A DNA stretch of 34,574 bases, taken from assembly GCA_017521195.1 (NCBI GenBank), contig JAFXGP010000030.1, positions 1 through 34,574 on the forward strand, given 5' to 3'. Below are positions 1-34,574 of this stretch, one piece after another (positions within the stretch are counted from its first letter, which is position 1; each line of letters begins with the position of its first letter). This DNA is from Lachnospiraceae bacterium (GTDB lineage: Bacteria > Bacillota > Clostridia > Lachnospirales > Lachnospiraceae). A program made the position numbers and the translations under genes. The notes under the pieces were generated by a model. That model searched no databases. It saw only the letters and a program-made list of their open reading frames with translations, and had not been told where the DNA came from.

Positions 1-39
1 ACCTGTACACAGGATTATTGAAATTGAAGAGGTGACAAA

Positions 40-240
40 ATGAGAGAAGGAATCCATCCTAACTACTATCAGGCAACTGTAACATGTAACTGTGGTAACA
101 CATTTGTAACTGGTTCTACAAAGAAAGATATTCACGTGGAAGTATGTTCTAAATGTCATTCATTCTACACAGGCCAGCAGAAAACAGCAAGAGCTGACGG
201 ACGTATTGATAAGTTCAACAGAAAATACGGTGTTAAATAA
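40..240 (+). CDS. rpmE: 50S ribosomal protein L31 (zinc-binding type)
   Basis: This 66-residue protein is bacterial ribosomal protein L31, a component of the large subunit. It starts [10 protein letters not shown], as the family does. It keeps a CNCG motif near residue 16 and a CSKC motif near residue 36, the cysteine pairs of the zinc-binding (C+) form rather than the cysteine-free YtiA form. The length is typical. The sequence AGAGGTG lies a few bases upstream of the ATG and serves as ribosome binding site. A strong hairpin terminator follows, so L31 is probably its own transcription unit just ahead of the DUF1385–prmC–prfA genes, an order common in Clostridia. Confidence 0.97.
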
Positions 241-252
241 GTATTGCGAAAA

Positions 253-284
253 AAGGTTGAGGTGTAAATCTCAACCTTATTTTG
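253..284 (+). terminator. Rho-independent terminator after rpmE
   Basis: A perfect 9-bp stem (AAGGTTGAG / CTCAACCTT, 253–261 and 270–278) with an 8-base loop is followed by ATTTTG. It separates rpmE from the downstream gene. Confidence 0.85.
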
Positions 285-308
285 TATGTATGTGAATGAA
301 GGGAGTTT

Positions 309-1292
309 ATGAGAATGGGCAGAAGTAAGTGCAATCGTTCTTGTGGTATCGGAGGCCAGGCAGTATTAGAAGGCGTTATGATGAAAAAAGGTGATCTCTA
401 TGCGGTAACTGTTCGTAAACCGGATGGAGAATTAGTAATAGATACAGAAGAATTTCATGGTGTTTTACATGGAAATAAAATAAAAAAACTACCTTTTATA
501 AGAGGAATTTTTAATTTTGTGGATTCCCTGATTTTGGGAACACGTACCCTGACTTATTCATCCCAGTTTTTTGAGGATGAAGCAGCACAGGAAACTTCTA
601 TGGATAAATGGTTTAAGAAGACTTTTAAAGATAAAGCTGAAAGTGTGGTTTCAGGGCTGACAGTGGTTGTTTCCATTGTTTTGGCCATTGCAATTTTTAT
701 GGTATTACCATATTTTATCAGTTCTTTATTAAATAGTTTTGTCAGACATACTACGGTTTTGGCAATTATAGAAGGTGTTATCCGTCTTGCAATTTTTGTG
801 GGATATGTAGTTTTGATTTCTGCAATGGAAGATATTAAGCGTGTGTATATGTATCACGGAGCAGAACATAAATGCATTAATTGTATTGAACGTGGACGGG
901 AATTGACTGTAGGCAATGTTATGGCAAGCAGTCGTCTTCACAAACGTTGTGGTACCAGCTTTATGCTTTTGGTTATGGTGATAAGTATTGTGATGTTTAT
1001 GTTCATCAGCGTAGAACAACCGGCATTGCGAGTATTAATCCGTATTTTACTGGTGCCTGTAATTGCAGGTGTTTCTTATGAAATTATTCGTATTGCGGGT
1101 AATAATGGTAATAATATTTTAGTAAGGATTATTTCAGCTCCGGGAATGTGGTTACAGACTTTAACAACCAAAGAACCTACAGAAGATATGGTAGAAGTGG
1201 CAATCAAATCCGTAGAGGCGGTATTTGATTGGAAAGAATATTTAAAGGAAGAATTCGGATATGGCGAAGAGGCTGTAGAAGATGAAGTATAA
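309..1292 (+). CDS. DUF1385 family membrane protein (YqhQ-like)
   Basis: This 327-residue protein belongs to the DUF1385/YqhQ family of integral membrane proteins, whose biochemical role is not established. The family signature GGQAVLEGVMM is at residues 15–25. Further conserved stretches are YHGAEHKCI and HKRCGTSF in the middle. Hydrophobic segments lie around residues 115–140, 150–170 and 215–255. In Clostridia the gene commonly sits directly before prmC and prfA, as here. Its 3' end overlaps prmC by 11 bases, which suggests translational coupling. The Shine-Dalgarno GGGAG is 3 bases before the ATG at 309 and 9 bases before an in-frame ATG at 315, so the true start may be at 315. Confidence 0.9.
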   Translation: MRMGRSKCNRSCGIGGQAVLEGVMMKKGDLYAVTVRKPDGELVIDTEEFHGVLHGNKIKKLPFIRGIFNFVDSLILGTRTLTYSSQFFEDEAAQETSMDKWFKKTFKDKAESVVSGLTVVVSIVLAIAIFMVLPYFISSLLNSFVRHTTVLAIIEGVIRLAIFVGYVVLISAMEDIKRVYMYHGAEHKCINCIERGRELTVGNVMASSRLHKRCGTSFMLLVMVISIVMFMFISVEQPALRVLIRILLVPVIAGVSYEIIRIAGNNGNNILVRIISAPGMWLQTLTTKEPTEDMVEVAIKSVEAVFDWKEYLKEEFGYGEEAVEDEV

Positions 1293-2145
1293 AGAAATAT
1301 ATCTTTGGGGCAGAAGTGAATTGGAACAGGCAGGCATTGGCGAATTCGACTTGGATGCCAGACTGCTTTTGGAGTTTATCTGCAATACTAATAGAAATAC
1401 ACTTCTTGTTTATGGTGACAGAGAAGTAACATCGGAAGAAGAAAAAGGATATCGGGAAGCTATTGCATTAAGAGGTAGCAGAATTCCGCTGCAACACATT
1501 ACCGGTGTGCAGGAATTCATGGGATTGGAATTTAAGGTAAATAAACATGTTTTATGTCCGAGACAGGATACGGAATGCCTGGTGGAAGAAGTGATGAGAT
1601 ACCTGCATGACGGAAACCGTATTTTGGATATGTGCACCGGTTCCGGGTGTATATTGTTAAGTTTATTACATTATTCAAATCACTGTAGTGGAATCGGAGC
1701 GGATATTTCTAAAGAGGCATTAACGGTTGCTGCAGAAAATACAGAAAAAATTGCAGCGATGAAACGTCCTAATCCATGGGATGAAAAAACAGTAGAGTTA
1801 ATACATTCTGACTTGTTTTCTAATGTGCCGGAAGAAAAATTTGATATTATAGTATCCAATCCACCATACATTGCCAGTGCTGTAATTCCTACATTAATGG
1901 AGGAAGTAAGAGTGCATGAGCCGATGTCAGCATTGGATGGAATGGAAGACGGCTTGTTCTTTTATCGTAAAATAGTAGCGGAAAGCAGAAATTATCTGGT
2001 TAAAGAAGGTATGTTATTTTTTGAAATTGGACATGATCAGGGACAAGCGGTGTCGGATATGATGGCGGAAGCTGGTTTTATGGAGATTACCGTAGTTAAG
2101 GATTTTGCCGGTTTGGACAGAGTAGTGTATGGAAGTTATAGATAA
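1282..2145 (+). CDS. prmC: Peptide chain release factor N5-glutamine methyltransferase
   Basis: PrmC (HemK) methylates the glutamine of the GGQ motif in class I release factors, using S-adenosylmethionine. The 287-residue protein has the usual N-terminal helical substrate-binding part (residues 1–90). It continues into a Rossmann methyltransferase domain with the SAM motif DMCTGSGC at residues 116–123 and the catalytic NPPY at 193–196. Length is normal for the family. It overlaps the preceding DUF1385 gene by 11 bases and lies 15 bases upstream of prfA, which encodes its substrate RF1. This pairing supports the assignment. Confidence 0.97.
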   Translation: MKYKEIYLWGRSELEQAGIGEFDLDARLLLEFICNTNRNTLLVYGDREVTSEEEKGYREAIALRGSRIPLQHITGVQEFMGLEFKVNKHVLCPRQDTECLVEEVMRYLHDGNRILDMCTGSGCILLSLLHYSNHCSGIGADISKEALTVAAENTEKIAAMKRPNPWDEKTVELIHSDLFSNVPEEKFDIIVSNPPYIASAVIPTLMEEVRVHEPMSALDGMEDGLFFYRKIVAESRNYLVKEGMLFFEIGHDQGQAVSDMMAEAGFMEITVVKDFAGLDRVVYGSYR

Positions 2146-2160
2146 GAAAGGGAGAAAAAG

Positions 2161-3237
2161 ATGTTTGATAAGTTAGAAGATTTACTGATTCGTTTTGAAG
2201 AAATTATGAGCGAATTGAATGAGCCAAATGTGGCAAATAATCAGGAACGTTTCCGTAAACTGATGAAAGAACAGAGTGATTTAACACCGATTGTAGAGGC
2301 GTTTAAAGAATATAAAAAATGCAAACAGGATATTGAAGACAGTTTATCTATGTTGGAAATCGAATCCGATGATGACATGAGAGAAATGTTAAAAGAAGAA
2401 TTATCTGATGCAAAAAAACGTGTGGAAGAATTAGAAGAGGAGACGAAAATTCTTCTTTTACCAAAAGACCCTAACGATGATAAGAACGTTATCGTAGAAA
2501 TCCGTGCCGGTGCGGGTGGAGACGAAGCAGCTCTTTTTGCGGCAGAAATCTATCGTATGTATGTACATTATGCAGAAGGAAGACGTTGGAAAGTGGAAAC
2601 TATGGAAGTGGAAGAAATCGGTATTGGTGGTATGAAATCCGTAACCTTCATGATTTCCGGTAATGGTGCCTATTCCGTTATGAAGTATGAATCCGGTGTA
2701 CATCGTGTACAGCGTGTACCGGAAACAGAATCCGGCGGACGAATTCATACATCTACTATTTCTGTTGCAGTAATGCCTGAAGTTGATGAAGATATCGACA
2801 TTAAGATTGAAGATAAAGATATCCGTATTGACGTAATGCGTGCTTCCGGTAATGGTGGACAGTGCGTTAATACAACTGACTCTGCGGTACGTTTAACCCA
2901 CTACCCAACAGGTATTGTGGTTTACAGCCAGACAGAAAAATCCCAGTTACAGAACAAGGCAAAAGCCTTTGCTTTATTAAAAGCTAAATTGTACGATATT
3001 GAACAGCAGCAGAGACATGATGCAGAAGCGGAACTTCGTCGCAGCCAGATTGGTACCGGGGACCGTTCAGAAAAAATCCGTACTTACAACTTCCCACAGG
3101 GACGTGTAACTGACCACAGAATTAACCTTACATTATATAAATTAGATAAAATTATGAATGGTGATATTCAGGATATTCTGGACGCTTGTATTGCAGCCGA
3201 TCAAAGCGCAAAGCTCGCGAAGATGAACGAGAATTAG
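2161..3237 (+). CDS. prfA: Peptide chain release factor 1
   Basis: RF1 recognises UAA and UAG stop codons and triggers peptide release. The 358-residue protein shows the GGQ catalytic motif at residues 232–234, in the context [15 protein letters not shown]. The stop-codon reading tripeptide is PET (residues 187–189), fitting the PxT pattern of RF1 rather than the SPF of RF2. The N-terminal helical domain and the C-terminal [15 protein letters not shown] segment are intact. The start is supported by the Shine-Dalgarno AGGGAG about 6 bases upstream. It is the last gene of the prmC–prfA unit. No strong terminator is visible before the small-RNA region that follows. Confidence 0.98.
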
Positions 3238-3282
3238 GTTAATGTGTTATTTTGAAAGTATCAATATACTGGAGAAATAAGG

Positions 3283-3310
3283 TTGTAAAATTGGAAAAAT
3301 ATGATACAAT
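3283..3310 (+). promoter_or_regulatory. Putative promoter of the antitoxin RNA
   Basis: TTGTAA (3283–3288), a 16-base spacer and TACAAT (3305–3310) form a plausible sigma-A promoter pointing right. Transcription would start near 3317 and run into the shared terminator at 3361–3403. No ORF of note follows, so the product would be a small RNA. Confidence 0.6.
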
Positions 3311-3316
3311 GTAATT

Positions 3317-3408
3317 AGAAAAGGCAATCGCCACAGAGTGGTTGACCAAGTTAGAATAAGTAAAACCTTCCAAGACTCGGGCAAAGTACAGGGAAGGTTT
3401 TTACTATT
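3317..3408 (+). ncRNA. Candidate antitoxin RNA of a type I toxin–antitoxin locus
   Basis: A transcript of about 90 nucleotides is predicted from the promoter at 3283–3310 to the U-run after the hairpin at 3361–3403. It converges on the toxin mRNA from the other strand. The two would overlap across the terminator by roughly 45–50 nucleotides and be fully complementary there. Its 5' part (3323–3347) carries a sequence that recurs in the same sense in the toxin mRNA leader (3529–3555 on the minus strand): both begin GGCAATCG and end GTGGTTGACC. The arrangement of two convergent RNAs with a shared bidirectional terminator recalls the Fst/par and RCd-type loci of Firmicutes. Expression is inferred, not shown. 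Confidence 0.55.
3361..3403. terminator. Bidirectional terminator shared by toxin mRNA and antitoxin RNA
   Basis: The arms AAAACCTTCC (3362–3371) and GGAAGGTTTT (3392–3401) form a 10-bp stem. A T-run follows on the + strand, and the minus strand has a matching T-run inside the other arm. It lies between the end of the antitoxin RNA and the end of the toxin gene (stop at 3409), so it can serve both. Confidence 0.75.
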
Positions 3409-3498
3409 TTAGTGACAAATCAAATAAATGAATGTCAGCAGTGCTAAGAGAAACATACCGAAAGACATTAAGTCTTTAAAATCGAAATTATTCTTCAT
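3409..3498 (-). CDS. Small hydrophobic type I toxin-like peptide
   Basis: This 29-residue peptide begins MKNNFDFKDLMSFGM and continues with a hydrophobic helix ending LICH. It has a short polar N-terminus and one membrane segment (about residues 10–27). This is the layout of the putative holin-like toxins of Firmicutes type I toxin–antitoxin systems (TxpA/BsrG/Fst class), which damage the membrane when overproduced. The start is fixed by the Shine-Dalgarno GGAGGTG, 7 bases before the ATG at 3498. A longer in-frame reading upstream passes through the promoter and leader and is not credible. The Shine-Dalgarno sits in a perfect hairpin. The family assignment is by pattern, and toxicity is inferred. 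Confidence 0.65.
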   Translation of the reverse strand: MKNNFDFKDLMSFGMFLLALLTFIYLICH

Positions 3499-3505
3499 AA
3501 GCATC

Positions 3506-3531
3506 ACCTCCATTCTATGTAGAATAGAGGT
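3506..3531 (-). promoter_or_regulatory. Hairpin masking the toxin Shine-Dalgarno
   Basis: In the minus-strand transcript the 26 bases from 3531 down to 3506 are self-complementary end to end. ACCTC pairs with GAGGT and ATTCTA with TAGAAT, with one G·U pair and a minimal loop. The 3' arm contains the GGAGGT used by the toxin start at 3498. Translation should therefore be closed unless the structure opens, a common safety feature of type I toxin mRNAs. Confidence 0.7.
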
Positions 3532-3556
3532 CAACCACCCTGTATCACGATTGCCA

Positions 3557-3608
3557 GTAGCAAAATTGCTACTTAAACGATTATAACATATAGGAAACAC
3601 GAACACAA
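3557..3608 (-). promoter_or_regulatory. Toxin mRNA promoter and 5' stem-loop
   Basis: Reading the minus strand, TTGTGT (3608–3603), a 17-base spacer and TATAAT (3585–3580) make a good sigma-A promoter with a start near 3573. The predicted first bases of the mRNA form a perfect stem-loop, AGTAGCAA pairing with TTGCTACT (3574–3557). Such a 5' structure is typical of stable toxin mRNAs. Confidence 0.7.
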
Positions 3609-3676
3609 GTTCTTGAAACGAAATTTTGTAAGAATAAGATTGAAATAATGAAATGCAAAAAGATAGGAAAACAGAC

Positions 3677-4513
3677 ATGTTAATCGATTATCATATTCAT
3701 ACAAACTATAGTGATGACTGCGAATATCCTATGGAAGAGATGGTAAAAGATGCCGTTGTCATGGGAGCAAAAGAAATATGCATTACCGATCATGTGGACT
3801 ATGGAGTAAAGACAGATTGGGATAGTGGAGAAAAAGTTACATTTAAAGCCGGTATGTACAGATTGAATGTAGATTATCCCCAATATGTAAATCAAATACA
3901 GGAATTGTGCAAGAAGTATGAGGATAAGATTGCTATAAAAATTGGGATGGAATTTGGAGTGCAGATACATACTCTTGATAAATATGAAACATTGTTTTCT
4001 AAATATCCCTTTGATTTTATTATTCTATCCCTTCATCAGGTGGATGATTTAGAAATATGGTGTAATGAATTTCAAAGTGGGAAAAGCTGGAAGGAATATA
4101 ATGAAAAATATTATGAGGCAATGCTTTCCATGGTTCAGAATTATAAGAATTATAGTGTACTGGGACATATTGATTTTATAACCCGTTATGATGAAATTGG
4201 AATTTATCCTTTTGAAAAAGTGAAACCACTCATAGAGGAAGTTTTGAAAACAGTCATTGCGGATGGAAAAGGAATAGAAGTCAATACTTCCAGTTACCGT
4301 TATGGATTAAAAGATCTGACGCCAAGCAGAGAGATTCTTAAATTATACAGGGAATTAGGCGGTCAGATTATTACTATCGGTTCTGATTGTCATAAGAAAG
4401 AACATTTGTGTAATTATATAGAAGAAACAAAACGGGAATTAATTAAGCTTGGATTTAACTATTATTGTACTTATGAGAAGATGCAGCCGATATTTCATAA
4501 TCTTACAGAGTAA
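3677..4513 (+). CDS. PHP-domain histidinol-phosphatase family protein (HisJ-like)
   Basis: This is a PHP-superfamily metal-dependent phosphoesterase of about 278 residues, close to HisJ histidinol-phosphatases. The motif DYHIHTNYSDD (about residues 4–14) holds the first HxH metal ligands. ITDHVDYG follows near residue 41, LGHIDFITR near 165 and IGSDCHKKE near 235, all metal-binding positions of the fold. No other his genes are nearby, so the natural substrate could be a different phosphate ester. The start at 3677 places HxH at the usual distance from the N-terminus and has AGGA about 8 bases upstream. An in-frame ATG at 3653 lacks a ribosome binding site. Confidence 0.85.
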   Translation: MLIDYHIHTNYSDDCEYPMEEMVKDAVVMGAKEICITDHVDYGVKTDWDSGEKVTFKAGMYRLNVDYPQYVNQIQELCKKYEDKIAIKIGMEFGVQIHTLDKYETLFSKYPFDFIILSLHQVDDLEIWCNEFQSGKSWKEYNEKYYEAMLSMVQNYKNYSVLGHIDFITRYDEIGIYPFEKVKPLIEEVLKTVIADGKGIEVNTSSYRYGLKDLTPSREILKLYRELGGQIITIGSDCHKKEHLCNYIEETKRELIKLGFNYYCTYEKMQPIFHNLTE

Positions 4514-4540
4514 AAAGATAATATTTTAGTAATAATGAAT

Positions 4541-4575
4541 CCCCCGCAGTGTGAGCTGCGGGGGATAAGTTTTTT
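4541..4575. terminator. Terminator between convergent genes
   Basis: A GC-rich 9-bp stem (CCCCCGCAG / CTGCGGGGG, 4541–4549 and 4556–4564) is followed by ATAAG and a T-run on the + strand. It ends the PHP gene and lies just past the stop of the convergent phosphotransferase gene. Confidence 0.88.
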
Positions 4576-6046
4576 AATTTAACACTTTTTCCAATTCCTT
4601 AATAATAATCTTCAAAGCTTTGATTCGGGCATACTTCTTATCAACGGATTCTAAAATATGCCATGGAGCATAAGTAGTACTTGTCTTTTGAAGCATTTCG
4701 TCAATGGCCTCTTCATATAAATCCCATTTTTCACGGTTGCGCCAATCTTCATCAGTGATTTTCCAACGTTTTTCAGGGTTGTTCTGGCGATCAGTAAATC
4801 GTTGTAACTGAGTGTCTTTGTCAATTTGTACCCAGAATTTGATAATAATAGCACCCCAATCGGAAAGTTCTTTTTCGAATTCATTCATTTCATTGTAAGC
4901 ACGTTTCCAGTCATTTTCGGAGCAGAAGCCTTCCAAACGTTCTACCATAACGCGTCCGTACCAGGTACGGTCAAAAATAGCAATGTGTCCGTCTTTTGGA
5001 AGTCTTGTCCAGAAACGCCAGAGGTAATGACGGGCTTTTTCATGAGGTTCAGGGCTGGCAATAGGATGAACTTCAAAACCACGGGGATCTAAAGCTTCCG
5101 TGATTCTCTTGATATTACCACCTTTTCCGGCAGCATCCCAACCTTCATAAGTAATAATTACCGGTACACGTTTGCGGTAGAGACGATTATGCAAATCTTT
5201 TAATTTATCTTGTAATTCATCCAGTTCTTTTTTATATTCTTCGTCAGTAAGTTCTTTGCCCTCTAAAGGTACATCTGCCAGTTTCGGCATTTTTACCAGA
5301 GGGAAAATATTCTGTAATATCGGTACAGAGTGAGCACTGTTTTGAAGAGCTACTTCAATGCCGCTTACCAGGATTTCAAGAACCTGAAGTTCTGCCCATT
5401 TACTATCCTTAGAATCTATCAGATACCAAGGGGAAGTAGGAAGATTGGTGTCGTTTAAGTAGCGGTCAAATACTTTATAGCATTTTTTGTAGTGTTCGTT
5501 TTGCCATTTGTCAAAGCTTGAAACACGCCATTTGGTATCTTTTTCTTTTAAAAGTTTCTGAATACGTTTTTCCTGTTCTTCTCTATCAATATGCATAAAG
5601 AACTTTACTACCAGATAACCGTTATCTGTGAGCTGTCGTTCAAAACGCTTAATACTGTCGATGCGTTTGTCGTAATCTTCGTCAGAAAGATTGTCTTGTA
5701 AACGGTTATGTACGGTTTCGTCCATCCATCCGGAGTCTAAAAATGTGAATTTACCGCTTTCAGGAATCTGTTTCATGTATCGATAGAGGAATGGTTTTCT
5801 CAGTTCTTCTTCTGTAGGTGCAGACATGGTTGCAACCTTAAAGAATCTTGGGTCGATGTTTTTAATTACCTTTCCAATGGTGCTGCCTTTTCCGGAAGCG
5901 CCCCAACCTTCGAAGAGTACAAGAACAGGTAATTTGTGTTCCTTAATTTTCATTTGTAATTCATAAAGTCTGTTACGGGATTTGTCCAAACGGCTTTTGA
6001 TTTCCTCTTTCGAAGGAATTTCAGCAGTATTCCAGTTCTTTAACAT
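4574..6046 (-). CDS. pap: Polyphosphate:AMP phosphotransferase (two fused PPK2 domains)
   Basis: This 490-residue protein contains two tandem PPK2 domains, the architecture of the class II polyphosphate:AMP phosphotransferases that use polyphosphate to convert AMP to ADP. Domain 1 has the P-loop GWGASGKGS at residues 47–55. Domain 2 has GWDAAGKGG at 302–310 and the lid/Walker B motif DRTWYGR at 359–365. The matching place in domain 1 reads DSGWMDE (104–110) and is degenerate, so catalysis probably rests on the C-terminal domain, as in characterised two-domain enzymes. The ATG at 6046 follows GAGGTG by 6 bases. The in-frame GTG upstream is part of that ribosome binding site and is not the start. 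Confidence 0.92.
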   Translation of the reverse strand: MLKNWNTAEIPSKEEIKSRLDKSRNRLYELQMKIKEHKLPVLVLFEGWGASGKGSTIGKVIKNIDPRFFKVATMSAPTEEELRKPFLYRYMKQIPESGKFTFLDSGWMDETVHNRLQDNLSDEDYDKRIDSIKRFERQLTDNGYLVVKFFMHIDREEQEKRIQKLLKEKDTKWRVSSFDKWQNEHYKKCYKVFDRYLNDTNLPTSPWYLIDSKDSKWAELQVLEILVSGIEVALQNSAHSVPILQNIFPLVKMPKLADVPLEGKELTDEEYKKELDELQDKLKDLHNRLYRKRVPVIITYEGWDAAGKGGNIKRITEALDPRGFEVHPIASPEPHEKARHYLWRFWTRLPKDGHIAIFDRTWYGRVMVERLEGFCSENDWKRAYNEMNEFEKELSDWGAIIIKFWVQIDKDTQLQRFTDRQNNPEKRWKITDEDWRNREKWDLYEEAIDEMLQKTSTTYAPWHILESVDKKYARIKALKIIIKELEKVLN

Positions 6047-6307
6047 AATAATCACCTCATTTTCAATTTTGTAATTTAGATGAGTCTATTATAACTTATT
6101 TTATGTGATTTGCGAATAGAAAAGTTAGAAAATTTAAAAGAAATTAAGCGAAAAGTCTGAAAACAACAAACTTTATAAAAAGCATGCCGCAAAAAATTGA
6201 ATAGTGGTGAAGAAACCGGGGAAATTTGATACAATACATATGAATATCAAAAAGAAAAATTACGAATAGAATTCTAATATTAGGTTATATCATAAGTGGG
6301 AGAAGCA

Positions 6308-8713
6308 ATGATGAAAAAAATTGGGAAAATAATTATCATAATAGTAGGGATTTTTTTGATTGTTTCTATAGGAAGTGTTGTGGGAACTTATGTTAGTTTT
6401 TATCAAAGACATATTGGGAGAGGAAGTGAAACAGACAGCGCTACAAAGCAAACCGAAGACCGGGAAGCAGTAAAAGAGGATGCTTATAATGGTACAGGTG
6501 TGCCGGATAATGTGCCACAGGAAGTATTGGATACATATTTAGAATGTTTGAAACCGGCAGATGATGAATATGATTACAGATTTCAAACAGATTATGAATA
6601 TCATGATATGATAAAGTTGACGGAATGTCATGATTCAAAAGGGTATGAAAAGGCATTGGGGTACGCAGATGTTTCCTTGGCAGATATTAAGAACGTGTTG
6701 GATAAGAATGAAAATATTTCGTCCAAATACAAAGATTTTATTTATGAATATGCAAGAAGATTAAGAGAATTATACCCGGAAGTCAATTTAAGTGTCTTAT
6801 ATCATAATTTACATACTTTGAAGGTGAATGAGCTGACACAGGATGAGATTAATGTGGAAACTATATCTACATCCAGTGCAGCCTTCTATAAAAGAACAGA
6901 AAATATGATAGGTGTTGCCGAAAATCTGGATTTATCAAAAGATAGTGATGATTATATCATTTTGGTTCATGAACTTAGTCATGCAGCCAGAGGAATTGAT
7001 CAAAGATTTGAAACCGGAGGCAGCCTAAGGGTTTCCTTCTGGGATAATTATAAAATGGGATATTATGCAGAAGAGGGCATTATTACCAATTTGGCCTATG
7101 AAATTCAGGGATTTGGAGAAAAGGCTGTTTTTTATCCCATGCAGGCAAGTTATTTTAGGATTATTTCAGAGTGTATTGGATATACGGGGGCAGATTATTT
7201 TAATCATGGGGTAAATTATCTGATTGATGAAATGGATAGATTTATGGGAGATGAGCAATATGCGTACAAAATAATTGCAATGATAGATGCTCAGGCAAGT
7301 CTTCGATATACCCCAACCAATGCTGTAGATTTCTATGATTTTCAACCAGTGTATGAGTATCTTGCTAAGATGTATTTTAAGAAGCACATTACCAAGGATA
7401 TGACAAGAGAAGAGCAAGAAGCTGTATTTGATGCCTTTTATGAAGAAATCACCTTCAATTTTGAAAATATGAACCGTAAATATACGATTGATGAGAATAC
7501 CTTCAGACCTACTTTCGAGACATACCTTGCAACAATGAGTAATGATGAAGTTGGTGATTCTGCGTCTTATGAAAATAAAGCAGAATATGTAACTGAAAGC
7601 AGTAAGGAAGTCACAAGTGATAACGAATCCTATGCAAATGAAAAGTATAATGGTTCCGGCGTTCCGGATCAGTTATCACAGAAGGTAATTGACAAATATA
7701 AGAAGGAATTTCTTCCAGCAGATGATGAATATGATTACAAATATGTAGATGATTTTACTTATTCAGATGTGATTGGATTTTATCAGTGCCGGGATGCTAA
7801 GGGGTATTTGAAGTTTTTTGGATATAAAGATGTAACTTTAAAGGATATTCGGAGTGCTTTGGATAAAAATAGTAACATATCAGACAAATATAAAGATTTT
7901 ATTTATGATTACGTATCTAAAATCAAAGCAACTTACCCTAAAGCAAATTTAAGTGTATTGTATGCCAATCTAGATACTCTGATAGTGGATGAAATTTGTG
8001 CAGAAGAATTGGCGAAAGAAACCCTATCGACGATAGGAGATACCAAAGCCTGTTATATAGCTGAGGAAAATCGGATTTGTGTATTAGAGGACATTGATTT
8101 TAAGAAGAATCCGGATGATGAAATTATATTTATGCATGAATTGACTCATGCTGCGAGAAAATATCAGAGAGAAGAGCAAAGAGGAGATGTTAAAGAAAAG
8201 AGAACAACGAATTTTTGCACGTATAATCTGGGAACCTTTGCAGAAGAAGCAATTATTACCAATATGATGTATGAACTTCAGGGATTAAATAAAAAGTCAG
8301 AACATTTTTATACAATGGCATGTAATTATTATCGCATTATCTTAGAATGTATTGATTATTCCGGTGCAGATTATTTTAATCATAATGTATTATACCTGGT
8401 GGATAAGATGGACAAGTTCATGGGAGAAGAGGGCGAAGCTTGGCAAATTGTTGCCAGAATAGACTCTCAGATGAATTTACGATATAATAGTTATATGAGT
8501 GTAGATTTTTATGATTTTCAGCCGGTATATGAATATCTTGCTAAGATGTATTTTAAGAAGCACATTGCTAAGGATATGACAAAAGAAGAACAAGAAGCTG
8601 TATTTGATGCTTTTTATGAAGAAATAACCTTTGGAACGGAAGGTATTACACGAAAATATACAATTGACGAGGATACCTTCAGATCAACCTTTGAAAAATA
8701 TATTTCAAAATAA
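6308..8713 (+). CDS. Membrane-anchored protein with two tandem HExxH metalloprotease-like modules
   Basis: I do not recognise a named family. The 801-residue protein begins with a short basic stretch and one hydrophobic segment (residues 7–31), so it is secreted with a membrane anchor. The rest is two related copies of about 370 residues, joined by a Ser/Glu-rich linker (about 412–445). Each copy begins NGTGVPD or NGSGVPD and contains PADDEYDY. Each has a zincin HExxH (HELSH 221–225, HELTH 610–614) and, about 30 residues later, an AEE motif (254–256, 645–647) that could give the third, gluzincin-type, zinc ligand. Each ends with a nearly identical YDFQPVYEYLAKMYFKKH segment. This suggests an extracellular peptidase. 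GGGAG sits 5 bases before the ATG at 6308; 6311 is also possible. Confidence 0.75.
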   Translation: MMKKIGKIIIIIVGIFLIVSIGSVVGTYVSFYQRHIGRGSETDSATKQTEDREAVKEDAYNGTGVPDNVPQEVLDTYLECLKPADDEYDYRFQTDYEYHDMIKLTECHDSKGYEKALGYADVSLADIKNVLDKNENISSKYKDFIYEYARRLRELYPEVNLSVLYHNLHTLKVNELTQDEINVETISTSSAAFYKRTENMIGVAENLDLSKDSDDYIILVHELSHAARGIDQRFETGGSLRVSFWDNYKMGYYAEEGIITNLAYEIQGFGEKAVFYPMQASYFRIISECIGYTGADYFNHGVNYLIDEMDRFMGDEQYAYKIIAMIDAQASLRYTPTNAVDFYDFQPVYEYLAKMYFKKHITKDMTREEQEAVFDAFYEEITFNFENMNRKYTIDENTFRPTFETYLATMSNDEVGDSASYENKAEYVTESSKEVTSDNESYANEKYNGSGVPDQLSQKVIDKYKKEFLPADDEYDYKYVDDFTYSDVIGFYQCRDAKGYLKFFGYKDVTLKDIRSALDKNSNISDKYKDFIYDYVSKIKATYPKANLSVLYANLDTLIVDEICAEELAKETLSTIGDTKACYIAEENRICVLEDIDFKKNPDDEIIFMHELTHAARKYQREEQRGDVKEKRTTNFCTYNLGTFAEEAIITNMMYELQGLNKKSEHFYTMACNYYRIILECIDYSGADYFNHNVLYLVDKMDKFMGEEGEAWQIVARIDSQMNLRYNSYMSVDFYDFQPVYEYLAKMYFKKHIAKDMTKEEQEAVFDAFYEEITFGTEGITRKYTIDEDTFRSTFEKYISK

Positions 8714-8727
8714 GGATAGGTGAGAAC

Positions 8728-9681
8728 ATGAAAAAGAAAGTTGTAGTTTTAGGTGGTGGAACAGGCTCTTCAACCCTTCTTCGAGGTTTAAAAGAATTTC
8801 CTATTGATTTGACGGCCATTGTATCTGTTTGTGATGATGGAAACAGTACCGGGGTTTTAAGGGAAGAATTTAATATCCCGGCAGTGGGAGATATCCGGCG
8901 GGTATTGGTAGCTTTATCCGAGACAGAACCCTTGGTTATGGAGTTGTTTAATTATCGTTTTCAAACCAAAAGCGACTTGGATGGGCATACTGTGGGGAAT
9001 TTGCTTTTGACAGCATCTTCTGAAATTACGGGAAATCTGTCCGATGGAATTGAAGCTTTGAGTAAGATTTTTAATTTAAAGGGAAAAGTTGTACCATTGA
9101 CAGAAGAAAATGTGGTTTTAATGGGGGAAATGGGAGACGGTTCCATTGTTGAAGGAGAGCATCGAATTACACAGTACAAAAGCAATATAAAACGTGTTTT
9201 TTATAAGGAGAAACCCCAGCCTACCAGGGAAGCCATCCATGCAATTAAGTCGGCAGATTTAATTATTTTAAGTATGGGAAGCGTATTTACCAGTATTATT
9301 CCAAACCTGATTTGCGAGGAAATTATTGAAGCCATAGATAATAGTAAAGGGAAAATTATGTATGTCTGTAATATGGTAACACAACCGGGAGAAACGGATG
9401 AGTTTAAGGTGTCGGATCATGTCAGACTGCTAAATCAATATTTAGGAAAACGAAAAATTAATGTTGTTGTTGCCAATAATGGGAAAATTGATGAGGAGAT
9501 GGCGAAAAGATACGAATCTTTGGAGCAAAAGGATCCGGTGGAATTGGACCGCAAAGAAACTAAATCGATGGTAGAAAAGATTATTGCAGACGATTATGTT
9601 ATTGTTAATAATAATCTTCTCAGACATAATGTGCTTAAACTGGGACTTCATATATTTGGGTATTTGCTGGAACAGAAATAA
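8728..9681 (+). CDS. yvcK: YvcK/GtfA-type gluconeogenesis factor (CofD-like fold)
   Basis: This 317-residue protein matches the YvcK family, a nucleotide-sugar-binding cytoplasmic protein needed for growth on gluconeogenic carbon sources and for cell-wall homeostasis in Firmicutes. It has the glycine-rich N-terminal loop LGGGTGSSTLLRGL, then VCDDGNSTGVLREE and the GDIRRVL motif. In many Firmicutes yvcK stands between rapZ and whiA, but neither neighbour is present here. It starts 15 bases after the metalloprotease-like gene with TAGGTGAG as ribosome binding site, and may be transcribed with it. Confidence 0.92.
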   Translation: MKKKVVVLGGGTGSSTLLRGLKEFPIDLTAIVSVCDDGNSTGVLREEFNIPAVGDIRRVLVALSETEPLVMELFNYRFQTKSDLDGHTVGNLLLTASSEITGNLSDGIEALSKIFNLKGKVVPLTEENVVLMGEMGDGSIVEGEHRITQYKSNIKRVFYKEKPQPTREAIHAIKSADLIILSMGSVFTSIIPNLICEEIIEAIDNSKGKIMYVCNMVTQPGETDEFKVSDHVRLLNQYLGKRKINVVVANNGKIDEEMAKRYESLEQKDPVELDRKETKSMVEKIIADDYVIVNNNLLRHNVLKLGLHIFGYLLEQK

Positions 9682-9731
9682 AAAAGTAGGAATCCGGATA
9701 GAATTATAGGTATATATATGGAAAAGTTAAT

Positions 9732-9771
9732 AATACTGCGATATTAAAACAAGATTTAATATCGCAGTATT
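9732..9771. terminator. Long perfect hairpin between convergent genes
   Basis: A perfect 17-bp stem (9732–9748 with 9755–9771) and a 6-base loop separate yvcK from the convergent MATE gene. The T-run is weak on both sides, but position and strength suggest a bidirectional terminator. Confidence 0.65.
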
Positions 9772-9791
9772 CATTTGGATAACACGCGTTT

Positions 9792-11165
9792 TTATAAATT
9801 TCTCTTTTTTAAAATCTTATTAAATTGTGTAAAGAAGGCAATACCGGTTACCGTAGCAGCCAGGATATCACTGATAGGTTCGGCCAAGAAGACTGCAAAT
9901 ACTTTGTTTTCGAAGAACATAGGTAAAGTAAAAATAAGTGGTATCAGTAAAACAATCTTACGCAGGCAGGCAAGGAACAGACTGATTTTGGCCTGGCCCA
10001 GAGCCATAAAACTTTGCTGACAAGAAATCTGACAACCAAAAGCAAAGATCCCTGCCATATAGATTCGCAGTGCCCAGGAAGCATATTCCACCAAAGCTGT
10101 ATCCGCTGTAAAAATCCCTGCAAATATATTGGGAATTAACATGGACAGAATCCAGAAAAGTGTGGCATATCCAAGACAGATGCAAAACTCAAGAGCAAAT
10201 GTCTTTTTCACACGGTCTTTATTGCCTGCACCATAGTTAAAACTAATGATAGGTTGTCCGCCCTGACAAAAACCTTGAAGAGGCATAGTGGCAAGTTGGC
10301 ATACACTGGTGATAATGGTCATGGCTCCTACTGCGATATCACCGCCGTAGCGAGCAAGACTGGAAGTAAAGCTGATGGACAGAAGGCTTTCTGTGGACAA
10401 CATTACAAAGGTGGATACACCAAGGGCTAAACAAGGTTTGAAAATAGCCGCTTCTAATTTCATGTTTTCTTTCTTTAATCGAAGAATTGTCTGTTTGCCG
10501 GTGAGGAAACGAAGAATCCATATAGCGCCTACTGCCTGACTGATTATGGTAGCCAGGGCGGCACCTTTTACGCCCATTCCGAAAACAAAAATAAAAATAG
10601 GATCTAAGATAATATTAATCACAGCCCCGATGATGGTGGTCAGCATACTGATTTTGGCAAATCCTTGTGTGGTGATAAAGGGATTCATTCCCATAACAAT
10701 CAGGACAAAGATACTTCCTAAAATGTAGATTTTTGCATAATCAACTGCATAAGGAAGAGTTACTTCACTGGCACCAAACAAACGAAGCAATGATGGTGCA
10801 AAGATATAGAAAATCGCAGTCAATGCTACTGCGAATATTAGTAACAAAGAAAAGCAGTTTGCTATAATTTTTTCTGCCCGGTTAATATCTTTTTGTCCCA
10901 TGGCAATAGAAGCCAGTGGTGCACCACCGGAGCCTGCCATCATAGCAAAAGCATTAATAAGCATTAAAATAGGCACAAACAGCCCAACACCGGTAAGAGC
11001 GGACGCGCCTACTTCCGGTATGTGACCAATGTAGATTCTATCTACGATATTATATAATAGGTTGATTATTTGAGCCACCACAGCGGGGATTGCAAGTCCG
11101 GCAAATAATTTGGGAATACTTCCGGTAGCCATAAGGTGGGCTCTGTCATTTTGCATGGTTGACAT
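9792..11165 (-). CDS. MATE family efflux transporter
   Basis: This 457-residue integral membrane protein has the 12-helix MATE pattern. The N-terminal half includes IPAVVAQIINLLYNIVDRIYIG, with the second helix and loop typical of the family, and the second half repeats the fold. It probably exports drugs or metabolites in exchange for Na+ or H+; the substrate cannot be read from sequence. The start at 11165 is preceded by GGAG at 7 bases. An upstream in-frame extension to 11219 runs into the predicted transcription start and is rejected. Confidence 0.93.
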   Translation of the reverse strand: MSTMQNDRAHLMATGSIPKLFAGLAIPAVVAQIINLLYNIVDRIYIGHIPEVGASALTGVGLFVPILMLINAFAMMAGSGGAPLASIAMGQKDINRAEKIIANCFSLLLIFAVALTAIFYIFAPSLLRLFGASEVTLPYAVDYAKIYILGSIFVLIVMGMNPFITTQGFAKISMLTTIIGAVINIILDPIFIFVFGMGVKGAALATIISQAVGAIWILRFLTGKQTILRLKKENMKLEAAIFKPCLALGVSTFVMLSTESLLSISFTSSLARYGGDIAVGAMTIITSVCQLATMPLQGFCQGGQPIISFNYGAGNKDRVKKTFALEFCICLGYATLFWILSMLIPNIFAGIFTADTALVEYASWALRIYMAGIFAFGCQISCQQSFMALGQAKISLFLACLRKIVLLIPLIFTLPMFFENKVFAVFLAEPISDILAATVTGIAFFTQFNKILKKRNL

Positions 11166-11224
11166 AATTAAACTCCAATCTGTTGTCTGTTTGAATACGC
11201 AATAATATCGCAATAACAAGTTTT

Positions 11225-11253
11225 ATTATAAAAAGTTACAGATAAAAATGAAA
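11225..11253 (-). promoter_or_regulatory. Probable promoter of the MATE gene
   Basis: On the minus strand TTTCAT, a 17-base spacer and a consensus TATAAT (11230–11225) give a start near 11217. A direct repeat of ATTGCGATATT and ATTGCG follows in the leader and might be an operator. Confidence 0.5.
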
Positions 11254-11404
11254 GTAGTTTAGAAAAATTTAATACTCTTTAAAAAAAGAAAGAACCGTGA
11301 TAGAATCTAGAGAAATATTTGGCACATGAAAAGTGCATGATGAAATGAAAGATAAAAGTAAATTCCGGATAAGAACAGTTGGTAAGTAAAAAGGACAGAA
11401 AATT

Positions 11405-12607
11405 ATGACAGAAAAAAAGAAAAAAACGGCATTTGATGCCAGTGTGGGTTCATTTGTTGCAGCTACCATAATGATTTATGTTATGATGGTATTGACATAT
11501 GTTTTAACATTTATAGTTCCCGGAGGAGGAATTCCTTTTTGGAAATGGGCACTTTCTCCTATCTTAGTGTTGTTTGGAGAAGATAGAACCTCATTGATTG
11601 CGATTATTGCCTTATTGGTGATTTTAGGCGGTACATTTAACTGTCTTGACAAATTTGGTGTATTGAAATTCTTATTGGATAAAATAACGGAAAAGTTTGG
11701 AAAAAACAGAAAAATGCTTTTGGTAGTAATTCCGTTGTTTTTCATGATATTAGGCTCTGTGGCGGGAACCTATGAAGAATGTGTTCCGCTGGTGCCGGTG
11801 GTAGTGGCGTTGGCCATTCGTCTTGGATGGGATGCTTTGACCGGCTTGGGAATGAGTATTTTGGCAGCAGGGTGTGGATTTGCAGCAGGAATATGTAATC
11901 CTTTTACCATAGGAGTTGCTCAAGGAATCGTGAATTTACCCATGTTTTCGGGAATATGGCTTCGTATAGTAAATTTTGGCTTGATTTATGCTCTCTTGGT
12001 TTTCTTTTTACAAATGTATTCGAAAAAGATTGAGAAACCCGTGGAATATGTTATGACAGATAAAGAAGAGCTCAACCCGATAGTTGCAAAAACAGATTAT
12101 TATTTGGACAGTAAGTGGAAAAAAATGATAATAACTTTCAGAAATGGAGTAGTTGGTGTACTTCCGGGAGTGCTTCTGATATTAATGGCGAATTCTATAC
12201 GTTTTACACTGATGGAAGGAAATATATTGGATACAATTTTAGGGAAAGCTGTGGAAGTGGCAGGCGTTCTTCCCCGATGGAGTGTTATTTTATTTATATA
12301 TGGATTAACTTTATTTATGAATTTTTTTATACCATCAGGTTCAGCAAAAGCAATTTTGTTAATGCCTCTAATTGTACCGATTGCGCAGGTGTTTGATATT
12401 TCGGCCCAGCTTTGTATTGTTGCATTTGCTTTTGGAGATGGTTTTTCTAATGTGTTTTATCCAACCAATCCGGTACTCTTGATTTCTTTGGGACTTGCTA
12501 ATGTAAGTTACGGGAAATGGGCAAAATGGAGCATGAAATTTCAATTAGCCAATCTGATATTGACTATGGTCATTTTATTAGTGGGACTTGCTATAGGGTA
12601 TCATTAA
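11405..12607 (+). CDS. YfcC/DcuC-type carboxylate or amino-acid carrier
   Basis: This 400-residue protein has about ten hydrophobic segments and resembles the YfcC/DcuC (C4-dicarboxylate anaerobic carrier-like) family. The N-terminal TYVLTFIVPGGG, the GTFNCLDKFGVL stretch and the central GSVAGTYEECVPLVP segment are family-like. So are a C-terminal FIPSGSAKAILLMPL and FGDGFSNVFYPTNPVLL. It is shorter than many YfcC proteins (about 470–500) but both halves are present. Substrate unknown; dicarboxylates, peptides or basic amino acids are possible. It is divergent from the MATE gene and may have its own promoter in the 240-base gap. Confidence 0.82.
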   Translation: MTEKKKKTAFDASVGSFVAATIMIYVMMVLTYVLTFIVPGGGIPFWKWALSPILVLFGEDRTSLIAIIALLVILGGTFNCLDKFGVLKFLLDKITEKFGKNRKMLLVVIPLFFMILGSVAGTYEECVPLVPVVVALAIRLGWDALTGLGMSILAAGCGFAAGICNPFTIGVAQGIVNLPMFSGIWLRIVNFGLIYALLVFFLQMYSKKIEKPVEYVMTDKEELNPIVAKTDYYLDSKWKKMIITFRNGVVGVLPGVLLILMANSIRFTLMEGNILDTILGKAVEVAGVLPRWSVILFIYGLTLFMNFFIPSGSAKAILLMPLIVPIAQVFDISAQLCIVAFAFGDGFSNVFYPTNPVLLISLGLANVSYGKWAKWSMKFQLANLILTMVILLVGLAIGYH

Positions 12608-12664
12608 TATATTTATGCAGTAGATAAAGGTCATTGAAAAATAAAAAGATTTGGAAGTTTAAGG

Positions 12665-12708
12665 TTGACTTTCCTCCAAGGCTGTGCTAAATTAAATGAT
12701 GTTAGCAC
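12665..12708 (+). promoter_or_regulatory. Promoter with overlapping palindrome for the amino-acid ABC operon
   Basis: TTGACT (12665–12670), a 17-base spacer and TAAATT (12688–12693) form a strong promoter. An inverted repeat GTGCTAA-N11-TTAGCAC (12684–12690 and 12702–12708) covers the -10 region and the expected start site, as an operator would. It could also form a 5' RNA hairpin. Confidence 0.65.
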
Positions 12709-12755
12709 TTTACCGTGGTAGAGCGAGAAAAACTAAAGTGCAGGAGGAGATAATT

Positions 12756-13613
12756 ATGAAAAAATTATTAGCATTATTATTGACAGGATGTATGCTTGCA
12801 GCAACTGTAGTAGGATGCGGGGCAAAAGAAGAAACTGCAGCAACAGATACACCTGCGGTAGAAGAAACAGCAGATGTTGAAGCAGAAGAAAACACAGAAA
12901 CAGCAAGCGACCTTGCTTATGTAAAAGACAAAGGTGTTTTAGTTGTAGGTATTACAGATTTCGCACCAATGGATTACAAAAATGAAGCAGGCGAGTGGAT
13001 TGGTTTTGATGCAGATATGGCAAAAGGTTTTGCTGAAAAACTTGGTGTTGAAGTTGAGTTTGTAGAAATTGATTGGGATAACAAAATTTTAGAACTTGAT
13101 GGCAAAACAGTAGACTGTATCTGGAATGGTATGACATTAACTGATGAAGTAAAAGCAGCTATGGAATGTTCTAATCCTTACTGTAACAATGCACAGATTG
13201 TTATTGTACCGGCAGATAAAGCTGCTGATTATCAGACAGTGGAAAGTCTTGAGGGTCTTGCATTTGCTGTAGAAGCAGGAAGTGCAGGAGAAGCAGAAGT
13301 TACAGCACTCGGTTTAGAGTGTACACCTGTAAAAGCACAGTCTGATGCACTTATGGAAGTTGCAGCAGGAACATCTGATGCAGCGGTTATAGACTCTCTT
13401 ATGGCAGCAGCTATGGTGGGAGAAGGCACAGGATATGCTGATTTAACTTACACAGTAGGTCTTAACAGTGAAGAATATGGTGTTGGTTTCCGCAAAGGAT
13501 CTGATTTAGCAGCTGAATTAAATGCATACTTTGTAGAAGCTTATGCGGCAGGAACTATGCAGGAATGTGCAGCAACATATGGTGTTGATGCGGCACTTGT
13601 AGAACAGAAATAA
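12756..13613 (+). CDS. Amino-acid ABC transporter substrate-binding lipoprotein
   Basis: This 285-residue secreted lipoprotein captures a polar amino acid for an ABC importer. The signal peptide MKKLLALLLTGCMLAATVVGC ends in a lipobox with the lipidated Cys at residue 21. An acidic linker follows, and then a type II periplasmic-binding fold (SBP_bac_3) with VGITDFAPMDYKNEAG and IGFDADMAKGFAEKLG. The start at 12756 is fixed by AGGAGG about 8 bases upstream. An in-frame ATG at 12696 falls within the promoter/operator. The permease and ATPase genes follow. The binding protein is separated from them by a terminator that probably lets part of the transcription through. Confidence 0.95.
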   Translation: MKKLLALLLTGCMLAATVVGCGAKEETAATDTPAVEETADVEAEENTETASDLAYVKDKGVLVVGITDFAPMDYKNEAGEWIGFDADMAKGFAEKLGVEVEFVEIDWDNKILELDGKTVDCIWNGMTLTDEVKAAMECSNPYCNNAQIVIVPADKAADYQTVESLEGLAFAVEAGSAGEAEVTALGLECTPVKAQSDALMEVAAGTSDAAVIDSLMAAAMVGEGTGYADLTYTVGLNSEEYGVGFRKGSDLAAELNAYFVEAYAAGTMQECAATYGVDAALVEQK

Positions 13614-13627
13614 TTAAAGAACTACAT

Positions 13628-13655
13628 AAAGGGCGGGGAAGACTCGCCCTTTTTT
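13628..13655 (+). terminator. Intra-operon terminator after the binding-protein gene
   Basis: An 8-bp stem AAAGGGCG / CGCCCTTT (13628–13635, 13645–13652) runs into a T-run. Its place between the binding protein and the permease suggests partial termination, giving more binding protein than membrane components. Confidence 0.85.
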
Positions 13656-13674
13656 ATGTACAGGGGAGTTAATC

Positions 13675-14361
13675 ATGGAATTGATATTGGAGCAGATGCC
13701 TATAGTATTACCGGCATTGAATGCAGGTTTTATACAGACATTAAAGCTTTTTATAGTAACATTAGTAGGAGCATTGCCGTTAGGTCTGATTATTGCATTT
13801 GGCGCAATGTCCAAATTTAAACCATTAAGTTTATTCACAAAATTAATTATCTGGATTATCCGAGGAACACCTCTTATGATTCAGCTTCTGATTATTTACT
13901 ATTTCCCGGGATTAGTTCTGGATAATCCAATTTGGGGGAGTGGGGAAAAAGGTCGTTTTTTGGCTGCATCAGTAGCATTCATATTTAATTACGCATGTTA
14001 TTTTGCTGAAATATACCGTGGAGGAATCCAGAGTGTGCCGGTAGGACAGGAAGAAGCCGGCCTTGTGCTTGGTATGACCAAGAGCCAGATCTTTTTTAAG
14101 GTTAAACTGCTTCAGATGGTAAAAAGAATTGTACCTCCGGTATCCAATGAAATTATAACTTTGGTAAAGGACACTTCCCTTTCCCGTATTATTGCTCTGC
14201 AAGAAGTTATTTGGGCAGGTCAGGCATTTATGAAAGGTACACAGGGAATTTCAGGAGCCATTTGGCCATTGTTCTTTACAGCAATTTATTATTTGATTTT
14301 CAGTGGTATTTTGACAGTTCTCTTAGGAAAACTGGAACGCAAATTGGATTATTTTAGATAG
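13675..14361 (+). CDS. Amino-acid ABC transporter permease
   Basis: This 228-residue inner-membrane permease is of the HisM/GlnP type, with about five hydrophobic segments. The EAA-type coupling loop that docks onto the ATPase is visible around EEAGLVLGMTKSQIFFKVKL. IRGTPLMIQLLIIYY near the N-terminal third is also characteristic. A ribosome binding site GGGGAG lies 8 bases before the ATG. The gene is 11 bases upstream of its ATPase. Confidence 0.95.
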   Translation: MELILEQMPIVLPALNAGFIQTLKLFIVTLVGALPLGLIIAFGAMSKFKPLSLFTKLIIWIIRGTPLMIQLLIIYYFPGLVLDNPIWGSGEKGRFLAASVAFIFNYACYFAEIYRGGIQSVPVGQEEAGLVLGMTKSQIFFKVKLLQMVKRIVPPVSNEIITLVKDTSLSRIIALQEVIWAGQAFMKGTQGISGAIWPLFFTAIYYLIFSGILTVLLGKLERKLDYFR

Positions 14362-14372
14362 GGGGAAAGAAA

Positions 14373-15161
14373 ATGTCTGCATTATTACAGGTAGAACATA
14401 TTGAAAAGTCCTTTGGTGAAACAAAGGTATTGAAGGATGTCAGCTTTTCCTTAAAAGAAGGGGAGGTAGTATCTATTATCGGTTCCTCCGGAAGTGGTAA
14501 GACTACATTGCTTCGTTGCTTGAATTTTCTGGAAACGCCGGACGAAGGCGTGATTAAAGTGGCTGACGAAGTACTTCTTGATATGAAAGATCCTTCTACT
14601 TTAAAGGAATCTGAGATCCGTAAGAAACGTCTTCGTTTTGGACTGGTATTCCAGAGTTTTAATCTTTTTCCTCAATATACAGCTTTGGAAAATGTAATGT
14701 TAGCAAAGGAATTATTGGCGAAAGAACAGCCGGATTATAAATCAAGAAGAAAAGAAATTCATGAAGAAATCAAAGCCCAGGCCGAAAAACTGTTGAAACA
14801 GATGGGACTGGGAGAGAGAATGAATAATTATCCACATCAGCTTTCCGGTGGACAGTGCCAGCGAGTTGCTATTGCAAGAGCTTTGGCTTTAAAACCGGAT
14901 ATTTTATGTTTTGACGAGCCAACATCGGCATTGGATCCGGAACTTACAGGAGAAGTTCTTCGTGTTATTAAAGAGTTGGCAGACCAGCATACAACTATGA
15001 TTATTGTAACCCATGAAATGGCATTTGCCCGTGATGTGGCAAATAAAGTAATTTTTATGGATGACGGAGTGATTGTAGAACAGGGAGATCCCAAAGAAGT
15101 CTTTGGTAATCCTAAGGAAGAGAGAACAAAACAGTTTTTATCAAGATATAAACAGGGATAA
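14373..15161 (+). CDS. Amino-acid ABC transporter ATP-binding protein
   Basis: This 262-residue ATPase drives the polar amino-acid importer encoded just upstream. It has the Walker A motif GSSGSGKTT at residues 37–45, the ABC signature LSGGQCQRVAIARAL at about residue 154, and the Walker B/D-loop CFDEPTSALDPE. The H-loop follows in IIVTHEMAFARDVA. It is about 20 residues longer than GlnQ, with a small insertion (LLAKEQPDYKSRRKE) in the helical subdomain. It belongs to the PAAT (HAA-type) ATPases. Confidence 0.95.
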   Translation: MSALLQVEHIEKSFGETKVLKDVSFSLKEGEVVSIIGSSGSGKTTLLRCLNFLETPDEGVIKVADEVLLDMKDPSTLKESEIRKKRLRFGLVFQSFNLFPQYTALENVMLAKELLAKEQPDYKSRRKEIHEEIKAQAEKLLKQMGLGERMNNYPHQLSGGQCQRVAIARALALKPDILCFDEPTSALDPELTGEVLRVIKELADQHTTMIIVTHEMAFARDVANKVIFMDDGVIVEQGDPKEVFGNPKEERTKQFLSRYKQG

Positions 15162-15191
15162 TGGAAAGTATGGGTGTAGGAGAAAAAGCAA

Positions 15192-15707
15192 ATGGCTAAA
15201 GTTTTGATTGTAGTAGATATGCAAAATGACTTTATAGATGGTGCATTAGGTACAAAAGAAGCAATTGCGATTGTTCCTTATGTTAAAGAGGTTGTGGAAA
15301 ATTTTGAAGGAAAAGTTTTATTTACCAGAGACACTCATTTTGATAATTATATGGAAACTCAGGAAGGAAAAAATTTGCCTGTTCCACATTGTATTAAAGG
15401 AACGGATGGTTGGCAGATTTGTTCTGTATTGGAGGAACTCCGCAAAACAGAAGCTATTGACAAGGTAACTTTTGGTTCTAAAGACTTGGTGGATGTGTTG
15501 AAAAAGGAAGAAAGTATTGACGAAATAACATTTGTAGGTCTTTGTACAGATATTTGTGTGATTTCTAATGTAATGGTTGTAAAGGCATTTTATCCGGAAA
15601 TCCCATTAATTGTGGATGCAAAAGGATGTGCCGGGGTAACTGTATCAAGTCATCTTAATGCCTTGGAAGCTATGAAAATGTGCCAGGTAAAGGTAATAAA
15701 TGAGTAG
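15192..15707 (+). CDS. Nicotinamidase-like cysteine hydrolase (isochorismatase fold)
   Basis: This 171-residue protein belongs to the isochorismatase-like hydrolases and best fits nicotinamidase, which turns nicotinamide into nicotinate for NAD salvage. The catalytic triad is present: Asp9 in VVDMQNDF, a Lys near 97 in FGSKDL and Cys122 in LCTDICV. The nicotinamidase metal ligands also appear conserved as Asp47-x-His49 (RDTHF) and His66 (VPHCIKGT). It starts 30 bases after the ABC ATPase, so it may be read through from that operon. Substrate is inferred from motifs only. Confidence 0.85.
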   Translation: MAKVLIVVDMQNDFIDGALGTKEAIAIVPYVKEVVENFEGKVLFTRDTHFDNYMETQEGKNLPVPHCIKGTDGWQICSVLEELRKTEAIDKVTFGSKDLVDVLKKEESIDEITFVGLCTDICVISNVMVVKAFYPEIPLIVDAKGCAGVTVSSHLNALEAMKMCQVKVINE

Positions 15708-15751
15708 AAATAAGGCATAAAAGAGAGGATTTATGGATAGGAGGGACGCTA

Positions 15752-16106
15752 ATGAAAAAGTACATATTATTTTTAGTATCCATTATCTGTGTTTTGACAA
15801 TGATAGGATGTAGCAAAAAAGGAAATTATGAAACAGAGAATGCAGTCCCGGGTAATAGTGTGGAAGAAAATCAGACTTTGGAAGGGGCTGAAAGTACAGT
15901 AACAAGTCAAGTATCGGATGAAGCTGAAAGTACAGAACTCCCTGAAACAGTAGAATCGATTATCATAGAACCATTACCTACAACAATAGATTTAAATAAT
16001 ATAAAAGATTGTACATTAGCAGTATCTATTGGATGTAGGTGGTTATGAATTGATAACAAATGAAGATGGTTTTGTAACTTTGATGAGAAAGATTTATACT
16101 CCATAG
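15752..16106 (+). pseudogene. Internally deleted lipoprotein gene remnant
   Basis: The first frame encodes 98 residues: a lipoprotein signal peptide (MKKYILFLVSIICVLTMIGC, Cys20), a Ser/Glu/Thr-rich linker and LNNIKDCTLAVSIGCRWL before a stop. At about 16030 the sequence makes more sense in the next frame. There it reads DVGGYELITNEDGFVTLMRKIYTP and ends at 16106. From general memory, Lachnospiraceae have longer lipoproteins with an N-terminal DLNN..DCT..VS segment and a C-terminal GGYEL...VYTP segment, with a sizeable domain between. The middle seems to be deleted and the ends joined out of frame. A short functional lipoprotein of 98 residues cannot be excluded. Confidence 0.6.
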
Positions 16107-16126
16107 TAAAAATTGAACTTTCTGCG

Positions 16127-16167
16127 ATATCAACACATTTTGAAAAGAATGTGTTGATATTTTTTTT
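16127..16167 (+). terminator. Rho-independent terminator
   Basis: A perfect 13-bp stem (ATATCAACACATT / AATGTGTTGATAT, 16127–16139 and 16148–16160) with an 8-base loop is followed by seven T residues. Confidence 0.9.
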
Positions 16168-16298
16168 GTTGATGGTATAATGATTGGAAGAAGAAATTGA
16201 ACTTTTGTTAAAATTGAACTGGAAAAAGAAATCAAAGAGATATAATTATTAAAAGTATTTTCAATTGAGTCAGTGTAGAAAATAGAATGGAGTTTTTT

Positions 16299-17846
16299 AT
16301 GCAGAGTAACCTATTTGCAAGCAGATTGAAACAATCTATGCAGGATAAAAATTTGAAGCAGATTGATCTTATGCGAGCCGCTGAAAAACGAGGAATTAAG
16401 CTTGGAAAGAGTCATGTAAGCCAATATGTCAGTGGAAAGACTATTCCAAGAGACAATATTTTGAACGTGTTAGCGGAAGTGTTGGAAGTGGATGCAGGAT
16501 GGCTGAAAGAAACGGATAAAAATGCGGAAAAATCAGCAGTGGCGGAACATAAAAATGAAGTAAAAGCAAGTAAAAACATTGATAAAGAAAAAAGTTCAAA
16601 ATCAAAACACAACAATTTGGAGGCAACCTCAATGAAAGAATTCAGAAAATCATCAAAATTAGATAATGTACTTTATGATGTTAGAGGTCCGGTAGTAGAA
16701 GAAGCTGCAAGAATGGAAGAAGCAGGAACTCATGTTTTAAAATTGAACATTGGTAATCCGGCACCATTTGGATTCCGTGCACCGGATGAAGTTATATACG
16801 ATATGAGAAGCCAGTTGACGGAATGTGAAGGTTATTCCCAGTCAAAAGGTTTGTTTTCTGCAAGAAAAGCAGTTATGCAGTATATGCAGAATAAAAACGT
16901 ACCTAATGTTACCATAGAAGATATTTATACCGGAAATGGTGTTAGTGAATTAATTAACTTAAGTATGTTGGCATTGTTGGACACAGGTGATGAGGTGCTG
17001 GTACCTTCTCCTGATTATCCATTATGGACAGCTTGTGTAACTTTGGCAGGGGGAAAAGCAGTTCACTATATATGTGATGAAGAAGCTGAGTGGAATCCTG
17101 ATATTGATGATATTAAGAAGAAAATCACGAACAGAACCAAAGCCATTGTAATTATCAATCCCAATAATCCTACAGGTGCTTTATATCCAAGAGAAGTTTT
17201 GCAGCAGATTGTAGAAGTGGCAAGACAGCATCAGTTGATTATTTTTGCAGACGAAATCTATGACAGATTAATTTTTAATGAAGAAGAACATGTTTCTATT
17301 GCTTCTTTGGCACCGGACTTATTCTGCGTAACCTTTAGCGGATTATCAAAATCTCACATGGTAGCAGGATATCGTGTGGGCTGGATGGTATTAAGTGGTA
17401 ATAAGAGAATTGCTAAGGATTACATTGAAGGATTGAATATGCTCTCTAACATGCGTCTTTGCTCTAACGTGCCGGCACAGTCCATTGTGCAAACATCCCT
17501 TGGCGGTTATCAGAGTGTTAAGAATTATATTAATCCGGGCGGACGTGTATATGAGCAGTGCGAATACATTTATAAGGCATTAAATGATATTCCGGGTATC
17601 AGTGCTGTAAAACCTAAAGCAGGATTTTACATCTTCCCTAAATTAGATGTGAAAAAGTTCAATATCACAGATGACGAAAAGTTCACCTTTGATTTGTTAA
17701 GAGATAAAAAGATTCTTTTAATCAGCGGAAAAGGATTTAACTGGAAACAGCCGGATCATTTCCGTATCGTATATCTTCCGCGTATTGAGGTATTGGAAGA
17801 AGCAGTGGAAAAAATGGCAGATTTCTTCAGCTATTACAGACAGTAA
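16299..17846 (+). CDS. XRE helix-turn-helix domain fused to an AlaA-like aminotransferase
   Basis: This 515-residue fusion has an N-terminal Cro/C1-type HTH (about residues 5–70; KQIDLMRAAEKRGI, SHVSQYVSGK) and a lysine-rich linker (75–111). A full class I/II PLP-dependent aminotransferase follows (112–515), resembling alanine/glutamate-pyruvate transaminases. The PLP lysine is Lys351 in SGLSKSH, and NPNNPTGALYP is intact. The ATG at 16299 has GGAG 7 bases upstream; an ATG at 16287 does not. Inside the linker, TTGGAGG stands 8 bases before an in-frame ATG at 16632, so a separate 404-residue aminotransferase may also be made. The fusion suggests a DNA-binding enzyme that regulates transcription, perhaps of itself. 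Confidence 0.9.
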   Translation: MQSNLFASRLKQSMQDKNLKQIDLMRAAEKRGIKLGKSHVSQYVSGKTIPRDNILNVLAEVLEVDAGWLKETDKNAEKSAVAEHKNEVKASKNIDKEKSSKSKHNNLEATSMKEFRKSSKLDNVLYDVRGPVVEEAARMEEAGTHVLKLNIGNPAPFGFRAPDEVIYDMRSQLTECEGYSQSKGLFSARKAVMQYMQNKNVPNVTIEDIYTGNGVSELINLSMLALLDTGDEVLVPSPDYPLWTACVTLAGGKAVHYICDEEAEWNPDIDDIKKKITNRTKAIVIINPNNPTGALYPREVLQQIVEVARQHQLIIFADEIYDRLIFNEEEHVSIASLAPDLFCVTFSGLSKSHMVAGYRVGWMVLSGNKRIAKDYIEGLNMLSNMRLCSNVPAQSIVQTSLGGYQSVKNYINPGGRVYEQCEYIYKALNDIPGISAVKPKAGFYIFPKLDVKKFNITDDEKFTFDLLRDKKILLISGKGFNWKQPDHFRIVYLPRIEVLEEAVEKMADFFSYYRQ

Positions 17847-17871
17847 ATTAAATGGGAGTTTTTATGCTTAA

Positions 17872-17898
17872 TAGAAAGTATAAGAACTTCTTTTTTAT
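17872..17898 (+). terminator. Weak terminator-like hairpin
   Basis: AGAAAGT and ACTTCT can pair with a bulge ahead of TTTTTT. It would end the aminotransferase transcript before the iron operon promoter. Confidence 0.4.
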
Positions 17899-17938
17899 TG
17901 TATAAAATACTTAATAAGCAAAAAGAATAAAAAATATA

Positions 17939-17967
17939 TTGACAAAGGAAAAATCGTAAGCTATATT
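17939..17967 (+). promoter_or_regulatory. Promoter of the ferrous iron uptake operon
   Basis: Consensus TTGACA (17939–17944), a 17-base spacer and TATATT (17962–17967). Just downstream, TTAGT-N4-ACTAA (17978–17991) is an inverted repeat placed where a repressor could block the start. It is similar in spirit to a DtxR/IdeR-type box, but the match is short. Confidence 0.7.
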
Positions 17968-18083
17968 TGAGATGAAGTTAGTGGTGACTAATTAATGATA
18001 GTTAGAGGTAATTTAGGTAAGTGGCGGAAAGTTTTAGTATCATATATACAACTTTTACCAAAGATATCATTACGGAGGATAAG

Positions 18084-18299
18084 ATGACCTTAGCAGAAGC
18101 AAATGTAGGCGAAGAATATATTGTAAGAGATATAGACGCAGATGGGGATGAGGAACTGATGGATTTCTTGTTTTCGTTGGGATGTTACAGTGGAGAACCA
18201 ATTACTGTTATTTCTAGAAAGAAGAGTGGATGTGTAGTGTCTATCAAAGATGGAAGATATAACATAGATAATGATTTGGCAGCAGCCATCTTGGTATAA
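18084..18299 (+). CDS. feoA: FeoA family ferrous iron transport protein
   Basis: This 71-residue SH3-like FeoA protein begins MTLAEANVGEEYIVRDIDAD. It ends with ISRKKSGCVVSIKDGRYNIDNDLAAAILV, which fits the C-terminal FeoA core (the family ends with an xxxGxxxALxxxxAxxIxV-like pattern). FeoA is a small cytoplasmic partner of the FeoB Fe(II) transporter. The start at 18084 follows GGAGG by 8 bases. An upstream in-frame extension to 18021 has no ribosome binding site. FeoB follows after a hairpin. Confidence 0.9.
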   Translation: MTLAEANVGEEYIVRDIDADGDEELMDFLFSLGCYSGEPITVISRKKSGCVVSIKDGRYNIDNDLAAAILV

Positions 18300-18305
18300 T
18301 TATGT

Positions 18306-18333
18306 AAAATAGTGATGAAAATCGCTATTTTTT
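18306..18333 (+). terminator. Hairpin with T-run between feoA and feoB
   Basis: AAAATAGTGAT and ATCGCTATTTT pair over 11 bp (one G·U) around a GAAA loop, then TTTT. It lies inside the operon and may set the feoA:feoB ratio. An inverted repeat GTTAG-N6-CTAAC follows at 18344–18359. Confidence 0.7.
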
Positions 18334-18402
18334 ATGCCAACCGGTTAGGATAAACTAACTAGAATAAGTAGCGGATAACAGAATTAGAAAAATGGAGGAA
18401 TT

Positions 18403-20373
18403 ATGAGAATTGCATTAGCAGGGAATCCGAATAGTGGAAAGACAACAATGTACAATGCACTGACAGGAAAAAGTGAAAAGGTAGGTAACTGGGCAGGCGT
18501 TACTGTTGAAAAGAAAGAAAGTAACATTAAAAAAATTTATTATGATATGGCAGAAGAAGTAATAGCAGTTGACTTACCGGGAGCATATTCCATGTCGCCT
18601 TTTACTTCGGAAGAAAGTGTGACAAGTGAATATGTAAAAAATGAAAATCCGGATGCTATTATTAACATCGTGGATGCTACAAATTTGAGCAGAAGTTTGT
18701 TCTTTACAACACAGCTTATGGAACTTGGTATTCCTGTAGTTGTTGCTTTGAATAAAAGTGATATTAACGATAAAAAAGAAACCGTCATTGATACAAAAGT
18801 TTTAAGTGAAAAATTAGGATGTCCTGTTATTGAAACAGTATCTACATCTAAAAATGACAATGGTTTAAAAGAAGTTGTAAACAAAGCCATTTCCTTGAAA
18901 GGTCAGGGACAGATCGCTCCTTATAATCAGGGAGAAGTAGACTTACATAACAAAGAAGCAGTTGTAGAAGCAGATAAAAAGCGTTTTGCTTTTATCAATA
19001 ACATTGTAAAAGAGGTAGAAACAAGAAAAGTATTTACAAAGGATGAAAACTTCCAGGATAAAATTGACGCAATCCTTACCAACCGCTGGTTAGGCATTCC
19101 TATTTTTGCTGCAGTAATGTTTCTGGTGTTTGATATTTCCCAGTCCAGCTTTGGTCCGTTCCTTGCGGATGTTTTAGTTGGATGGATTGAGACATTCCAA
19201 GAGTGGGTTGGAGGACTTGTGGTAAATGCATCTCCATTTTTGCAGGCGCTTTTAGTAGACGGGATTATAGGTGGTGTAGGAGCTGTTGTTGGATTCCTTC
19301 CATTGGTAATGGTAATGTACTTCCTTATTGCGTTATTGGAAGATTGCGGTTATATGGCTCGTGCAACAGTAGTATTAGATCCATTTTTTAAAAAAGTTGG
19401 TCTTTCCGGTAAATCTGTAATTCCAATGGTTATCGGTACCGGTTGTGCAATCCCGGGGATTATGGCATGTCGTACCATCCGTAACGAGAGAGAACGTAGA
19501 GCAACAGCAATGTTAGCACCATTTATGCCATGTGGAGCTAAGTTACCTGTAATTGCTTTGTTTGCAGGAGCATTCTTTGGAGATGCAACATGGGTAGGAA
19601 CCCTTATGTACTTCGTAGGTATCCTTTTAATCTTTTTAGGAGCTTTATTGGTAAATAAGATTACAGGACATAAATCCAAAAAATCCTTCTTTATCATGGA
19701 ATTGCCGGAATACAAACTTCCAAGTTTAAAGAGAGCTTTTATATCTATGTTAGATAGAGGCAAAGCATATATTATCAAAGCAGGTACTATTATTTTAGTA
19801 TGTAATACAGTGGTTCAGATTATGCAGTCCTTTAACTGGAGTTTTCAGTTAATTGAAGAGGGCATGGAACATACATCTATTCTTGCTTCTATTGCAGCGC
19901 CTGTTTCTGTAATCCTTGTACCGATTGTCGGTATTGCAGCATGGCAGTTAGCAGCAGCTGCTGTAACAGGTTTTATTGCAAAAGAAAACGTAGTTGGTAC
20001 TTTGGCAGTATGTTATGCATTGACCAGTTTTATTGATACAGAAGAATTAGCATTGGTAGGCGGGGCAAATGAAGTAGCATTGGCTATGGGATTAACAAAA
20101 GCAGCAGCTTTGGCATATTTAATGTTTAATTTATTTACACCACCATGTTTTGCAGCATTAGGTGCTATGAACTCCGAAATGCAGGATAAAAAATGGTTCT
20201 GGGGTGGTATTGCTCTTCAGATGGGAACCGGTTATACCGTTGCTTTCCTTGTATATCAGGCGGGCACATTAATTACAACAGGTACCTTAGGAGCAGCATT
20301 TGTTCCTGGACTTGTGGCAGTACTTGCAATGGTCGGTGTGATTGTATATCTGATTCGTAGAAATAATAAATAA
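18403..20373 (+). CDS. feoB: Ferrous iron transport protein B
   Basis: FeoB is the GTP-dependent Fe(II) transporter of the cytoplasmic membrane. The 656-residue protein has an N-terminal G domain with G1 GNPNSGKTT at residues 7–15, DLPGAYS as G3 and NKSD as G4, then a short GDI-like helical part. The transmembrane region starts at about residue 225. It contains the paired conserved Cys motifs GTGCAIPGIMA and FMPCGAKLPV of the Gate domains. Length fits the shorter Firmicutes FeoB proteins. GGAGG stands 5 bases before the ATG. FeoA precedes it and the small Cys-rich membrane protein follows after 16 bases. Confidence 0.97.
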   Translation: MRIALAGNPNSGKTTMYNALTGKSEKVGNWAGVTVEKKESNIKKIYYDMAEEVIAVDLPGAYSMSPFTSEESVTSEYVKNENPDAIINIVDATNLSRSLFFTTQLMELGIPVVVALNKSDINDKKETVIDTKVLSEKLGCPVIETVSTSKNDNGLKEVVNKAISLKGQGQIAPYNQGEVDLHNKEAVVEADKKRFAFINNIVKEVETRKVFTKDENFQDKIDAILTNRWLGIPIFAAVMFLVFDISQSSFGPFLADVLVGWIETFQEWVGGLVVNASPFLQALLVDGIIGGVGAVVGFLPLVMVMYFLIALLEDCGYMARATVVLDPFFKKVGLSGKSVIPMVIGTGCAIPGIMACRTIRNERERRATAMLAPFMPCGAKLPVIALFAGAFFGDATWVGTLMYFVGILLIFLGALLVNKITGHKSKKSFFIMELPEYKLPSLKRAFISMLDRGKAYIIKAGTIILVCNTVVQIMQSFNWSFQLIEEGMEHTSILASIAAPVSVILVPIVGIAAWQLAAAAVTGFIAKENVVGTLAVCYALTSFIDTEELALVGGANEVALAMGLTKAAALAYLMFNLFTPPCFAALGAMNSEMQDKKWFWGGIALQMGTGYTVAFLVYQAGTLITTGTLGAAFVPGLVAVLAMVGVIVYLIRRNNK

Positions 20374-20389
20374 GAAAGGGCAGAATATT

Positions 20390-20551
20390 ATGACAAATAT
20401 TGTTATAATAGCAATTTTGTTTGTGATTGTCGGAGGGGCAATTTTCTATATTGTAAAGGAAAAGAAAAAAGGTGCGGTGTGCATTGGCTGTCCTCATGCC
20501 GGAAGCTGTACAAGTAAGGAAAAGAAAGATTCTCAGTGTGGTTGTCATTAA
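20390..20551 (+). CDS. FeoB-associated Cys-rich membrane protein
   Basis: This 53-residue protein has one N-terminal membrane helix (residues 3–22), a basic stretch KEKKKG and a C-terminal Cys-rich tail. The tail shows CIGCPHAGSC and a final CGCH. This matches the FeoB-associated Cys-rich membrane proteins found right after feoB in many Clostridia. They are thought to help iron transport, perhaps as a metal- or redox-sensitive accessory comparable to FeoC; no mechanism can be read here. GAAAGGG is the ribosome binding site. Confidence 0.88.
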   Translation: MTNIVIIAILFVIVGGAIFYIVKEKKKGAVCIGCPHAGSCTSKEKKDSQCGCH

Positions 20552-20588
20552 TTTGATTTCTGAGGGATGAATAACAATATGAATAAAG

Positions 20589-20630
20589 CAAGTGGTATTT
20601 AGAAAAGAATCTAAATGCCACTTGTTTTTT
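20589..20630 (+). terminator. Terminator of the feo operon, containing an SdpR-like operator motif
   Basis: A 15-bp stem (20589–20603 with 20610–20624, one G·U position) is followed by six T residues. The inner part of the stem is ATTTAGA-N6-TCTAAAT (20597–20616). It recurs with the same 6-base spacing in the promoter of the following regulator gene. Confidence 0.88.
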
Positions 20631-20652
20631 ATGTGCTGTGGTGATAGTATGT

Positions 20653-20688
20653 ATTTAGAAAAAAATCTAAATAGAAGAATTTCTAAAT
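20653..20688 (+). promoter_or_regulatory. Operator-like inverted repeats upstream of the sdpR-type gene
   Basis: ATTTAGA-N6-TCTAAAT (20653–20672) is a perfect inverted repeat, and a further half-site TCTAAAT lies at 20682–20688. Both sit 25–60 bases before the ArsR-family gene at 20711. They are the likely autoregulatory operator. Confidence 0.65.
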
Positions 20689-20710
20689 AGACGCGAAAGG
20701 AGTAAACAAT

Positions 20711-20992
20711 ATGGGATTTGCAGAATCTTTTAAAGCTTTATCAGATCCGGTAAGACGGGATATACTAGAGATGTTAAAAAAAGGCCGAATGTCTGCCGGA
20801 GATATAGGGAGTAATTTTGATATGACAGGAGCAACCATCTCTTATCATTTAAATATTTTGAAAAAAGCAGGCTTAGTGAAGGAGACAAAACAAAAAAACT
20901 TTGTATTCTACGAATTGAATGTTTCTGTGGTAGAAGAAGTTATGCTCTGGCTTGCGGGGTTAAGAGAAGTAAGTGAGGAGATGGAAAGATAA
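20711..20992 (+). CDS. ArsR-family autorepressor, SdpR-like
   Basis: This 93-residue winged-helix repressor has the ArsR layout. FKALSDPVRRDILEML is the N-terminal helix pair, MTGATISYHLNILKKAGLV the recognition helix and KQKNFVFYELN the wing. No metal-binding Cys motif is seen, which fits the SdpR branch rather than metal sensors. In Bacillus subtilis SdpR represses the sdpRI operon, and SdpI sequesters SdpR at the membrane when toxin is present. Here an SdpI homologue follows 84 bases downstream, so the same circuit is likely. Inverted repeats stand directly upstream. AAAGGAG is the ribosome binding site. Confidence 0.9.
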   Translation: MGFAESFKALSDPVRRDILEMLKKGRMSAGDIGSNFDMTGATISYHLNILKKAGLVKETKQKNFVFYELNVSVVEEVMLWLAGLREVSEEMER

Positions 20993-21076
20993 TATGAGAA
21001 TCTTTGCGATTAGAAAGAAGTATGAATAGAAAGCTTTGAAAAGAAGCGAACATTAATATAAAAGGATGGATTAATT

Positions 21077-21709
21077 ATGAAGAAAATAGATAAAAGAACC
21101 TTACTATTAACAAGTATTATCACATTGATTCCTATTGTGGTAGGATTGTTACTGTGGGATAAACTTCCAGATACAATTCCTACACATTTCGGAATGGATG
21201 GAACACCTAATGGATGGAGTAGTAAAACATTTACTGTATTTGGCTTACCTGTGCTTATGTTGTTTTTCCATTTGTTGTGTGTGGGAATCACCAGTGTGGA
21301 TCCTAAGTACGATAATATGAATCAGAAGTTATTTGCTATCGTAGTATGGATTTGTCCGGTAACTTCCCTTTTGGTTGTAGTAGCCGGCTATGGCAGTGCT
21401 TTGGGTTGGGAAATGAACATATCTAAATACGTAATGTTTGGATGTGGGCTGTTATTTATGATAATTGGCAATTATCTTCCAAAATGTAAGCAGAATTACA
21501 CTATGGGAATTAAACTTCCATGGACATTGGATGATGAAGAAAATTGGAATCATACCCATCGATTCGCAGGGTTTTTATGGGTAGTAGGTGGTGTGTTTAT
21601 TGCAATCAATACGTTTTTAGAGTGGGAGTGGTTATTCCTGGTAGTTGTGTTTGTCATGGTTTTGGTACCAACTTTATATTCATTCCTTTATTTTAAGAAA
21701 CACAAATAA
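21077..21709 (+). CDS. SdpI family immunity / signal protein
   Basis: This 210-residue membrane protein has about six hydrophobic segments. The N-terminal part (residues 1–60) has the DUF1648 pattern LPDTIPTHFGMDGTPNGW. The C-terminal part has the SdpI core, with GNYLPKCKQNYTMGIKLPWTL and NWNHTHRFAGFLW. SdpI gives immunity to the SdpC cannibalism toxin in B. subtilis and also acts as receptor in the SdpR circuit. No SdpC or SdpAB genes are in view, so this may be an orphan immunity device or have another role. AAAGGA stands 8 bases before the ATG. Confidence 0.92.
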   Translation: MKKIDKRTLLLTSIITLIPIVVGLLLWDKLPDTIPTHFGMDGTPNGWSSKTFTVFGLPVLMLFFHLLCVGITSVDPKYDNMNQKLFAIVVWICPVTSLLVVVAGYGSALGWEMNISKYVMFGCGLLFMIIGNYLPKCKQNYTMGIKLPWTLDDEENWNHTHRFAGFLWVVGGVFIAINTFLEWEWLFLVVVFVMVLVPTLYSFLYFKKHK

Positions 21710-21723
21710 ATTTATTAAGAAAG

Positions 21724-21753
21724 ATGGTATTCTTTACGGATATCATTTTTTTT
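21724..21753 (+). terminator. Terminator after the sdpI-like gene
   Basis: ATGGTAT and ATATCAT pair (7 bp, one G·U) with a 9-base loop, followed by a long T-run. Confidence 0.6.
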
Positions 21754-21794
21754 ATGGTAAAATGAAAATAATATAGAAAACAGGGGAGGAGAAT

Positions 21795-22253
21795 ATGAAA
21801 AATACAACTCTTTGCTATATAGAAAAAAACGGCAGTTATTTAATGCTCCACCGGGTGAAAAAGTTAGAGGACATGAATCAAGATAAATGGCTTGGTGTTG
21901 GGGGTAAGTTGGAAGCAGGTGAAAGTCCGGAAGACTGCCTTATTCGGGAGGTAAAAGAAGAAACCGGTCTTACCCTGAAGAAATATGCCTATCGTGGATT
22001 TATTACTTTTGTATCCAATCAGTGGGGAACAGAATATATGCATCTGTTCACGGCAACAGAATATGAGGGCGAAATTAAGGAGTGCGATGAAGGAAATCTG
22101 GAATGGGTGCCTAAATCTAAAATTGAACAATTAAACCTGTGGGAGGGTGACAAGATTTTCTTCCGATTGCTGGAAGAATGTGAACAGTTTTTTACTTTGA
22201 AATTGTGTTATGACGAAGATAAATTGATTAACCATGAAGTGAACAAATATTAA
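21795..22253 (+). CDS. Nudix hydrolase, MutT-like (8-oxo-dGTP diphosphatase type)
   Basis: This 152-residue Nudix protein has a complete Nudix box: Gly37, Glu43 and REVKEETGL at 51–59 (Gx5Ex7REUxEExGU). WLGVGGKLEAGE is typical of the bacterial MutT/8-oxo-dGTP diphosphatase group in Firmicutes, which clean oxidised nucleotides from the pool. The exact substrate is not certain. The ATG is preceded by GGGGAGGAG. The gene has its own unit between the terminator at 21753 and the glucokinase promoter. Confidence 0.9.
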   Translation: MKNTTLCYIEKNGSYLMLHRVKKLEDMNQDKWLGVGGKLEAGESPEDCLIREVKEETGLTLKKYAYRGFITFVSNQWGTEYMHLFTATEYEGEIKECDEGNLEWVPKSKIEQLNLWEGDKIFFRLLEECEQFFTLKLCYDEDKLINHEVNKY

Positions 22254-22351
22254 CAAAAGCAGAAATAGGTGGAGTTCGCCTGTCCTAAAAAATAAAGAGG
22301 ATATTGTCATCATTTTGAAAGGAAAAAGTAAAAAAAATCCCAGAAGCATAA

Positions 22352-22380
22352 TTGCTTTTAGCAATCCAAAGAGGTACAAT
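22352..22380 (+). promoter_or_regulatory. Probable glucokinase promoter
   Basis: TTGCTT (22352–22357), a 17-base spacer and TACAAT (22375–22380), with a start expected near 22387 and a leader of about 57 bases. Confidence 0.55.
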
Positions 22381-22443
22381 GATTAATATAGCAGTTAAAA
22401 TGCAATATAATATATTAATCCGAATGGGGAAGGGGTACACAAA

Positions 22444-23376
22444 ATGAAAAAATATGTATTTGGTGTAGATGTAGGCGGAACAACCATTAAAATGGGATTC
22501 TTTACGGTAGAAGGCGAATTGCTTGAGAAATGGGAAATTCCTACCAGAAGAGAAAATAATTCAGAAAATGTTCTTCCGGATATCGCAGCAGCTATTGACA
22601 ATAAATTGGCTGAAAAAGGTATTGCGAAAGAAGAAGTTTCCGGTGTTGGATTTGGAGTACCGGGACCGGTTACCAAAGAAGGTGTTATTCAGATGAATGC
22701 CAACCTTGGTTGGAGAAACAAACATGTAGCTAAGGAATTGGGAGAATTGACAGGACTTCCATGTATGGGTGGAAATGATGTAAAAACAGCAGGTCTTGGA
22801 GAAATGTGGAAAGGCGGAGCTGCAGAATATGATAATGCAGTATTTATCACATTAGGAACCGGCGTTGCAGCAGCAATTATTGTAGAAGGTAAAGTTATCT
22901 TAGGAGCAATGGGAGCTGCGGGAGAAATCGGACACATCAAAGTGGAAATGGAAGAAACAGTTGCCTGTGGTTGCGGCGGTGTAGGTTGTGCTGAGCAGTA
23001 TGCATCTGCAACAGGTATTGTAAAAATGGCTAATAAAAAGTTAGCAGAATGTGATACACCATCTGTATTAAGAGATGCGGAAGTTACTTCCAAAGCAGTA
23101 TTTGATGCATATAAAGCAGGAGATGCTCTCGCTACAGAAGTAGTGGAAAAATTTGGTCATTATTTAGGATACTCCCTGGCAGCAACAGCCGCAGTGGTAG
23201 ATCCGGAAGCATTTATTGTTGGCGGAGGTGTATCCAAAGCAGGAGATGCCTTAATAGAAGTAATTCAGAAATATTACAAACAGTATGTATGGCCGGGATG
23301 CCGTGAGAAGAAATTTGTTCTTGCAAAATTGGGCAATGATGCAGGTATTTACGGTGCTGCAAGTTATGTGTTATAA
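22444..23376 (+). CDS. glcK: ROK family glucokinase
   Basis: This 310-residue sugar kinase of the ROK family probably phosphorylates glucose to glucose-6-phosphate with ATP. The phosphate-binding motif DVGGTTIKMG is at residues 9–18. The zinc site is complete: His164 in EIGHIKV and the CGCGGVGC motif at 175–182, followed by AEQ. The ATP-binding GTGVAAAII and the late VDPEAFIVGGGVSKAG are in place. It stands alone. Its stop codon is only 12 bases from the left end of the mobile element, which inserted just behind it. Confidence 0.94.
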   Translation: MKKYVFGVDVGGTTIKMGFFTVEGELLEKWEIPTRRENNSENVLPDIAAAIDNKLAEKGIAKEEVSGVGFGVPGPVTKEGVIQMNANLGWRNKHVAKELGELTGLPCMGGNDVKTAGLGEMWKGGAAEYDNAVFITLGTGVAAAIIVEGKVILGAMGAAGEIGHIKVEMEETVACGCGGVGCAEQYASATGIVKMANKKLAECDTPSVLRDAEVTSKAVFDAYKAGDALATEVVEKFGHYLGYSLAATAAVVDPEAFIVGGGVSKAGDALIEVIQKYYKQYVWPGCREKKFVLAKLGNDAGIYGAASYVL

Positions 23377-23388
23377 TTACATAGGTGA

Positions 23389-23420
23389 GAAAAAGGGGCT
23401 GTTGCAACACAATGTCATTT
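23389..23420 (+). repeat. Left terminal inverted repeat
   Basis: GAAAAAGGGGCTG followed by a less conserved part and AATGTCATT. It pairs in inverted orientation with 25467–25497; the two outer blocks are conserved and the middle differs. Confidence 0.7.
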
Positions 23421-23442
23421 AGTTAAAGCAAAATTTGTTAAG

Positions 23443-23474
23443 TTAAGGAGTAAATCTTAGGATTTGCTCCTTAA
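23443..23474. terminator. Hairpin near the left end of the element
   Basis: TTAAGGAGTAAATC and GATTTGCTCCTTAA pair over 14 bases (one mismatch) around TTAG, followed by AAACATTTT. It may terminate incoming transcription from glcK. Confidence 0.55.
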
Positions 23475-23574
23475 AAACATTTTGGGAATAAATTTTCCAT
23501 TAAGTTAAGTAAATTAGAAAAATAAAAAATTTAGAAAAATAGTAGATTTGTTTTGATTATGGGGTATAATATAT

Positions 23575-23745
23575 ATAAAATGATGTGTTTAGTTTAGGCG
23601 TGGCAATAACAGAAACAGAGAGAACACAACAGAGAGTAGAAACGATTTAGAGAGATTATTTTTATTGCAGTAAACAGAGAGAACAGAATTTTTAATAGAG
23701 ACATTTTAGAGTAGAGAAAAAAGAGAGAATAGAAAAACTACGCAC
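23575..23745 (+). other. Purine-rich leader with recurrent AGAGAGA blocks
   Basis: No ORF is supported here. The stretch repeats AGAGAGA/ACAGAGAGAA blocks at irregular spacing and follows a TATAAT at 23565–23570. GGCAATAA near 23599 and TTATTGC near 23660 could pair. It reads like a long untranslated leader of the original transposase gene; its function is unknown. Confidence 0.4.
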
Positions 23746-23796
23746 ACAAGACCGATATTCCCTGCAATTAGCAGGCTATTTTGTCTTGTTTTTTTA
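23746..23796 (+). terminator. Composite hairpin with T-run just upstream of the chimeric ORF
   Basis: ACAAGAC (23746–23752) pairs with GTCTTGT (23783–23789), enclosing an inner stem CCTGC/GCAGG, and is followed by seven T residues. Insertion sequences often carry such a structure to block read-through into the transposase. Confidence 0.6.
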
Positions 23797-23834
23797 TGCA
23801 CATCAGTAACTACTGTAATGAAAAAGAGGTTCTA

Positions 23835-24644
23835 ATGATGAAAATTATAAATACTACTCCTAATATGTTAAAACATCAGATTCAAGATGCAATTGCTAAA
23901 GCGATTGAAGTTTACAGAAAAGATTATCCAAATGAAAAATTCTGCTTTTCACGCAATCGTGTTCTGACATTTGAAAAAATGGTCAATCTTCTGCTTTCCA
24001 TGCAAGGTGGCAGTCTGAACAAGGAATTATATGATGCAGGAATTGATGTTACGGCATCCGCATTCGTACAACAGAGAAACAAATTATCTTGGACTATATT
24101 TGAAGATGTGTTTGAAAATTTTAATGCAGAATGTAATGATGTAAAAAAGTACAAAAACTATAGAGTATCAATTGCTATTAGTAACGAAAATTTGTTAGTT
24201 ACAAATGGTATTGACGATGATTTGGAACAGTATTTTGCTTTCGGTAATGTAGAAATGATAATTGCGGATAATTTTGATGAATTATGTAAGGATGATATCT
24301 ATCAGATTATGTGTTCGTGTGTGGAAGCAGAGTATGAACATGTTCTTCAAGGAACTACTAATACGCAAATTACTGCATGGTGGGATAAAGCGGTTGATAT
24401 CATTCCTATAAATTGTGGGAAAGGAAATGCTGTAAATGCAGTTTTGCAATATTATGGTTTTACAAAAGATGAAGCTATTGCATTTGGAGATGGAAAAAAT
24501 GATATTGAAATGTTGGAAGCAGTAGGCACAGGAGTGGCTATGGGAAATGCAAAAGATGAAGTAAAGTCAAAAGCAAATAAAATATGTAAATCAGTAGAAG
24601 AAGATGGTGTCTATTGTTATTGTTTAGAAAATAATCTTATATAA
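23835..24644 (+). CDS. Chimeric ORF: transposase N-terminus fused to HAD phosphatase C-terminus
   Basis: The 269-residue product joins two unrelated parts in frame. Residues 1 to about 112 look like the N-terminal domain of an IS4-type transposase: TPNMLKHQIQDAI, FCFSRNRVLTFEKMVNLLLS, GGSLNKEL, TASAFVQQRNKLS and KKYKNYRV, just before the point where the first catalytic Asp (VDGSD-like) would come. From about 118 on it is the cap end and C-terminal core of a Cof-type HAD-IIB phosphatase, with CGKGNAVNAVL near 194 and the metal motif AFGDGKNDIEM at 216–226. The HAD nucleophile motif (DxDGT) is absent, so neither enzyme activity is expected. GAGG stands 5 and 8 bases before ATGs at 23835 and 23838; the longer upstream frame enters the hairpin. 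Confidence 0.75.
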   Translation: MMKIINTTPNMLKHQIQDAIAKAIEVYRKDYPNEKFCFSRNRVLTFEKMVNLLLSMQGGSLNKELYDAGIDVTASAFVQQRNKLSWTIFEDVFENFNAECNDVKKYKNYRVSIAISNENLLVTNGIDDDLEQYFAFGNVEMIIADNFDELCKDDIYQIMCSCVEAEYEHVLQGTTNTQITAWWDKAVDIIPINCGKGNAVNAVLQYYGFTKDEAIAFGDGKNDIEMLEAVGTGVAMGNAKDEVKSKANKICKSVEEDGVYCYCLENNLI

Positions 24645-24710
24645 GGTTTAGAAATTCCAAGTTATCGAGCACTTGGGCATGAAAGGAAATTAAATTTTGT
24701 GGAGGCACAA

Positions 24711-25334
24711 ATGGATAAAAACAAGATATGGCTTGATTTAATAATAGAATTACAAAGTCTTGCACAAGCAGGATTAACCTATGGGAAAGATATTTATGAT
24801 AAAGAGCGATACGAGCGTATACGTGAAATTTCAGCAGAAATGATGTCTAATATTGCAGATGTTCCACTTGAAAAAGTTAAAGGATTATTCTGTAATGAAA
24901 TTGGTTATCAAACTCCAAAGATTGATACACGTGCCGCAATATTCAAAGATAATAAAATTCTTCTTGTCCATGAGAATAACGGAAAATGGTCACTTCCTGG
25001 TGGTTGGTGTGATGTAAACATTTCAGTTTCAGAAAATACAATCAAGGAAGTAAAAGAAGAATCTGGATTAGATGTTGTTACAAAAAGTGTAATTGCAGTT
25101 CAAGACAGAGCAAAACATAATTTACCAGTATATGCATATGGGGTATGTAAAATATTTATGCTTTGTTCAGTTGTCGGTGGGGAATTTGTGGAAAATATTG
25201 AAACTACAGGTTTTGACTATTTTGCAGAAGGGGATATTCCTGAACTCGCCACAGAAAAGAATAATGAAGAACAGATTAAATTGTGCTTTGAAGCATATCA
25301 TTCAATGGATAAATGGAAAACAGTTTTTGACTAA
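24711..25334 (+). CDS. Nudix hydrolase with N-terminal accessory domain (ADP-ribose pyrophosphatase-like)
   Basis: This 207-residue protein has an N-terminal helical segment (residues 1–65, IIELQSLAQAGLTYGKDIYD) characteristic of a Nudix subgroup often annotated as ADP-ribose pyrophosphatase-like. A Nudix domain follows from about residue 70. The box reads SLPGGWCDVNISVSEN...KEVKEESGL. The metal-binding Glu pair is kept, but the Glu expected six residues after the Gly is Ile104 and the Arg of REU is Lys112, so activity may be altered. The ATG at 24711 follows GGAGG. It lies inside the IS-derived element, behind the HAD fragment, as captured cargo. Confidence 0.88.
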   Translation: MDKNKIWLDLIIELQSLAQAGLTYGKDIYDKERYERIREISAEMMSNIADVPLEKVKGLFCNEIGYQTPKIDTRAAIFKDNKILLVHENNGKWSLPGGWCDVNISVSENTIKEVKEESGLDVVTKSVIAVQDRAKHNLPVYAYGVCKIFMLCSVVGGEFVENIETTGFDYFAEGDIPELATEKNNEEQIKLCFEAYHSMDKWKTVFD

Positions 25335-25360
25335 CACATTGAGTTTTGCAACACTTGAAA

Positions 25361-25410
25361 TTTTCTATTTGAGTTCGGCAATTTCCAACTTGTCGAACTC
25401 AAATAGAAAA
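25361..25410. repeat. Perfect 17-bp inverted repeat
   Basis: TTTTCTATTTGAGTTCG (25361–25377) and its reverse complement (25394–25410) enclose 16 bases. It lies between the Nudix gene and the terminator at 25411 and could fold in RNA or be a recombination scar. Confidence 0.7.
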
Positions 25411-25452
25411 AAATCCCGCCTATTTTGAAAAAGTGGACGGGATTTCTTTTTG
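25411..25452. terminator. Bidirectional terminator inside the right end of the element
   Basis: AAATCCCG and CGGGATTT (25411–25418, 25438–25445), extended by CC/GG, are followed by CTTTTTG on the + strand and by a T-run on the minus strand. It can stop the Nudix transcript and the convergent DHH-gene transcript. Confidence 0.8.
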
Positions 25453-25466
25453 TAATTTCTTATCTT

Positions 25467-25497
25467 AATGACATTGGGTAATTGGCAGCCCTTTTTC
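25467..25497 (-). repeat. Right terminal inverted repeat
   Basis: Reverse complement reads GAAAAAGGGCTG, a variable part and CAATGTCATT, mirroring the left end at 23389–23420. It ends 15 bases before the stop of the DHH gene. Confidence 0.7.
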
Positions 25498-25511
25498 AAT
25501 GGAAATCTATA

Positions 25512-26489
25512 TTAAAATGTTATATTATTCTCATCCATATATCGACATAGAAGAGTGTTAATAATGGAAAAAATGTTTTGTTGTCCATATTTTTCATGTA
25601 ATTTATCTTTGATGATCCGACCGCCGGCTTTATTTACATGGCCTCCGCCACTGCCGATTCCGTCACATATGTACTCTGCGATGGTATTCGCAGGAAGATT
25701 AGGGTGACAGGATCTTAGTGAAATCTGATAAGAGATATCATTTTCTGTATAGGCAAAACTTAACAGGACTAAATCTACCTGAATGATAAAGTCTCCTATG
25801 ATACCAAGAACAGATTGGTCACATTTTAATACATCAACGATGGCAAATCTTTTATCAATGTCAAAGTAATGATTATGTAATGCATCGGTGGAAATCATGA
25901 ATTCTGCCAGTGACATATTTGATTTCGTTAATTGTTCAAACAAAGGCTGTTTATGATAAAGCTGATTTTTCATTGTCAGGTCATTATGATTATACAAATC
26001 TGCAAAGCATGCTGTATCTGTGTATAAACCATATAGTAATGCAACAACCAGTTCAGGATATTCATTGACCGGGAAATGTTCATCCAACAGTAAGTTCCAA
26101 ATGATAGTGGAGCAGCTTTGGTAGCTGCTGTCAATGAAACAGTTATCTGTGATATCCACTACCGATATGTGATGGTCAATGATCATGATATTATCGGCCT
26201 CAAATTTTTCGACATTACCTTGGGCATACTGACAATCCACAAGCAACAGTAATTCGGGCTTGAAGATGTTATGTGTATATTCAAGGTTAATATTACACTT
26301 ATTAAGCATTAATTTTAAATTGCTTTTTTCAATCATCTGTGGGCCACCGTATACCATGCGGGCATTTATAGTATGACTTTTCAGATAAGAATAGATGCCA
26401 AATGCGGAAGCTATAGTATCGGGATCAGGATTGTTATGGCATTGGATACAGATGTTTTGATATTGTAATAATGATTGTAAAAATCCCAT
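25512..26489 (-). CDS. DHH family phosphoesterase (NrnA/RecJ-like)
   Basis: This 325-residue protein has the DHH superfamily motifs. HNNPDPDTIASA at 18–29 carries the DxD metal ligands, VDCQYAQG follows near 84, IIDHHIS with the DHH is at 104–110 and the DHHA1 substrate motif GSGGGHVNKAGG is at 279–290. Relatives include the NrnA oligoribonuclease/pAp phosphatase and cyclic dinucleotide phosphodiesterases. The substrate cannot be decided from sequence, but a soluble nano-RNase or pAp phosphatase is likely. No strong ribosome binding site precedes the ATG. The sortase gene lies 72 bases upstream on the same strand, so the two may be cotranscribed. Confidence 0.85.
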   Translation of the reverse strand: MGFLQSLLQYQNICIQCHNNPDPDTIASAFGIYSYLKSHTINARMVYGGPQMIEKSNLKLMLNKCNINLEYTHNIFKPELLLLVDCQYAQGNVEKFEADNIMIIDHHISVVDITDNCFIDSSYQSCSTIIWNLLLDEHFPVNEYPELVVALLYGLYTDTACFADLYNHNDLTMKNQLYHKQPLFEQLTKSNMSLAEFMISTDALHNHYFDIDKRFAIVDVLKCDQSVLGIIGDFIIQVDLVLLSFAYTENDISYQISLRSCHPNLPANTIAEYICDGIGSGGGHVNKAGGRIIKDKLHEKYGQQNIFSIINTLLCRYMDENNITF

Positions 26490-26561
26490 AATTATTTGCT
26501 TAGAATCCTTTCGTAATATAATAAAAACTATATAGAATGAAGTTTATCAACGATTTTTGTT

Positions 26562-27434
26562 TTAAGGCTGTAATACAGCTTGTACATATACTCTTTTTTC
26601 AGGCTGGCTTTGGATACAGGTAATGAGAGTTATGATTTTATTCGTATCGGTTGGTGATATTTCGTTTCTGTAATTGGCAGTTTCATCTTTCGTAATTATC
26701 GTGGGGAGTTCCTCAAGATAATCTGAATACACTTCCATATCCGAGAAATCAAAACTGTTTGTCAGATGTCTGTCATCATAAAGGTAGGCAGCAAATATTT
26801 TGTAGGTCAGTTGTTTTGATGGAGTATATATGTACACTGTGTCATGATCGACAAAAAAGTCTGCTTCCCGGAATTTATGCAAGTCGGTAAACATGGTTCC
26901 GTTACGCATGTTGTGACCATAGATTACGGTATTATTATCAGTAAAATCTTTGGAATTGACTCGTTCCGTATAGATACATCCCAGATAGCCCTCCACACCA
27001 TCAATGGTATAGTTAAGATAGTAGGAATCATCCGTTGCATGCTGCAAGATAGGATAATCAATCACCGTTTCGGGAATGGTAATCCAGGCATAGACATCAG
27101 GATTGGTTTCCCACAGAGTCTCAAAGTCAATGGGACAATCATAGAAAATTTGCGAAAATACGTCGGTTGTTTCAGCCGCAGACAGCATTTCTTTGGTCTT
27201 AGCAGATATCTCTGATACTTTTTGTGTTTTGGCTGATTCCTCAGAGGAAAGTGAGGAATCTGTAGGAACCTTGTTAATTTCCTGTAAGACAATCATATCC
27301 CCGTTGTCGGATAATATATTGATATCAGATTGTTTGGTATTCATTTTATGTAAGAGAAAGCAGCCGGCTAAGATACATACTACAATGATACTAACAGCCC
27401 AAGCTGTTTCTTTTGATATTTTCTTTTGATGCAT
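26562..27434 (-). CDS. srtB: Class B sortase
   Basis: This 290-residue membrane-anchored cysteine transpeptidase links surface proteins to peptidoglycan or to each other. It has an N-terminal membrane anchor (residues 11–28), a Ser/Glu-rich stalk (40–95) and the sortase barrel. The barrel carries NPDVYAWITIPET and DYPILQ, catalytic His174 in VIYGHNMRNGTMF, Cys273 in TLITCIQ and Arg281 in EKRVYVQAVL. The RNGTMF stretch and long helix are typical of class B. GAAGGGAA precedes the ATG at 27434; an in-frame extension to 27491 lacks a site. No sortase substrate is encoded in the window. Confidence 0.93.
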   Translation of the reverse strand: MHQKKISKETAWAVSIIVVCILAGCFLLHKMNTKQSDINILSDNGDMIVLQEINKVPTDSSLSSEESAKTQKVSEISAKTKEMLSAAETTDVFSQIFYDCPIDFETLWETNPDVYAWITIPETVIDYPILQHATDDSYYLNYTIDGVEGYLGCIYTERVNSKDFTDNNTVIYGHNMRNGTMFTDLHKFREADFFVDHDTVYIYTPSKQLTYKIFAAYLYDDRHLTNSFDFSDMEVYSDYLEELPTIITKDETANYRNEISPTDTNKIITLITCIQSQPEKRVYVQAVLQP

Positions 27435-27518
27435 AGTTGTTCCCTTCTTTGAAAATAAGTATATCGAATAAAAAAAAGATGCACAATACAAAGTTATGAT
27501 TTTAGAGAGTAGGGAATA

Positions 27519-27560
27519 AGTGTAATTTTACTTTTAAAATGTAGGGAATAAGAGTAATAT
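27519..27560 (+). promoter_or_regulatory. Promoter with a 22-bp-period direct repeat
   Basis: GTAGGGAATAAG occurs at 27519–27530 and again at 27541–27552, each followed by xGTAA, so the match covers about 17 bases with a period of two helical turns. The second copy ends right before TAATAT (27555–27560), a likely -10. The repeats cover the -35 zone, the usual place for an activator such as a response regulator. Confidence 0.6.
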
Positions 27561-27590
27561 AGTCATATAAGGTAGGTTGGAGGTGTATCT

Positions 27591-29306
27591 ATGTTAGATG
27601 AAAAAAAGCTGCTTCACAAAGAGAACATAGAACAGATAAATATATTTCAAGAAGACCGTGTAGAGAATGTATATGCCTATGCCATGAGTCAGCAATTTCA
27701 GGAAAATGAGAAGCTGCAGAAGAGCAAATTCAATTCCAAAGACAGCAAGCAGATGCTGGCAGTTAAGGAAGCCATGAAGCAGATTACGGTCAAAATGCAG
27801 GAGACCATTCCGCAGAACGATAAGGAAGCGTTAAGGGGAGAATTTACGGTTCTGACAGAAGCCTATGCCGGCCTGATACGTGCCTGTGAGGAATATCTGG
27901 CAGGACATCCCCATCCACTCACCATTGCAGGAAAAGCCAGAAAGCGCCTTGTAAATGGGACCTTAGCTATGGCGCAAAAAGAAGCAGCAGGATTATCCGG
28001 TGCACTGTTACAGTTAAAACCCTATTTCAGAAGTGGGGAACCGTTGCTTTGGGGTAATGTATTAGGGATTATCCGCGGGGTATCTTTTGATCTGGATGAT
28101 AACATTACAGTCAGCAGGGAAGGTGCCGCTACCAGTGAACTGAAAGTATTAAGGACCAAAGATGATAAGACCTATTTTTATAAAGAGGATGAAAAATTAA
28201 CCACACCAAAGGCAGCTATAGCGGAAGAATACAAAAATCTAAAAAAAGCAGAGGATAAAGATATTCTTGAAAATATACTGCAGTTGTTGGATTATCGTAT
28301 CGAAAGAAAACAGGATAGGTATGGTAACGTGGATACCAAATATTATCATGGCAAAATAGATGATCTTTTGAGTATTCGGGAAGGAGAGTATGAACCATAT
28401 ATTTTAGCAGATTTGAAACAAAGAGATACGAAAAGTGTACGCTCAAAGATAGAAGAATATATTAAAAAGCTGAATATTCCTGCTTTGAATTTGGATATGC
28501 ATCATAAAAGAACCTGGCAGCTGTTTCAAGAAATTATGCCCAAATACTGGAGACTGCGTACCCGATTGGGTGTAAGCATGGAGGCAGGAATAGGACTTGA
28601 ACAATCCGTATCCCAGAGAAACGTAGCAGCCAGCCGTATGGCAGCAGTGTTTGGCATGCCGTCTCTGGTGGTAGCCACCAACAAAGCAACCCTAAAGCAA
28701 AAAGGGAAAAAATCAGAAAATGGTATTGTAATGTCTCAAGCAAAAGGAAAATCCTATGGCGATGTTTGGGAAATGGCACGACAGAAGAAAGAGAAAATTG
28801 TCTATACGCCGGAAGCTATGAGGCAGATTACCTGTCTGCAGCTTTTTGACAGTATCTGCGGACAGATAGACCGTCATTGGAATAATTTCTTTGTTACTTA
28901 TAAAGAAGAAAACGGAAAAATGGTAATTACCGGTTTTCAGGGAATTGATAATGATCTATCCTTTGGGGATTTGCAGTATAGAAATATACGGGCAGAAAAT
29001 ATGAATCGTCTGCCGGCATTTGAAAATGAGGGTTCTTTTTGCAGTATGCCACTTTTGGATGCCAAAATGGTAGAAACCATGCGGGTATTAAAAAAGACAG
29101 ATTTGGAATATTATCTGGGGGATTTGCTGGAATCTAAATATATTGATGCCATGTGGAACCGCTTAGAGAATATGCTAAAAGTGATTGATAAATCTCTTCA
29201 TAAATCAGAAGACCATAAGCCTTATGCTGTATTGATGGAAGATAAGGATTGGAGAAGTGATTTTGTAAAATATAATTTTAACCGTATGTATAAGGGATAT
29301 TTATAA
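27591..29306 (+). CDS. Unrecognised 571-aa protein with a kinase-like active-site pattern
   Basis: I cannot name a family. No signal peptide or membrane segment is seen. The N-terminal 150 residues look helical. Around 180–200, SELKVLRTKDDKTYFYK resembles the lysine-bearing strands of a kinase N-lobe (Lys198). RNVAASRMAAVFGMPSLVV (343–361) resembles the helix plus short strand that follows in HipA, FAM20 and PI3/4-kinase-like folds. CGQIDRHWNNFFV (423–435) looks like a catalytic loop (Asp427, Asn432) and GIDNDLSFG (451–459) like the metal-binding DxG element. A protein or lipid kinase-like or AMPylase-like activity is therefore possible. GGAGGTG precedes the ATG. It is divergent from the sortase gene, with a direct-repeat promoter between them. 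Confidence 0.7.
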   Translation: MLDEKKLLHKENIEQINIFQEDRVENVYAYAMSQQFQENEKLQKSKFNSKDSKQMLAVKEAMKQITVKMQETIPQNDKEALRGEFTVLTEAYAGLIRACEEYLAGHPHPLTIAGKARKRLVNGTLAMAQKEAAGLSGALLQLKPYFRSGEPLLWGNVLGIIRGVSFDLDDNITVSREGAATSELKVLRTKDDKTYFYKEDEKLTTPKAAIAEEYKNLKKAEDKDILENILQLLDYRIERKQDRYGNVDTKYYHGKIDDLLSIREGEYEPYILADLKQRDTKSVRSKIEEYIKKLNIPALNLDMHHKRTWQLFQEIMPKYWRLRTRLGVSMEAGIGLEQSVSQRNVAASRMAAVFGMPSLVVATNKATLKQKGKKSENGIVMSQAKGKSYGDVWEMARQKKEKIVYTPEAMRQITCLQLFDSICGQIDRHWNNFFVTYKEENGKMVITGFQGIDNDLSFGDLQYRNIRAENMNRLPAFENEGSFCSMPLLDAKMVETMRVLKKTDLEYYLGDLLESKYIDAMWNRLENMLKVIDKSLHKSEDHKPYAVLMEDKDWRSDFVKYNFNRMYKGYL

Positions 29307-29346
29307 TAGATTTTTACATAAGAAATGAATAATTGTTTGAAAATAG

Positions 29347-29376
29347 AAGAGTCTTGTGTATCGGCAAGCCTCTTTT
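29347..29376 (+). terminator. Terminator after the kinase-like gene
   Basis: AAGAGTCTTG and CAAGCCTCTT pair with one mismatch around an 8-base loop, then TTTAAT. Confidence 0.7.
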
Positions 29377-29459
29377 TAATTATGTCAAAAAAGGAAAGGA
29401 AAAGCATTTTTCACGGTTCCAATTCATAGAATAGCATAAATGAACTTTTGGAGGCCTTA

Positions 29460-29783
29460 TTGAAGACGTTTCAGCAGCCATTGACAAAGCATGAAGAAGA
29501 TTTTTATCTGGCAAGGCTTCAAGAGGAAGATGAAGAGAAGAAAACGAAGGCAAAACAGATTTTAATAGAAAGAAATCTTCGCCTGGTAGCCCATATTGCT
29601 AAGAAATACCAGGGGACAGATGTGGAAATGGAGGATTTGATTTCCATAGGGACAATAGGATTGATCAAGGCAATCATGTCCTATGATTCCTTGAAAAAAT
29701 CAAAGCTGGGGACGTATGCTGCAAGGTGTATTGAGAATGCTATTCTATCACCAATGCGACATTGGGAATGGAAAATATATTAA
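29460..29783 (+). pseudogene. sigK: Sigma-K gene fragment, cut after region 2
   Basis: The 107-residue product starts MKTFQQPLT and runs through ERNLRLVAHIAKKYQGTD, EDLISIGTIGLIKAI and LGTYAARCIENAIL, which is region 1.2–2.4 of the sporulation factor sigma-K. It then leaves the family with SPMRHWEWKIY and stops. Sigma-K is normally about 230 residues, so regions 3 and 4 are missing and no trace of them is visible downstream in any frame. The start is a TTG, 5 bases after TGGAGG. In Bacillus and Clostridioides sigK is interrupted in a comparable region by the excisable skin element. Here the break may be a similar junction, or simply decay. Confidence 0.75.
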
Positions 29784-30355
29784 CAGTGTATAATTCTGCC
29801 AAATGGAAGGTATATTGCCAAATTTCAGAGAATAATTACATCATGTACAGGTACGAAGACGGCAATGTGAGGTATGCACCTTTATATATCACAAAGTTCA
29901 GATTAATTGCTCCACGCAAAATTATGGAATCTCAGAGAATCAATCAGCAATTTTCTTGTTATGAAGATATAGAAACAATTCCTGACAGAATGCGTTGGTG
30001 TCGTCATCAAAAAGGCTTGATGCAGATAGAGGTTGCAGATTTAATCGGTGTTTCCAGAAAGTCATATATAAATATTGAGAATGGTAATCTTATACGCTAT
30101 GAGAAAAAAATAGTGGACAAGTTGGCAGAATTATATCAAATTCCGGTTAAAGACTTATTGGATGATTACAGTTACTTTTTATACTGTGGACAAGGTAAAG
30201 TATTACGTGGTTATCGTGAGAAGAATAATTTAGAAAGAAATGAGCTTGCCGATATGGTGGGAGCAAGAACGCATCATATAACTATGTGGGAAGAAGAAGA
30301 AATAGAGATTAGCAAAAAAGTATGGGAGAGATGCTTTAAGGATATTTTGAAATAA
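29768..30355 (+). CDS. Protein with two helix-turn-helix (XRE) domains
   Basis: The frame gives about 195 residues. The first 70 are unrecognised. An XRE-type HTH follows at about 73–130 (RMRWCRHQKGLMQIEVADLI, SRKSYINIENG), and then a second, degenerate HTH-like unit (VLRGYREKNNLERNELADMV, ITMWEEEE). A DNA-binding regulator is likely. The start is uncertain: the ATG at 29768 overlaps the end of the sigma-K fragment by 16 bases and has no good ribosome binding site. A TTG at 29762 and an ATG at 29923 are alternatives. It is the first gene beyond the sigma-K break and may be the edge of an inserted element. Confidence 0.6.
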   Translation: MENILTVYNSAKWKVYCQISENNYIMYRYEDGNVRYAPLYITKFRLIAPRKIMESQRINQQFSCYEDIETIPDRMRWCRHQKGLMQIEVADLIGVSRKSYINIENGNLIRYEKKIVDKLAELYQIPVKDLLDDYSYFLYCGQGKVLRGYREKNNLERNELADMVGARTHHITMWEEEEIEISKKVWERCFKDILK

Positions 30356-30378
30356 AAAGATAATGAATATTAAAACTG

Positions 30379-30412
30379 GCTTCTGTATTTTTTATGCAGA
30401 GGCTATTTTTAA
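30379..30412 (+). terminator. Terminator after the HTH gene
   Basis: GCTTCTGTAT and ATGCAGAGGC pair over 10 bp (two G·U) with a T-rich loop, followed by TATTTTT. Confidence 0.8.
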
Positions 30413-30514
30413 TTTATAGAATCATGTTACAATGGAAGTAGAAATTCAGGTTGTAGAACAGTTAGGTAAATCTAGTTTATTTTTTAATCAATATGAAAGA
30501 ACGGTACGAAAAAT

Positions 30515-31141
30515 ATGAATTATTATTTAGTAGATTACGAAAATATCCATAATGATCTAGATAATCTTATTAACAATACATCTAATGGAGATAGCATTGT
30601 ATTATTCTATTCGGAGACATGTAAAAACATTTCTCTGGATGTTATTTCAAATTTTACAAGTAGAAATCTTAAAATAGATTGTTTTAAGGTAATAACCGGT
30701 ACTAAGAATGCATTAGATTTCCAATTAGCATCATATTTAGGTTATTTAGTAGGTGAAAACAAAAAGGCTGCTAATTATTACATAGTTAGCAATGATAAGG
30801 GATTTGATTGTTTATGTGAATACTGGGAAAGCATTGGGGTATCTGTAGTCAGAATATGTGCACAAACATCAGTTGTTAAGCCTGTTCTTAAACAGAACCC
30901 ACCTAAGACTAAGAAAGAGGTTAAAAAGAACAATAAAGTAAATAATGATATAACCTTAGAAGAAGTTAAGGAAATTGTAAAAGAAAACTCTGAAGCAGAG
31001 TTTATTGTAGATGTTTTGAATAATAGCAAAGAAAAAACAGAAGTTCATAATAAGATTTCTAAGCATTATAAGGATAGTAAGAAAACAGGAATTTTGTATA
31101 AGAAATTGAAGCCTTTGTTTAAAGAAAAGAAAATTAAATAA
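30515..31141 (+). CDS. PIN/NYN-like domain protein
   Basis: This 208-residue protein starts MNYYLVDYENIHNDLDNL, the pattern of the PIN-like/NYN nuclease fold, where the DYE acidic residues bind metal. KNALDFQLASYLGYL and YYIVSNDKGFD supply the further conserved acidic positions (Asp in LDFQ, Asp in SNDKGFD). A basic, low-complexity linker follows (KPVLKQNPPKTKKEVKKNNK). The C-terminal 60 residues are lysine-rich and helical and could bind nucleic acid. A metal-dependent RNase is the likely activity; target unknown. The ribosome binding site is weak. Confidence 0.75.
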   Translation: MNYYLVDYENIHNDLDNLINNTSNGDSIVLFYSETCKNISLDVISNFTSRNLKIDCFKVITGTKNALDFQLASYLGYLVGENKKAANYYIVSNDKGFDCLCEYWESIGVSVVRICAQTSVVKPVLKQNPPKTKKEVKKNNKVNNDITLEEVKEIVKENSEAEFIVDVLNNSKEKTEVHNKISKHYKDSKKTGILYKKLKPLFKEKKIK

Positions 31142-31311
31142 AAAAGTAGGGCTTATTAAGGTTTATATATTCCTTGCTGGAAATCAAGATTCTAAAACAA
31201 ATGAAATGGTGTTTTTTGTTTTGTCTTATTTTATGGGATAGTTAGTTAGGACAGATACTGTACCCAAAAAGATAGGGTAATAATAAAAATAAAGTATGAG
31301 GAAATAAATAT

Positions 31312-32052
31312 ATGATTATATATTTTACCGGGACAGGAAATAGCAGATATATAGCAGAAAAGATTGCTAAGAAAACCGCAGATAGATTAATAAATGTTAA
31401 TGATAGGATTAAACGAAATGATAATTCAACGATTAAAACAGATGGAACACTAATAATTGTCATGCCTACTTATGCTTGGAGAATTCCTATTATTGTAAGA
31501 GACTGGATAATAAAAACAGAATTTGCGAATGTAAACCGAGCATGGTTTGTTATGAATTGTGGGAGTGAAATTGGCAATGCAGCTAAATATAACATGGAAT
31601 TATGTGATATGAAAAAATTTACTTACATGGGAACTGCCCAAGTAGTTATGCCGGAAAATTATATTGCAATGTTTGACGCTCCGGATAAAGAAGAAGCAAA
31701 ACAAATAATTTCTAAAGCAGAACCGGTGATAGATAATATTATTGGCCTGATAAAAGAGAAAAAGAAATTTCCTGATTTAAAAAATAATTTGTATGACCGA
31801 TTTATGAGTGGACCTGTGAATAAGATTTTTTATTCACTATTTGTAAAGGCAGATGCTTTTAAAGTAGATGATAAATGTATTGGTTGCGGGAAGTGTGAAC
31901 AGATTTGTTCACTAAATAATATTACTGTTCAAGAGAATAAACCTGTATGGGGAAAATCATGTACTCATTGTATGGCTTGTATCTGTAACTGCCCTACCGA
32001 AGCAATTGAATATGGAAAGAAAAGCATTGGAAAACCAAGATATCATATATAA
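31312..32052 (+). CDS. EFR1-type flavodoxin–ferredoxin protein
   Basis: This 246-residue redox protein has an N-terminal flavodoxin-like domain, with the FMN phosphate loop YFTGTGNSRYIAEKIA at 4–19 and MPTYAWRIP near 54. The C-terminal part carries two 4Fe-4S clusters, CIGCGKCEQIC and CTHCMACICNCP. This architecture is the EFR1 family, common in anaerobic gut Firmicutes and presumed to transfer electrons to unknown partners. GAGGAA stands about 8 bases before the ATG. It stands alone upstream of the small lipoprotein and membrane genes. Confidence 0.92.
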   Translation: MIIYFTGTGNSRYIAEKIAKKTADRLINVNDRIKRNDNSTIKTDGTLIIVMPTYAWRIPIIVRDWIIKTEFANVNRAWFVMNCGSEIGNAAKYNMELCDMKKFTYMGTAQVVMPENYIAMFDAPDKEEAKQIISKAEPVIDNIIGLIKEKKKFPDLKNNLYDRFMSGPVNKIFYSLFVKADAFKVDDKCIGCGKCEQICSLNNITVQENKPVWGKSCTHCMACICNCPTEAIEYGKKSIGKPRYHI

Positions 32053-32118
32053 GATGAATAGTATGAGATATAAGTCTTATTAGAAAGGTGAAAATTTGAA
32101 TTTTGGGAGGTAATGACC

Positions 32119-32457
32119 ATGAAGAAAATACTAATACTGTTGCTATGCCTTTTACTTACGGTCTCAATCATGGGGTGTGGTACACAGTCAATAAAGCCGA
32201 TTGACACAATTGAAGGAAATATGAAAACATACAGTGAAATGTCAGACGGTACATGGCAGTGCGATGGACATATCTACAAATACAGGTTGGAAATCAGTGG
32301 ACGACTGAGTACTGCCGTTAAAGACAGCACATACATTTATTTAAGCAACATAGAAGATATTACCTTCGAACAAGCTTGGAAAGCATCTGGGCTTAGCAGT
32401 AATATGGATGATTACTTTGATATTGACGAAGCAGTATTGGTTGAATTACCAGACTGA
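32119..32457 (+). CDS. Small lipoprotein of unknown function
   Basis: This 112-residue protein has a lipoprotein signal peptide (MKKILILLLCLLLTVSIMGC, Cys20). The mature part of about 90 residues includes TWQCDGHIYKYRLEISGRL and ends with an acidic stretch. I do not recognise the family. The ATG at 32119 stands 8 bases after GGGAGG; an ATG at 32113 is too close to it. The sequence ATTTGAATTT lies just before the ribosome binding site, as in several following genes. Confidence 0.75.
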   Translation: MKKILILLLCLLLTVSIMGCGTQSIKPIDTIEGNMKTYSEMSDGTWQCDGHIYKYRLEISGRLSTAVKDSTYIYLSNIEDITFEQAWKASGLSSNMDDYFDIDEAVLVELPD

Positions 32458-32482
32458 CAACTTTCAGGCTTCTGTTGTGTCT

Positions 32483-32513
32483 GAAAGCAAGTGTTTATTT
32501 GAATTTGACGAAT
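32483..32513 (+). repeat. Intergenic repeat, copy A
   Basis: Holds the exact 15-mer ATTTGAATTTGACGA (32497–32511). About 30 bases around it (GAAAGCA...GTGT...ATTTGAATTTGACGAAT) match copy B at 34384–34414 almost completely. It is preceded by a hairpin, CTTTCAG/CTGAAAG (32461–32487). It lies before the gene at 32537. Confidence 0.75.
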
Positions 32514-32536
32514 GAAAAATGGAGGAGATGTTGATT

Positions 32537-32767
32537 ATGGAAAACGCACCTAATATTATTTTGTTTTGGTATTTCATAATAGCACTCTTTGTGCTTATGA
32601 TTGCTTTGATGATTAAGGCGATTATTTTAATTAAAAAGAGTAAATGTAAAGGACAAAGCTCTAATAAGATGCTACCAGTAGGGAAAACTTGCTTGGTTTT
32701 AAGTATAATATGTGCCATTCCTATAATTTTAGTAGTTGGATATATTCTGTATCTTTACATAGGGTAA
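32537..32767 (+). CDS. Small membrane protein, two helices
   Basis: This 76-residue protein has two hydrophobic segments (about residues 6–32 and 52–75) joined by a basic loop KKSKCKGQSSNKM. Family unknown. The ATG at 32537 is 9 bases after GGAGGAG. In-frame ATGs at 32519 and 32528 overlap or abut that site and are less likely. Confidence 0.7.
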   Translation: MENAPNIILFWYFIIALFVLMIALMIKAIILIKKSKCKGQSSNKMLPVGKTCLVLSIICAIPIILVVGYILYLYIG

Positions 32768-32803
32768 AAATTATTAATAGGATTTTGTTTTTTAAAACGA
32801 TAA

Positions 32804-32818
32804 ATTTGAATTTGACGA
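32804..32818 (+). repeat. Intergenic repeat, copy C (15-mer)
   Basis: Exact ATTTGAATTTGACGA, 14 bases before the ATG at 32832 and leading directly into the GAGGTGAG ribosome binding region. Confidence 0.75.
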
Positions 32819-32831
32819 GGTGAGATAAGGT

Positions 32832-33497
32832 ATGAAAATAGAGAACAACATCCTAAAGCATTATCTCCAAAATGTGTATTTCATTACAGGCACAGCATAT
32901 GCAGGAAAGTCAACCACAGTAAAAATGCTTGCTGATAGATATGATATGGTTTTCTGCGGAGAAAACTATCACAGCATGGTATCGGATATGGTCGCAACTC
33001 CCGATGTGCAACCTGATATTTGTTTTATTAAAAGCCTTACTGATTGGAAAGATTTTGTCACTCGTTCTCCCGAAGAATATGAACGATGGATTTATAGTAC
33101 AGGAAAAGAAACTGCAGAGTTTGAGGTTGCCGAACTCATTTCCATATCAAAGGACAAAAAAGTGATTGTTGATACCAATATTCCCCTTGACATACTGAAA
33201 GAAATATCCGACTACAATCACGTTGCTGTTATGCTTTCGCCTCAGTCTATGAGTGTCGGACGGTTCTTTGACCGAAGTGACCCCGAAAAACAGTTTCTCC
33301 TCAGTGTTATTGAGAGTTGCGAAGACCCCGAAGCCGTTATGGAAAACTATAGACGAGGACTTGCACGCATTAACAGCAAAAAACACTATGATGAATATGC
33401 TAACAGTGGCTTTTTCACGATTGTACGGCAAGATAATAACATAGATACAAGAGAAGATGTTTGCGATGCCATCGCAAAGCACTTCGGATTGGTTTAA
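32832..33497 (+). CDS. P-loop NTPase / kinase-like protein
   Basis: This 221-residue protein has a Walker A loop in YFITGTAYAGKSTTVKML (GTAYAGKST at 20–28) and a likely Walker B strand KKVIVDTNIPL near 109. It resembles small nucleoside- or shikimate-kinase-like ATPases of unassigned function. The rest includes an R-rich segment, SVGRFFDRSDPEKQFLL, that could form a lid. Codon choice (CCC, CTC, CGA) differs from the chromosomal genes upstream and suggests a different origin. Ribosome binding region GAGGTGAG. It is followed by a membrane protein gene after about 50 bases. Confidence 0.75.
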   Translation: MKIENNILKHYLQNVYFITGTAYAGKSTTVKMLADRYDMVFCGENYHSMVSDMVATPDVQPDICFIKSLTDWKDFVTRSPEEYERWIYSTGKETAEFEVAELISISKDKKVIVDTNIPLDILKEISDYNHVAVMLSPQSMSVGRFFDRSDPEKQFLLSVIESCEDPEAVMENYRRGLARINSKKHYDEYANSGFFTIVRQDNNIDTREDVCDAIAKHFGLV

Positions 33498-33546
33498 CAA
33501 ATTCCAATTTGTAGAGAACAGAAACTTTGAATTTTATGGAGGTATT

Positions 33547-33876
33547 ATGGACAAGAAAAAGTATTGGATAATCCGATTATTCTTTGTGCTTTTTACAATG
33601 TCCGTATCTGTTGCAATACTTCCTTGTGGAATAATAAATGTTCATGGCTTATTTGGTGAGGTAACCACATATGTAGTGGTCGAAGATAAAGAACAAGAAA
33701 TTGTCAGTATTAAAGACGTAGACAATATAAAAGTCCAAACTGTAAAAGGCATAAATATTCTCAATATTTGGTTTGAACTTCTGATAATAGTTGTATGCAT
33801 TAGCTTTTGTGCTAATTTAATCAAACTTCCACGAGGAGATACCATAGTTACATTAAAGGTTCGTATGGACGATTAA
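33547..33876 (+). CDS. Membrane protein of unknown function
   Basis: This 109-residue protein has an N-terminal hydrophobic helix (about residues 7–30), an exposed acidic part (VVVEDKEQEIVSIKDVDNIK) and a second helix (78–98). It ends in a short charged tail. Family unknown. The ATG at 33547 follows GGAGG by 5 bases. A longer frame starting at 33457 overlaps the previous gene and is not supported. TTTGAATTTT lies just upstream (33526–33535). Confidence 0.7.
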   Translation: MDKKKYWIIRLFFVLFTMSVSVAILPCGIINVHGLFGEVTTYVVVEDKEQEIVSIKDVDNIKVQTVKGINILNIWFELLIIVVCISFCANLIKLPRGDTIVTLKVRMDD

Positions 33877-33879
33877 AGT

Positions 33880-33907
33880 CTTTCTGCAAATAAAAAGCAG
33901 AAAGGAG
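33880..33907 (+). promoter_or_regulatory. Hairpin reaching into the next ribosome binding site
   Basis: CTTTCTGC and GCAGAAAG form a perfect 8-bp stem (33880–33887, 33897–33904). The right arm overlaps the AAAGGAG of the DUF6483 gene. It may reduce its translation or act as a weak terminator (no T-run). Confidence 0.5.
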
Positions 33908-33914
33908 AATGATT

Positions 33915-34298
33915 GTGTTTGAGCAAGATTATGTAATGAGGCTCATTAAAGAGATGGTGCGAGCTATTTTAAAACTATTATTCAACATCAATACGGAGAC
34001 TCCAACAGTAGAATTGTTGGAAAACAAAGAAGAAAAGGAAACATTGGAAAATCTATTAGACATGATAGACAATGGGAAAATCAATGAAGCAGAAAATCGA
34101 TTATATGATTTGACCAGTGATACAGATGTGAATAGTTTAGAAATCGCACTATTATTTTATTCATACTTGAATGACAAAACAGACGATTTTTTAGAAGCAA
34201 ATGACTTCAGCAGAGATGAAATCAAATTAGGTCTTGAAAATGTTGTTGATAGCTTTGGTCTAAGCAGTATTGCAAAAATGTTTTTTACAGACTTTTAA
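33915..34298 (+). CDS. DUF6483 family protein
   Basis: This 127-residue, mostly helical protein starts MFEQDYVMRLIKEMVRAILKLLFN, which I recognise as the DUF6483 family of Firmicutes. Their function is unknown. It has the character of a small TPR-like or adaptor protein (acidic, helical, DMIDNGKINEAENRLYDL). The chosen start is a GTG at 33915, 8 bases after AAGGAG. An in-frame ATG at 33909 is nearly inside the ribosome binding site. Confidence 0.8.
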   Translation: MFEQDYVMRLIKEMVRAILKLLFNINTETPTVELLENKEEKETLENLLDMIDNGKINEAENRLYDLTSDTDVNSLEIALLFYSYLNDKTDDFLEANDFSRDEIKLGLENVVDSFGLSSIAKMFFTDF

Positions 34299-34300
34299 TG

Positions 34301-34342
34301 GAATTGTCTGGTTGTCAGTCGAGTAAGATGACCAGACAATTC
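34301..34342. terminator. Perfect 12-bp hairpin after the DUF6483 gene
   Basis: GAATTGTCTGGT and ACCAGACAATTC (34301–34312, 34331–34342) enclose an 18-base loop. There is no clear T-run, so it is a candidate terminator or structural element. Confidence 0.5.
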
Positions 34343-34383
34343 AAATTTACACATAATACAAAATTTCAGCTTTTCTAAGAGTT

Positions 34384-34414
34384 GAAAGCAGTGTATTATT
34401 TGAATTTGACGAAT
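34384..34414 (+). repeat. Intergenic repeat, copy B
   Basis: Contains the 15-mer ATTTGAATTTGACGA (34398–34412) within about 30 bases nearly identical to copy A. Like A, it follows a hairpin-prone TTTCA/TGAAA pair. It lies in the 239-base gap between the DUF6483 gene and the last, partial gene. Otherwise the gap holds only a possible TAATAT promoter element at 34489. Confidence 0.75.
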
Positions 34415-34537
34415 TGATAAATTCATATTTTTATCCGACAAGGTTGTCTAATTATTGAAATATGGCATTTTTCTCGTTTTGTGTCGTGTAATATATGGAC
34501 AACAAAGAGTATTCTGCAAGTGAAAGGAGGAACCAAG

Positions 34538-34574
34538 ATGGAACAAAAAAAGATTGGAAACTTTTTGAAAAATC
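34538..34574 (+). CDS. Partial gene, probably an XRE-type regulator
   Basis: Only the first 12 codons are in the window: MEQKKIGNFLKN. This resembles the start of XRE-family HTH regulators (M.Q.KIGKFI...). AAAGGAGG stands 8 bases before the ATG. The rest lies beyond the window end, so the call is tentative. Confidence 0.5.
   Translation, partial: MEQKKIGNFLKN

Follow-up and report, generated by a model that had tools for sequence, protein, structure and literature searches.

Some members of the IS4 family insert with strong specificity, and a modular cargo aspect had, as of 2008, not been seen outside IS231, according to the portions of the family survey drawn on here (PMC2266710). Integrons are described as extremely rare in Firmicutes, for which the excerpted text of PMC9024848 gives one complete integron (Limnochorda) and a few CALIN. 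Here, we analyzed a window of 34,574 bases, which is the entire contig C11 of a draft Lachnospiraceae genome (G000; 2.5 Mb, 133 contigs, 81.7% complete), and show that positions 23410-25476 are a damaged cargo transposon of the IS4 lineage, of the cargo-bearing IS or MIC kind that is already known. Our preferred reading, to which we give a probability of roughly 70%, is that this copy is a defective member of a Lachnospiraceae IS4-family transposon lineage, that its cargo comes from a pool of cassettes bounded by short sites, and that it has suffered a deletion running from transposase to cargo. All data used are metagenome-assembled genomes (MAGs); the DNA search with the element covered 41 genomes, and the protein search with a relative's transposase covered 397 genomes of the family.

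The element sits between glcK (22444-23376) and a minus-strand gene (25512-26489) that is DHH-like by reading of the sequence, and its features are collected in the table together with those of a gene array further along the window. Its 16-bp terminal inverted repeats (TIRs), CAATGTCATTTAGTTA and CAATGTCATTAAGATA, are of IS4 type and identical at 14 of 16 positions. A sequence-only reading of this DNA had placed an IS leader and a transposase N-terminus between matching terminal repeats; the enclosure stands, but the limits given, 23389-25497, do not, as the outer repeat consists of the arms of the target terminator. We class the outer AAAAAGGGGCTG and CAGCCCTTTTT as target, and not as element, because copies with the same TIRs elsewhere are flanked by quite different hairpin arms. 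The IS4 transposase model NF033592 aligns to the window's transposase piece at positions 18-92 only, under its cut-off. As the same reading had proposed, a truncated HAD gene and an intact Nudix gene with its own ribosome binding site follow: the HAD piece spans positions 90-252 of the 255 in Pfam Hydrolase_3, without the region in which a full-length relative of 305 aa has FDIDGT, and the complete Nudix gene, preceded by GTGGAGG, encodes an unusual Nudix box that is common to all five homologues aligned. A search of plasmids found no match, and viral contigs gave none for the exact half-site or for the transposase patterns. Rfam at gathering threshold, across six sources, returned an FMN riboswitch and tRNA only, with zero families at the element. 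Elsewhere in the window, a 253-nt stretch (3333-3585), judged non-coding from its place between matches and also without an Rfam family at gathering, has, among the matches listed, two counterparts of about 85% identity in G244:C21 (L291 8902-9149 and 12004-12251).

Table. Features of the damaged element and of the gene array in the window.
Feature	Position	Strand	Remark
Left arm of the intrinsic terminator behind glcK (AAAAAGGGGC) and 10-bp TGTTGCAACA	23390..23409	.	Target, not element
Left terminal inverted repeat CAATGTCATTTAGTTA	23410..23425	+	Identical end type in G005, G169, G040 and L067-L070 copies
IS leader with hairpin	23426..23837	+	86% identity with the copies in G005
Transposase N-terminus, residues 1-111; catalytic domain absent	23838..24170	+	86% identity to full-length relative
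HAD-IIB (Cof-like) phosphatase, C-terminal part	24168..24644	+	In-frame fusion; first motif missing
Cassette-type junction site, 8 nt past HAD stop codon	24653..24674	+	Second-best matrix score in window; 0 expected
Intact Nudix hydrolase gene, passenger	24711..25334	+	Protein matches Nudix_N and NUDIX
Cassette-type junction site past Nudix gene	25381..25402	+	Within 24-bp-arm palindrome 25361-25410; 0.1 expected per window
Right-end terminator-like hairpin with T-run	25407..25452	+	Conserved at other right ends
Right terminal inverted repeat CAATGTCATTAAGATA	25461..25476	-	Identical to left TIR at 14 of 16 positions
Right flank GGTAATTGGCAGCCCTTTTTC, terminator-like arm	25477..25497	.	Does not repeat left duplication
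Type-1 junction site in gene array	32459..32513	+	0.2 expected
Junction half-site before 32832-33497	32793..32823	+	0 expected
Type-2 junction site	33500..33545	+	Near-identical site in L068 cargo, different species
Array gene	33547..33876	+	First 227 bases (33547-33773) in stretch 96% identical to G276, other genus, with different left neighbour
Type-1 junction site	34360..34414	+	160 bases from contig end

In our DNA search, the congeneric genome G005 yielded two copies at 86% identity, matching the left 0.7 kb of the element (best E-value 2.3e-260), and G040, of a different family, yielded one at 73%. At the protein level, 34 of 397 family genomes match the transposase at E<=1e-50; among these matches, three places show 68-94% identity, one is the window remnant, and the remainder show 32-43%. 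Six of the seven named loci matched by the relative's transposase are labelled as Lachnospiraceae MAGs, and those used came from water buffalo, water deer and goat gut. We compared ten copies of the close clade (window, G000:C3, G005:C39, G005:C38, G169:C43, L069, G317:C42, G040:C9, L070 and G271:C9), and an additional left end lies near a contig end in G006:C93. Lone left-end hairpins in G001-G003 were considered as IS copies and rejected. The leader hairpin of the IS left end (GGAGTAAATCTTAGGATTTGCTCC type) also occurs without IS ends within the same genus, at L165 2188-2236, L167 3127-3198 and L168 1563-1615.

Examination of G005:C39, which has an intact transposase and ends similar to those of the window copy, places the clade in the IS4 family. 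Its transposase scores 161.8 bits against NF033592 (NCBIfam IS4; cut-off 115) and has the YREK motif in the form Y-2-R-3-E-6-K, with DDE spacings of 75 and 133 that match those in the part of PMC2266710 used, and the TIRs, set against Table 1 of that survey, have the form of the IS4 subgroup. The domain that carries these catalytic residues is absent from the window copy, which has IS ends enclosing passengers without a working transposase, as an MIC does, and which lacks the target duplication of its own that is usual in MICs. The ends fit a single IS, and the description of the locus as a non-autonomous, passenger-carrying IS derivative with an intact Nudix gene was borne out. An autonomous IS with the same ends was to be looked for in related genomes; in addition to G005:C39, the source genome itself contains an intact-looking, cargo-free IS4 copy of 1,649 bp (G000:C40, L163 1-1649) with both TIRs and the same end type as the window copy. 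The transposase of this copy is 39% identical, its left flank is terminator-like, and it ends exactly at the first base of its contig. Since G005:C39, with its intact transposase, and the cargo-free candidate G000:C40 share the end type, mobilization of the window element in trans by a related transposase is conceivable. The transposase of G005:C38 (L072 9935-10582) contains an in-frame internal deletion that starts near the break point in the window copy, and selection may possibly retain the N-terminal domain.

Target duplications are exact and 10-11 bp long, matching the ~10 bp of IS4, in all five relatives in which both ends are present. Of the target sites rebuilt from these five, three contain an intrinsic terminator by scan (the control scans were positive for 111 of 3000 random and 262 of 3000 intergenic 70-mers); the fourth, in G005:C38, is an AT-rich palindrome with a T-run, which is a terminator by eye and fails the GC rule of the scan, and the fifth, in G317:C42, lies inside a MATE-type coding gene. 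The left arms of the one-ended copies L070, G271:C9 and G040:C9, and of the C40 relative, are terminator-like by eye. Of 30 loci scanned for distant IS4 relatives, 12 have a duplication pair, about four of these in terminators by eye. By targeting terminators, a transposon would enter a harmless site while bringing a new terminator along.

The flanks of the window copy carry no target duplication (left TGTTGCAACA, right GGTAATTGGC). Instead, its left flank, AAAAAGGGGC-TGTTGCAACA, pairs with the flank of a right end found elsewhere in this genome, on contig C3, where TGTTGCAACA recurs, and the empty site behind glcK that the sequence-only reading had called for can be rebuilt, although only by using this flank from the other contig. 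One explanation, which we place only just short of even odds, is that the window left end and the C3 right end are the outer ends of a single transposon, 12 kb or more in length and inserted into the terminator behind glcK, which would hold the element, the genes from DHH to the array, and the cassettes, with the window right end keeping an old donor flank. The TGTTGCAACA duplication on both flanks and the complementary terminator arms point to this, as do the end of contig C11 and the start of C3, both among cassette-type genes, the presence in G003 of glcK and relatives of the C3 HAD and DTD genes 5 kb apart on one contig, and the DNA match to the window DHH gene in one of six congeneric genomes; on the other hand, a second left end was not found in 25.5-34.6 kb, the DNA between C11 and C3 falls in a contig gap, the sequence downstream of glcK differs in every relative examined, and the window's own two flanks, when joined, score as a terminator too. 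Alternatively, and with a lesser though still appreciable chance, the unmatched flanks arose by recombination between two copies or are those of a chimeric contig, in keeping with the fragmented and incomplete state of this draft MAG and with the presence of two partial copies in this genome. Between the two right ends, the longest run of identical bases is 13, so an assembly jump there is unlikely, but a jump within the left half of the element would be possible.

The sites past the HAD and Nudix genes (24653 and 25381) resemble sites located 3′ of cargo genes in other species, and the site at 33500 in the window array. A matrix built from six sites outside the window ranked 33500, 24653 and 25381 as its top three, with 0, 0 and 0.1 expected per window, in a scan that is only partly independent, because the window was itself one of the places in which the motif first came to notice. 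The array at 29300-34574, which is cut by the contig end, encodes PIN, flavodoxin-ferredoxin and DUF6483 proteins along with proteins assigned to no family, with cassette-type sites between them, and arrays of unrelated same-strand genes with such sites are present in the window (30-34.6 kb), in G004:C109 and in G005:C92. A strict type-1 pattern was found in 4 of 397 family genomes and its reversed form in 0 of 397, and a type-1 sequence model at E<=0.001 was found in 34 of 397 (34 of 334 genera), the latter figure being one without a reversed control. By this model, G415:C5 contains four type-1 sites, between different genes. The looser pattern TTTGAATTTGACGA with one mismatch was discarded, as control matches occurred in many of 17 genomes. 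Of the 10 distinct type-1 sites in the fetched loci, nine have an upstream ORF, on the same strand in 9/9 and with its stop codon 1-65 nt before the site, and the downstream ORF is on the same strand in 8/9, three of these eight beginning inside the site and possibly not being genes. RNAalifold on 54 type-1 sites found no structure. When the hairpin arms were paired by hand (28 distinct arm pairs from 52 of the 54 sites), 18 double-change cells were counted, compared to 6.3 on average and 14 at most after shuffling; for this count the slide control failed and the shuffle control alone stands, and some excess can arise through relatedness alone.

An all-against-all comparison of 31 loci, leaving out pairs of IS copies, demonstrated that, among the matches listed, related cassettes lie beside different neighbours. 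For example, window 33517-33773 is 96.1% identical to G276 over 257 bp, with its 5′ break in the site and its 3′ break in the gene, and for a nucleotidyltransferase gene shared by G004 and G005 (87.7%) the left half of the site differs between the two genomes, the break lying within the site. The window Nudix gene is 78.8% identical to G271:C68 over 622 bp, a match that begins shortly upstream of the start codon and extends to the stop; the G271 gene lies near a type-1 site and, by eye, has site-like sequence on both sides. A toxin-antitoxin-like pair is 87.7% identical between G004 and G415, and part of it is present in G000:C111 (91.4% to G415). Among the matches listed, the similarity of four shared cassettes stops at a site or next to one on one or both sides; other shared stretches do not behave in this way, such as a 1,020-bp stretch common to G004:C115 and G005:C92 (98.1%) with an end that is not at a type-1 site. 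These cargo genes are likely to be gene cassettes.

A search for the integron integrase (TIGR02249) found it over cut-off in 0 of 17 genomes. The better matches were set aside as XerD-like genes in one shared neighbourhood (G000:C16, G004:C91, G005:C119 and G006:C77), and others as recombinases with a transposase-like neighbour that is IS91-like by eye (G053). In G053, a tyrosine recombinase adjoins a second transposase-like gene (L286 331-2362 and L287 1751-3758), on contigs that also bear type-1 sites. The attC boxes of integrons have the consensus RYYYAAC / GTTRRRY; compared to this, GTTAGAY is visible by eye in several type-2 sites and in IS backbones, and is absent from type-1 sites. Rather short of an even chance, in our view, is a Lachnospiraceae integron-like cassette system with its own hairpin sites, a recombinase other than a recognized integron integrase, and the terminator-targeting IS4 lineage as its mobile platform. 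The platform would provide an attI-like half-site and a promoter upstream of the cassettes and a terminator downstream, and the window would be a damaged platform plus a cassette array, possibly one composite transposon. We hold this slightly lower because several homologue loci are without sites (L027-L032 and L047-L050, for Nudix and HAD, have zero good ones, and L050 a weak one with 0.11 expected) and because of the shared stretches that do not break at sites. Junction sites are likewise absent from G005:C39 and G317:C42, among the copies with whole cargo genes, and G005:C38 has a weak one only. It is unlikely that the junction repeats are leader or mRNA hairpins conserved for expression, with homologous or illegitimate recombination having shuffled the genes: start codons do closely follow the 3′ half of the sites, which runs into GGAGG, the top-strand hairpin is the stronger in 15 of 16 folds, and the integrase result also fits, but sites occur past the last cargo gene beside the IS right end, with no gene after them (L068 13175, L069 12774 and window 25381), and the break inside the site of the G004/G005 gene speaks against it.

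Whole cargo genes are visible in eight of the ten close copies (L070 and G271:C9 run off their contigs), and all eight sets are different: the HAD piece and Nudix; SnoaL (cut) and HTH; a 475-aa protein; rhomboid, TraX and PBECR4; three small genes; a TraX-like gene 28% identical to the other TraX; and a 478-aa and a 465-aa protein. Where relatives retain a full transposase, the cargo follows that gene, separated from its stop codon by a non-coding stretch of about 0.6 kb that is conserved in the seven copies aligned (one partial), contains ACTAGT repeats and has, by eye, a promoter directly 5′ of the cargo. The window copy looks like a deletion derivative in which the transposase N-terminus is fused in frame to a HAD gene without its first motif, and the downstream position of the cargo in these relatives makes it simplest to suppose a deletion that started in the transposase and ended within the first cargo gene. 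A one-off capture, in which recombination put a neighbouring chromosomal HAD-Nudix pair in place of the catalytic domain, as the sequence-only reading had it, would suit the in-frame fusion at residue 111 and the missing C-terminus but is improbable given this cargo position, the junction sites past both genes, and the failure to find a HAD-Nudix source pair side by side among the matches listed.

The defective-lineage reading that we prefer would work as follows. Fuller members, as represented by the copies compared, consist of the left end, the leader, a DDE transposase, the conserved non-coding region, variable cargo, and a right end that brings a terminator-like hairpin of its own; in the few copies that show it, they leave duplications of 10-11 bp and lie mostly within intrinsic terminators. 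Several copies would draw their cargo from a cassette pool that is also present in chromosomal arrays, the short conserved boundary sites being putative recombination sites at which a recombinase would insert or exchange cassettes. The window copy would have lost its catalytic domain through a deletion running from about codon 111 of the transposase into the first cargo gene, and would be left as a non-autonomous element with one intact Nudix passenger that would move only with transposase supplied in trans. Such a cassette system, with the IS4 element as vehicle, would help to explain the trade in single genes among gut Lachnospiraceae (for instance acetyltransferases, a toxin-antitoxin-like pair and Nudix), and the sites offer a handle for finding the recombinase.

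Among the papers listed in our literature searches, there was no report of these sites, or of IS4 elements with cassettes in terminators. The cassette system may be new, and the IS4 cargo element would be a variant of the cargo-bearing IS or MIC. Compared to integrons and CALIN, as described in the parts of PMC9024848 and PMC8618304 used, these arrays have in common tandem same-strand genes, a putative hairpin site after each gene, and assemblies that break there. They differ in that no integron integrase was found over cut-off in 17 genomes and that the attC boxes are, by eye, not consistently in the sites. The sites here favour a top-strand fold, whereas attC folds from the bottom strand (PMC8618304, in the extract used). 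With the IS4 subgroup, as covered by the same portions of PMC2266710, the clade shares the YREK motif and DDE spacing, duplications of 10-13 bp and ends that fit -AATR--------WTW, but its members are 3.3-4.3 kb long with cargo, in contrast to 1.4-1.65 kb for the subgroup. With IS231 and MIC231 (PMC2266710 and PMC3913671, in the passages available), it shares IS ends around passengers, and transposase-less forms of IS231/MIC231 move in trans. The ends differ, however, and the passengers of IS231 lie between the left end and the transposase, whereas those of this clade lie between the transposase and the right end, which sets it apart from the IS231 subgroup, and are bounded by cassette-type sites.
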